Part shown: positions 1 through 43,382 of the stretch, piece after piece
Numbering within the stretch: position 1 is the stretch's first letter
How the letters are laid out: every line of letters starts with the position of its first letter
Virus record (IMG/VR): IMGVR_UViG_3300008267_006118
Location: 1 to 43,382 of that record
DNA: 43,382 nucleotides
Reading direction: 5' to 3' (one strand)
Source of the DNA: a virus
The notes under the pieces: generated by a model
Databases searched by the model: none
What the model saw: only the letters and a program-made list of their open reading frames with translations
What the model was told of the DNA's origin: nothing
Made by a program: the position numbers and the translations under genes

Positions 1-1268
1 ATGGTGAACTTATCTATTGCCCAGATGGTAATGGATTGACTGTTCCAAATACAACTACCATTAGCGGAGCGCATGCCTATCGAAAGGATGGACAATGGGT
101 CAGGACTAACAATACCCAACTTACTGCTAATGGTTCATCACTATGGAGGCAAGGATTCGCATTCGCGCAGTTTGACGCAACTGCCGCAGGCAACGGGCCT
201 TTCAATCCACAGATCATTGAAGATGTTACTTCTGGAGGAGTTCGTAAAAGGAAGTTGTATATCGACATTACTTTTAATGGTCTGACATTCCGAATCTACT
301 GCCTCTACTGCGTCCCTACATCAACTCCTCCAGCGGGAGGATTCCCATGTCTATTCATCGCGCAAGGATGGACTGGATACCCATCAGAATATCCAGACTA
401 CAATGCGGCTGGGTGGGCAACTTTTGGATTCGATTATGCAGGGGCAAGAGATGATGCTTTGCCTACAACAGAATATCCTGTTCCTCAACTAGCCTATGGT
501 ATTCACAGACCATCTCAAGGCGGATATACGATTAACACGACTTTGCAGGATGGAAGCCAGATAAGCAATGCTAGGCAGACTTCCGAATATCTTTGGTGCG
601 CTATTATGCGGAGAGCTTTTGAGTATATGGTCACGCAACCAGAGATAAATACTGCCAAGATTGGAATGCGTGGGCATAGCTATGGAGGAACAATCGCGTG
701 GAGCATGGCACAAGACCCACGACTAAAAGCCGTAGTGAGTTGGTTTGGCAATGGGTGGAATACATATTACCGCGACAAACTCTTGTGGAAATACAAACTC
801 CCAGCCACTACTTACCCAGCATGGTTGTCTGGAGAAAAAATCTATTTTAACGCAATTGATCCATCTATAGAAGCAAAGGGTGTAGTTGCCCCAATCTTGC
901 TAATCAACGGCTCCGCAGACCATCATGGAGGTCACGACAGAGTTGACGATACTTTTGCTAATGTTCCCGCAAATGTTCCGTGGGACTTCTCGCATGACGC
1001 GAATAAAAATCACAATGTTTCGCTTAATGTCCCAAACGAAAAATTATGGCTAGATAAATATGTTTTAGGAACAGCAACGACTTGGCCGAAGCGTCCCGCA
1101 TCTTGGATTTCAAAAGTTGGTGGAGTTCCGCAATTAAATGTCCAACCAGGTCAAACTCCAGTTGCAGACAACAGTAAATATTTGTTTGCATATGCGAATA
1201 TCATCTATACAAACGGGGTTGTAACTTCTACGCGATTCAATGCAGTAATTCCCAATAATCTAAATTAA
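1..1268 (+). CDS. Alpha/beta hydrolase (esterase or peptidase-like), 5' end outside window
   Basis: The frame is open back to base 1 (it reads G-E-L-I-Y-C-P-D upstream of the TTG at 36), so the gene starts before the window and the TTG is not the real start. The visible part is about 420 residues. The nucleophile-elbow motif GHSYGG has its Ser at 678-680; acidic candidates lie in the stretch INGSADHHGGHD near 910-940, and a likely catalytic His is in KNHNVS (CAC at 1011-1013). This is the fold of acetylxylan esterases, dienelactone hydrolases and prolyl-oligopeptidase-like enzymes. In a phage, just before the lysis genes, it may act on surface polysaccharide or be a tail-fibre-attached esterase; that role is inference. 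Its stop (TAA 1266-1268) shares one base with the next ATG. Confidence 0.75.
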   Translation, partial: GELIYCPDGNGLTVPNTTTISGAHAYRKDGQWVRTNNTQLTANGSSLWRQGFAFAQFDATAAGNGPFNPQIIEDVTSGGVRKRKLYIDITFNGLTFRIYCLYCVPTSTPPAGGFPCLFIAQGWTGYPSEYPDYNAAGWATFGFDYAGARDDALPTTEYPVPQLAYGIHRPSQGGYTINTTLQDGSQISNARQTSEYLWCAIMRRAFEYMVTQPEINTAKIGMRGHSYGGTIAWSMAQDPRLKAVVSWFGNGWNTYYRDKLLWKYKLPATTYPAWLSGEKIYFNAIDPSIEAKGVVAPILLINGSADHHGGHDRVDDTFANVPANVPWDFSHDANKNHNVSLNVPNEKLWLDKYVLGTATTWPKRPASWISKVGGVPQLNVQPGQTPVADNSKYLFAYANIIYTNGVVTSTRFNAVIPNNLN

Positions 1269-1465
1269 TGACTCCCGATAGTAACATAGCATCACATGGA
1301 ACTGGATATGCTGGCACTGTATTTAGTGTATTTGCTGTAATGATCTCTATGCTTCCAGAATTAGACGTTTGGTTTAGAATTTTAGCTTCAGTGAGTGCAA
1401 TTATTGCTGCATGGGTTTCTATTTATGTAATGCTTGCAAAGCTGAAAAAAGATAAAGACAAATGA
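1268..1465 (+). CDS. Small two-helix membrane protein, holin candidate
   Basis: 65 residues with two hydrophobic segments (about residues 15-31 and 36-57) separated by a short turn, then a Lys/Asp-rich tail KLKKDKDK. This is the layout of class II holins, which permeabilise the inner membrane to release the endolysin. It overlaps the upstream stop by one base (TAATG) and the next gene by four (ATGA), so all are translated together. Small size and sequence diversity of holins make the name tentative; position beside a lipoprotein and a lysin candidate is the main support. Confidence 0.6.
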   Translation: MTPDSNIASHGTGYAGTVFSVFAVMISMLPELDVWFRILASVSAIIAAWVSIYVMLAKLKKDKDK

Positions 1466-1692
1466 AATTTGCGTTTGCAATTCTACTTGCAATAATTCTC
1501 TGTTCATGCGTCAATATACCAATACCACCAGCAGGACAGAATCAAGGGAAACTTGGTTCAGTTCAATTAAAACTGGCAGTATCATACATTCCATACATCG
1601 ACCCAGATAAACCAACAGAAAATAAAACAAAAGAAGACCCAAGTGTAATATATGCTTGGGAACACTTCTCAAAAACAATAAAAGACAAATAA
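1462..1692 (+). CDS. Small lipoprotein, possible Rz1-like outer spanin
   Basis: 76 residues. The N-terminus has a Lys, a hydrophobic stretch (residues 4-14) and a lipobox-like L-C-S-C ending at Cys16, followed by a Pro-rich stretch (NIPIPPAG), so export and lipidation are expected. Pro-rich small lipoproteins next to holins are typical outer-membrane spanin subunits (Rz1 type) of phages of Gram-negative hosts. No separate Rz-like partner with a periplasmic coiled coil is evident, so it could also be an unrelated lipoprotein. Start overlaps the previous stop as ATGA. Confidence 0.5.
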   Translation: MKFAFAILLAIILCSCVNIPIPPAGQNQGKLGSVQLKLAVSYIPYIDPDKPTENKTKEDPSVIYAWEHFSKTIKDK

Positions 1693-1693
1693 T

Positions 1694-1867
1694 ATGAAAA
1701 TTGTAAATATAGTTCTTGAAAAATTGAGTGAGAATAGCACGTGGCGTGGTTTGATTTTGGTAGCGACTGCTCTCGGAGTAAAACTTGATCCTTCGATGCA
1801 AGAAGGAATTCTTGCGACTGGATTGAGTCTCGTAGGATTGATTAACGTAATTCGTAAAGGTAAATGA
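1694..1867 (+). CDS. 57-residue membrane protein, second holin-type candidate
   Basis: The ORF runs from ATG 1694 to TGA 1865-1867. The protein begins with a short amphipathic part, then STWRGLILVATALGVKL, a short linker, and a second hydrophobic part ending in Arg/Lys (NVIRKGK). The WRG-hydrophobic-LGVKLDP pattern is familiar from small phage holin-like proteins. The stop overlaps the next start as ATGA, which supports it being a real gene. Having two different small membrane proteins in one cassette suggests a holin/antiholin pair. Confidence 0.6.
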   Translation: MKIVNIVLEKLSENSTWRGLILVATALGVKLDPSMQEGILATGLSLVGLINVIRKGK

Positions 1868-2412
1868 GTTCAATCCTTCCAAAAGGGAAACCGCAACAAA
1901 AGCGAGAAGAGTCAGAAGCTATTCTGACAAAATTTTCTATTAGTGATAATGTTTCTCTACTTGGAATCCGTGGATATTACTTAGATACCATGGGTGAAAA
2001 GGGAGAGAATGACAGAGGATTATACGATGATGCTATTTTTGTTATCTCTCCTGACGCATATGTTTCATTCAATGCTAACACAGATCCTTCGGTATTCAGA
2101 AAAGGAATAGCTACACTAAAAGCTGGAGTTCACAGGTTCAAGAAGGGCAAACATGGTTTGTCTAAACCAGGTGGTGGTTATCCAGCATTACGTGCAGCTA
2201 ATAAGAATGAGGAGTTACCAGTGACAAGAGATGGAGAGGGAGACTCACTTGGTATTGCTATTAATATTCATAAGGGGGGATACGGAACTACAAGTTCGCT
2301 AGGATGCCAAACAATATATCCCGACCAATGGGATGCTTTTATTAATTTAGTTTATGCTGAGATGGATAGGTATAAACAGAAAACAATTCCATATTTACTA
2401 ATAGAAAAATAA
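1864..2412 (+). CDS. YkuD (L,D-transpeptidase)-like protein, endolysin candidate
   Basis: 182 residues. The key part is near residues 130-160: INIHKGGYGTTSSLGCQTI followed by PDQW. An HxG-like element and a S-x-G-C motif are the hallmark of the YkuD fold, in which the Cys attacks peptidoglycan peptides. Its place directly after two holin-like genes and a lipoprotein suggests a cell-wall-cleaving endolysin, which would be an uncommon fold for that job. There is no signal peptide, as expected for a holin-dependent lysin. Catalytic activity is inferred from motif and context only. Confidence 0.55.
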   Translation: MSSILPKGKPQQKREESEAILTKFSISDNVSLLGIRGYYLDTMGEKGENDRGLYDDAIFVISPDAYVSFNANTDPSVFRKGIATLKAGVHRFKKGKHGLSKPGGGYPALRAANKNEELPVTRDGEGDSLGIAINIHKGGYGTTSSLGCQTIYPDQWDAFINLVYAEMDRYKQKTIPYLLIEK

Positions 2413-2416
2413 AACT

Positions 2417-2650
2417 ATGACACCAGAAGAACAAAAGCGCAGGGGACTCAGTGATGAAGATGTGAAATTTATTGAACAAAGAGAGCTTGGTAAAAAAAAT
2501 AAAGCTAAACGTGAAAGTGGTTTTTATGACAAGCCAATGTATCAAAGCCCCAAGCCAATGTATCAAAGCTCCAATTCAACTGATCCATTAGGGAGAAATC
2601 TAACTGAAGCTGAAAAATTCGCTAAGGGATTTAAAGGTGGAGCGAAATAA
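2417..2650 (+). CDS. Small Lys-rich protein of unknown function
   Basis: 77 residues, not recognised. Charged N-terminal half, then a direct repeat KPMYQSPKPMYQS at about residues 40-52, then a Gly/Lys-rich tail (KGFKGGAK). It follows the lysin candidate by 4 bases and is probably co-transcribed. No membrane segment or enzyme motif is visible. The style (short motifs repeated, K/E-rich) resembles the proteins at 25149 and 25333. Confidence 0.6.
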   Translation: MTPEEQKRRGLSDEDVKFIEQRELGKKNKAKRESGFYDKPMYQSPKPMYQSSNSTDPLGRNLTEAEKFAKGFKGGAK

Positions 2651-2671
2651 AACAATGCGTTTCATATAATC

Positions 2672-2791
2672 ATGTCAAACACTGATACTCTTGAAAAAGA
2701 AATCCAATTATTAAAGGCAGCATTAAATCAATGCCTTAAAGCTAGACAGATTTCTCACGTTAAAAAAATCATTAAAGAAGTAATGAAGTGA
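2672..2791 (+). CDS. 39-residue helical protein, unknown
   Basis: The ORF runs from ATG 2672 to TGA 2789-2791. Predicted as one charged amphipathic helix (EKEIQLLKAALNQCLKA). The stop overlaps the GTG start of the next gene (GTGA at 2788-2791), the same coupling used throughout this operon, which is the best argument that it is translated. Confidence 0.45.
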   Translation: MSNTDTLEKEIQLLKAALNQCLKARQISHVKKIIKEVMK

Positions 2792-3081
2792 AAACAAAAA
2801 CTGCCACAATTCCTATCCGTAGTGAAAAGTGGAAAGTTTTCTTTAAGCCTCCACCTAAAGTAGCAGATGGAGCTATTGGTTTCTGTATATTTGATCAGAG
2901 AAAAATCTACGTTACTCCAGACGAAGATTGCCTTGGAACAATGATCCATGAATTGCTTCACGCTTTATTCCCGCAGCTTAATGAGGATGCAATAGTGGAA
3001 GCTGAAACAGTGTTAATGCTTGGGTTATCCAAGTTCCCGCAAGAGTATTTACTTGACGAAGATGGAGGAATTGAACTATGA
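2788..3081 (+). CDS. Small HExxH zinc-metallopeptidase-like protein
   Basis: 97 residues from a GTG start. HELLH at about residues 53-57 is a zincin active-site motif (two His bind Zn, Glu is the base); the downstream acidic stretch (EDAIVEAE) could supply the third ligand. The preceding DEDCLGTMI helix fits small phage SprT/M78-like domains. Too short to assign a substrate. It overlaps its neighbours on both sides by four bases (GTGA and ATGA), so it is part of one translationally coupled set. Confidence 0.55.
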   Translation: MKTKTATIPIRSEKWKVFFKPPPKVADGAIGFCIFDQRKIYVTPDEDCLGTMIHELLHALFPQLNEDAIVEAETVLMLGLSKFPQEYLLDEDGGIEL

Positions 3082-3284
3082 GCTTAAGATACGAACAATA
3101 TAACTCACTTAAAAAGACACAAAGTTTTTTACGTGATCTAATGTTTACGGACACAAGACCAAAAACTGTAAAAGAATTAAAAGCTAGAGCTTATTCATGC
3201 TTGCGACACTTTCCACATTTAAAAGAAAATGGTGAACCAATGTTTTCGCAAGATAACTTTTTAGATGAAACAAAACAAAACTAA
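3078..3284 (+). CDS. Small basic protein, unknown
   Basis: 68 residues, no recognised domain. Basic and aromatic, with a central helix (TVKELKARAYSCLRHFPHL). It overlaps the preceding gene by ATGA and the following metallophosphoesterase start by about 20 bases. Probably a conserved phage accessory protein; function unknown. Confidence 0.6.
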   Translation: MSLRYEQYNSLKKTQSFLRDLMFTDTRPKTVKELKARAYSCLRHFPHLKENGEPMFSQDNFLDETKQN

Positions 3285-4080
3285 AAGAAAACCAATCGGC
3301 GCAGTAGTCATCTCTGACTTGCACGTTGGATCAACAGTTGCTCTTTGGCCTCCAGATGGGGAACTGAGTAGCGGAAACGTGGTAGGATTCGGGAAGAACT
3401 ACCACCAAAAATGGTTGTGGGACGTATGGCAGCATACAATAAAGACTGCTTGCGAGCATTTTGGTAGTGATCCTTGGGTTCTAATTTGTAATGGTGATTT
3501 AATGGATGGAGTTCATCATCACAACACAGAAATAACAGCAGCTATTGAAGCTGACCATATGGAAGCATCTGTTAAATGTATCAAGTTACTCTCCGAAAAA
3601 GCGCAAAAAACATATGTCGTCCGTGGAACTGAATGCCACACCAAAGAATTTGAAAAGGTAATAGCTCAAAAGTTAGGCGCAGTTTATTGTGGAGATACAG
3701 GTTTGCTTGAGATTCACGGGACATTGCTTGACGTGAAGCATCACACAACTACGTCAGGCAGGGCTTATCTTGAGGCTGGAGGAATGTCTATCGCTATGGG
3801 CAATGCTAGGCTTAACTACGCAAGAGTAGACCACCGTATCCCAAAAGTATTTATAAGGGCGCACAGACACGTTGGCGGCGTTTACACAGATGGTTCTGCT
3901 GCAATGGTAATCACTGGAGCATATCAACTACTAACTCGATGGGGAAAAAAGGTAGTAGGAGATTCAGTTTGCCGTCCAGCATTTGCTATTCTCGATTGGA
4001 GAAACAAACCACAAAATTCATTGCCAGCTATATCACTCCCAACATATGACCCACGCCAAGAAGCAATCACTATTGTCTAA
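3265..4080 (+). CDS. Calcineurin-like metallophosphoesterase
   Basis: 271 residues. The metal-binding motifs of the family occur in order: D18-L-H20 (SDLHVG), GDLMDG at 77-82, the acid/His motif RGTECH near 119-124, and a C-terminal HRHVGGVY in place of the usual GHxH. These residues bind two metals and hydrolyse phosphomono- or diesters. Phage members often act on nucleotides, cyclic phosphates or DNA ends; the substrate cannot be told from sequence. The start lies 20 bases inside the upstream gene; no better start is seen. Confidence 0.8.
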   Translation: MKQNKTKRKPIGAVVISDLHVGSTVALWPPDGELSSGNVVGFGKNYHQKWLWDVWQHTIKTACEHFGSDPWVLICNGDLMDGVHHHNTEITAAIEADHMEASVKCIKLLSEKAQKTYVVRGTECHTKEFEKVIAQKLGAVYCGDTGLLEIHGTLLDVKHHTTTSGRAYLEAGGMSIAMGNARLNYARVDHRIPKVFIRAHRHVGGVYTDGSAAMVITGAYQLLTRWGKKVVGDSVCRPAFAILDWRNKPQNSLPAISLPTYDPRQEAITIV

Positions 4081-4084
4081 CAAT
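4072..4084 (+). promoter_or_regulatory. Palindromic box ATTGTCTAACAAT upstream of a gene start
   Basis: A one-mismatch copy of the ATTGTTTAACAAT palindrome found at 16686-16698 and 26846-26858. It ends 6 bases before the ATG at 4091, a spacing similar to the other copies, and was used to choose 4091 as start of the next gene. It also carries the TAA stop of the metallophosphoesterase. Chance similarity is possible because it lies partly in coding DNA. Confidence 0.3.
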
Positions 4085-4090
4085 AAAGTA

Positions 4091-4318
4091 ATGGAGTCAG
4101 CATGGCATGCGTTTTTTAACGAATGCACAAAACATACAATTGATGATTTAAAAAAAGAAGGATGGATGCCTACTTTTGAACTTTGCCAAAAACTTAAAAT
4201 TAAAAAGACTGCATGCCTTGACAAGATGAAAAAAGACAAAAGGTTTGAAGGAAAGAAATTCAAAGTGATACATCTAGGATCAACACGGGAGATGTCATTC
4301 TTTAGGTTCAAGAAGTAA
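4091..4318 (+). CDS. Small basic protein, possible winged-helix
   Basis: 75 residues from ATG 4091. An earlier in-frame ATG at 4046 would overlap the previous gene by 35 bases, so 4091 is preferred. The sequence KKEGWMPTFELCQKLKIKKT with a following basic helix and beta-like VIHLGSTREMSFFRF resembles a small helix-turn-helix/wing domain, so DNA binding is possible but unproven. It is the last gene of the first plus-strand block, followed by a hairpin. Confidence 0.5.
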   Translation: MESAWHAFFNECTKHTIDDLKKEGWMPTFELCQKLKIKKTACLDKMKKDKRFEGKKFKVIHLGSTREMSFFRFKK

Positions 4319-4322
4319 AAGA

Positions 4323-4350
4323 GAAGGGAGGGGAACAACCCCCTCCCTTC
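4323..4350. terminator. Strong hairpin between converging operons
   Basis: An 11-bp perfect GC-rich stem (GAAGGGAGGGG / CCCCTCCCTTC) with a 6-base loop lies between a plus gene ending at 4318 and a minus gene ending at 4418. On the minus strand the stem is followed by TCTTTTAC, so it suits the minus transcript best; on the plus strand the following bases are not T-rich. Probably a shared terminator. Confidence 0.7.
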
Positions 4351-4417
4351 CAATGAACACATAACATAAACGCACCATCAGAACACGAAACGAATGATGC
4401 GTGGTTAATTTAACTAA

Positions 4418-4882
4418 TTAATTAAAATAGTCAATAGGATATTGAATTTCTATTTCAGTTTTTTCTTCTTCGTAATGTTTAACTTTTTCTTGGTCTGTTT
4501 CGAGGATGATTTTCCATGGTTCGTCGCCTTCGATAATCCCGCTTCTATGGAGAAAATCGAGGCAGTCTTTAACTGATCCAGCAAAGTTGTCTGGATCGAG
4601 GGGCTTGACCCTGTGACCTGTGAATTTGATTCGCACCCTTTCCTGCAAGCCTCCCATGCTATCTTTTTTTCTTTTAGTTGTACTGCCCAATGCTGCCGCT
4701 TTGTTACATTTAACGAAGGAGTCCTGTAGTTTATAGTTATCTTTATTGAGTTCATCTTTTAATTCATACTTCTTTTGCGTTATACGCCTCTCCACGATGT
4801 TTTCATAGAAAGACCCATGGTTTGCCTTCAGGAATCCATCAGAGGCATTAGGGAACATTTTACGAAGTTCAGCTTCCGTCAT
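4418..4882 (-). CDS. RusA-like Holliday-junction resolvase family protein
   Basis: 154 residues. The C-terminal half carries the RusA signature: LDPDNFAGSVKDCLDFLHRSG followed by GDEP and an acidic beta region (EEEKTEIEIQY). The Asp residues of DPDN, D-C-L-D and GDE are the metal-binding set that cleaves four-way junctions. The N-terminus (MTEAELRKMFPNAS) looks like a genuine start of a family with a variable linker. The middle (about residues 45-82) is low-quality Lys-rich sequence, and another frame of the same DNA encodes what looks like a RusA N-terminal strand and helix (see the 4641-4755 entry). Last gene of a four-gene minus operon; overlaps the HNH gene by 4 bases. Confidence 0.6.
   Translation of the reverse strand: MTEAELRKMFPNASDGFLKANHGSFYENIVERRITQKKYELKDELNKDNYKLQDSFVKCNKAAALGSTTKRKKDSMGGLQERVRIKFTGHRVKPLDPDNFAGSVKDCLDFLHRSGIIEGDEPWKIILETDQEKVKHYEEEKTEIEIQYPIDYFN
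4641..4755 (-). other. Alternate-frame segment resembling the RusA N-terminus, with an A AAA AAG heptamer
   Basis: From ATG 4755 the -1-related frame reads INYRTPSLNVTKRQHWAVQL, then KEKKIAWEACRK. The PSLN...HW pattern and following helix are what RusA-type proteins have before the DPDN core, which here lies in the frame of 4418-4882. A canonical -1 slippery heptamer A AAA AAG (4669 down to 4663) is positioned with zero-frame codons GAA-AAA-AAG; a -1 shift there joins the two frames. It could be a programmed shift, a pair of compensating indels in the 154-residue gene, or coincidence. Confidence 0.4.
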
Positions 4883-5142
4883 ACAAGGTAGCCCATTTCT
4901 CTAGCCCACTTGCCGTTCGATTCTATTTTCATGTGGCATGGTCTGCACACAGACATGAATGTTTCGGCGTTGCACATATTCAAACCTCTACGTTCTTTGT
5001 GATGGATGTCCGTTGCTGGAACACCACAAACTTCGCAAAACATATGTAGCATCATGTACTCTTTTCTTATCTTGGAATATTCCATGAGCTTCTTCTTGTG
5101 TTTAGAAGAAACTTTATTAATGGGTTTCTTGGACCTAAGCAT
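4879..5142 (-). CDS. HNH nuclease-like protein
   Basis: 87 residues. A CEVCG...CRPCH zinc-binding pair frames TDIHHKERRG, the HH element of an HNH/beta-beta-alpha-metal active site, with N/H residues in MCNAETFMSVCRPCHMK. The family cuts DNA; small phage versions next to terminase or recombination genes often assist packaging or act as homing nucleases. Here it sits between RusA-like and MazG-like genes, overlapping both by a few bases, so it is a stable operon member rather than a freestanding insertion. Confidence 0.75.
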   Translation of the reverse strand: MLRSKKPINKVSSKHKKKLMEYSKIRKEYMMLHMFCEVCGVPATDIHHKERRGLNMCNAETFMSVCRPCHMKIESNGKWAREMGYLV

Positions 5143-5485
5143 TCTTGTCTGCTCTTTCTTGCGCTTGACTGTCGGAATATGACAGCTTGTGGTATCTAGT
5201 TGATAACTTTGTCACGTTAGATTCTATACATTGCTCACGGGTTAGACCTACTGACTGACGAAACCCTTCCAAGAAGAACTCAATGTCACCAAGTTCTTCT
5301 AACACATTCTCCATGTCTAGTGGCTTGCGATAGATCGTTGACTTCTTGACTGCATCCAACAATTCTCCAGCTTCTCCGCTTAACCCAAGAGTCATGTGGA
5401 TTAGGTGACACTCTGATGAAGTCAGTTCATTTTTGATTTGATCACCAGATTTCAATAGTGCTTTTACGAATTCATTATAGTTCAT
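5135..5485 (-). CDS. MazG-like NTP pyrophosphohydrolase
   Basis: 116 residues. GLSGEAGELLDAVKK (about 33-47) and EELGDIEFFLEG are the two metal-binding helices of the all-alpha NTP pyrophosphatase (MazG/dUTPase-2) fold; the acidic residues hold Mg that hydrolyses NTP to NMP and pyrophosphate. The tail LSYSDSQAQERADK also occurs in phage MazG-like proteins. Likely job: removing non-canonical or unwanted dNTPs, together with ThyX and the dCMP-deaminase-family enzyme of this phage. Overlaps both neighbours by 8-11 bases. Confidence 0.8.
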   Translation of the reverse strand: MNYNEFVKALLKSGDQIKNELTSSECHLIHMTLGLSGEAGELLDAVKKSTIYRKPLDMENVLEELGDIEFFLEGFRQSVGLTREQCIESNVTKLSTRYHKLSYSDSQAQERADKNA

Positions 5486-5738
5486 TTAGTTTATTTTCTA
5501 TGCGTTCAACCCAGTCTAATGAATGGATCTTTTTTGGTTTTGGTTTGTTTGCTTTCCTAACTCTCTTCACCCTGTAAATATCAGGGATTGGAGAAATATC
5601 TAATGTAATTTCATGTGTGATAAACGAGTGTTTATTCTTACACCTTTTGGTTCTTCTAACAAAACTTATTCCATCGTTAGTTTCAAGCGATCTACTTTCA
5701 GTAGTCTCTAATTTTTCACCACAATTCTGACACTTCAT
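5475..5738 (-). CDS. NrdR-like zinc-ribbon protein
   Basis: 87 residues. CQNCG at the N-terminus, then an ESRSLETNDGISFVRRTKRC segment and an F-x-T-x-E element closely match the zinc ribbon of NrdR, which binds promoters of ribonucleotide reductase genes. The ATP-cone of full NrdR is absent; the C-terminal half is Lys/Pro-rich. It might be a truncated DNA-binding regulator. First gene of the minus operon; the ATG lies very close to a candidate promoter, suggesting a leaderless start. Confidence 0.6.
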   Translation of the reverse strand: MKCQNCGEKLETTESRSLETNDGISFVRRTKRCKNKHSFITHEITLDISPIPDIYRVKRVRKANKPKPKKIHSLDWVERIENKLNEL

Positions 5739-5742
5739 TAGA

Positions 5743-5775
5743 AATATATTGACCTACATGTTGAGTCGTGTCAAT
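5743..5775. promoter_or_regulatory. Divergent promoter region with inverted TTGAC boxes
   Basis: ATTGAC (5748-5753) and GTCAAT (5770-5775) form an inverted repeat, giving a -35-like TTGAC on each strand between the divergent genes starting at 5738 (minus) and 5787 (plus). On the minus strand TATATT (5748-5743) is a candidate -10, but its distance from TTGACA is 20 bases, longer than usual. The inverted repeat could equally be an operator controlling both directions. Confidence 0.35.
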
Positions 5776-5786
5776 GTAACACTTCA

Positions 5787-6044
5787 ATGAACATAAAAGT
5801 AGAAGATAAACTTGCTGATTATCTCGATGACGAAGAGTCAATATTATTAGCTGATGGTTTTGATGATGCTTTCCTCGGAATAGGACGGCAATTTGGAAAA
5901 CCATTTGCAATTTATGACAAAGAAAAATGTTTGAGAATATTGCAAGAAACCATGAGCGAAGAAGAAGCTATTGAATATTTTTCATTCAATGTGGAGGGAG
6001 CTTGGGTTGGTGAAAAGACACCAATATTTTTGGAATTTTTATAA
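5787..6044 (+). CDS. Acidic protein of unknown function
   Basis: 85 residues, strongly acidic (DYLDDEESILLADGFDDAFLG), with an EEEAIEYFSFNVEGAWVGE segment seen in several phage and host proteins of unknown role. First gene of the plus operon 5787-8407 and separated from the minus operon only by the divergent promoter region. Its stop overlaps the next start (TAATG). Confidence 0.6.
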   Translation: MNIKVEDKLADYLDDEESILLADGFDDAFLGIGRQFGKPFAIYDKEKCLRILQETMSEEEAIEYFSFNVEGAWVGEKTPIFLEFL

Positions 6045-6238
6045 TGGAAATAAAAAAAGTAAATTCACCTGATTTTGCAGCGTGGATAAATATAGGGAAT
6101 GCCTCTTCAGACATAACGCTTGCTAAATCTGCATATGAAAAAAAAGATTATGTGGACTGCTGCATGTGGATTGACATGGCAATCGTAGAACTAATGAACG
6201 CTTACTCTAGAATAAAAAAAGATAACAACATACAATGA
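6044..6238 (+). CDS. Small protein, unknown
   Basis: 64 residues, predicted mainly helical (two helices around residues 22-34 and 42-56). No known motif. It overlaps the upstream stop by one base and the glycosyltransferase start by four (ATGA), so it belongs to the same translational unit. Confidence 0.55.
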   Translation: MEIKKVNSPDFAAWINIGNASSDITLAKSAYEKKDYVDCCMWIDMAIVELMNAYSRIKKDNNIQ

Positions 6239-7248
6239 AACATACATATCACATACTCGGATTACCGCATACAGTTACAAGCAAGGAGTTTAACGCATGC
6301 GCTTATACTCAAAAAGTTTGGAAGTTTGCAAAAATGGCCACAGCTAATGGTCATAATGTAATACATTACGGACATGAAGACTCAGATCCAATTTGCGCTA
6401 CATTCTATAAAAACGCTATTCGTGAGATAGGTTTCCGAAAGAAAAAGTATGACTTTATCCTTCCATTTTGGGGGTCTGGAGTTCGACCTATATGCGATGC
6501 ACATCAAGACATTATAACAGTTGAACCAGGAATTGGGTATGCGGGGGGTCACTGGGCGCGATGGAAGGTGTGGGAAAGTTACGCGATATATCACGCATTC
6601 TGTGGCATGAAAAATGTGGGGACATGCCAGCAAGATTGGTATGACACTATTATTCCGAACTACTTTGAAGTAGAAGATTTCGACTTCAATTCTAAGAAAG
6701 AAGATTACTTCCTATACTTGGGGAGAGTGTACAATGGCAAGGGAGTTGATGTAGCTATTCAAGCAACTGAAAAGGCTGGAGTTAAACTTGTTATAGCTGG
6801 GCAAAAAGAAGAAGGATACAAACTCCCTGACCATGTTGAATACGTTGGCTACGCAAATGTAGCAACTCGAAAGAAACTAATGGCTAATGCGAAGGCATCG
6901 TTCTTGCCGTCGATGTATATTGAGCCATTTGGTGGAGTTCAAATTGAAAACTTATTGTCTGGAACCCCTACAATAACCACCGATTGGGGATCATTTGCTG
7001 AAAACAATTTGCATGGAGTAACAGGGTTTAGGTGTCGGACCATGGGTGATTTTGTTGATGCTATCAAAAACATTGATCAGATTAAGCCAGAGAATTGCAG
7101 GAAGTGGGGAGAAAACTTCTCGCTTGAGAATGTTTGGCCTCGTTATGAAAAGTATTTTGAGGATGTTTTAGATGTGTATCAAGGAAAAGGATGGTATGCG
7201 GACGGGAACAATATTAACGCAATGAAAATGAAGTATCCAAACAAATGA
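6235..7248 (+). CDS. GT-B glycosyltransferase (family 4-like)
   Basis: 337 residues. The C-terminal Rossmann half shows the GT4 pattern: YLGRVYNGKGVDVAIQA, then a predicted strand KLVIAGQKEEG, an EYVGYAN motif and E-x7-E-like MYIEPFGGVQIENLLSGTP, with FAENNLHGVTGF after it. These bind the nucleotide-sugar donor. It transfers a sugar to a yet unknown acceptor: modified DNA base, virion protein or host envelope. Followed by a methyltransferase with a 4-base overlap, so both may decorate the same target. No signal peptide or membrane segment. Confidence 0.8.
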   Translation: MKHTYHILGLPHTVTSKEFNACAYTQKVWKFAKMATANGHNVIHYGHEDSDPICATFYKNAIREIGFRKKKYDFILPFWGSGVRPICDAHQDIITVEPGIGYAGGHWARWKVWESYAIYHAFCGMKNVGTCQQDWYDTIIPNYFEVEDFDFNSKKEDYFLYLGRVYNGKGVDVAIQATEKAGVKLVIAGQKEEGYKLPDHVEYVGYANVATRKKLMANAKASFLPSMYIEPFGGVQIENLLSGTPTITTDWGSFAENNLHGVTGFRCRTMGDFVDAIKNIDQIKPENCRKWGENFSLENVWPRYEKYFEDVLDVYQGKGWYADGNNINAMKMKYPNK

Positions 7249-7781
7249 AACGAATAATTGATGTTGGATGTGGTCCAGCAATCTACGTTAAGGCATTGCG
7301 AGATTGCGGATTTATTGTTGATGGAATTGACCCTGACCCATTGTGTCCTGAAAAAGTTATCAGTATGTTCGATTATTCTGTTGAAGAAAGATATGATATG
7401 GCACTTTGCTTAGAGGTTGCGGAACATATTGACCCATATGAGGCGGATTATGTAGTTGATAAACTAATAGAATTAGCTCCAGTCATTATGTTTTCTGCGG
7501 CACTTCCAGGGCAAGGTGGTCATGGGCATATCAACTGTCAACCAAAAGAATACTGGGAGCATAAATTTGGATGCAGGAATTATGTTTTAGACAGAGAACT
7601 AACAAATTTGTTTATAATTGAAATGCAGCAAGGCTACCATATGGGATGGTTGACAAACAACATTCAGATATTCCGTTCATATGGGGATGTGTGCTATGAG
7701 TCAATCATCAAAGAAGAGACTCCACAGGCTATTCGTGTAGCAGAGTGGGTTAAAAAAAATATAAATCAGCTATGCAAGTAA
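7245..7781 (+). CDS. SAM-dependent methyltransferase (class I fold)
   Basis: 178 residues. Motif I DVGCGPAIYV (about 5-14), an acidic end of strand 2 (VDGIDPDP), and MALCLEVAEHIDPYEAD as motif IV/post-I region define a small class I methyltransferase. WEHKFG and a HGHINCQPKEYW segment are typical of methyltransferases in glycan clusters. It is probably paired with the preceding glycosyltransferase to O-methylate a sugar or modify a small molecule; this is inferred from the overlap and fold only. Confidence 0.75.
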   Translation: MKRIIDVGCGPAIYVKALRDCGFIVDGIDPDPLCPEKVISMFDYSVEERYDMALCLEVAEHIDPYEADYVVDKLIELAPVIMFSAALPGQGGHGHINCQPKEYWEHKFGCRNYVLDRELTNLFIIEMQQGYHMGWLTNNIQIFRSYGDVCYESIIKEETPQAIRVAEWVKKNINQLCK

Positions 7782-8407
7782 AACTGATAAGTGTCACCAA
7801 ACCCTGCGTTGAAGGAATCAACACGGCAGAGGAACTTGTAGCCTATTGCGCTAGGGTTTCCAATCCAAGCAACCAACTAAACACTTCTACCTCATCAAAG
7901 TTATTGAGGTATTGCGCCGACCATCATCATTGGTCAATCTTTGAAATGGTAAATATGTGCTGTGAAATCAAGACAAGTAGAGCTATAGCCGCACAGATTC
8001 TACGTCACAGGTCGTTTTCATTTCAGGAATTCAGTCAACGATACTCGTCGGTAACTGAACTTGAGCCAATTGAATTGCGCCGTCAGGGTAAAACAAATCG
8101 TCAGGTTGGTGATGAAGACTTTGATTTAGCTCCAGAGGATAGAGCTTGGATGTACCAACTACAACATGAGTCACAATTGTTGTACAATAAACTAATAGAT
8201 TCTGGTGTTGCCCGTGAATCGGCAAGGTTTATCCTGCCTCTCAACACGCAGACTACCTTGTATATGTCTGGCACTATTCGCTCATGGATAACCTACCTCC
8301 AGCTTCGGAGCAATCAAGATACTCAGAAAGAACACAGAGACATTGCTGAAGCATTGAAGGTGATATTCAAAAAGGAATTTCCAGCTATCTACGATGCTTT
8401 ATTTTGA
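7772..8407 (+). CDS. thyX: Flavin-dependent thymidylate synthase ThyX
   Basis: 211 residues, full length. The ThyX signature RHRxxSxxxxSxR is complete: R78-H79-R80, S83, S88, R90. The enzyme makes dTMP from dUMP using FAD/NADPH and methylene-tetrahydrofolate. HHHWSIFEM and the C-terminal SWITYLQLRSNQDTQKEHRD block (FAD and dUMP contacts) are also present. With the dCMP-deaminase-family gene (minus strand, 26342) it would give the phage its own dCMP-dUMP-dTMP route. Overlaps the methyltransferase by 10 bases and ends just inside the next promoter. Confidence 0.95.
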   Translation: MQVKLISVTKPCVEGINTAEELVAYCARVSNPSNQLNTSTSSKLLRYCADHHHWSIFEMVNMCCEIKTSRAIAAQILRHRSFSFQEFSQRYSSVTELEPIELRRQGKTNRQVGDEDFDLAPEDRAWMYQLQHESQLLYNKLIDSGVARESARFILPLNTQTTLYMSGTIRSWITYLQLRSNQDTQKEHRDIAEALKVIFKKEFPAIYDALF

Positions 8408-8431
8408 CATCAGGTTCTGATGTGATATAAA
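8404..8431 (+). promoter_or_regulatory. Sigma-70-like promoter with an operator palindrome inside the spacer
   Basis: TTGACA at 8404-8409, 16-base spacer, TATAAA at 8426-8431: close to consensus. ACATCAG-GTT-CTGATGT (8407-8423), a perfect 7-bp inverted repeat, overlaps the -35 end and fills the spacer, the classic place for a repressor site. The promoter reads toward the replication/recombination genes starting at 8545. Confidence 0.75.
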
Positions 8432-8437
8432 AAACAC

Positions 8438-8540
8438 ATCTACCAAGATTGTCGTTTAGAACCGACATAGAAAATATTTTACCCTGCCTCATGCCTATGC
8501 TGTTAGCTTAGGAGTTCTACGTGAGGTGGGGATTTTTTTT
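8438..8540 (+). ncRNA. Structured leader or small RNA ending in an intrinsic terminator
   Basis: Between the promoter and the replication initiator lie about 100 bases with a hairpin TGTCG...CGACA and then a terminator: CCCTGCCTCA (8482-8491) pairs with TGAGGTGGGG (8522-8531) using two G-U pairs, an inner hairpin CCTA-t-GCT-gtt-AGC-t-TAGG sits in the loop, and eight T follow (8533-8540). The T-run ends 4 bases before the initiator ATG. Either a transcript of about 100 nt is released, or the element attenuates the downstream operon. Confidence 0.55.
8482..8540 (+). terminator. Intrinsic terminator just upstream of the replication initiator gene
   Basis: A 10-bp outer stem including two G-U wobbles, a branched inner hairpin, and an A then eight T. 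The wobbles pair on the plus strand and would be A-C mismatches on the minus strand, so it is directional. Its position between promoter and gene suggests attenuation or antitermination control. Confidence 0.6.
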
Positions 8541-8544
8541 AATT

Positions 8545-9408
8545 ATGAAATTCAAAGTTGAACATGGTGAATCGTTGGTTGATGGATCAATCGAAGATCA
8601 CCTCATTGGCATTACAAAACCTTCAATAGATAGAATGCTGCGGATGGAAAATCCAGCGGACGCAATAGCCCTTTACACGTTTTATTGCTACACAAGGAAG
8701 TGGCAACACAACAACGCCGTGTACGCTACAAGCGACTATGCAATGACGGCACTCGATTGGGGGCGAGACAAGTTCGCTAAAGCAAAGAACCAACTGAAAG
8801 ATGCGGGGTTTATTGAGGACATTCAACGCAAGGATTCCACAGGCAAGGTTGTTGGTTGGTATGTTGGTGTTAAGTTCGTTCAAAACCACCCTGCGGATTT
8901 CCCACAGGGTGGATCGACCATAGTGTGGGAAACCCCCATACAAATACCTAGTACTGGTATTAAAATACCTAATACTAATAATAAAATACATCCATTGGCT
9001 GAAGACTTTGAAAAATTCTGGAACGCTTACCCCAAAAAAGTATCGAAAGAACAAGCTAGGAGAGCATTCTATAAAGCTAAACCAAACATGAGTGTAATCA
9101 TTCCTGTTCTTGAGAAATTTAAGGCTTGCCAGCAATGGCAGGATAAACAATACATCCCCAACCCTGACACATGGGTTCGTAACCAGAGATGGGAGGACGA
9201 GATTATTGTTGAACAAGCGAAGAAAGAATTTACACCTAATCAAACTACAGACAAAAAGAATCCCATGTGGAAGCAAATTAAAGATGCTGGCGAGGAGCAA
9301 GAGTGTATTGAGTGGTTGAAAGAAAATACTAACTCATCAACATACGAATTACGTTGCGTTGAAGAAAGACACTTGCTAGAATTTAGGAATCGGGTATTTG
9401 AGTTTTAA
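8545..9408 (+). CDS. Phage replication initiation protein (winged-helix, DnaD/O-like)
   Basis: 287 residues from ATG 8545; an upstream in-frame GTG at 8521 has a weak SD-like TAGGAG, but its first codons would be read from the terminator T-run. N-terminal winged-helix-like region (WGRDKFAKAKNQLKDAGFIE) with a beta wing (KVVGWYVGVKF); a variable Asn/Ile-rich linker; then FWNAYPKKVSKEQARRAFYK and IPNPDTWVRNQRWEDE, the C-terminal module found in many phage and host replication proteins that recruit helicase. The linker DNA holds phased repeats (see next entry). First gene of the replication/recombination operon. Confidence 0.8.
   Translation: MKFKVEHGESLVDGSIEDHLIGITKPSIDRMLRMENPADAIALYTFYCYTRKWQHNNAVYATSDYAMTALDWGRDKFAKAKNQLKDAGFIEDIQRKDSTGKVVGWYVGVKFVQNHPADFPQGGSTIVWETPIQIPSTGIKIPNTNNKIHPLAEDFEKFWNAYPKKVSKEQARRAFYKAKPNMSVIIPVLEKFKACQQWQDKQYIPNPDTWVRNQRWEDEIIVEQAKKEFTPNQTTDKKNPMWKQIKDAGEEQECIEWLKENTNSSTYELRCVEERHLLEFRNRVFEF
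8942..8992 (+). repeat. Three repeats at exact 21-bp spacing inside the initiator gene, origin candidate
   Basis: AAATACCTA at 8942 and 8963 and AAATACATC at 8984 start exactly 21 bp apart (two helical turns). The first overlaps a perfect inverted repeat AATACC-N7-GGTATT (8943-8961). The segment is very AT-rich and encodes only the low-complexity linker. Iterons and an AT-rich stretch within the initiator gene are the layout of lambda-type origins. Confidence 0.5.
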
Positions 9409-9409
9409 C

Positions 9410-9508
9410 ATGAACACTAAAACAAAAGCTAAGTATGCAATGATGATTGCATTCATTATCGTTGTGCTTGGATACTCATTCGTAGGGTATCTAATCGCAG
9501 TAAAATAA
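9410..9508 (+). CDS. 32-residue single-helix membrane protein
   Basis: ATG 9410 to TAA 9506-9508. A short basic N-terminus (NTKTKAKYA) is followed by one hydrophobic helix of about 20 residues (IAFIIVVLGYSFVGYLIAV). It fills the gap between initiator and the next gene with a 1-base gap upstream. Function unknown. Confidence 0.5.
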   Translation: MNTKTKAKYAMMIAFIIVVLGYSFVGYLIAVK

Positions 9509-9512
9509 AAGT

Positions 9513-9746
9513 ATGTTACACATCGAGCCACAAGACGGCACAGAGTTTTATTTCCTGTGCGAAGACGGAGAGATTTACGGACCATTCAACTCGCTTCAAG
9601 CAATGGAAGAACTCTTCAAAAAAGAGTCTGAGATTTTCCTAGATGAAGACACAGGTGAATCGAACATCGTAATTCTAAAAAAGATTTCGTCAGCAGTAGT
9701 AAAAAAAGAAACGTCAGTAACAATAACACAAACACAAACAACATGA
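9513..9746 (+). CDS. Unknown protein of the recombination operon
   Basis: 77 residues, no recognised domain. The N-terminal part looks like a small beta domain (FYFLCEDGEIYGPFNSLQAMEEL, a GYF_2-like pattern 'dG-x-yGPf'), followed by a Lys/Thr-rich tail ending in TITQTQTT. Stop overlaps the exonuclease start (ATGA). It may be a protein-protein interaction domain; this is tentative. Confidence 0.55.
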   Translation: MLHIEPQDGTEFYFLCEDGEIYGPFNSLQAMEELFKKESEIFLDEDTGESNIVILKKISSAVVKKETSVTITQTQTT

Positions 9747-10498
9747 GTACATCAGGACATTGGTATGACAGGAACGGAGAAGCGAAACACACAATCCTTG
9801 GAAAGAATGGGAAGATCCGTTCTACCACATTGCGCGATGCAAGGAGTGAGGGATGGTATCCTTCAGTAACAACAATAATGAAAGTGCTTGCATCCCCAGA
9901 GCTAGATAAGTGGAAGCAGCAACAAGTATTGCTCGCAAGCATGACACTGCCTCGACAAGCAGAAGAGGACGATGAATCGTATATGTCTCGCATCATGCAA
10001 GACGCATTCAAACAAGTTGACGATGCCGCCGACCTCGGAACACAGATTCACGCAGCATTGGAGGCACACTTCCAAGGACTGCAATACGCTCCAGAAATGG
10101 AATCGTATGTTGCACCAGTAAAGAAATGGGCAGAACACAATCGCATTAAATTTTTACAGCATGAACTTCGTCTAGTTAATCACGAAGTTGGTTACGCTGG
10201 AACCACTGATGCGTTAATTGAGAAGGATGGAGTGCTTCATATCCTAGACTACAAATCCCGTAAAACAAAAGCAGAGTATGAAGTCAAGCCTTGGTCAAAG
10301 GAACCAATGCAGATCAGCGCATACGCTTCTATTGTTGGAGCAAAACGTGGATGCAATCTTTACATTTCTACAACAGAACCTGGACGCATTGGTGAAGCGT
10401 GGTATGACGAAGCGACCCTAGAAAAAGAATACAAGGCATTCCAGCACGTTGCCGCTTACTGGCAGCATTCAAACAATTATGTCCCGCCTAAAAAATAG
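9743..10498 (+). CDS. PD-(D/E)XK exonuclease (RecB/Cas4-like)
   Basis: 251 residues. Core motifs: an H in LGTQIHAALEAHF, the Asp in YAGTTDALIE, and LDYKSRK as (D/E)XK, then QISAYASIVG (the Q-x3-Y element of RecB-type nucleases). It resects double-stranded ends with metal ions. Immediately upstream of the ERF annealing protein, so the two form a Red-like single-strand-annealing recombination pair. Confidence 0.85.
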   Translation: MSTSGHWYDRNGEAKHTILGKNGKIRSTTLRDARSEGWYPSVTTIMKVLASPELDKWKQQQVLLASMTLPRQAEEDDESYMSRIMQDAFKQVDDAADLGTQIHAALEAHFQGLQYAPEMESYVAPVKKWAEHNRIKFLQHELRLVNHEVGYAGTTDALIEKDGVLHILDYKSRKTKAEYEVKPWSKEPMQISAYASIVGAKRGCNLYISTTEPGRIGEAWYDEATLEKEYKAFQHVAAYWQHSNNYVPPKK

Positions 10499-10501
10499 TG
10501 C

Positions 10502-10529
10502 TTGCATTCCATTAAAAAACATTTAATAC
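10502..10529 (+). promoter_or_regulatory. Promoter candidate for the ERF operon
   Basis: TTGCAT (10502-10507), 16-base spacer, TAATAC (10524-10529), 10 bases before the ATG at 10540. The match to consensus is moderate, but the -10 to ATG distance equals that of the stronger promoters at 24850 and 28834, so a leaderless mRNA is predicted. Confidence 0.35.
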
Positions 10530-10539
10530 TAAAAATTCA

Positions 10540-11268
10540 ATGAACACACACTCAGATGACATCAGCGAATTAGCGGTTGCTCTTGCAAAAGCGCAAGCCG
10601 AAAACGGAACAGTAACAAAGGATGCAGCTAACCCGTATTTTAAAAGCAAGTACGCTAGTCTTGCTTCTGTATGGGAAGCGGTTCGCCCTGCACTAACAAA
10701 GAATGGATTGTCAGTAATTCAAATGCCATCCCACGATGAGCATGGATATTACCTAGAGACAATGTTGGTTCACTCTTCAGGTCAATGGGTCAAATCAAAA
10801 ATCTACATGAAACCCGTGAAGGATGACCCTCAAGGAATCGGTAGCATTTGCAGTTACATGCGTAGATATTCTTTGCAAGCAATGACAATGGTTTGCCCTG
10901 AAGACGATGACGCTGAAGCGGCAATGGGTAGGACACAGAATGTCCAACAACAGAAGCCAGCGTTCGCAAAGGCAGACGATATTAAAGTTGCAAAGAAGGA
11001 AGAATCTAAACCAATCAAACAAGAAGAACCTAAAGCTGAATCTGGAACTTCCAAGTTCAATGGTCCTTCACACCAAGAGTTGTTCCAATCTCTAATAAAG
11101 GCAGGACATACCCAAGACGATTTCATGGAAGCTATGCGCCACTCTGGTGCAATTCCACAAGCCGCTAAAGACTATTTCGCAATGAAAGAGGCAACTGCGG
11201 ATAAATTTCTAAAAGAATTAGAAAAAACAATAAACGTAATTATAGAATGGAAAGCATTAGTTAAATAA
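10540..11268 (+). CDS. erf: ERF-family single-strand annealing protein
   Basis: 242 residues. The ERF core is clear: ELAVALAKAQAEN, NPYFKSKYASLASVWEAVRP, LTKNGLSVIQ, then PQGIGSICSYMRRYSLQAM and EDDDAE. It anneals complementary single strands produced by the preceding exonuclease. The C-terminal third is a charged variable linker plus a small helical domain (HQELFQSLIKAGHTQDDF...), often used for SSB or partner binding. Confidence 0.93.
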   Translation: MNTHSDDISELAVALAKAQAENGTVTKDAANPYFKSKYASLASVWEAVRPALTKNGLSVIQMPSHDEHGYYLETMLVHSSGQWVKSKIYMKPVKDDPQGIGSICSYMRRYSLQAMTMVCPEDDDAEAAMGRTQNVQQQKPAFAKADDIKVAKKEESKPIKQEEPKAESGTSKFNGPSHQELFQSLIKAGHTQDDFMEAMRHSGAIPQAAKDYFAMKEATADKFLKELEKTINVIIEWKALVK

Positions 11269-11269
11269 T

Positions 11270-11494
11270 ATGGCATACGACAACACAAATCGTGGTGTTC
11301 TGTTTCAGAACAAAAAGAAAAGCGAAAAACAACCAGACTTTACTGGTCAAATCAACATCGAAGGAAAAGAGTGGGAGATTTCAGGCTGGAAAAAAACTTC
11401 AGCTAAAGGAACTGAATTCACTTCTCTCTCAGTTCGTGAACCCTACGTAAAAGAAACAAAAGCATCAGAAACAAAAGATGATATCCCTTGGTAA
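11270..11494 (+). CDS. Small protein with an SSB-like acidic C-terminal tip
   Basis: 74 residues. Beta-rich core (GQINIEGKEWEISGWKKT, FTSLSVRE), then a charged tail ending in K-D-D-I-P-W, which mimics the DDIPF tip with which bacterial SSB recruits replication and repair proteins. The core resembles small phage proteins that follow recombinases; whether it binds DNA is unknown. One base after the ERF stop. Confidence 0.6.
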   Translation: MAYDNTNRGVLFQNKKKSEKQPDFTGQINIEGKEWEISGWKKTSAKGTEFTSLSVREPYVKETKASETKDDIPW

Positions 11495-11495
11495 A

Positions 11496-11618
11496 ATGGA
11501 TGAGCCAAATGGAATGGTTTCAAATAGCATTGATTGTGACGATGTTGATGATGATTTTGCTGATGAAAAGGTAAAAGTTTGTCGCATCGACGATCCCGAA
11601 TGTGACTCATGTCAGTAA
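11496..11618 (+). CDS. 40-residue acidic Cys-containing protein
   Basis: ATG 11496 to TAA 11616-11618; starts right after the previous stop and overlaps the next start by 10 bases. Acidic (DCDDVDDDFADEK) with a C-terminal CRIDDPECDSCQ that could bind metal. A second ATG at 11500 opens a 24-residue hydrophobic frame in the same DNA; the acidic frame spans the whole gap and is preferred. Confidence 0.4.
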   Translation: MDEPNGMVSNSIDCDDVDDDFADEKVKVCRIDDPECDSCQ

Positions 11619-11851
11619 TCAAAGACCCAGACCTAGACTCGCACCACCTTGGAGTCATTGTGACTAAGCAGATAATGCGCGAAGTGGAGAAAAGCGCAAA
11701 GCTGAATTACAGGACTGCCTCAATGCAGGCTAGGTTGGTTATTGAACTATGGTTACGCGAGGCATGCGGGGTCAAACTAAAGACCCCTCCATGCAAACCA
11801 ATCTATGAAGACATAAAGATAAATTGGGCAGAAGTAAACGATTTCCAATAA
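11609..11851 (+). CDS. Ribbon-helix-helix-like small protein
   Basis: 80 residues. The segment GVIVTKQIMREVEKSAKLNY followed by RTASMQARLVIELWLREA has the strand-helix-helix spacing of Arc/CopG DNA-binding proteins, with a hydrophobic second helix. It could repress one of the local promoters, for example by binding the palindrome at 8407. The C-terminal 25 residues are not part of the fold. Assignment is by pattern only. Confidence 0.5.
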   Translation: MSVIKDPDLDSHHLGVIVTKQIMREVEKSAKLNYRTASMQARLVIELWLREACGVKLKTPPCKPIYEDIKINWAEVNDFQ

Positions 11852-11853
11852 CA

Positions 11854-11871
11854 TTGGCATGATAAATGCTA
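11854..11871 (+). promoter_or_regulatory. TTGGCA-N6-ATGCTA box
   Basis: GG and GC lie 10 bases apart, as in sigma-54 -24/-12 promoters. The same element (TTGGCA-N6-ATGCTA) occurs on the minus strand at 18626-18609, upstream of another operon. The ATG of the next gene is at 11885, about 15 bases from the GC. Sigma-54 use is speculative; a conserved regulatory box is the safer reading. Confidence 0.35.
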
Positions 11872-11884
11872 TGTAAATTCCCGA

Positions 11885-12871
11885 ATGAAAACAGAACATA
11901 AACTACGCGGTCAATTCAAAACGCCAAGTGGCATGATGGACAGGATGCAATTTGCAGAAATGCTTGCAGCCAAACATAAAACAGACGTTAAAACTGCACT
12001 CACTCTTATTAAAGTGTGCGAGAAGGAGGATGAAATTGATGAGGATTCCCCTTCAAATCACTACGCATTGTTAGAAGAGGCATGTCATGTAATTGAATAC
12101 ACGGACGGGAATGTGGATGAGTTGCCAGTCACAATCTGCAAACCAGAGTTTGCTATTGGTTCTGACCAGTCAATCTTAGATGCCGCCATTGATACTCGCC
12201 TAGATAACGGATACTCTAAACTAGCTGAGAGGTATGACTTCGGGCCTCATATGACGCAGTTTAAACCAAAGGCAGGGGTAATCCCAACGCCAGAAGATTA
12301 CGCTGGTGCTATCGGAATGGGAGTTGATATGTCTAGCAAGGGAATGTGGCTTGCTGGTGATGGCATTCGTCACCTTATGGCAATGGGGCATGAGAATGTA
12401 TTGGCGCAGATTGCGGCTAGTCTAAAGTTGTCTTACTCGCATGTTTCTAACTGGCATCGTGCCGCTCAACGAATCCCTTCTCATTTTCGGCATGAGATTT
12501 CCCCTACAGTTGCCATCGAAATTGCTACAGCTAAGTTTTCTGACGATGAAATCGAAAACAACAAGCAAGTTTTAGAGTTGGTCCAACAAGCAAGGGCTGA
12601 GAAGTGGTCATGCGCCGAGGCCCGTAGTCACGTTAAAATGATCAAAGGTCAGGAGCCACTAGGTAAGGTTGTTAAAAGTGACAAGTGGACTAAACATTTC
12701 GGAGGTTCAGAGCAACTTTTGATTCTTGCCATAAAACATTGCTTATCTGATGACGCAAGCGAGATTGATCGTGAGTTTTTCCTTGGAAAGTTGCGTGAGA
12801 TTTTCCATGAGTTGAGCGATAAGACCCAAGATATTCTTAATAAAATGATTGAAAAACATGGCAGCGCATAG
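11885..12871 (+). CDS. Unknown protein with a central HTH-like region
   Basis: 328 residues, not recognised. The segment ENVLAQIAASLKLSYSHVSN (about 175-195) matches a helix-turn-helix: a first helix, an S/A turn, then a recognition helix SYSHVSNWHRAAQRI. The N-terminal third is charged and helical, and the C-terminus is helical (FLGKLREIFHELSDK). It precedes the terminase small subunit and overlaps its start by 14 bases, so it may help DNA recognition for packaging or be a ParB-like accessory. Confidence 0.5.
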   Translation: MKTEHKLRGQFKTPSGMMDRMQFAEMLAAKHKTDVKTALTLIKVCEKEDEIDEDSPSNHYALLEEACHVIEYTDGNVDELPVTICKPEFAIGSDQSILDAAIDTRLDNGYSKLAERYDFGPHMTQFKPKAGVIPTPEDYAGAIGMGVDMSSKGMWLAGDGIRHLMAMGHENVLAQIAASLKLSYSHVSNWHRAAQRIPSHFRHEISPTVAIEIATAKFSDDEIENNKQVLELVQQARAEKWSCAEARSHVKMIKGQEPLGKVVKSDKWTKHFGGSEQLLILAIKHCLSDDASEIDREFFLGKLREIFHELSDKTQDILNKMIEKHGSA

Positions 12872-13358
12872 AAAAACTTACGAGGATTTAACTGAGAAGC
12901 AGAAGAACTACGCACTTAATCGAGTGCGTGGCATGTCGTTGTCTCAAAGTTATCTAAAAGCAGGATACACACAGATAGAAACAAAGTATGCGTCAATACG
13001 GGGTGCTAAAATAGAACAAAGACCACACGTTAAGGAGTACATCAAACATTTGCGTGAGTCTGAGTGGGTTCAGAATGTTTTAACAATAGCTGAAAAGCGT
13101 TCAATGCTTGCTGATCTAGCTAGGGTAAAACCAAATGAGGTGACAGAAGAGAGTCAATTTGCATCCATTACCATTGACGCAGAGGGTAACAGGAGCATCC
13201 AAGGACCAAAGATTTCCGATAAACTCAAAGCTATCGAGTTAGATGCAAAGATTGCAGGGGAGTTGCGTGAATCTGATGACAAGAATCAAGTTCTAATCCA
13301 ACTTATCGACGATAGATTGACCATTGATTCTCCGAAGCAAAGCCTATTGGAACAATGA
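12858..13358 (+). CDS. terS: Terminase small subunit
   Basis: 166 residues from ATG 12858 (a TTG at 12849 is also in frame but less likely). KTYEDLTEKQKNYALNRVRG and SLSQSYLKAGYTQIE are the N-terminal HTH of Terminase_2-type small subunits; 'GAKIEQRPHVKEYI' and the C-terminal SDKLKAIELDAKIAGEL are also typical. It recognises the packaging site and feeds DNA to the large subunit. No large subunit gene follows within the window. Confidence 0.8.
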   Translation: MAAHRKTYEDLTEKQKNYALNRVRGMSLSQSYLKAGYTQIETKYASIRGAKIEQRPHVKEYIKHLRESEWVQNVLTIAEKRSMLADLARVKPNEVTEESQFASITIDAEGNRSIQGPKISDKLKAIELDAKIAGELRESDDKNQVLIQLIDDRLTIDSPKQSLLEQ

Positions 13359-13897
13359 ACTACACAAAAATCGGTGCATTACAAACCCACCGATACATAT
13401 GGGTAGATAGCGAATACACCCACGAAAAACCAATCGGACCAGTCGAAGCTATGTGGGTTGGACTGACGTCAATACCATCGAGGGTGTGGGGGATCAATGT
13501 TATTTTGAGGGATGGAGGAGCATTGTATCGTAACGTCCCTCCTCATGCAATTGGGTTTCAAAAGGATTCGATTAACTGGAGCGTTCAAGATTCGCAACTA
13601 TGGAATTGCTATTCATATAACTTTGCTGTTTTACAGAACCATATCCTTGCTGGACTACCAGTTACAACGAAGATTAAAGATAAAATATTTTCTGGAACGT
13701 ATTTGTTTTCCACAACTCACTTACACGATGGTTGGTCCGACTCTCCAGAGCAAGATAAAGAGTTTATATTTATCCAGTTGTCGAATGGAAGGCTAACCAT
13801 TCAGCCAACCAACAGGGTTGCATTCATTGACTTGTCATTTACCAATAGCAATCTTCCAAAACTAAAACTGCATGATACTATATACTCATGCGAGTAA
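13355..13897 (+). CDS. Unknown protein downstream of terminase small subunit
   Basis: 180 residues, Trp/Tyr-rich, probably a beta-sandwich or ferredoxin-like single domain. No recognised motif. The start overlaps the terminase stop as ATGA. It is the last gene of the plus operon and is followed directly by a strong terminator. Confidence 0.65.
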   Translation: MNYTKIGALQTHRYIWVDSEYTHEKPIGPVEAMWVGLTSIPSRVWGINVILRDGGALYRNVPPHAIGFQKDSINWSVQDSQLWNCYSYNFAVLQNHILAGLPVTTKIKDKIFSGTYLFSTTHLHDGWSDSPEQDKEFIFIQLSNGRLTIQPTNRVAFIDLSFTNSNLPKLKLHDTIYSCE

Positions 13898-13898
13898 T

Positions 13899-13933
13899 AA
13901 AAAAGGGAGCATGATTTCTCATGCCCCCTTTTT
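13899..13933. terminator. Bidirectional intrinsic terminator
   Basis: AAAAAGGG-A-GCATGA, loop TTTC, then TCATGC-C-CCCTTTTT: 14 paired positions around one A-C mismatch, with A-run before and T-run after, so it can end transcripts from both sides. It separates the plus operon ending at 13897 from the minus operon ending at 13943. Confidence 0.85.
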
Positions 13934-13942
13934 GTTAGGCTT

Positions 13943-14074
13943 TTAATATTCGCAATCAGGGTCTATTCCCTGATCCATGTCTCGTCTAAAGCATCTATAT
14001 TCGTGTTCTTGCTCTTGATATTCACGCATTTCATCATCGTATTTTCCGTGGTCGTATTCTTCTTCGTATGGCAT
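13943..14074 (-). CDS. 43-residue acidic Tyr-rich protein
   Basis: Start ATG at 14074, stop TAA ending at 13943. Very rich in Glu, Asp and Tyr (MPYEEEYDHGKYDDEM, then EYQEQEHEYRC). Last gene of the minus block, 10 bases from the terminator. Function unknown; such peptides can be DNA mimics, but nothing proves that here. Confidence 0.4.
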   Translation of the reverse strand: MPYEEEYDHGKYDDEMREYQEQEHEYRCFRRDMDQGIDPDCEY

Positions 14075-14075
14075 A

Positions 14076-14243
14076 TTAGTTTAATTTGAATGTGTAAAGT
14101 TGCACTATCTCCATATATGCTTGCTTCATTGTGAGTTTCCAGATGTCTCCAACTGGAATGTTGTATTTACTTTTTAGTAAAGCAAGAAGTTGTAACTGAT
14201 TCTTAGTTGCTGGTTTTGTGCTGTTTAGTTGGAACATTTTCAT
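14076..14243 (-). CDS. 55-residue basic protein, unknown
   Basis: ATG at 14243 overlaps the upstream stop (ATGA), which supports the start. Helical, basic (QLQLLALLKSKY, LTMKQAYMEIVQLYTF). Similar small proteins are common in phage early regions; function unknown. Confidence 0.45.
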   Translation of the reverse strand: MKMFQLNSTKPATKNQLQLLALLKSKYNIPVGDIWKLTMKQAYMEIVQLYTFKLN

Positions 14244-14377
14244 AATAAAAAAGATATTATCTTATCCCATAATGTCGTGTGTTTTTTAGCTGTTGCAAGT
14301 CTGAAATAGACTGCTGGCGTCCACAAGGGACGATCTCCTTCGTAGTTTCGTGCGTATGTTTTGTTATGTGTTTTCAT
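14240..14377 (-). CDS. 45-residue basic protein, unknown
   Basis: ATG at 14377 overlaps the stop of the upstream gene (TAATG) and its own stop overlaps the next start (ATGA). Contains RPLWTPAVYFRLATAKKHTT. No motif recognised. Both overlaps make translation likely despite the small size. Confidence 0.45.
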   Translation of the reverse strand: MKTHNKTYARNYEGDRPLWTPAVYFRLATAKKHTTLWDKIISFLL

Positions 14378-14589
14378 TAGTATGCTGTTAGTAGTTTTTC
14401 TGCTGCTGCTTTAACTCCTGCGTCCTCCTTGCGGTAACACAGAATTAAACTCCATGCAAAGCGTGTCAGCTTTGGCTTTAAAACGGAAGCTGTCATCTCT
14501 ACGCCTCCGTTTGCTATCATAGTTCCATCTTCGTAAAACTCCACGTCTAGCTTGTGTCCAGATCGTGTTGGTAATCGTAGCTTTATCAT
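14377..14589 (-). CDS. Small protein, unknown
   Basis: 70 residues. The first 35 look like a small beta domain (KLRLPTRSGHKLDVEFYEDG, TMIANGGVEM), the rest is helical. Another frame across the same DNA (14411-14623) was rejected because this one has normal start coupling and residue composition. The start overlaps the preceding stop as ATGA. Confidence 0.55.
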   Translation of the reverse strand: MIKLRLPTRSGHKLDVEFYEDGTMIANGGVEMTASVLKPKLTRFAWSLILCYRKEDAGVKAAAEKLLTAY

Positions 14590-14735
14590 CGTGCCATGTG
14601 TTCAAAGTTAATTTGGCACACATAGGACATTGGTTGGTTGCATTGCATGCTTATCCCAATACCTACGCATGAAACTATTGTCTCATGTATGAAGAAAAAT
14701 ACCCTAATTAACATATGTGTAATCTCGTTATTCAT
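14586..14735 (-). CDS. 49-residue protein, unknown
   Basis: ATG at 14735 overlaps the stop of the upstream gene, and its stop overlaps the next start, ATGA at both ends. A longer in-frame start at 14798 would lie inside the upstream gene and is not used. Hydrophobic N-terminal half (HMLIRVFFFIHETIVSCVGI) may be membrane-associated. Function unknown. Confidence 0.4.
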   Translation of the reverse strand: MNNEITHMLIRVFFFIHETIVSCVGIGISMQCNQPMSYVCQINFEHMAR

Positions 14736-15013
14736 AATGCTTTGACTATATTTCCTTCCATCCTTAAACCTTGTGCTTTCATAAATGCGGCAACGCACTT
14801 TTCAACTACGTCTTCGTCATCTATTTTGTCAATGACATATCTTAAAGCCTCCAGCATATCTGGAGCGGCACATATTAGTCGTGCATTTTTTCTACGTGTT
14901 TCGTCATCCAGTCCTGTCATCTCGCAAATGTCTGAACTCGCTTGCGTGTCGTTGGCATCGTAGATGTATTTCCAACCATCGCATTGCCAGTTTTGTTTTT
15001 GTAGTGTGTTCAT
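14732..15013 (-). CDS. Phage protein with the NARLI-AAPDMLEAL motif
   Basis: 93 residues. The segment RKNARLICAAPDMLEALRYV is a widespread motif of small phage proteins of unknown function (usual form NARLIAAAPELLEAL). Preceded by an aromatic N-terminal part that looks like a small beta domain. It begins after the leader CCAATACCAATATG without an SD sequence. Confidence 0.6.
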   Translation of the reverse strand: MNTLQKQNWQCDGWKYIYDANDTQASSDICEMTGLDDETRRKNARLICAAPDMLEALRYVIDKIDDEDVVEKCVAAFMKAQGLRMEGNIVKAL

Positions 15014-15025
15014 ATTGGTATTGGT

Positions 15026-15388
15026 TTAGCTATTGAATCGGTTTGGTTTGATGAGTGAATCAAGGGCATCACTTACTTCGCTTAAAGATATGTCAGAAAA
15101 CTTTCTTTTCTTGTTTACAATAATCTCACATCCAATTTCTTTGGTGTTAGATCCAAAGCAATCAAGCACAGATCTAACCGCACCGATTCCATCTAAGATT
15201 GCTGAGTATCCCATGTCCATCAACCCAAGACAATGTGTTGCCCCGTGTTTACGAGCTTCTTCGATATTGGCGTAGTTGTTACGATTATAAACTACACCTT
15301 CTAATGATTCTATTTCATAAAATGAATCGTATGGGCGTGGTTCGATTGGATTGTTTATGTCGTGTTCAATGATGTCTATTTTGTTCAT
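15026..15388 (-). CDS. Unknown protein
   Basis: 120 residues, acidic. An alpha/beta pattern is visible (FYEIESLEGVVYNRNNY, IEEARKHGATHCLGLMDMGY), no catalytic motif recognised. Leader TTAACACACTTATAATATG is one of the A/C-rich leaders typical of this block. Confidence 0.55.
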   Translation of the reverse strand: MNKIDIIEHDINNPIEPRPYDSFYEIESLEGVVYNRNNYANIEEARKHGATHCLGLMDMGYSAILDGIGAVRSVLDCFGSNTKEIGCEIIVNKKRKFSDISLSEVSDALDSLIKPNRFNS

Positions 15389-15400
15389 ATTATAAGTGTG

Positions 15401-15610
15401 TTAATTGTAATAGTCTACGTCTTGTTGTTTGTCTTCTCTGACTACCCGATATGAGGAGGTTCCTTCCGCTAGTTCCTCACACATATCGGTGATCTCGTCT
15501 CTTGCATCTTGCTTGGAGTCAAACAAGAGTGTCTCGTAATCTCCTCCTTCACTCTCTTTCATGTCGCCCCATTGGTTGAGGGCATTTACCATCTGGATTT
15601 TGTATTTCAT
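15401..15610 (-). CDS. Small acidic protein, unknown
   Basis: 69 residues, acidic with the pattern MVNALNQWGDMKESEGGDYE, TLLFDSKQDARDEITDM, then SYRVVREDK; this alpha/beta layout is common in small phage proteins that modify the read-out of a beta sheet, but no function is known. It stops 12 bases before the next gene region and follows a CTACTAACATG leader. Confidence 0.5.
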   Translation of the reverse strand: MKYKIQMVNALNQWGDMKESEGGDYETLLFDSKQDARDEITDMCEELAEGTSSYRVVREDKQQDVDYYN

Positions 15611-15611
15611 G

Positions 15612-15800
15612 TTAGTAGTGTTTGATGATTTCGTCGATTTCCTGCTCTAGTTTCGTAGCATCTATCGTGCCAATGAGTTTTGATATGTCTTTTGCTACGG
15701 AATCTGCCATGTTTGTGTTAAGGAATAGGAGAGCATAGCGGATGATCTTGTATTCCCTATCAATTTTCTCTTCGATTTGTTTTAGTTTGTTTGTTTTCAT
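15612..15800 (-). CDS. Small helical protein, unknown
   Basis: 62 residues, charged helices throughout (KTNKLKQIEEKIDREYKIIR; DATKLEQEIDEIIKHY), probably a coiled coil. Leader GTAACACTATG matches others in this block. Function unknown. Confidence 0.5.
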   Translation of the reverse strand: MKTNKLKQIEEKIDREYKIIRYALLFLNTNMADSVAKDISKLIGTIDATKLEQEIDEIIKHY

Positions 15801-15804
15801 AGTG

Positions 15805-16044
15805 TTACATTACGATCAAATTGTTTTTTAGGAAATCGTCGGGAAACCCCATTTTAGAAAGTCTATTTTTTATAGACTCTCCTAGTTGACGTGTCCATTC
15901 GTTGTGTGCGGCATTATTTGCCTTACGTTGACTTGTGAATGGCCCTAAATCTTTACGAAGCTCGTCCTCTTGGTGAATGGATATGTAGATACCTTCGGGT
16001 GTTGGGAAGGTGTGGTAATCGTGTTTGTTTTTCATGGTTTTCAT
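15805..16044 (-). CDS. Small protein, unknown
   Basis: 79 residues if the ATG at 16044 is used; a second ATG at 16035 (MKNKHDY) is nearly as good. Contains GIYISIHQEDELRKDLGPFT followed by a helical SQRKANNAAHNEWTRQLGES. Its start overlaps the upstream stop by one base (TAATG). Function unknown. Confidence 0.5.
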   Translation of the reverse strand: MKTMKNKHDYHTFPTPEGIYISIHQEDELRKDLGPFTSQRKANNAAHNEWTRQLGESIKNRLSKMGFPDDFLKNNLIVM

Positions 16045-16295
16045 TATTTATATTCTTCTAATAGTTGCTCATCTGTTTTTTCTGTTCTTACAAATGTCTG
16101 AGAGTAGCTTACTTTTTGGTTGGTAAATTTATTAAATCCATCGTTGTGATCATATGTTATCGGCTCATCAATGTCTTCAGATGCGAGGTTTTCAAAGTCT
16201 CCTCCCCATAGCAATCCATCTAAAATAATGGCAGGAAGTTTTTCTTCGCTCGTAGTTAAAATATTATGTTCGATGACTAGTTTTCTTGTTTTCAT
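16044..16295 (-). CDS. Small acidic protein, unknown
   Basis: 83 residues from ATG 16295 (MKTRKLVIEHN). A longer ORF to 16340 exists but 16295 has the ATGA overlap with the upstream stop and an AATAACACTATG leader. Sequence is acidic with LPAIILDGLLWGGDFENLAS; no motif recognised. Confidence 0.5.
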   Translation of the reverse strand: MKTRKLVIEHNILTTSEEKLPAIILDGLLWGGDFENLASEDIDEPITYDHNDGFNKFTNQKVSYSQTFVRTEKTDEQLLEEYK

Positions 16296-16597
16296 AGTGT
16301 TATTTTCTCGTCTGTTGTTACGCCTTGGCAATCGTTGCAAAATGCTTTTCCTAAATCTTCTAGTTGGAACTCCTGCTTTTCTTTATTCCATGCCATAATC
16401 GAATCGAACCAAATGTTTTCCGATTTGCAATGTGAGCAAACATATGTTTTGTTTTGTGTTTTGCGTTCTAATTCATCTATAGCTTCCTGTGCTTCATTTA
16501 TAGCTTCCTGTATCGTTCCATCCTCATCATTGAAAAGCCCTTGCATTTGTTCTGTTTGATACAATAGATTCTTAAGTATTGGCTTTAATATGTTCAT
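16292..16597 (-). CDS. Zinc-ribbon-like protein
   Basis: 101 residues. N-terminal half is a coiled-coil-like helix (DGTIQEAINEAQEAIDELER); C-terminal half has CSHCK...CNDCQ, a four-Cys zinc ribbon. Such a layout suggests a dimeric nucleic-acid or protein-binding adaptor. Leader AAAAGTAAAACATTATG; stop overlaps the next ATG. Confidence 0.6.
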   Translation of the reverse strand: MNILKPILKNLLYQTEQMQGLFNDEDGTIQEAINEAQEAIDELERKTQNKTYVCSHCKSENIWFDSIMAWNKEKQEFQLEDLGKAFCNDCQGVTTDEKITL

Positions 16598-16603
16598 AAT
16601 GTT

Positions 16604-16675
16604 TTACTTTTTATTTTGTTTTCCCCAAAAATGGACAGCCATTTTGCAAGTGTCGTTTTGATTGTTAGTTTTCAT
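16604..16675 (-). CDS. 23-residue peptide candidate
   Basis: ATG at 16675, TAA ending at 16604, leader AATAAAACACACCATG identical in style to the neighbours, and the palindrome ATTGTTTAACAAT 10 bases upstream. The peptide (KTNNQNDTCKMAVHFWG...) has no recognisable motif. It is listed because leader and position fit, not because of its sequence. Confidence 0.3.
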   Translation of the reverse strand: MKTNNQNDTCKMAVHFWGKQNKK

Positions 16676-16685
16676 GGTGTGTTTT

Positions 16686-16698
16686 ATTGTTAAACAAT
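16686..16698. promoter_or_regulatory. Palindromic operator ATTGTTTAACAAT (second copy)
   Basis: Perfect 6+1+6 palindrome, identical to the copy at 26846-26858. It overlaps the stop codon of the gene ending at 16690 and lies 10 bases upstream of the next ATG (16675) on the minus strand. Probably a regulatory site shared by early and late promoters. Confidence 0.4.
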
Positions 16699-17010
16699 TT
16701 CCAATGCTTTTTGAATATCGCGCTTGAGCATCATTCTAATTCCGTTTGCTTTTGCGTATGCGTCATTCACAATTTTGTCGGCATCTGCGACAGCTTTATA
16801 TGTGATTTTGTCGCAATGTTCGACGGCTTCCTTCCTCATGGCATCACATTGTGAGCGTGTTTCGCTGATTGTGAGGGTTGGGATCATGTCGGATCGCATG
16901 AGCCATTCGACTTCTGGCAGGACAGATTTGAGCCAGTCGCCACAATAGCTGTCTGATCCTAATTTCTGGACGGCATCTGTGAGTATTGCCAATTCATTTG
17001 ATTTTGTCAT
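16690..17010 (-). CDS. Unknown helical protein
   Basis: 106 residues from ATG 17010 (MTKSNELAILTDAV); the longer ORF to 17058 starts with a basic low-complexity run translated from the leader and is not used. The leader AACACACACTTATG matches the block. Mostly helical with a Cys/His pair in REAVEHCDKITYKAV; DADKIVNDAYAKAN is coiled-coil-like. Function unknown. Confidence 0.55.
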   Translation of the reverse strand: MTKSNELAILTDAVQKLGSDSYCGDWLKSVLPEVEWLMRSDMIPTLTISETRSQCDAMRKEAVEHCDKITYKAVADADKIVNDAYAKANGIRMMLKRDIQKALEIV

Positions 17011-17080
17011 AAGTGTGTGTTTTCTGTTGTGTGTTTTCCTGCGTGTTTTACGTAGCATGATTCATGCCAAGTGCGTTTCG

Positions 17081-17302
17081 TTATGCTTTGTATCCATCGA
17101 AGCCAGATTTAAATGCCATAAAATGCCCTTCTGGATTTAAATCGCTTAGGTGTTCTCTTAAAGATTTCCCCATGCGGTCAGCATAATTTTGATTTCGTTT
17201 TTTTGCTTCTAATTTTGCTTCTTTAATGTTGTCAAAAGCCCAAATTTCCTTGTACTTTTGAGAACCCATGCATCCTGTGATTTGATAAAGTGAAGATTTC
17301 AT
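17081..17302 (-). CDS. Small basic protein, unknown
   Basis: 73 residues, basic (KKRNQNYADRMGKSLREHL) with an N-terminal aromatic strand (SSLYQITGCMGSQKYKEIW). Leader ATAAACACATTATG. Function unknown. Confidence 0.5.
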   Translation of the reverse strand: MKSSLYQITGCMGSQKYKEIWAFDNIKEAKLEAKKRNQNYADRMGKSLREHLSDLNPEGHFMAFKSGFDGYKA

Positions 17303-17309
17303 AATGTGT

Positions 17310-17465
17310 TTATTTTGCGTGATTTAATTCCCTTCCTGTTTTTATAAGTGATTTAGCGTGTTGGATTTCGAGTTGGAAATATTCTGCGAATTTTGCAATG
17401 GTCAAAAAATCATTGAACCATGTCAAATATGCGTATTCGGGGTCGTTTAAAATGCGTGTTCTCAT
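17310..17465 (-). CDS. 51-residue protein, unknown
   Basis: ATG 17465 to TAA at 17310. Aromatic helical protein (AYLTWFNDFLTIAKFAEYF). The leader upstream consists of three tandem AAAACACACT units ending in AACAAACACATG. Good composition and leader make it a likely gene. Confidence 0.5.
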   Translation of the reverse strand: MRTRILNDPEYAYLTWFNDFLTIAKFAEYFQLEIQHAKSLIKTGRELNHAK

Positions 17466-17472
17466 GTGTTTG

Positions 17473-17505
17473 TTAGTGTGTTTTAGTGTGTTTTAGTGTG
17501 TTTTA
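17473..17505 (-). repeat. Three tandem 10-bp leader units (AAAACACACT)
   Basis: On the minus strand AAAACACACT is repeated three times directly upstream of the gene starting at 17465. The unit matches the A/C-rich leader motif found singly before most genes of this block, so the array may increase ribosome or protein binding. Confidence 0.45.
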
Positions 17506-17528
17506 TTCTGTCCTGTATGGTCAGATTG

Positions 17529-17551
17529 CTCCCCTCTCATTGAAAGGGGAG
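17529..17551 (-). terminator. Hairpin between two minus genes
   Basis: CTCCCCT...AGGGGAG, a 7-bp stem with a 9-base loop, lies after the gene ending at 17561. It is not followed by a T-run, so it may be an mRNA-stabilising or processing hairpin, or a weak terminator. Confidence 0.35.
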
Positions 17552-17560
17552 GGGATCCGA

Positions 17561-18241
17561 TCACCCTTGAGCGATTAAATCGGCTTTTTTCTTAGAAGTT
17601 CCATGAGCGATAAACCCAACTATGATTGAACGATTTGCCCTTGTGCATAGTTGGCAGTTTGCACATGTGATATCATCTCGCTGTTGTGCAGGGCAAACAA
17701 TGCCCTTGCGTCCCGCTGGTGTGTGAAAGGTGTTTTCTGTTCCTGTCGGCACTACACACACAACGGGTCCCGCTTGTAAATCCACAAGCTTATCGGCATG
17801 AGCAAGATTATTCCCGCTGAGATTAATGGTGAAACCCTTTGAATTAGCATTTTTGACAGCTTCAAGATTGGCTTTATTTTCTTCACCTAAGAGGGGCTTG
17901 TGAGTATAAGTAAACCCCCTTCTGCCTGTATTGGCTGAAACGATTTTCGCTAGTCCCTCGGAATCAATTGTATTGCCAATGCCTGGAAGATCGCCCGCCT
18001 GATTATGTCGCCACACTTGGCCACGAGGGAAAGCTTTAATTTGCTTTGCTAATACCTCCAAAGAATCACCCCTTTCCCCTTTGGTCACCTTGCTCCAATG
18101 CAAAGCCAATGGGCCAGAATCGGCATAGCATCCAGATTTTTTGAATGGGCAAGCTTCGGGGCAGGTAGTGGCTGATGATGTGGTGACAGGTATTGGACCC
18201 GTCTTAACATTAGACGAAATGGGTGTGAGGTGAATATTCAT
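17561..18241 (-). CDS. Cys-rich phage protein (gene product 88 / DUF7227-like)
   Basis: 226 residues from ATG 18241; the ORF is open to 18274 but 18241 has the normal A-rich leader (CCAAAAAATG). N-terminal TCPEACPFKKSGCYA (Cys 27, 31, 38), then RHNQAGDLPG, FTYTHKP, GFTINLSGNNLAHADKL, VVCVVP and a C-terminal CPAQ...CANCQLC. This order of motifs occurs in a widespread phage family of unknown activity; the grouped Cys suggest a metal or iron-sulfur site. It is the largest protein of this minus block. Confidence 0.7.
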   Translation of the reverse strand: MNIHLTPISSNVKTGPIPVTTSSATTCPEACPFKKSGCYADSGPLALHWSKVTKGERGDSLEVLAKQIKAFPRGQVWRHNQAGDLPGIGNTIDSEGLAKIVSANTGRRGFTYTHKPLLGEENKANLEAVKNANSKGFTINLSGNNLAHADKLVDLQAGPVVCVVPTGTENTFHTPAGRKGIVCPAQQRDDITCANCQLCTRANRSIIVGFIAHGTSKKKADLIAQG

Positions 18242-18252
18242 TTTTTGGAATT

Positions 18253-18564
18253 CTATTGATTGACTGAGGGGCATGATTGCGAAGATGGGAAGGATTGGAG
18301 TTGTCTGCCGATTGTCTTTGCGTTGCTGTTTGCATCCGCAAGGGTCATTTTTTCTTTAAAGTAAAACCCTTTGCAAAATGCTGTGATTGCCAAATCCAAT
18401 TCTCTCGCTGTCACATGACCATATGTCATGACGTGTGACCCATCGAGCATGACAGAGTAGCCGCGACCATTTCCAGCCAATTGGCTGGACAGGTCAAAAC
18501 GGATGCCTGTCACGTTGTAAAGGTATTCCATGCGTCCGATTAATTCGTTTCTTGTGATTTTCAT
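18253..18564 (-). CDS. Small phage protein, unknown
   Basis: 103 residues from ATG 18564 (MKITRNELIGRMEYLYNVTG); the upstream extension to 18600 is unlikely to be coding. The pattern R-x-E-L-x-x-R-x-x-x-L-N-x-x-T-G followed by GRGYSVMLDG and VTARELDLAITAF is known from many small phage proteins of unknown function. First gene of the minus block, about 45 bases downstream of the TTGGCA-N6-ATGCTA box. Confidence 0.6.
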   Translation of the reverse strand: MKITRNELIGRMEYLYNVTGIRFDLSSQLAGNGRGYSVMLDGSHVMTYGHVTARELDLAITAFCKGFYFKEKMTLADANSNAKTIGRQLQSFPSSQSCPSVNQ

Positions 18565-18608
18565 AATTTTTTTAGGTTTATTAAATGGGATAGTTCCCAA
18601 CTATTACT

Positions 18609-18626
18609 TAGCATAAGCTGTGCCAA
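18609..18626 (-). promoter_or_regulatory. TTGGCA-N6-ATGCTA box, sigma-54-like
   Basis: Minus strand TTGGCACAGCTTATGCTA; GG and GC 10 bases apart. It matches the plus-strand element at 11854-11871 in all 12 fixed positions. Downstream AATAGTTGG repeats and an ATAGTT-GGG-AACTAT inverted repeat lie before the gene starting at 18564. Confidence 0.35.
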
Positions 18627-18668
18627 CTATTCCAAGAGGGTAAAACATAGGGAAAACATAGGGGAATG

Positions 18669-18780
18669 GACACAATTTGCCATGTCACGGCAGGATTTGC
18701 CTAGTGAAAATAGGCATCGCTTTAAATATAAGACACTTATACAAAAAGACACAATTTGCCTAGTGGCAGGATTTGCCTAG
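18669..18780. repeat. Imperfect direct repeats with ATTTGCC cores
   Basis: GACACAATTTGCC then GGCAGGATTTGCCTAG occurs at 18669-18704 and again at 18748-18780, 79 bp apart from start to start. Four ATTTGCC cores result. Likely protein-binding sites; no coding frame explains them. Confidence 0.6.
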
Positions 18781-18991
18781 CATGATTGGCTAGATTCCTT
18801 GTAAGTTGATCAATTCAAGTGAATTGCGTAAATGCACAGCATATTGTGTGCCAAGTTGAAAAGGGTTTTCAATGGATAGGATGGGAAAATATAGGGAGAA
18901 TATTGGAAGAACTAGGGAGGAACTAGGGAAAGGGGTGATCGCTTCACTTGGGAAGGGTGATTTTACCAGCGAGTAAATACACGGAATCCTA

Positions 18992-19292
18992 TTGCAAATA
19001 GCTTGCATCAATTTTCTTTGTCTTGCCATATACAGCAAATGAGCCAATAGCCACACAGCTTTATTCTTGCAAGTGGCTTGCATTAAAACGATTGACTAGG
19101 TATTACGCTACGTTGCCAATGGGAAGACCTTTGATTGTGTCTGGTATGCTGACCCTTGGAAGAAAAGAAAACCCTCACAGCGGCTTTATAACGCAAAGGA
19201 TTTTCCCTATGCATTATCTGTATTATGAGAAGTTATGAATGCAAGCTATTGATTGACAATGGATTGCAAAGATCCATGCAAGTTGCTTGCAA
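18992..19292. repeat. Three copies of the palindrome TGCAAG-N3-CTTGCA
   Basis: TGCAAGTGGCTTGCA at 19068-19082 and TGCAAGTTGCTTGCA at 19277-19291 are perfect 6-bp inverted repeats; TGCAAATAGCTTGCA at 18993-19007 is a near copy. Half-sites also occur at about 19239 and 19264. The first two start exactly 75 bp apart. They look like operator or iteron sites for a dimeric protein. Confidence 0.6.
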
Positions 19293-19421
19293 CAATAATG
19301 TGAAAGGTCAATGGGTAGACAGACAGACAGGCTGACAGACAAGAGGGACATTGATGTTATCAGTTGGGCGGAGGACGTGGGGCGTTGGGGTATGCTAGTA
19401 TGGCAGAATCGGCGGGAGGAC

Positions 19422-19446
19422 GGGAGGGGTGGGGGTGGGGGAGGGG
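19422..19446 (+). other. G-quadruplex motif
   Basis: Five runs of three to five G separated by single A or T (GGGAGGGGTGGGGG and on to GGGGAGGGG). It stands in a G-rich stretch (19368-19468) of an otherwise AT-rich genome and is followed by about 50 bases of A-rich DNA. This is the plus-strand pattern of a very stable intramolecular G-quadruplex. Confidence 0.6.
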
Positions 19447-19808
19447 CGGCGCATGAGCGTGGGGCGGTAAAAAAAGGACCTAAAGGATTCCCTAAAAAAT
19501 AAAATTAAAAATAAAAAATAAAAAAGAATCCTCCAAACTACACTCACAACTATACCCGCAATCGCACGAGAATGCCCTATAAAGCCTTTTTATACCCTCA
19601 ATGGCACGTCATAGCCAAACTGTGTGTCTGAGTAGAATTTGACGCTATTGTTCATGCTTAATTTATCATTAGTGTATAATTGAGCAAATACAACATCCCT
19701 CCATGCTATTCTATATCTTACTTGGATATGTGTGTGGAAAACTCTCTTTTAGATGACATCTCCCTACGTAGCTTTTTTAGAACCCCTATAATGTGTGGGG
19801 ATAACTTT

Positions 19809-19836
19809 GTGACAAATAGTACCTAGTATTTGTCAC
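19809..19836. repeat. Perfect 10-bp inverted repeat (GTGACAAATA / TATTTGTCAC)
   Basis: Arms of 10 bp around GTACCTAG. It is flanked by two CTACGTAG palindromes (19764-19771 and 19839-19846) and GGGGATAACT is repeated at 19797 and 19871. No T-run follows, so an operator or protein-binding site is more likely than a terminator. Confidence 0.5.
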
Positions 19837-19960
19837 GGCTACGTAGGTAAAAGTCTACTTTACTGTATATGGGGATAACTGAGTGGGAGGATACCTAGGT
19901 ACATATCGAGATGTGCATAGGAATTTAGTGTGTATACGTTGTTATACACGGAATCGAGTA

Positions 19961-20000
19961 TAAGTGTGTATAAGTGTGTATAAGTGTGTATAAGTGTGTA
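19961..20000. repeat. Perfect 10-bp tandem repeat, four copies
   Basis: TAAGTGTGTA repeated four times without change. On the minus strand it reads TACACACTTA, close to the leader motif found before genes at 17010 and 15388. Just upstream is an inverted repeat GTGTATA-N6-TATACAC. Confidence 0.8.
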
Positions 20001-20038
20001 TGCGCTGACTATAAGCTAGATATACTCTAGCTATACTC

Positions 20039-20107
20039 TGACTATATCGCACGATGTAAGGTGACTATATCGCCTGATGTACTCTGACTATATCGTAAGC
20101 TATACGC
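20039..20107. repeat. 23-bp tandem repeat, three copies
   Basis: Units starting TGACTATATCG lie at 20039, 20062 and 20085, exactly 23 bp apart; the first two continue GC(A/C)(C/T)GATGTA. A related TGACTATAAGC lies at 20006. The array abuts the tRNA genes. Confidence 0.75.
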
Positions 20108-20140
20108 ATGATTCTCTGTAAGTCGTTGATTTGAGAAAAG

Positions 20141-20213
20141 TGGGGGTGGACGGATTTGAACCGACAACCAATCAGTTATGAGCCGACTGCTCTGACCATT
20201 GAGCTACACCCCC
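20141..20213 (-). tRNA. tRNA with CAU anticodon (Met, or Ile2 if modified)
   Basis: 73 nt. Acceptor GGGGGTG / CACCCCC, D-arm GCTC/GAGC, anticodon stem GTCGG/CTGAT with loop CTCATAA (anticodon CAU), T-arm GTCGG-TTCAAAT-CCGTC with one T-T mismatch, discriminator A. No encoded CCA. CAU can be elongator Met or, after lysidine modification, Ile reading AUA, which would suit the AT-rich codon use. Confidence 0.9.
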
Positions 20214-20217
20214 GAAG

Positions 20218-20300
20218 TTGGCAATGCGGGACTTGAACCCGCACATCATTACTGATAGGAGATTTTAAGTCTCCTGCGTCTGCCGTTTCGCCAATTGCCA
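20218..20300 (-). tRNA. tRNA-Leu (UAA)
   Basis: 83 nt class II tRNA. Acceptor TGGCAAT / ATTGCCA, D-arm GCG/CGC, anticodon stem GGAGA/TCTCC with loop CTTAAAA (anticodon UAA), a long variable arm, T-arm GCGGG-TTCAAGT-CCCGC, discriminator A. Reads UUA, a codon common in this genome. Lies 4 bases upstream of the CAU tRNA on the same strand, so they are probably one transcript. Confidence 0.93.
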
Positions 20301-20478
20301 GTTATTGTCAGCGTTTTTTAGGATGCGCTGCCCCTTTTTGCCCCTGCGTCCCCCTTGGGGACTAGCGAGGAAATTCCTTGGTAAAACCTACGGGACGGAC
20401 CTATGTAGATTTGTTTGGAAAAGTAACATACGTATTAAACTGTGGTAGATCAACGCAAAATGGTATAGTGCTGGTAGA

Positions 20479-20841
20479 TTATTGGCCCTCTTTTTCCCTT
20501 TCACGGAATTTTACCACATAAGTCATATTGATATTGTGCTTTTTCATATAGTCGAGGATGACTGAAAGATCGGATCGCATGATGTCATTCTCTTCTTCTA
20601 GCTTCTCTATCTCTAGGTAGGCTTCTGTGAGTTCGTGAGCTAGTGCTGCGAATTTCTCATCTCTATCGTTTATGATTTCGGTTATGATCCCTGCCATCTC
20701 CTTTACGTCTTCCGTACCTTTATCTACTTTTTCGGAGATTGAGTTTATGACTTTGATGACTTGTTCATTCATAGAAGGAATATTGTTAATGTTTTCTAAA
20801 CTAAAGTAGGCACTCTTACCTAGATCGTCACCTAGGCTCAC
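20479..20841 (-). CDS. Coiled-coil protein, unknown
   Basis: 120 residues from a GTG at 20841, or 97 from an ATG at 20772 that is preceded by a TTAACAATATT box; which is used is open. Long heptad-like helix (FAALAHELTEAYLEIEKLEE then ENDIMRSDLSVILDYMKKHN). Possibly a structural or chaperone-like early protein. First gene upstream of the tRNAs on the minus strand, separated from them by a GC-rich hairpin region. Confidence 0.5.
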   Translation of the reverse strand: MSLGDDLGKSAYFSLENINNIPSMNEQVIKVINSISEKVDKGTEDVKEMAGIITEIINDRDEKFAALAHELTEAYLEIEKLEEENDIMRSDLSVILDYMKKHNINMTYVVKFREREKEGQ

Positions 20842-20995
20842 ATGTTAATTCATGTTGGCAGTAACTTTTGAGGGAAGTTAAACATCCGAGTGGGTTTGTT
20901 GAAAATAATGCTCGTTTTTTGGCTCTGAATAAAGGGCGCATAACATCGCTCCCACCGAGTAAAACAGTAATGTTTTTATAAAGCACGTTCTTCAT
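20828..20995 (-). CDS. 55-residue ORF, doubtful
   Basis: ATG 20995 to TGA at 20828, overlapping the GTG start of the next gene by about 13 bases. Basic, Cys-containing (MRPLFRAKKRALFSTNPLG). It fills an otherwise empty 200-bp gap but lacks the usual leader, so it may be a chance frame. Confidence 0.25.
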   Translation of the reverse strand: MKNVLYKNITVLLGGSDVMRPLFRAKKRALFSTNPLGCLTSLKSYCQHELTCEPR

Positions 20996-21043
20996 TTCCG
21001 ATCCAAACGATTTTGTTTTGTTTTGCTTTATAAAAGGTTCGTG

Positions 21044-21223
21044 CTACTCAAAGTCATCTAATGTAGCAGCAAGATCTCTTTTGGATTTAATGGACTTGTC
21101 CTTCCTTCCATTAGACCAGTCGATAGCGTCCCAGTTTTCTTGGTACTTCTTTCCATACGTTCCAGGTCTTGGCTTGTCGCCCTTTCCATTACGATGTCTT
21201 TCAGTGTATGTTTTAATTTTCAT
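21044..21223 (-). CDS. 59-residue basic protein, unknown
   Basis: ATG 21223, TAG at 21044. Lys/Arg-rich, with GDKPRPGTYGKKYQENWDAI. About 20 bases upstream is TATAGTGCATAC (minus strand, 21253-21242), a box shared with the promoter at 24850. Composition is that of a nucleic-acid-binding small protein; function unknown. Confidence 0.5.
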   Translation of the reverse strand: MKIKTYTERHRNGKGDKPRPGTYGKKYQENWDAIDWSNGRKDKSIKSKRDLAATLDDFE

Positions 21224-21257
21224 ATGTCATCACTAACATAAGTATGCACTATATATG

Positions 21258-21461
21258 CTAAAAATCAAATTTTTTTTCACCGATATCTAAAGAAACTTTT
21301 CCCACATCCATTCGTTCTAGCCAAGCTACAGCTTTCCCTGAATCAATAACATCATATGGTTTAATGCATTCATCACTAATCACTCCATTATCCTGCAACT
21401 GATCCATGATACTGTCAGCGTTCAGCTTCCTTACCCTAACATAATGCTCTAGTGTATTCAT
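21258..21461 (-). CDS. Small acidic protein, unknown
   Basis: 67 residues, overlapping the upstream gene by 4 bases (ATGA). Contains KLNADSIMDQLQDNGVISDE and a C-terminal LDIGEKKFDF. A small alpha/beta protein of unknown role. Confidence 0.5.
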   Translation of the reverse strand: MNTLEHYVRVRKLNADSIMDQLQDNGVISDECIKPYDVIDSGKAVAWLERMDVGKVSLDIGEKKFDF

Positions 21462-21646
21462 CTGATAGTTACACGGGACCGATATTGCTTCCCCTTGTAT
21501 TTGAATGTCATTAGATCGTACCCCTGTAGGTCTTCCTCGATATTCAAAAACTCCGTTTCGCTTACTGGAATCCAGTTATTGTTAACCATAACGTAGGATT
21601 GTCTCTCTCCGTGGTCAGAATCATAGAACTTTTTCTTACTTGTCAT
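21458..21646 (-). CDS. Small protein, unknown
   Basis: 62 residues from ATG 21646 (MTSKKKFYDSDHG), which overlaps the upstream stop by 11 bases; an ATG at 21658 is also possible. The sequence (WIPVSETEFLNIEEDLQGYD, MTFKYKGKQYRSRVT) looks like a small all-beta domain. Function unknown. Confidence 0.5.
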   Translation of the reverse strand: MTSKKKFYDSDHGERQSYVMVNNNWIPVSETEFLNIEEDLQGYDLMTFKYKGKQYRSRVTIR

Positions 21647-21863
21647 ATGATACTCCATCTCCAGATTCTTCTAGTCCAAAGAACAAAGATATTCTAACCC
21701 AAGGTTTCCCGTCATCTTCTCCGTATTCTTTAGTTGCAGTAAATCCACCAGAACCAGATGTCCTGTAATCTCCCTTTAAAACATTTACAGTTTGAACTCT
21801 ATCGAATTCAAATGTGTCCATGATGTTGTCTATCTGATCCTGTATTGCTTCTTGTTTTGTCAT
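21636..21863 (-). CDS. Small protein, unknown
   Basis: 75 residues, a helix (EAIQDQIDNIMDTFEFDRVQ) followed by a Gly-rich beta part (SGSGGFTATKEYGEDDGKPW). No motif recognised. Leader AAGTAAACAAATG. Confidence 0.5.
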   Translation of the reverse strand: MTKQEAIQDQIDNIMDTFEFDRVQTVNVLKGDYRTSGSGGFTATKEYGEDDGKPWVRISLFFGLEESGDGVSYDK

Positions 21864-21867
21864 TTGT

Positions 21868-22107
21868 TTACTTTTTTGTAATTACAATGGAATCGCCTTC
21901 TTTTACAAAAGCCAACATATTTTCTAGTTTTCGTATTATTCCTAAAGCCATATCTCTTTGATCACTAACTCCAGATAGCTCTCTCTCAAGATTTCTAGCG
22001 AATTCAACTGAAACATAACTTCCACGAAGCGCAAGATCAACTTGCGAATCAGTTTCATTGTTAGTCATTGGTGTTGGATATTTCGCGTATAAGTTTGTTT
22101 TGTTCAT
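21868..22107 (-). CDS. Phage protein of the 'FARNLERE' type
   Basis: 79 residues. YPTPMTNNETDSQVDLALRG followed by VSVEFARNLERELS matches a group of small phage proteins with a fixed (A)R-x-LERE helix. Similar to the following gene product, suggesting duplication. TAATG overlap with it. Function unknown. Confidence 0.55.
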   Translation of the reverse strand: MNKTNLYAKYPTPMTNNETDSQVDLALRGSYVSVEFARNLERELSGVSDQRDMALGIIRKLENMLAFVKEGDSIVITKK

Positions 22108-22385
22108 TATCGTAATATGTCGTTTAATTCTTTTATTTTATTTAGTGCATCATCACGTTCCAACTCTGCTCTAGCTGCCATGTCTACAGCAAACTTCCAT
22201 TTGTTCTCCCAACCTATAATGTCATTCCTTGCCTCGTCACGTTCTTGGCAGTATCTCATAGCCCTTCCCTCTGTTCGGTAGTCTTGCGACATTAAATCGT
22301 CACGTTCCCGTTCCAACTTTCGGCACAGGAGAACCATGTCCTTTTGTTCCCCCCATGCTGCGTCTGTTTCAGGCGTATCGCTCAT
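22107..22385 (-). CDS. Phage protein of the 'TPETDA..RKLERERD' type
   Basis: 92 residues from ATG 22385 (MSDTPETDAAWG), which overlaps the upstream stop as ATGA; the upstream ATG at 22391 is less likely. RKLERERDDL and ARAELERDDALNKIKEL form a coiled coil. This N-terminus with the RKLERERD helix occurs in many phages without known function. Confidence 0.6.
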   Translation of the reverse strand: MSDTPETDAAWGEQKDMVLLCRKLERERDDLMSQDYRTEGRAMRYCQERDEARNDIIGWENKWKFAVDMAARAELERDDALNKIKELNDILR

Positions 22386-22570
22386 ATCCATTCTCCATTC
22401 TTAATCTCTTCGATTTCAATGTTGATTCTCCAAAGATGCTTCCAAACAGATTGCTCTTTCAGCCAATCAAAGAATGTAGCCATTGCAACGCTAGGTTCGT
22501 TTGCTTTGGTAAACAACTCTCCAGAGAACAAGTTTTTTTCTGAGTTATATTTTATCTTATATGTTTTCAT
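22382..22570 (-). CDS. Small protein, unknown
   Basis: 62 residues from ATG 22570 (MKTYKIKYNSEKN), leader AATAACATG, directly after the methyltransferase stop. Beta start (KTYKIKYNSEK), then SVAMATFFDWLKEQSVWKHL. Not recognised. Confidence 0.5.
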   Translation of the reverse strand: MKTYKIKYNSEKNLFSGELFTKANEPSVAMATFFDWLKEQSVWKHLWRINIEIEEIKNGEWI

Positions 22571-22574
22571 GTTA

Positions 22575-23603
22575 TTAAAATAATTCCTTTTGTCCATTAT
22601 TTACAAAACTGTTTAATATACTTTCTATTAAAACATTAGAGTTTTTAGAAAAAAATAAAACAGGTTCGCAAAATCCAGCGGTTTGACTTTTTTTATTATT
22701 CATATTTATTCTTTTACCTAGAGAATATCCAATTGAACCATGGTATGTGGAACCAATTGATTTCATGTAATTAATTAATGGGTAACAAATTGCATTATAT
22801 TCATGGTTGCAATAAACATCAGAAATATTAAACACAATAAACCCGCCGTCTTTTACTGCATTAAAACAATTTTTCCCAGTTGGAAATAAAAACCCATTCA
22901 ACCAATCATTTATTTTTTTAAACAAAGCATGACTTTGCATATCTCCATTATATTTTTCAATTTTAAAATATGGTGGAGAAGTGAAAGTTAAATCAAAATA
23001 ATTTTCTTCTGGGCAATCTATTTCACAACCTTTCATTTCAAAGTGAATATTTGTTTTTGATTTTAAATTTTTAACCTGTTCACTATATCCAGAAAAAACA
23101 AAAGGATTAACATCTCTTCCATAATATAATTCAACATTACTTGCTAGTGCTGCTGAAAGTCTATCTCCCCATCCCATGCATGGATCATATATTTTTTTAG
23201 CATTAAAAATTGAAAATATAGTTTTTGCTGCTGATGGTCTAAATTGAGCAGGAATATACTTTCTTAAAGCTAATGCAGTCTTAGGACTCTTTTCATAAAA
23301 CTTAGATGACTCTAATCCTTTTCTGAATTTTTGAATATACCAACTTCTAATAACTGAAGGAGAATTAATGGAATCACACGCCATTCTTGCTCCATAATGG
23401 TATCTATTAGATGACAATAATCCAGTTCTATCTATTGGTATTATGAAATCCATTTTGTTTTCTATTTTTACGCTCCTTGATTCCCATTGCATTTTCTTCA
23501 AAACAGGAGTGTATTTTTTTAATTTTAAAAAATCATTATGTGATTCTTGGTCATTAGGACAATCTATTGGAAGAGTACAATCAAACTTTTGCATATTTAT
23601 CAT
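22575..23603 (-). CDS. Phage DNA methyltransferase (TSPPY motif)
   Basis: 342 residues. Motif I-like YDPCMGWGDRLSAAL (about 140-155) and catalytic motif IV TSPPYF (about 209-214) as in N4-cytosine and beta-class N6-adenine methyltransferases; an N-terminal region of about 130 residues precedes the catalytic domain. No restriction nuclease is adjacent, so it is an orphan phage methylase, probably protecting phage DNA. The gene is notably AT-rich compared with its neighbours, which may point to recent acquisition. Leader TAAAAAAATGATAAATATG; the second ATG (23594) is possible. Confidence 0.75.
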   Translation of the reverse strand: MINMQKFDCTLPIDCPNDQESHNDFLKLKKYTPVLKKMQWESRSVKIENKMDFIIPIDRTGLLSSNRYHYGARMACDSINSPSVIRSWYIQKFRKGLESSKFYEKSPKTALALRKYIPAQFRPSAAKTIFSIFNAKKIYDPCMGWGDRLSAALASNVELYYGRDVNPFVFSGYSEQVKNLKSKTNIHFEMKGCEIDCPEENYFDLTFTSPPYFKIEKYNGDMQSHALFKKINDWLNGFLFPTGKNCFNAVKDGGFIVFNISDVYCNHEYNAICYPLINYMKSIGSTYHGSIGYSLGKRINMNNKKSQTAGFCEPVLFFSKNSNVLIESILNSFVNNGQKELF

Positions 23604-23644
23604 TTTTTTAGGCTTATTGCTTTAATGTTGATATATACCGCAAA

Positions 23645-23956
23645 TTATATTTGCTCCTCAAACCTAGCTTGGTGCTTGATAAACTTAAATGGAATCATTG
23701 GAGTTCCACCATGCCTATTATGAGTAACGTGCATGATATATGCATATGGGTCATCACGCTTCTCTTCATCTGGTATTACCTTGGTAAAACTATCGCAATC
23801 CATGTAGAATGTTCTTGATTCACGTACTGAACCATTCTCGTTCAACTGAGCTAACAATACAATACAAACATTCAATTCTTTTGAGATGATCTTTGCCGTG
23901 CGGCTAACTTCCGCTACTTCACGTTCACGATTCTTGGGATCTCCAGATGCCTCCAT
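23645..23956 (-). pseudogene. C-terminal part of a DnaB-type replicative helicase
   Basis: 103 residues in a different frame from the N-terminal part. It begins (in frame upstream of the ATG) Q-L-M-E-A-S-G and continues with NREREVAEVSRTAKIISKEL, VCIVLLAQLNENGSVRESR (helicase motif H3), then HNRHGGTPMIPFKF, the normal C-terminal motifs of DnaB. The upstream Walker B motif (hhhhDYLQL) is missing. It can only be a fragment unless a frameshift joins the pieces, and even then the Walker B region would be lacking. Confidence 0.75.
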
Positions 23957-24839
23957 TAATTGAGCCAGTCATTGATGCTTCATCTACGATATATATCGGC
24001 AGCTTGGATGATTTGTTGATAGCTGCTGATAACTTCTTGTGGTCTTCGTTCTTCAACTTGCCATCAAGAAGATCGCTCAATGCAATCTTGCTTGTAGCTG
24101 CGATATACTTGTCAACTAATTCTTCAGCGGACATCTCCATGCTAATAATAGCTACTGGAACATTATCGTTAAATGCTGAGTTTGTTACCATCTGTAGCGA
24201 TGATGTAGTCTTCCCAGCCTTGGCTGCTCCAGCAATGATGTGAAGTGTGCGTGGGCGAAATCCTCTGGTTGCCATATCCCACTTCATAAATCCAGAAGAG
24301 TGTCCACGATTGACTGCTCCGTTCGTAACAGCAGCTTCTTCCCAACGATTGATGCAGGAGTTAAGAACCTCTCCGATATGCTTCACTTCTGTCCGAGTTG
24401 ATGACATCGAAACAATGTCCTTGCTTGCCTCTTCCTGTAGTTCGATTGGATCTTTAGTGCGGTCAACAGCATCGTTCATCATCCGCTTGCACACAGAAAG
24501 AATCTTTCTGCGGACCATGCAATCCTTGATCGTCTCAAAGTATGATGTCCAGTTAGCCGAGCTATAAACGATAGTATATAACTCAGACACGTAATGATCT
24601 CCACCTATCCTGTCTAGTTCTCCAGATGATCGCAGAAAAGAAATGACAGTCAGCATATCAACTGGATTTTTATCTAGCCACATTTGGCTAATTGCATTCC
24701 AGATTATTTTGTGACTATCGAAGTAAAAGAACTCAGGAGTTAACTTCTCTATTGTCTTCTCTATGACTCTTATATCTTGCATTGCGGAAGAGATAAAACC
24801 TTTCTCTGCCTCCATGTCGTGTGGTAGTATTGTGTTCAT
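23925..24839 (-). pseudogene. N-terminal part of a DnaB-type replicative helicase
   Basis: 304 residues from ATG 24839 (MNTILPHDMEAEKGFIS). N-terminal DnaB domain, then GFRPRTLHIIAGAAKAGKTT with Walker A at 204-212, IISMEMSAEELVDKYIAATS (H1a region), and PIYIVDEASMTGS, after which the frame ends in S-I-N-G-G-I-W-R-S-Q-E-S and TGA. The expected Walker B helix and DYLQLM element of about 25-30 residues are absent and the remaining C-terminal domain lies in another frame. A deletion between CAATT repeats would explain it (see findings). Confidence 0.8.
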
Positions 24840-24849
24840 GTTCGTATGC

Positions 24850-24878
24850 ACTATATGTAGTGCCGTGAAGCATGTCAA
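24850..24878 (-). promoter_or_regulatory. Strong sigma-70-like promoter of the helicase gene
   Basis: Minus strand TTGACA (24878-24873), 17-base spacer, TATAGT (24855-24850). The helicase ATG (24839) lies 10 bases after the -10, so the mRNA would begin about at the start codon. TATAGTGCATAC also occurs at 21253-21242. Confidence 0.75.
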
Positions 24879-25123
24879 CTCATTTTAAAAATTTTCATCA
24901 AGTCATCTAATCCCTTTGAGGAATTCTTTTGATGTGGAGTGTAGTCAATATCTTCATCAAGATCTTTGTCACTATCTGGCATCTGACGGAATCCTTGTTT
25001 GTACGCAACGTCATACGTTGTTTCAAAGAATTTCTTTATTCCATTCTTTGTAAAAGTAATTTTTTCTCCAGATAATGCTGGTGTTTTTTTTAAATAAAGT
25101 TCAAATAATTCTTCTTTACTCAT
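24875..25123 (-). CDS. Small protein upstream of the helicase, unknown
   Basis: 82 residues, helical N-terminus (SKEELFELYLKKTPALSGEK), charged C-terminus (DSDKDLDEDIDYTPHQKN). Position beside dnaB is where helicase loaders or ssDNA-binding accessory proteins often are, but no homology is recognised. Its stop overlaps the helicase promoter. Confidence 0.5.
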   Translation of the reverse strand: MSKEELFELYLKKTPALSGEKITFTKNGIKKFFETTYDVAYKQGFRQMPDSDKDLDEDIDYTPHQKNSSKGLDDLMKIFKMS

Positions 25124-25148
25124 AATTACGTTGATGTTATATGCTCAA

Positions 25149-25331
25149 ATGATGAAACAAAATTCTATTGAAAAATCTTATGGAAAAATGGGATTACCAT
25201 TTCCATATCGTGACACGAAAGATAGTGGCTCATTTATAACTAAAGAGCAAGAGAAAGGTAAAAATGGATTTACTGAAAATAGAATCACAGGAAAAGTTGA
25301 AGCTAAAAAACTTGGAAAATTAAATTACTAA
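25149..25331 (+). CDS. Small basic protein, unknown
   Basis: 60 residues from ATG 25149 (a second ATG follows at 25152; the upstream ATG at 25131 is also possible). K/G-rich, with GKMGLPFPYRDTKDSGSFIT. Divergent from the minus gene at 25123 with little room for a leader. It is followed 1 base later by the next plus gene. Confidence 0.45.
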   Translation: MMKQNSIEKSYGKMGLPFPYRDTKDSGSFITKEQEKGKNGFTENRITGKVEAKKLGKLNY

Positions 25332-25332
25332 T

Positions 25333-25947
25333 ATGGCATCTTTAATTAAAAATTCATTTGGAAATATGTTGGGTGAGGATGAGGAACAGGATGCAAGCTT
25401 TTCTCCAAGCGCATTTAATTTAAACCCAGGCTTAAACAATACTTCTATTTCTACCAATAGATTTTCTACAACTCCGCAACCTGAGACTATGCCAAAAAAG
25501 GGTATGTCTATGAGGGAAAAATACGATGCTAAAACTTTAAGTAGAGATGAAAAAATAGCACAACAAAGAGAAGGTGTTGAGCAACGCAAGCAGCAAAGGA
25601 AAGCATTGTATGATGCAGATCCCAATAAGAGAAATAAAACTATGTGGGATAAGGAATTTGATCCTAATCCTAAACCTCAACAAGCATCTTCTTTAAGGGA
25701 AAGAAATCCAATAAATCCACCTTCTTCTTTAAAGGATAGAAATCCAATAAATCCACCTTCTCCCGCGCCCAATGTGACTGGATTAAAATCAATGTCATCT
25801 GATTTATCTGCATTTTCTCCTAAGCCAACATTGAATGCAATGCAGAAAATTTTAGGAAACTCACCTTCTCCATCTACTCCAAACTTAACTGCAATGAATT
25901 CAAGTAAACCTAAAATAGATGAAGAAAAAAAACTTAAAAAAGTATAA
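25333..25947 (+). CDS. Low-complexity Pro/Lys-rich protein, possible virion or scaffold component
   Basis: 204 residues, mostly disordered. Contains the direct repeat RNPINPPSSLKDRNPINPPS (about 124-143) and a Lys-rich C-terminus. No enzyme motif. Such proteins in phages are often internal virion or scaffold-like. Separated from the virion operon by the deaminase and the noncoding RNA region. Confidence 0.5.
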   Translation: MASLIKNSFGNMLGEDEEQDASFSPSAFNLNPGLNNTSISTNRFSTTPQPETMPKKGMSMREKYDAKTLSRDEKIAQQREGVEQRKQQRKALYDADPNKRNKTMWDKEFDPNPKPQQASSLRERNPINPPSSLKDRNPINPPSPAPNVTGLKSMSSDLSAFSPKPTLNAMQKILGNSPSPSTPNLTAMNSSKPKIDEEKKLKKV

Positions 25948-25952
25948 TTTTT

Positions 25953-26342
25953 TTACACTTTAATTAAAGTTATACCAAAATCACTAGCAACTTCTAAAGC
26001 TATTGTATCATTTAAGTATACTTCCTTGTAGTATACCTTCTTTATTCCGTATCCTGCAAAGGCACGAAGGCAATCTCTGCATGGGAGAAGTGTGCATGCA
26101 GCCATGTAACACTCGTTTGGTCTAACGTATCTCAATGCATTTTGTTCTGCATGGACAACGTAAATTCTACGTCTGTCTCTGCATGACCAATCTTCTTTCA
26201 TTCCTTGCGGGAATCCATTGTATCCTACAGATGCGATTGAATTATCGTGACGCAGTAGAACCGCTCCTACTTTCTTCCACGGATCTTTAGATTTCAACGA
26301 AACAGCTTCAGCTATATTCATTGCGTATTTATGCCATGTCAT
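25953..26342 (-). CDS. dCMP deaminase-family protein
   Basis: 129 residues from ATG 26342 (MTWHKYAMNIAEAV); the ORF is open to 26378 but the first in-frame codons there lack a family match. Zinc site: H64-A-E66 (Glu66 is the proton shuttle), Cys88 and Cys91 in PCRDC. Converts dCMP to dUMP, the substrate of ThyX. The gene lies downstream of a long structured segment on its own strand, suggesting leader control. It is isolated between plus-strand genes. Confidence 0.85.
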   Translation of the reverse strand: MTWHKYAMNIAEAVSLKSKDPWKKVGAVLLRHDNSIASVGYNGFPQGMKEDWSCRDRRRIYVVHAEQNALRYVRPNECYMAACTLLPCRDCLRAFAGYGIKKVYYKEVYLNDTIALEVASDFGITLIKV

Positions 26343-26379
26343 TATCAATATCCTTATTTGGTGGTGAGTTCGGTGCATA

Positions 26380-26403
26380 GCAGTTCCTACTAAAAGAAAC
26401 TGC
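26380..26403 (-). promoter_or_regulatory. Alternative hairpin competing with the long-range stem
   Basis: GCAGTTTC (26403-26396) pairs with GGAACTGC (26387-26380) over 8 positions including one G-U. The same GGAACTGC can instead pair with GCAGTTCC at 26690-26683. The two pairings exclude each other, which is how many RNA switches work. Confidence 0.4.
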
Positions 26404-26690
26404 TAAAATCATACCTCCTTGTTCGTATGGAGCCGTTCGTATGCTTTTATGAATCACTCAGCCAGAGGTCGTCCTTATCCTAGCTTTACTTAGTTTACAC
26501 CTTTCGGTGAGAGTCAGTCTGATTCGCAATCTCCTTCCTTTCGGAAAGAGCGTATTAAGTTGGTAGTCTATTAACCCTTCCAACACCTCTCCTTCACACG
26601 GGAGTCCTTTACAGGTTTGTTCCATAGTCAGGGGATAGAACCCTGCCGTGCTACACTCATCTTATTTTACAGGCTCATTTCGGGAACTGC
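26380..26690 (-). ncRNA. Predicted multi-branched structured RNA or leader of the deaminase gene
   Basis: About 311 nt without coding potential. Long-range stem: GCAGTTCC (26690-26683) with GGAACTGC (26387-26380), 8 Watson-Crick pairs. Inside, on the minus strand: CTCTTTCC-GAAA-GGAAGGAG (8 bp with one G-U), CACC-GAAA-GGTG, CAGGG-TTCTATC-CCCTG, GTTGG...CCAAC, and CATAC...CTCC/GGAG...GTATG. The G-U pairs and two GNRA loops fold properly only on the minus strand. The 3' end lies 37 bases before the deaminase ATG. It matches no RNA class I know. Confidence 0.55.
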
Positions 26691-26713
26691 CGTAGCTTCA
26701 TGCGAAAGAAAAA

Positions 26714-26744
26714 CCCGCCTTGATAGTCACAATATCAAGACGGG
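26714..26744 (-). terminator. Long hairpin with T-runs on both sides, loop TTGTGAC
   Basis: Stem of 12 bp (minus strand CCCGTCTTGATA / TATCAAGGCGGG, one G-U pair) and a 7-base loop TTGTGAC; T5 follows on either strand (plus 26746-26750; minus 26713-26709). By stem form it suits a minus transcript and looks like an intrinsic terminator. Its loop is complementary to that of the neighbouring hairpin. Confidence 0.6.
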
Positions 26745-26767
26745 ATTTTTGCGGGGAAAAATTGTTC

Positions 26768-26786
26768 TGAATCTTGTGACGATTCA
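26768..26786 (-). ncRNA. Hairpin with loop GTCACAA, exact complement of the neighbouring loop
   Basis: Minus strand TGAATC-GTCACAA-GATTCA: 6-bp stem, 7-base loop. The loop is the exact reverse complement of loop TTGTGAC of the hairpin at 26714-26744, so the two can form a 7-bp kissing pair. A TTGACA box (minus 26828-26823) lies upstream, so the hairpin would be at the start of a minus transcript. Confidence 0.45.
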
Positions 26787-26805
26787 ATTAAGATGAATTC
26801 AAATT

Positions 26806-26858
26806 ATCAGCACTAAGTAAAATGTCAACTTGATTTTTTTAAAAAATTGTTTAACAAT
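26806..26858. promoter_or_regulatory. Divergent promoter region of the late operon and the structured RNA
   Basis: Plus strand: TTGATT (26830-26835), 17 bases, AACAAT (26853-26858), then ATG at 26866. The palindrome ATTGTTTAACAAT (26846-26858) overlaps the -10. Minus strand: perfect TTGACA (26828-26823) with GATAAT-like bases 14-16 bases downstream. The two -35 boxes are back to back. Match to -10 consensus is only moderate on both strands. Confidence 0.4.
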
Positions 26859-26865
26859 AACTGCG

Positions 26866-27057
26866 ATGAACAAAACACAAGGCTCTGAACAAGCTATGAA
26901 ACGTAAACTCAGCGAGTGCATGTCCTCTCTATCCAAGTGGTGCTTCAATCGCGCAAGTGGGAACTTTAATCCAGAAACCACAATGATAATGCTGGCGCAC
27001 AAAGTTGTTGAGATGACAGACCGAATCGAGAGGGCTGGAAAGGTTAGATATAAATGA
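26866..27057 (+). CDS. Small basic protein, first gene of the late operon
   Basis: 63 residues from ATG 26866; the open frame extends to 26830 but those bases are promoter. Basic helical N-terminus (NKTQGSEQAMKRKLSECMSS) followed by IMLAHKVVEMTDRIERAG. No domain recognised. ATG lies 7 bases after the -10 candidate; its stop overlaps the next start as ATGA. Confidence 0.55.
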   Translation: MNKTQGSEQAMKRKLSECMSSLSKWCFNRASGNFNPETTMIMLAHKVVEMTDRIERAGKVRYK

Positions 27058-27920
27058 ACGCATTCCATTCAGGCTGCATAGGTGACATCATTTATTCAAT
27101 TCCAACACTACACAAACTTGGTGTAGAGTCCCTGTTTATTGCAGATAGACCATGGACAAAACCAATCGTTAATAGAATCGGTGCATTTGATAGGATACTT
27201 GAGAGTCAAGGGATAAAGGTTAGAGAGCATAAAGGAGAGAATATTGACTATGATCTATCTACTTACCGCAGTGCGGGTCACAAGTACGGGGAAACTATTG
27301 TATCAAAGATAGCTAGATGGGTTAACGTCCACGTAGATGTGTCGGAAAAAAGTATACGTATTTCCGACAAAACTCCTTATACAAAAGGAAAGATTGTTGT
27401 AGGTAGATGTCCTAGATGGCATGGAGAAAACTTTCCGTGGAAAGAAATTGTTGAACAATACGGGAGTGACATTGTTTTCATTGGACTACCTGAAGAATAC
27501 AAGGCATTCACAAAAGAATTTGGGAACGTGGATTATTATCACACAATAGACCTTTATGACGTTGCTGAAGCTGTTAATGGGTGCGACATCTACTTTGGGA
27601 ATCAAAGCTCACCAATGGCTATTTGCGAGGGATTAAAGCATGACTGCGTACAGGAATGTTGTCTATACGCTTTTGACTGCGTTTATCATAGGGGAAATAA
27701 AGTTCATGTCATAGATGGGAACTTTACGTTCACGCATAAAGGAAGAGTATTTGATTATAAAATTGAACCACCAAAGCATGGATATAAAATAACTATTAAT
27801 GGTTATGACTTCCATTCAAGAGATAAAGATGTATGCGTAACAATAGCACGTGCATACTTGACTATGAACAATATACAATGTAATGTTGATTCACTAAAAG
27901 AATTAGTTAAATTATATTAA
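27054..27920 (+). CDS. Glycosyltransferase family 9-like protein
   Basis: 288 residues. N-terminal GCIGDIIYSIPTLHKLG is the GD-x-(I/V)-x-(T/S)-x-P pattern of GT9 (heptosyltransferase) proteins; the second half has KIVVGRCPRWHGENFPWKEI, DIVFIGLPEEYKAF, then a GNQSSPMAICEGL motif where the acceptor/donor cleft lies. It transfers a sugar, possibly to virion or host envelope. It sits at the head of the virion operon, unlike the GT4-type enzyme at 6235. Confidence 0.7.
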   Translation: MNAFHSGCIGDIIYSIPTLHKLGVESLFIADRPWTKPIVNRIGAFDRILESQGIKVREHKGENIDYDLSTYRSAGHKYGETIVSKIARWVNVHVDVSEKSIRISDKTPYTKGKIVVGRCPRWHGENFPWKEIVEQYGSDIVFIGLPEEYKAFTKEFGNVDYYHTIDLYDVAEAVNGCDIYFGNQSSPMAICEGLKHDCVQECCLYAFDCVYHRGNKVHVIDGNFTFTHKGRVFDYKIEPPKHGYKITINGYDFHSRDKDVCVTIARAYLTMNNIQCNVDSLKELVKLY

Positions 27921-28387
27921 TGGCTACTATAAAAACAAAAAACGGCAAGGTTCTTTTAAAAGACGGAAAAGTTACGTGTTTATGTTGCGGATGCTCTCTT
28001 ACCCCAATAGGAGGAACATGCGAGTTAGAGTTTGTTTTCGTTAATACGAATGCTATTCAAGATGACGCATTTGATATAGAATTGTTGAAATCCGATGAAA
28101 CATGGGTTAAGGCTGGGAATATTAATGGGGCTTGTGAGTCACTAGAATACCCCCCATGCGGATGCAGTAAGGTTGATACAAAGAAATTTAAATTCACAAT
28201 AGATCAATCGTTTGTTTCAGGAAAAACTGAATGCGCTATCGAGTTTAGAACAATAATGACAGCAGACAACGGATGCGGAACATTTGGTTCTTTTGATGTT
28301 ACTGGGCCGAATGGAACTGGATTTGGAGGATTCCTTGGGGACTCTGGGTTTATTGATATATCTGTAGCTTGTTTTCCGACTTCTTAA
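27920..28387 (+). CDS. Cys-rich virion-type protein with KTKNGKVLLKDGKV start
   Basis: 155 residues. N-terminal KTKNGKVLLKDGKVTC and a Cys-rich stretch CLCCGC, then a beta-rich body with CGC and DNGCG elements (12 Cys in all). It looks like a structural protein with metal or disulfide stabilisation; no homology beyond that is recognised. TAATG overlap with the GT9-like gene. Confidence 0.55.
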   Translation: MATIKTKNGKVLLKDGKVTCLCCGCSLTPIGGTCELEFVFVNTNAIQDDAFDIELLKSDETWVKAGNINGACESLEYPPCGCSKVDTKKFKFTIDQSFVSGKTECAIEFRTIMTADNGCGTFGSFDVTGPNGTGFGGFLGDSGFIDISVACFPTS

Positions 28388-28389
28388 AA

Positions 28390-28818
28390 ATGAGATTCTT
28401 TGACCATAAAGTTAAAATACACAAAGACTCAATAGCGAAGAGGGCAATGATTGACCCTCAATTTATTGAGAAAGTTATATCTAGTTCAAAAGATGTCGGA
28501 GAATACTTTGAAATAGAGCAAGGCGTATTACTTGAAATACAAAGAGATAAAATAAAAAACAATAGCAATTTAGAAAAGCTAGATTCATTCTTGAAGAGTT
28601 CATTTAATTGGGCAAAATCTGGATTTAAAATAGCCGACAATGAATTAATTGAGTATAGAAAAGATATATGTAAATCATGCGATCAATGGAATGCCGCTGC
28701 GTTAAACAATACAGGCAGATGCGAGAAGTGTGGATGCAGCACATGGGCTAAATTAAAAATGGCAACCGAGCGATGTCCGTTAGGAAAATGGGAAGCTGTA
28801 GAAAAAATTCTTGAATAA
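28390..28818 (+). CDS. Zinc-ribbon protein, unknown
   Basis: 142 residues from ATG 28390 (MRFFDHKVKIHKD); the ORF is open to 28369 but the start there would overlap the upstream gene. Helical N-terminal two thirds, then CKSCDQW, GRCEKCGCSTWAKLKM and ERCPLGKW: a treble-clef/zinc-ribbon with Cys pairs, a common last domain of phage proteins next to virion genes. Probably binds nucleic acid or a virion partner. Confidence 0.6.
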   Translation: MRFFDHKVKIHKDSIAKRAMIDPQFIEKVISSSKDVGEYFEIEQGVLLEIQRDKIKNNSNLEKLDSFLKSSFNWAKSGFKIADNELIEYRKDICKSCDQWNAAALNNTGRCEKCGCSTWAKLKMATERCPLGKWEAVEKILE

Positions 28819-28839
28819 GATAATTGTTAACAATATAGT
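28811..28839 (+). promoter_or_regulatory. Sigma-70-like promoter with palindromic operator
   Basis: TTGAAT (28811-28816), 17-base spacer, TATAGT (28834-28839), 9 bases before the ATG at 28849. The palindrome ATTGTTAACAAT (28823-28834) fills the end of the spacer and touches the -10. TSS is expected within a few bases of the start codon, so this is a near-leaderless late promoter. Confidence 0.65.
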
Positions 28840-28848
28840 ATAAGTTTT

Positions 28849-30468
28849 ATGAATCCAGTAACTAATAAACCTCCTATGCCACAAGCGCCAGGGAAGGGGA
28901 TTAAATCTTTTCCTACGCCAGTAATTGACGATGTAGTAATTACAGAGATCGTTAATGCATGGAAGGGTGATTATAAGGCATTAGATTACGGAGTTAAGTG
29001 GGATGAATCACCTCATGCCTCGATGCAGGGAAGTCACCCTGATCATAAACTTGTTTTTCAAGATCCAGCTAGTTCAGATGGAGAATGGATCAAACGCATA
29101 TGGGTAAATGATAGGGTAAATCAAGATAGCTATAATTACGCTATTAAGTATAGCGGAGGTTCGCAAAGTCACCCTATTTACATTAGGACATATATTGTAC
29201 CAAGAGATGGGTATGTTCCTTTACCTGATTTAACTCCAGATGAAGTATATCCAACTGCATTACTTGTTGAAGAAGAAGTTCAAAGAAGTGAAGGTGAACT
29301 TGATTCAAGGTACATAAAAGTAGTACGTGTATTTGAAACACTTCAAGGTCCGCAGATAACTAGCTTTAGATATACTGAACGTGGAGATTTAGAAACAGTA
29401 ACTAATCAGCAAGTAGACCCTAATACGCCACCTGATCCTGATGGTTTATTTGTAACTCAATCTGAAGTTATTAAACAAGATGTAAGTAAAGGAACAAAAA
29501 CAACAGCTACAGTCCCTAGCTATTCTACGCTTACATCTAAAGAATTAAAGGCTGGATTGCTCGGAGAAACAACAATAACAGATGATATTGTATCTCCATC
29601 TACACTGCCAGATCCGTTATCTACAACTGTTATAACTTCATCAGTTGAACAGACATCACTTACAAAGGCTAGGAAGAGGACAATAGAATCAATTGGTCCA
29701 ATAAAGTTAACAGGAAAAAAACTAACATCTCAATTCGGTGGAGGAATACTTGATTCAAGTGAGGAGATAGTTGTCCCTTCTCAAGTTATAACTCCAGACT
29801 ATAGAACTGTTTCAGCATCAGTCGAGGCAATTGATTCATCTAAATCAAAATTAAGTATAGATGAATTGCCATCAACTGAAAATTGGCCTACATTAACATC
29901 ATATAAAGATGGACCATTTAATCAAAGGATAGTATTAACAAGCATTGTTGTTTCTTCAACTGATGTTTTGCCAGCAAATTCTGGTGGTATAATATATGAA
30001 AGCGAACCTATTGATAAATGGAAAAGCATACATACAAGTAAAAATGTTTCAAGTTTACTAGGTAAATCATTTACCGAGTATGAGACATGTTCATTTACGT
30101 TTCCAGCATTATTGATTGTTAGTGGATTTACATTTTCTAGTGAAGCAAATATACGATTACAAAGACCATCGCAAAGTGGCATTTTTAGAAATAGAGTTGT
30201 AACAACTTATACTGAAGAATTACCACAAAACTTAGAAGAACCACTATTTCTAAGTACAGTTAGTTTTAGTTGTGATGCTGGAAATTTTAATGGGGTTTTA
30301 CACAATTGCTCTGTTGCAATGTTTAAAGGGCAAAGAATACGAGTGCCGCAAAGTTCAATTAGCTCTATTGATTATCCAGAGGGTGAAGATGCATTAATTA
30401 GATCTACAACTCAAAAAGATCAAATTGGTCTATACAAAACAGTAAATACATATATTACATTACAATGA
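28849..30468 (+). CDS. Large virion (tail or fibre) protein, unknown
   Basis: 539 residues without enzyme motif; beta-rich, Ser/Thr-rich, starting with MNPVTNKPPMPQAPGKG and containing WDESPHASMQGSHPDHKLVF. It loo like a tail-associated structural protein: repeats of hydrophobic-polar strands and almost no Cys. Its stop overlaps the next start (ATGA), linking it to the fibre gene. Function is inferred from context. Confidence 0.6.
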   Translation: MNPVTNKPPMPQAPGKGIKSFPTPVIDDVVITEIVNAWKGDYKALDYGVKWDESPHASMQGSHPDHKLVFQDPASSDGEWIKRIWVNDRVNQDSYNYAIKYSGGSQSHPIYIRTYIVPRDGYVPLPDLTPDEVYPTALLVEEEVQRSEGELDSRYIKVVRVFETLQGPQITSFRYTERGDLETVTNQQVDPNTPPDPDGLFVTQSEVIKQDVSKGTKTTATVPSYSTLTSKELKAGLLGETTITDDIVSPSTLPDPLSTTVITSSVEQTSLTKARKRTIESIGPIKLTGKKLTSQFGGGILDSSEEIVVPSQVITPDYRTVSASVEAIDSSKSKLSIDELPSTENWPTLTSYKDGPFNQRIVLTSIVVSSTDVLPANSGGIIYESEPIDKWKSIHTSKNVSSLLGKSFTEYETCSFTFPALLIVSGFTFSSEANIRLQRPSQSGIFRNRVVTTYTEELPQNLEEPLFLSTVSFSCDAGNFNGVLHNCSVAMFKGQRIRVPQSSISSIDYPEGEDALIRSTTQKDQIGLYKTVNTYITLQ

Positions 30469-31394
30469 ATAATTATATTAATATTAATTTAGTTAGTGGA
30501 AAAATTACCAGAGCAAGAGGTGGAGGTAGACCAATATTCACTTTAAATGAAAACAATGCATCACAGATTTATATATTAGATTACGCAAGACCATCTACAT
30601 ACACATCAACAGAACTTGGGGACGCATTTACACAAACAATATCCCCAGTAGATAAGGATGCTAATACATTAACAATTAATATTGGAGAAAGAATAGATTC
30701 AGCAATAATTTCAAACTCATCGTGGTCTAATTTAAATGATTCTGTTGTTTCCAATCAATCCGTTACGTTTGGAACATCATTTGTTGATAGTAATTACGTC
30801 TTTGGTACTAATAATAGGTTCTATCAAATCATTATTACAACAACAACATATGATGCTATTGTATCACTTGAGCCATCACCTGTAAGTGGATATTATTATT
30901 TAAATATTAATTACTCTGATGGTGGTGGAAAATATACTTCCCCAGGTAATACTCAAGTAAAAACAATTCCAGCTTTTTCAACAAGTTCAAGAACTTCTAT
31001 TTTAACATATCAATCTTCTGATGAAGATATAATAAATGCACTTAATGTAGCACTTGCATCTATAAGCGCGAAATCTTTAGATAGAATACAAAGTGTAATA
31101 CCTTTTACGGAGGTTACAATACCTGGAAGACCTGATGTAAAAGTTTCAAAAATGCAAGCTATTAATTTTGTTAGAATAAACGATTTTTCTTTTTCATTTA
31201 CAATTGAATCAATTGTTTATTATTTCCCATTAAGTTCCCCATCATTTGGGTTGTCATTTTTAAATAGCAATATTAATTCTGCTAATGGGAAATTTGGATC
31301 ATTAAATTTTAATGACCCTCAATGGACTACAATAATAGGTAATAATAATGAAACTGAAATATGGATGGATGCATTATTAGATGGTAAGGTGTAA
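30465..31394 (+). pseudogene. Tail-fibre protein, N-terminal 309 residues; probably frameshifted
   Basis: Beta-rich Ser/Asn-rich protein with short hydrophobic strands. It ends in MDALLDGKV and TAA (31392-31394). In the -1 frame the DNA continues, without any ATG, as VNIDSSRNKVSISTSPQG and then Gly-X-Y repeats to 31618. An extra GT in AAG-GT-GTA-AAT would explain the stop: removing one GT gives a continuous ...LLDGKVNIDSS... protein of about 384 residues with a collagen-like tail. Confidence 0.65.
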
Positions 31395-31618
31395 ATATAG
31401 ATAGTTCTCGAAATAAGGTATCTATATCTACATCGCCACAAGGATACGTTGGAGCAACAGGATCTACAGGGATTGGTGCAACTGGTCCACAGGGTGCAAC
31501 TGGTCCACAGGGTGCAACTGGTCCACAGGGTCCAGGTTTTGTGTTACCATCTGGTGATGGTGTTTTAGGAATAAAGGATGGAAAATTAATTATATATGAA
31601 ACAACTGAGTGTGAATAA
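31391..31618 (+). pseudogene. Collagen-like C-terminal part of the preceding fibre gene, in another frame
   Basis: 75 codons without an initiation codon, following directly on the frame break. The sequence gives [20 protein letters not shown] and so on, then a short folded end (PSGDGVLGIKDGKLIIYE). Gly-X-Y repeats trimerise; the end domain may bind receptors. No start codon and no leader of its own means it is expressed only by frameshift or not at all. Confidence 0.6.
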
Positions 31619-31694
31619 TTTTATTTAAAATTGACTTACGAATAAATGCATCTTAGTAATAGTTATATTATTGTTAAAAATATTTTTATAAAAA

Positions 31695-32408
31695 ATGAGA
31701 ATCACACTTGGAGAAGCTAGACAGCAATTGTATACATCTATTGTTCCAACAATAGATAATCAGTTGAATATAGATAAATTTAATTCATATTTAAATTTAT
31801 CTCAAGAGAGATTGATAAATAGTGGCAAGTGGAATAAAACAGTAATGCCAGTTAGATTTCTATCTCCAGATGGAACAATAACATTGCCAAGACAATTCAT
31901 TTCGATTCTTGCATCAAGATGGGTTAAAAATGAAGCAACTGGTCCAATTAAGATTCAAAATAATTGGTTTGTATATTTGAGTCAAAACACAGATTTATGG
32001 GCAAGCACATCGTGGCCTAGATATGGTTACAATAATGCATTCATTACTGATATTGGAGATGGATTTTCAACATTCATAGATTCTCCATATTCCACATACA
32101 CATTGAAGTATGAAATAGAAAACACAAATGATGCTGGAAATAGCGTTGTTGTCAGTGGAAAGGATATTAATGACAATAATGTAACATTAACACATACGTT
32201 GTCTTTTCCTAATTCTACATCTACACAGGTATTTAGTGGTCCTATTTCAATGTTCCAAAAGCCAATAACAAATGGTAGAATTAATTTATATGCTGTAGAT
32301 GGAGTTAATCAAACATTGATTGGTTCTTATGAAGCATCTGAAACAACAGCAAGTTATCATAGGTATTCTATACCAAATGAACCTGAAGTTGATTATATTG
32401 ATGCCTGA
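31695..32408 (+). pseudogene. Virion protein, N-terminal part; reading frame broken near its end
   Basis: 237 residues: helical start (MRITLGEARQQLYTSIVP), then beta-rich body, ending YHRYSIPNEPEVDYIDA. In related phage virion proteins this point is followed by a conserved L-C-K-R-R-F-like element and a helical segment. Here a stop follows and the expected last part appears in the next frame (32401-32550). The ATG is preceded by an A/T-rich leader with an ATTGTTAAAAAT half-site. Confidence 0.55.
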
Positions 32409-32550
32409 TATTGAAAGATCAGAAATGTTTTTTAATAAAGCATTGCAATTATTAAATGGAGAAAATAAAGAAATAAGAGGTGGATCTAAATGGACTTTAA
32501 ATATAGATCCAGCTACAATGCAGTTTAATAACCTTTGGCAAGGAAGATAA
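32401..32550 (+). pseudogene. C-terminal fragment of the same virion protein, other frame
   Basis: Reads PDIERSEMFFNKALQLLNGE, then EIRGGSKWTLNIDPATM. The 'HRGG...LNIDP' style is the normal end of the protein family whose N-terminal part precedes it. About 35-40 residues between the two parts appear to be missing. It overlaps the preceding frame by 8 bases. Confidence 0.5.
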
Positions 32551-32552
32551 TT

Positions 32553-34121
<1,569 letters not shown>

Positions 34122-34122
34122 T

Positions 34123-35001
34123 ATGAGTCTTTTAATTAACTCTTATTTATTTGGTATATATACTTGGACAAAAACTGGACCTCTATTATACGGTGAATCC
34201 ATTGCAATGTCTAGTGACGGAGTAAAACAAACAGCACTTGCTCGACTTGGTCGAATATATACATCAACAGATTCTGGTGTAACATGGACAGCTAGAGATT
34301 CTAATAGAGTCTGGAAAGCAATAGCAATGTCTAGTGACGGAGTAAAACAAACAGCAGTTGTGTCTAATGGTCAAATATATACATCAACAGATTCTGGTGT
34401 GACATGGACAGCTAGAGATTCTAGTAGATACTGGCAAGCAATAGCAATGTCTAGTGACGGAGTAAAACAAACAGCAGTTGTGTCTAATGGTCAAATATAT
34501 ACATCAACAGATTCTGGTGTGACATGGACAGCTAGAGATTCTAATAGAAACTGGGGTGGAGTAGCAATGTCTAGTGACGGAGTAAAACAAACAGCAGCTG
34601 TGTCTAGTGGTCAAATATATACATCAACAGATTCTGGTGTAACATGGACAGCTAGAGATTCTAATAGAAACTGGGGTGGAGTAGCAATGTCTAGTGACGG
34701 AGTAAAACAAACAGCAGCTGTTGATAATGGTCAAATATATACATCAACAGATTCTGGTGTAACATGGACAGCTAGAGATTCTAGTAGATACTGGCGCGGA
34801 ATAGCAATGTCTAGTAACGGAGTAAAACAAACAGCAGTTGTTTTTAATGGTCAAATATATACATCAACAGATTCTGGTGTAACATGGACAGCTAGAGATT
34901 CTAATAGAACCTGGAATAGAATAGCGATGTCTAGTGACGGAGTAAAACAAACAGCAGTAACTGAAGAAAATATATACATAAATAATCAATCTGGACTTTA
35001 G
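34123..35001 (+). CDS. Asp-box (BNR-type) repeat beta-propeller protein
   Basis: 292 residues made almost entirely of seven 40-residue units (120-bp DNA units starting at 34201, 34321, ... 34921). Each unit has AMSSDGVKQTA and STDSGVTW, a S-x-D-x-G-x-x-W Asp box as in sialidase and other six- or seven-bladed propellers. No catalytic residues of sialidases are seen; a carbohydrate- or surface-binding role is likely. Starts 1 base after the fibre gene. Confidence 0.8.
   Translation: MSLLINSYLFGIYTWTKTGPLLYGESIAMSSDGVKQTALARLGRIYTSTDSGVTWTARDSNRVWKAIAMSSDGVKQTAVVSNGQIYTSTDSGVTWTARDSSRYWQAIAMSSDGVKQTAVVSNGQIYTSTDSGVTWTARDSNRNWGGVAMSSDGVKQTAAVSSGQIYTSTDSGVTWTARDSNRNWGGVAMSSDGVKQTAAVDNGQIYTSTDSGVTWTARDSSRYWRGIAMSSNGVKQTAVVFNGQIYTSTDSGVTWTARDSNRTWNRIAMSSDGVKQTAVTEENIYINNQSGL
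34201..34980 (+). repeat. Seven tandem 120-bp repeats
   Basis: Nearly identical at DNA level (units at 34201, 34321, 34441, 34561, 34681, 34801, 34921), with differences only at the variable end of each unit (the W-x-x region) and a few positions in the NG/DN step. Such arrays expand and contract by recombination. Confidence 0.95.
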
Positions 35002-35028
35002 ACACAACTACACTAACAATATAAATAT

Positions 35029-36492
35029 ATGGCTAAAGAATTAAAAGAAAAAGAGAAGAAGAAAGAATTATTGCTAACAGAGGAAGAAAAGAAAAAAGAA
35101 TTAGCTAAAACGCTAAGTTTGACAAATCCTCAAGATAGGAATCAACATGTCATTACAGCTAATGATATTAGTGATTACGATAACATGAGCGATTATGAGC
35201 GTGGTTTAGCTTTAGCTAAATATGACGCTGATGTTGATGCTAGGAATAACTTTAATTATGAGGCTAGTGGTCCACAAATACAACCACCTATACGTGAAAG
35301 TAAACCATTTAGGGGTAAACCATCGAGAAAAGATTTAGCTCAACATGATTTTGAATTGGATGCTAAGAATAATTTTAATTATGAGGCAGTAAATGATAAG
35401 CCAAAAGAATCGAAATTGAATTCTTTAGAATATTATTATGATTCTATAAGAAACCCCCCATCCGAAACAACCTCAGATTCAAATATAACTGTAGCTCAAC
35501 CTGGGTCTAAAGATGACACAACATTACAATCATTTTCCAACACTTCTACTGTATCTGATGATTTAGGAAAACTTTATTCTAATTATGATCCAAGTAAAAA
35601 TAACTTACTTTCAAATTACTTTACAGGGAATGCTGCTAGAGAATACCTAGACAGAACAGAGCAAATTGATGTAAATCCTAGACCTAAAATAGTTAATGCA
35701 TTAGATCCATTTACTGAACGAATTAATGGACCAAGAGAAGAAAAAGCAAAGCAAGTAAAAGCATATGCCGTTAGTTTACTTGGAAGAGAAGATAAAAATA
35801 AAACATTCAATAGTTTAAAAGAAGCGCAAGATTACTTTAAAGCACAAGGAGGCAAGGGTGCTATAGCTACCTTTAAAGGTCAAACGACAAAAGAAGGAGA
35901 GTATATAGAACCACAAGGTAGGGCTGAAGAATTTGCAAATGCTAAACTTTCTGAAAGAATGGCAAAAAAAGAAAAGGATATAGAAACTCAAGCGTTAAAG
36001 AAAAGCCTTACAGAAAAAGGAAAAGAAATAGCTAGTAAAGCTAAAGAGACTAGATTAGCTGAAGATAAAGTTAATCAAGAAAGATATAAGAAATTCAAGG
36101 AAGATGTAGCATTAAATGCAGAAGCTGAAACTGCGTATAATAAATATAATACAAATCAAAGTCTTTTAAAGAAAGCATATAACGAAGCAGTAAAGAATAA
36201 AGATTATGGTGCTGCTTTTAATATAGAAAGAATTTCGGAAAGAGAAAGTGCTGGTGTTCCTTTTGAACAGGGAGCAAGACGAGAATATTTCAAGAAACAA
36301 ATGCCAACAATAAAGAAACAGGCAATTGAACGTGAAACTGAAAAAAGAAAACTTAATGCTGATTATTTAGCTAAAATAGAATCAGATAGGTTATTGAATA
36401 AAAGATACAATGAAAGAATGATTGCATCTAATCCAGATGCAACATCCAATACTGGAAACGCATTTTATGGAGGCTCCTTTAATCGTCTTTAA
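35029..36492 (+). CDS. Charged low-complexity virion protein, unknown
   Basis: 487 residues, very rich in Lys, Glu and Asn with long helices (KKELLLTEEEKKKELAKTLS) and a repeated FNYEA unit (FNYEASG at about 79-85, FNYEAVN at about 117-123). No known domain. It starts after a TAACAATATAAATATATGG leader, similar to the operator boxes upstream of other late genes. Possibly an internal virion or tail-tape-like protein. Confidence 0.6.
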   Translation: MAKELKEKEKKKELLLTEEEKKKELAKTLSLTNPQDRNQHVITANDISDYDNMSDYERGLALAKYDADVDARNNFNYEASGPQIQPPIRESKPFRGKPSRKDLAQHDFELDAKNNFNYEAVNDKPKESKLNSLEYYYDSIRNPPSETTSDSNITVAQPGSKDDTTLQSFSNTSTVSDDLGKLYSNYDPSKNNLLSNYFTGNAAREYLDRTEQIDVNPRPKIVNALDPFTERINGPREEKAKQVKAYAVSLLGREDKNKTFNSLKEAQDYFKAQGGKGAIATFKGQTTKEGEYIEPQGRAEEFANAKLSERMAKKEKDIETQALKKSLTEKGKEIASKAKETRLAEDKVNQERYKKFKEDVALNAEAETAYNKYNTNQSLLKKAYNEAVKNKDYGAAFNIERISERESAGVPFEQGARREYFKKQMPTIKKQAIERETEKRKLNADYLAKIESDRLLNKRYNERMIASNPDATSNTGNAFYGGSFNRL

Positions 36493-36504
36493 TTAAATAA
36501 AAAT

Positions 36505-37278
36505 ATGGCACGACAATCACAAATAGAAACTGATGTATACTCTGGTGCTGAGAGGGCTATGCAGTCAGCTATTGCTAGAAATCCTGAAACATATAAATAC
36601 TCGTATGAGGGTTTAAATGAAAAGTATCCAGTTGCAGCCACCAGACCAATTGCTCCAGCATGGGTTCAAGAAGATATTGACGAACAAGAATTAGAACGGA
36701 AAACTGCTGAAATTGCATATAAAGAAAAACAATATAGAATGCAATTAATGGATTCTCAATTGAATCGTGAGAATGCTCGATTAACTCAAGCTCCACTTAT
36801 TCGTAAAGAGCTATCAAGTTTAAATCCGCAATCGGATGATTTTCAAGAACGATTAATTGATATATATCAAAGAAATCCAATTGGATATGAAGACGAGGCG
36901 TTGCAGAAATATATTATTCAACCATTAACGAATACACATAATCAATATATTCAGAATAAAAATTATATGGATAGGCTTAGTCAGCGTCCAATGTCTGTTA
37001 CAGAAATGGATAAAGCAAATGATTTGTACCTTGATTTAAGCTCAAAGAAATCTGCTGGAGAATCAATGTCGCAATTGGAAGAAGAAATGCTATTAACACT
37101 TGAATCTAGGATGTCTGGTTCTGGATCTACTAGACAACCTTCTGTTCAATCACAGCAAGCGATAGATCAATCTGACCCTGACATACAGCAAGCAATGATG
37201 GTAATTCAAAAGTTTCCAAACAAGAAAGATGAAGTCAATAAAAGATTGATTTCCGCTGGAAAACAACCTATTCCTTAA
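36505..37278 (+). CDS. Helical virion-type protein, unknown
   Basis: 257 residues, mostly helical, Gln-rich (EQELERKTAEIAYKEKQYRM; SRMSGSGSTRQPSVQSQQA). No recognised domain. It sits between the charged protein and the giant protein with 3- and 12-base gaps and is presumably co-transcribed with them. Confidence 0.6.
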   Translation: MARQSQIETDVYSGAERAMQSAIARNPETYKYSYEGLNEKYPVAATRPIAPAWVQEDIDEQELERKTAEIAYKEKQYRMQLMDSQLNRENARLTQAPLIRKELSSLNPQSDDFQERLIDIYQRNPIGYEDEALQKYIIQPLTNTHNQYIQNKNYMDRLSQRPMSVTEMDKANDLYLDLSSKKSAGESMSQLEEEMLLTLESRMSGSGSTRQPSVQSQQAIDQSDPDIQQAMMVIQKFPNKKDEVNKRLISAGKQPIP

Positions 37279-37281
37279 TAC

Positions 37282-40200
37282 ATGGGACTTTTTGACGACC
37301 TCTTAGAAGATGATTCTGAACTCGATTCGCAATCTGGAATTAATAATATTAACCAATTAAATAACTTTTCTCAAAAAAAGCGAGTTGGTTTATTTGATGA
37401 TTTACTTGAAGAAGAGGTTGGAACACTTCAAGGTATAGCAAACTCTGCACAAAATGCTTTTGATTCTTCAAAACAAGCATTACTTGCAGTTGGTGGTGTA
37501 GATCAAGATCAAGCTGAACAGATTTCTAAACTTGAATATGCAAAACAAGCAAGAAAAACTGCACCTGGTTACGCTGAATATCAGAAGGCAGAAGGAATGG
37601 ATGCCGTTGGTGCATTCTTAAAGAATCCAGTTGAAGTAACAACAAACATTATTGGTGAAGGTTTGGCTGGCAGTTTACCAGCATTGGGTGCTGGTGTCGC
37701 TACTGGTGTTGCTGGTGCTGCTGTAGGATCTGTAGCTTTTGGTCTTGGTGCTGGAATTGGTTATACTGCTGGTCAAGTAGCTGGAACATTTGGTGGTTCG
37801 TTATCTACTGAATATGGAAGCAAGATTCTTGAAGAGTTGCAAAGCTCTGGCATGGATATTACTGATCCTAATAGTATCCAAAGCTACTTCTCTGATGAGG
37901 AAAAGTTAGCTCCTATTCGTGAAAAAGCATTAAAGCGTGGTGTACCTATTGCTGCATTTGATGCCGTCTCCGCTGGTATCGGTGGCAAACTAGGACGTGT
38001 ATTTGGTAGCGAGATCATCAAAGAAGGTGAGAAAGTCCTTGGCAAGAAATTCGCAACAAAGACTGGTGAAGCTCTTACTGAGTTGGGAGCGCAAGCTGTT
38101 CTTGGTGGTGGTGGATCTGTTGCTGGATCTGTTGCTATTGGAGAAGAAGTTGATCTCAAGGATGTATTTGCTGAAGTTATTGGTGAAGTTGGAACTGGTT
38201 CTATTGAAGTTCTACAAGGCAAGATTGCAGATAGGGCTAACCAGCGTAAGTTAATTGAAGCAAAAGCTAATCAAGATATATTAAACCTCAGTGAGACGCT
38301 TGAACGAAACAATGCACCTCAAACAGCACGGGCAACAACTCAAGAACTAGCTAAACAACTATCTGATGATTTGAATGTAGATAGAGAAAAGGAAGCTGTA
38401 GAACTTGCTGATCTTGGTGGACAGACATTAAAGAAGATTAATGAAGTAAAGGCTGAGACACAAACTGCAACTACTAAAGAGGAAGTGGCTGCAAATCTAT
38501 CAGAAGAAGATTTAAATACACGTGAACAAGATGCTAAAAAACTTGTTCAACAATACAAGGACGCATACTTTGAGTCACAAGATCCTAATGATCGAGCTAA
38601 AGCTGTAGAGTTCCAAGGAGTATTGGACGCTATTCAAGTAGAGAAACGCAAAAGATCATATGAAAAAGGACGTTCTGCTCCTACTCAACAGCAAGATGTA
38701 ACGACTCCTACAGCAGAAGAAGTAGTTACACCAACTACTGGAACTGAAGTAATTCCACTTCGTGATGCTATTATTCAATCTGGAATACCAGAGGAAGCTG
38801 CTGATATATATATTAATAACCTTAAAAGTGAAGGTATTAATGAAGATCAAATTAGGGAAATAGCAGATAATAATAAATCTTTAAGGGAAGAAGCTGCTCG
38901 TAAAAATGAAGAAGAATCAATAGCTAAACGAGATCTTGCTCAACGAGCAAGGATGGGAGATAAGGAAGCAAGAGCGCAATTGGAAGGTGAACGTGGAATA
39001 TTAGCTACACCAACTACTGAAGATATTACAGCAGTTCCTCCTGTCGCAGAAGCTGCAACACTCCCAGTAGAACAAGCCCCATTAACGCAACAAGCAGTTG
39101 CACAACAAATAGAAACTCAACCATATGCCACTCAAGAAATCATCCAGCCAGAAGGCATTCGTCAAGAACCTCAAGACGGAACTCAAATCCAACCGACCAC
39201 AGAAACAGGCATTAGCGATAGCATACTCGGTACAGAAAGAAGCCAAGAAGAAGGGCAAGTAATTCCGACTTCAACTGCTGAACAAGAAACATTACTAGGA
39301 GAAGCCAAGTCTCGTTACGATTCGGAGATTGCAACATACAAAAATCAGAGAAAATTAAACCTGATAAACGATCAAGAGCTTGGGAAAAAACTCAAAGCAG
39401 CAGGGATGCAGTTTTCCGCAGAAAAAAGAAAAGTTACTGGACAGCTAACCGATAAGGAGTTTGAGGCAGAAGCCAAGCGCAAAGCAAGTAACTATATTGG
39501 GAAACCTGTAGAGGTAGATGGGAAACTTGGAAAGGTTATAGGAAATCCGTTTGGTCGAGTTAAAGTCAAGTTAGATGATGGCGGCACTATTATAACTACT
39601 ACCTCCAACAAAGTGACGGATCGTTTGGTTACCGAATCAACGCAAACACAAGCCCCATCACAAATCTCTAATCAGCTTCCTGCGCCAGTCACCGAGCAAG
39701 CTGCACCAGCAGAAGCTCCCGCGCCAGAGGTTGCGCCTATCCAACAAGGGGGTGGAATAGATGAGGTTTTACGGAGAGCCGAAAATGCAGCTACCAGAGA
39801 AGAGGCTGGACAAATAGGAAGAGACTTTGCGGCACTTGATCCATCGTTACCCCCCACACCTTCTTCTGAATACGAGACAGTTAAAGCAATTTCAGATAAG
39901 GCAGGTCGTCGGCCATACAACGCTGATGCTCTAACGGAAGGAAATATAACCGCAGCGAAAGAAGCGGGATTAGTTACAAAAACAAAAGCCCCCAAACTAA
40001 CAGAGTCTGGAAGGAATCTTGTTACAGATGGTGTTAGAGTGGCAAGAGATAGGGAAATGGCTATCGGTGACATTACAGACAGAATTACAGATCAGACTGT
40101 TAGCGCATGGGATGCTAAAAACGATCCAACTTCAGCGGCATTCAAGGCAAGAATCGCCTCCCAACCCACCCCCGCAGTATCGGAAACAATAACTCCAGCT

Positions 40201-43200
40201 ACTCAGGCAGGGTTACAAGTTGGGAGGAGTGGAACTGAAGAGCAAATTAAGAGTGCAGATCAACATGCGGTTAACATGGGAGGATCTGTTTTATATCAAG
40301 ATGGTGATATTTCCTTAATTAGAGGATATAGTTTACTAAATGGAAGTCCTGTTTATATTGTTTCAAATAAGGAAATGAGAGCCAGAAATGACATTTCATC
40401 ATATGCTGGAAATTTAGTAACCACAGAACAGAAGGCACAGTTGATTGATCTTAAAAACAAAATTGAATCTAAAGATCAAGAATCATTTAATAATAATCCA
40501 TTTATTACATTTTCAGATGGGATTTCATTTTCAAATGAAGTTCCCGAAAGTATTGCTGGAATATTAAAGGGGTGGAAAAGTTTACTTAATATTAAAGCAA
40601 ATGTATATGTAACAACATATAATGATGTCTTGTTAAATCGAGATAAATTTAATGGCCCTCATAGAGTAATTGGTTCCTCTACATTAAACTCAAATAAAAC
40701 ATCTGGTTCAATTCAGAGAATGCCAAATGGTGACTTCTATATTATGTTTAGAACGAACCCAAGCAAAACTAAAATGCTTGAAACATTATCGCATGAGCTT
40801 GGGCATTTGCATGAAAAAGAAGCGTATAAAAACGCAGATAAAGAAACCCAAACAATGCTCCAAAATGAGCATAGCAAATGGCTTAAATCACAAACTGGTA
40901 AAACTGCTCAAGAATTAATATCTTCATTAAGGGCAGTAAAGTCAGCTAAATCCAATATTGGTGCTAGTACAGGAATGATGGCAGACGATCTTTCTGCGTA
41001 TTGGAAAAGTTTTGGGGAATGGTATGCAGATCAGGTTTCACGATGGGCAGTATCAAAAGAAGAACCTCTTACAATAGTTGATAAATTCTTTAGTAAAATC
41101 GCAAAAGCATTAAAATCATTTTATTCAAATCTTAAAAATCAAGGTTATCTTCCTAATGAAACATTTGTTCAATATCTTGAAAAAACACTAAATCAACCAG
41201 AACGAATAGTTTCAGAAGAAACAACTCAAGAATCACAAGTAGATGAATCCATGCAACCAACAGGTCCACAAGTTGGACAACGTGTGCGTTCTGGTAGTAC
41301 ACCTCAACCATTCGTCATAACAGAAGTAACACCACAGACAGCTAGAGACGTGGAGCTAGGAGAGCAATACTACAAGATCAAGAACGAGCGTACTGGGGAA
41401 GTAAGTGTAGTTGAGTCTGTAGATATTACTCCTGTCAAGACAACTAGGAGCAGCAAGAAACTTAAATCTGTATATCCAAGTAGAGGTGGAGTTGAGGTCG
41501 GAGATATGAATGTCTCCCAGAGAATGGAGGGTGTCCTAGCAAAAATAACTCCAAAAACACCAGAAGAGGAAACGGCATTTCAAAAAGCATTATCAAACAA
41601 GATGATGTCAAGAAATCCAGAACTTGCTATTGCTGCTGTAAGACTAAAAAATGGTGAAATTACTGCTGGAGAATATGCTGACTTAATAGATATTATTGAT
41701 CCCTTTACTATTAAGGGTTCTGAATCTATTCCAACAAAATCAAAGATAGATCAATATATTGATGAAGGGAAAAAAAACAAAGTAAATGCACCGATAGAAA
41801 ACGGAAAGGAAGTTGAGTTTAGAATAGACATACCAACATACAACCGATCTACGGCAGCAGGAGATACTGTTTATGCCGTAACAGCACATGAACCAGTTCC
41901 AGAAACCAGCAAACGAGTTGGGATTCCAATATCTTATGTTGGTGTAGCAAAGGTAATTAATCCTAAGATGATGACTCGTTCCATTTCTGGAAAGGGTGAA
42001 GCAATTGATATTGCAACTGGTTCTGGCAAGTTCCCTCTCGCTACAGTCAAAGGAAACTACGAAGCAATTACAGAACTTCCAGCAGATATTAATGACCCGA
42101 ATGCTTGGACTGAAGTTTCATACAATCCAATTCGCTCAAGTTACTTTGTAGATGTTCGTTCAAAGAATGCGGTAGTTGGTGGTGAAGAAGCAATCATGGT
42201 TGGTTCTCGCGTTTTTGTTAAAAATCCTCAAACGCAAGCTAGACCTACAGGAATTGTAGGTGGAAATGGTGTTACTGATATTCGATACGCTAGAGCTAGA
42301 GATAAAGCTAAATACAGACAGAAATATAAATCTGCTGAAGTTCTTACAAAAATCAACAACTACATTAAAAATGGATTAGTTGAAATGAAGGAAGCGGGGG
42401 ATAATGGAAATGTTGAATTAATTGAAGAAATTTCAAAGAAAATTGATTTTGCATCTAAATACAATATCAATGAATCGGAATTGTATTCTGAGAAAGAACT
42501 AGAAGATGGAGTCCGTAATTTCTTTAAAGGGAATATACCTAGCAATGTTATATTTACAAATGACATAGGAGACGATAGCTACGCATCCTATGTTTTAAAT
42601 ACTGGCGAAATAGAGATAAATAGAGCTTACTTTAAACGTGATGTAAATATTGATGCAATAATTGGACATGAATTAGGTCACTTTGCATTTGGTGATCCTG
42701 AGTTTCAAAAAATATTTACAAGTTTTTGGGATGATTTAACTCAAGAACAACGTGATGCTATATCTGAATACGTTGAAGAAAACTATAGCGCACTTAGTCC
42801 TGATTTAAGGAATGAAGAAAAAGTAATAAGAGCATGGCAAGCTCTGCTTGAACAAAATCCTGAGATTAGATCTAAATGGCAAAATTTCGTTGAAGCAGTT
42901 AAAAGATTCCTTAATAAATATTTCTCTACGAGTTATGAGGTTAATGACTCTGATAAGTTTGTGCTTAATGTCCTTAATGCCATTCGACAAGATTTCATTA
43001 GTGGAAAGAAAATGCTTAGAGAAGATGGAACTGATTTTAAATTACAAGCAAAGGCGCAAGTTCATGGTCAAAAAGAAGCGGGAAGAGAACTTAATAGTTT
43101 TATTGGTGGAGAGAAAATAGTTCAAGATATAGTAAGACAGAACTACTTTGACTCTACTCAATTCAATGACGAGAATACTCAGAAAGCGTATGATTTATTG

Positions 43201-43382
43201 CAATCATTAACTGATTTCACTGATGGGAACAATAATGATTTTGCGATTAAATTAAATGAAGATATTCAATCTAAATTAAAAGATCAAGATGTTCATCCAG
43301 ATATAAAGCAAGTTATTGGAGTTCAAATATTAAGGAACGAATTACAAAGATATTCTAATAAGTTACTTGTTGCTGGTGATTC
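37282..43382 (+). CDS. Giant multi-domain (polyvalent-type) virion protein with two HELGH metallopeptidase domains, runs off the window
   Basis: ATG 37282; I followed the frame codon by codon to base 43380 without a stop: at least 2033 residues, the 3' end is outside. Order: N-terminal repeated GLFDDLLE (2-9 and 34-41); Gly/Ala-rich hydrophobic stretches (about 128-185 and 215-320) that could cross a membrane during DNA ejection; coiled-coil and Gln-rich linkers; a KOW-like patch GKPVEVDGKLGKVIGNPFGR (near 740); zincin 1 with HELGH at 1171-1175; a small beta patch near 1340; a YNPIRSSYFVDVRS-containing module near 1615; zincin 2 with HELGH at 1796-1800 and a helix EEKVIRAW after it. This is the layout of phage polyvalent/ejected proteins. 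Confidence 0.85.
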   Translation, partial: MGLFDDLLEDDSELDSQSGINNINQLNNFSQKKRVGLFDDLLEEEVGTLQGIANSAQNAFDSSKQALLAVGGVDQDQAEQISKLEYAKQARKTAPGYAEYQKAEGMDAVGAFLKNPVEVTTNIIGEGLAGSLPALGAGVATGVAGAAVGSVAFGLGAGIGYTAGQVAGTFGGSLSTEYGSKILEELQSSGMDITDPNSIQSYFSDEEKLAPIREKALKRGVPIAAFDAVSAGIGGKLGRVFGSEIIKEGEKVLGKKFATKTGEALTELGAQAVLGGGGSVAGSVAIGEEVDLKDVFAEVIGEVGTGSIEVLQGKIADRANQRKLIEAKANQDILNLSETLERNNAPQTARATTQELAKQLSDDLNVDREKEAVELADLGGQTLKKINEVKAETQTATTKEEVAANLSEEDLNTREQDAKKLVQQYKDAYFESQDPNDRAKAVEFQGVLDAIQVEKRKRSYEKGRSAPTQQQDVTTPTAEEVVTPTTGTEVIPLRDAIIQSGIPEEAADIYINNLKSEGINEDQIREIADNNKSLREEAARKNEEESIAKRDLAQRARMGDKEARAQLEGERGILATPTTEDITAVPPVAEAATLPVEQAPLTQQAVAQQIETQPYATQEIIQPEGIRQEPQDGTQIQPTTETGISDSILGTERSQEEGQVIPTSTAEQETLLGEAKSRYDSEIATYKNQRKLNLINDQELGKKLKAAGMQFSAEKRKVTGQLTDKEFEAEAKRKASNYIGKPVEVDGKLGKVIGNPFGRVKVKLDDGGTIITTTSNKVTDRLVTESTQTQAPSQISNQLPAPVTEQAAPAEAPAPEVAPIQQGGGIDEVLRRAENAATREEAGQIGRDFAALDPSLPPTPSSEYETVKAISDKAGRRPYNADALTEGNITAAKEAGLVTKTKAPKLTESGRNLVTDGVRVARDREMAIGDITDRITDQTVSAWDAKNDPTSAAFKARIASQPTPAVSETITPATQAGLQVGRSGTEEQIKSADQHAVNMGGSVLYQDGDISLIRGYSLLNGSPVYIVSNKEMRARNDISSYAGNLVTTEQKAQLIDLKNKIESKDQESFNNNPFITFSDGISFSNEVPESIAGILKGWKSLLNIKANVYVTTYNDVLLNRDKFNGPHRVIGSSTLNSNKTSGSIQRMPNGDFYIMFRTNPSKTKMLETLSHELGHLHEKEAYKNADKETQTMLQNEHSKWLKSQTGKTAQELISSLRAVKSAKSNIGASTGMMADDLSAYWKSFGEWYADQVSRWAVSKEEPLTIVDKFFSKIAKALKSFYSNLKNQGYLPNETFVQYLEKTLNQPERIVSEETTQESQVDESMQPTGPQVGQRVRSGSTPQPFVITEVTPQTARDVELGEQYYKIKNERTGEVSVVESVDITPVKTTRSSKKLKSVYPSRGGVEVGDMNVSQRMEGVLAKITPKTPEEETAFQKALSNKMMSRNPELAIAAVRLKNGEITAGEYADLIDIIDPFTIKGSESIPTKSKIDQYIDEGKKNKVNAPIENGKEVEFRIDIPTYNRSTAAGDTVYAVTAHEPVPETSKRVGIPISYVGVAKVINPKMMTRSISGKGEAIDIATGSGKFPLATVKGNYEAITELPADINDPNAWTEVSYNPIRSSYFVDVRSKNAVVGGEEAIMVGSRVFVKNPQTQARPTGIVGGNGVTDIRYARARDKAKYRQKYKSAEVLTKINNYIKNGLVEMKEAGDNGNVELIEEISKKIDFASKYNINESELYSEKELEDGVRNFFKGNIPSNVIFTNDIGDDSYASYVLNTGEIEINRAYFKRDVNIDAIIGHELGHFAFGDPEFQKIFTSFWDDLTQEQRDAISEYVEENYSALSPDLRNEEKVIRAWQALLEQNPEIRSKWQNFVEAVKRFLNKYFSTSYEVNDSDKFVLNVLNAIRQDFISGKKMLREDGTDFKLQAKAQVHGQKEAGRELNSFIGGEKIVQDIVRQNYFDSTQFNDENTQKAYDLLQSLTDFTDGNNNDFAIKLNEDIQSKLKDQDVHPDIKQVIGVQILRNELQRYSNKLLVAGD

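Follow-up and report, generated by a model that had tools for sequence, protein, structure and literature searches.

The known large RNAs of phages are few (GOLLD, ROOL and pRNA), and what most of them are for is a long-standing puzzle. Related behaviour is found in the plasmid systems ColE1 RNA I/II and R1 CopA/CopT, in which 7-nt loops kiss and fast diversification of the loops sets compatibility. The conserved kissing loops of ROOL were first seen as covariation and were then proved intermolecular by cryo-EM (PMC12286853), and the interlocking loops of pRNA differ between phages with conserved energetics of dimerisation (PMC5340915). Here we describe an RNA from IMG/VR virus record IMGVR_UViG_3300008267_006118, of which the whole stretch from position 1 to 43,382 was analysed (43,382 nt, the window). 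The RNA belongs to a new family that had no match in Rfam 15 or in the searched collection of isolated phages, although its core shows strong conservation.

The RNA was located in noncoding DNA between a dCMP-deaminase-family gene (25953-26342, minus strand; PF00383, E=4.1e-17; phrog_174, E=2.8e-34), which lies outside it, and a divergent gene at 27054. The longest deaminase ORF begins at 26378, but its start was placed at 26342 because alignment with homologues sets in only at residue ~10-13. Folding the single sequence gave a result only a little better than expected at random (z = -1.73 for the minus and -1.92 for the plus strand), so the finding is weak on its own and it is the homologues that decide it. 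Relatives were gathered by a search with the deaminase protein, followed by blastn of the region against them, and IMG/VR was scanned with patterns. The blastn comparison revealed a shared block (about 26797-26358) at 98% identity in two contigs and at 81-82% in three more; six other relatives were alike over the first ~130 nt and then had a different core. From the homologue alignments the RNA extends from about 26797 to 26345 on the minus strand (~450 nt), with its 3' end near 26345 placed by conservation only, at the close of the conserved tail AUGCNCCGANYUCACCACC (26345-26378, minus strand, alignment A1). The preliminary description had set the limits at 26690 and 26380, a range in which the RNA is indeed present but from which the 5' module is missing. 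It had also regarded the region as free of genes, and we found no open frame conserved across homologues, the longest ORFs differing in frame, strand and position between them.

Upstream of the RNA we identified a -35 element, TTGACA (26823-26828), a -10-like element that by consensus reads GATAAT (26803-26808; TATAAT in several homologues), and a conserved CATC (26792-26795) that in the alignments probably marks the RNA 5' end, all on the minus strand. Of 43 distinct loci, 42 had a TTGAC that precedes the CATC block by 32-34 nt, and a -10-like element lay between the two. These elements suggest that the RNA starts near 26797, with a start site at about 26795-26798, and that it is read from its own predicted sigma-70-like promoter spanning 26828-26803.

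The structure was evaluated on alignment A1, which comprises 19 sequences. The proposed structure has 96 pairs, and 96.7% of its cells were paired. Changes on both sides were seen in 39 pairs, compared to 22.0 (sd 2.6) in shuffles, and in 143 cells compared to 38.5; when partners were slid by 1-3 columns, no more than 15 pairs and 33 cells showed such changes. Independent of these two controls was a tree-aware null, home-made and rough, in which substitutions were re-dealt along a FastTree tree in 60 replicates. Its top six column pairs were all proposed pairs, and E<0.05 was reached by three, namely kissing pairs 9-87 and 11-85 and P3 pair 110-136 (E=0.000); the small number of individually significant pairs, only three, reflects how little much of the core varies. 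The structure contained 135 G-U cells compared to 12 A-C cells, which fixes the minus strand as the RNA strand, as the preliminary description had proposed.

All helices of the type 1 core, the one found in the window, are on the minus strand. P3 (26703-26707 with 26677-26682; overall 26677-26707) surrounds P4 and an AUGAAGC..GCAGUUCCC motif that was common to all four core types described below. P5, with P5a at 26629-26645, occupies 26623-26655; all of its cells were paired (100%), and column pair 174-186 was among the top six covariations. P6 (a GNRA hairpin, 26606-26615), P7 (26587-26604) and P8 (26559-26584) make up a near-invariant core in A1 (26559-26615), in which covariation was weak because the columns are mostly invariant. 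They are followed by P9 (26532-26549), a hairpin with a C-GAAA-G loop in which 6 of 7 pairs changed on both sides, and by P10 (26520-26525 with 26451-26456; 4 of 6 pairs), which spans 26451-26525 and encloses P11, a second C-GAAA-G hairpin, P12 (26498-26509; 2 of 4 pairs), and P13 (26460-26485; 2 of 4 pairs). P14 (26439-26450 with 26405-26414; overall 26405-26450), which was drawn by eye and left unscored, surrounds the conserved motif CGGCUCCAUACGARNAAG, whose form in type 2 is CGAUUCCUAUACGGRAG. The 3' hairpin P15, AGCAGUUUCU..AGGAACUGCU (26379-26404), was paired in 96.1% of cells. Both C-GAAA-G hairpins had been recognised from the single sequence, and so had the helix at 26380-26403, which corresponds to P15. 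Two other early assignments did not survive the alignment. A helix at 26550-26569 falls outside the supported structure, its place being taken by P8. The 8-bp stem GCAGUUCC/GGAACUGC, thought to close the whole RNA, was unsupported, since its 3' strand forms a local hairpin instead; in L055, where the long stem would be disrupted, the local pairing is kept (GCAGUAUCCC/GGGAUCUGC), and in L044 the 5' strand is missing.

The strongest covariation signal came from the 5' module. Hairpin H1 (26767-26787, minus strand) was paired in 91.8% of stem cells with three pairs changed on both sides, and hairpin H2 (26713-26745, minus strand) has 13 pairs, six of them changed on both sides, is terminator-like and is followed by a U run. 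The 7-nt loop of H1, GUCACAA (26774-26780), is the exact complement of the 7-nt loop of H2, UUGUGAC (26726-26732), and all seven pairs of the resulting kissing helix had changed on both sides. Wherever both loops could be extracted, the loops of a locus were exactly complementary over 6-9 nt (34 of 34 loci, types 1 and 2), compared to a mean of 4.2 when loops were swapped between loci. L075, which lies outside both groups, has ten complementary loop nucleotides as read from its sequence (GGUUGCCCCC/GGGGGCAACC). We are nearly certain that the kissing pair is real.

The loops also change far faster than the remainder of the RNA. L061 and L051 differed at 0 of 336 core columns and at 9 of 14 loop positions (Fisher 1e-14), and the window and L025 differed at 1 of 338 and 6 of 14 (8e-9). 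Type 2 loops were likewise hypervariable, with L035 and L038 differing at 3 of 392 positions in the core and at 3 of 7 in the H2 loop. Complementarity was still kept in these near-identical RNAs with different loops, which thereby offer a natural experiment on phage RNA self-recognition. Recombination of the module as a whole, or templated correction of the inverted repeat, could account for part of the coordinated loop change. Furthermore, four relatives without the RNA core (L007, L010, L011 and L018) retained a hairpin at the H2 position; H1 was missing in three of them, and in L007 the two loops were identical in sequence and unable to pair, indicating that complementarity goes with the presence of the RNA.

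These features bear on two further explanations of the module. H2 might be an intrinsic terminator, such that RNAs of ~90 nt comprising H1 and H2 would kiss nascent transcripts and set read-through into the long RNA. The outcome would be a circuit for copy control or superinfection immunity that resembles the antisense systems of plasmids. A circuit of this kind would also select for loop diversity, and the hypervariable loops do resemble incompatibility determinants; H2 scores as a terminator, H2 plus U5 resembles one in most members, in which the U run is kept, and the hairpin persists in the relatives that lack the RNA. We nevertheless consider it improbable, because L053, L056 and L057 have no U run but retain the core, H1, H2 and their kissing pair, and because the second half of the U run pairs in P3. 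The other explanation accepts the same stand-alone RNA and holds that the loops kiss only in cis and fold the 5' end of an RNA that acts as a monomer, as a scaffold or as a decoy directed, for instance, at a host protein; the loop sequence would drift freely while complementarity is maintained. The linker between H1 and H2 is 21-36 nt long and permits such pairing, which makes it a live rival; there is one copy per phage, and modular cores would suit changing targets. It seems unlikely to us all the same, as the turnover of loops in near-identical RNAs was faster than drift with slow compensation would suggest and as the precedents of ROOL and pRNA are intermolecular. That kissing occurs chiefly between molecules has, in our judgement, close to an even chance.

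Pattern scans detected the type 1 core in 18-20 IMG/VR contigs. The type 2 core occurs in about 25 contigs; its pattern gave 26 matches in IMG/VR, of which three, L064, L068 and L069, were rejected as arising by chance; L076-L078 and L080-L083, chance matches to other patterns, were likewise rejected as RNA carriers. Type 2 adopts a different multi-branched fold, in which two-sided changes were seen at 30 of the 78 predicted pairs. The same 5' module was also found in front of a third core in L020 and L045, and of a fourth core in L075. The latter is a phage of 71.9 kb, and its genes near the RNA are unlike those of all others. The L075 RNA directly follows tRNA-Gly and tRNA-Arg genes; the tRNAs of the window are 6 kb from its RNA. 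The fourth core (L075:7060-7760, plus strand) is possibly longer than type 1 and folds with z = -3.84 over 701 nt, with no Rfam match. In general layout the RNAs have the 5' module (H1, H2 and P3/P4) in common, followed by a core that can be exchanged; types 1-3 also have a 3' motif in common. The downstream flank is the same in L015, which has type 1, and in L017, which has type 2; the cores therefore take each other's place at a single site. A single contig, IMGVR_UViG_3300042938_001476, has type 1 at its start (L049) and type 2 at its end (L035) with the same flanks; the identity of the flanks suggests two strain alleles joined by assembly, the other option being a tandem pair in a circular genome. 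Four RNA queries had no blastn match among the INPHARED isolated phages, where the L075 query gave short chance-level matches only, and neighbouring proteins had no tblastn match there; in GTDB genomes neither the type 1 nor the type 2 motif had an exact match.

The swapping of cores at one site, together with the position at a strand switch in lineage A, would also fit a DNA element such as an origin, a recombination site or a mobile intron-like element. We regard this as very improbable, because the ratio of 135 G-U to 12 A-C cells is explained only by an RNA strand, the promoter is conserved, and no match to group I or group II, transposon or origin families was obtained; the GC skew merely follows gene direction and is uninformative on a replication origin. 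Comparison of the homologues instead showed what is best described as an RNA gene, with a predicted kissing module at its 5' end that is common to four cores and with fast, coordinated change of the loops.

Gene order was then informative on the relation to the deaminase. The RNA occurs in two phage lineages, at one fixed site in each, and types 1 and 2 are present in both. In lineage A, that of the window, the RNA lies at a strand switch, and either the deaminase or other genes come after it. Control of the deaminase gene by a riboswitch or 5' leader, in line with the nucleotide-sensing leader first suggested, would agree with the window, L025, L041 and L045, where that gene starts directly after the RNA. 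We hold this to be most improbable, since the deaminase is 0.6 kb (L005) to 2.5 kb (L015) away in other relatives or is replaced by other genes, and since the flanking genes of lineage B are both antisense to the RNA, which thus cannot be the leader of a neighbouring gene there. No conserved in-line position 5' of a gene, of the kind a riboswitch or leader has, was found, and the proximity to which meaning had been attached is not conserved. As a general role, control of the deaminase is refuted by gene order.

Several other genes were recorded. A 288-aa protein (27054-27920, plus strand), which by eye we take to be heptosyltransferase-like, is conserved in both lineages with no Pfam or PHROG match; it adjoins the RNA in lineage A and is 2-3 genes off in lineage B. 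At the RNA site of L007, L010, L011 and L018 (about 3.5-5.0 kb in each) a helix-turn-helix-like gene stands behind the H2 variant, and different homing-endonuclease-like genes are also at this site in L007/L010 and in L018. Elsewhere in the window, a DnaB-like helicase (23645-24878, minus strand) is split into ORFs of 317 and 103 aa, through either a frameshift or an assembly error, and is one ORF of 423-434 aa in relatives such as L004 and L025. The window also encodes ThyX (7772-8407), an ERF recombinase (10540-11268) and two auxiliary genes, of the ferredoxin family (13355-13897, plus strand; phrog_3704) and for a glycosyltransferase (6235-7248, plus strand; phrog_3408).

Collectively, these data indicate that the locus almost certainly encodes a stand-alone functional noncoding RNA. 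We favour, as the probable reading of the sequence comparisons, a stand-alone phage RNA that serves as a scaffold, in the manner of ROOL, GOLLD and pRNA, and recognises its own kind through its loops; that the type 1 RNA is smaller than ROOL or GOLLD counts against a likeness to these two. By analogy with ROOL and pRNA, the H1 loop of one molecule would kiss the H2 loop of the next, and the RNA may form assemblies with itself, a behaviour it would share with ROOL, GOLLD and phi29 pRNA. The core might then be the working part, binding a macromolecule of the host or phage such as a protein, a ribosome or a nucleic acid. Fast loop change with kept complementarity would stop mixing with the RNAs of co-infecting relatives and so act as a self/non-self code. 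The broadest version, a superfamily in which a 5' module with fast-evolving self-complementary loops provides this code for homotypic assembly to at least four interchangeable cores in unrelated phages, is proposed tentatively and is in our view somewhat less probable than otherwise. Should compatibility be set by the loops, a self-recognition system would operate at the RNA level between co-infecting phages.

We compared the RNA with described families. Apart from two obvious chance matches, no Rfam 15 family matched the window even at E<=10. The ROOL, GOLLD and OLE models gave nothing at gathering score or at E<=10 in the window, L014 and L075, and nothing at gathering score in 12 loci. Models of packaging RNA (pRNA), group I and group II introns, RNase P, tmRNA and riboswitch families had no match either, consistent with the initial impression that none of the riboswitch, tmRNA, RNase P and group I/II signatures tried was present, and the open-access literature we searched contained no description of this RNA family. 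Having no Rfam match to ROOL, GOLLD, OLE, pRNA, introns, RNase P or tmRNA, the RNA was filed under none of them. The suggestion that it belongs to the broad class of large ornate phage RNAs gained support from its covarying multi-branched structure combined with the absence of an Rfam match, from homologues found only in IMG/VR phage contigs, from a conserved promoter of its own and from the tRNA adjacency in L075, a position that has been reported for ROOL and GOLLD.

Like ROOL, it is a large structured noncoding RNA of phages and prophages with covariation-supported kissing loops and an occasional place beside tRNAs (here in L075). It differs from ROOL in length (~450 compared to ~660 nt), in having no match to the ROOL Rfam model, and in a 5' kissing pair that joins two neighbouring hairpins, with hypervariable loops and exchangeable cores. 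GOLLD, too, is a phage RNA in which one end is conserved and the rest varies, and it comes from marine and lake samples; however, its shared part is the 3' half and not a 5' module, and the RNA described here is about half as long or less and has no Rfam match. In contrast to ColE1 RNA I/II and R1 CopA/CopT, both loops are on the same transcript and strand, and neither an antisense transcript nor a replication primer was identified. The phi29-family pRNA shares with it two interlocking loops that vary between phages and are still complementary, whereas the present RNA is 2-3 times longer, matches no pRNA model and resides in phages with unrelated genes. In summary, the RNA as a whole is most like the ornate phage RNAs, and its loops are most like those of pRNA.
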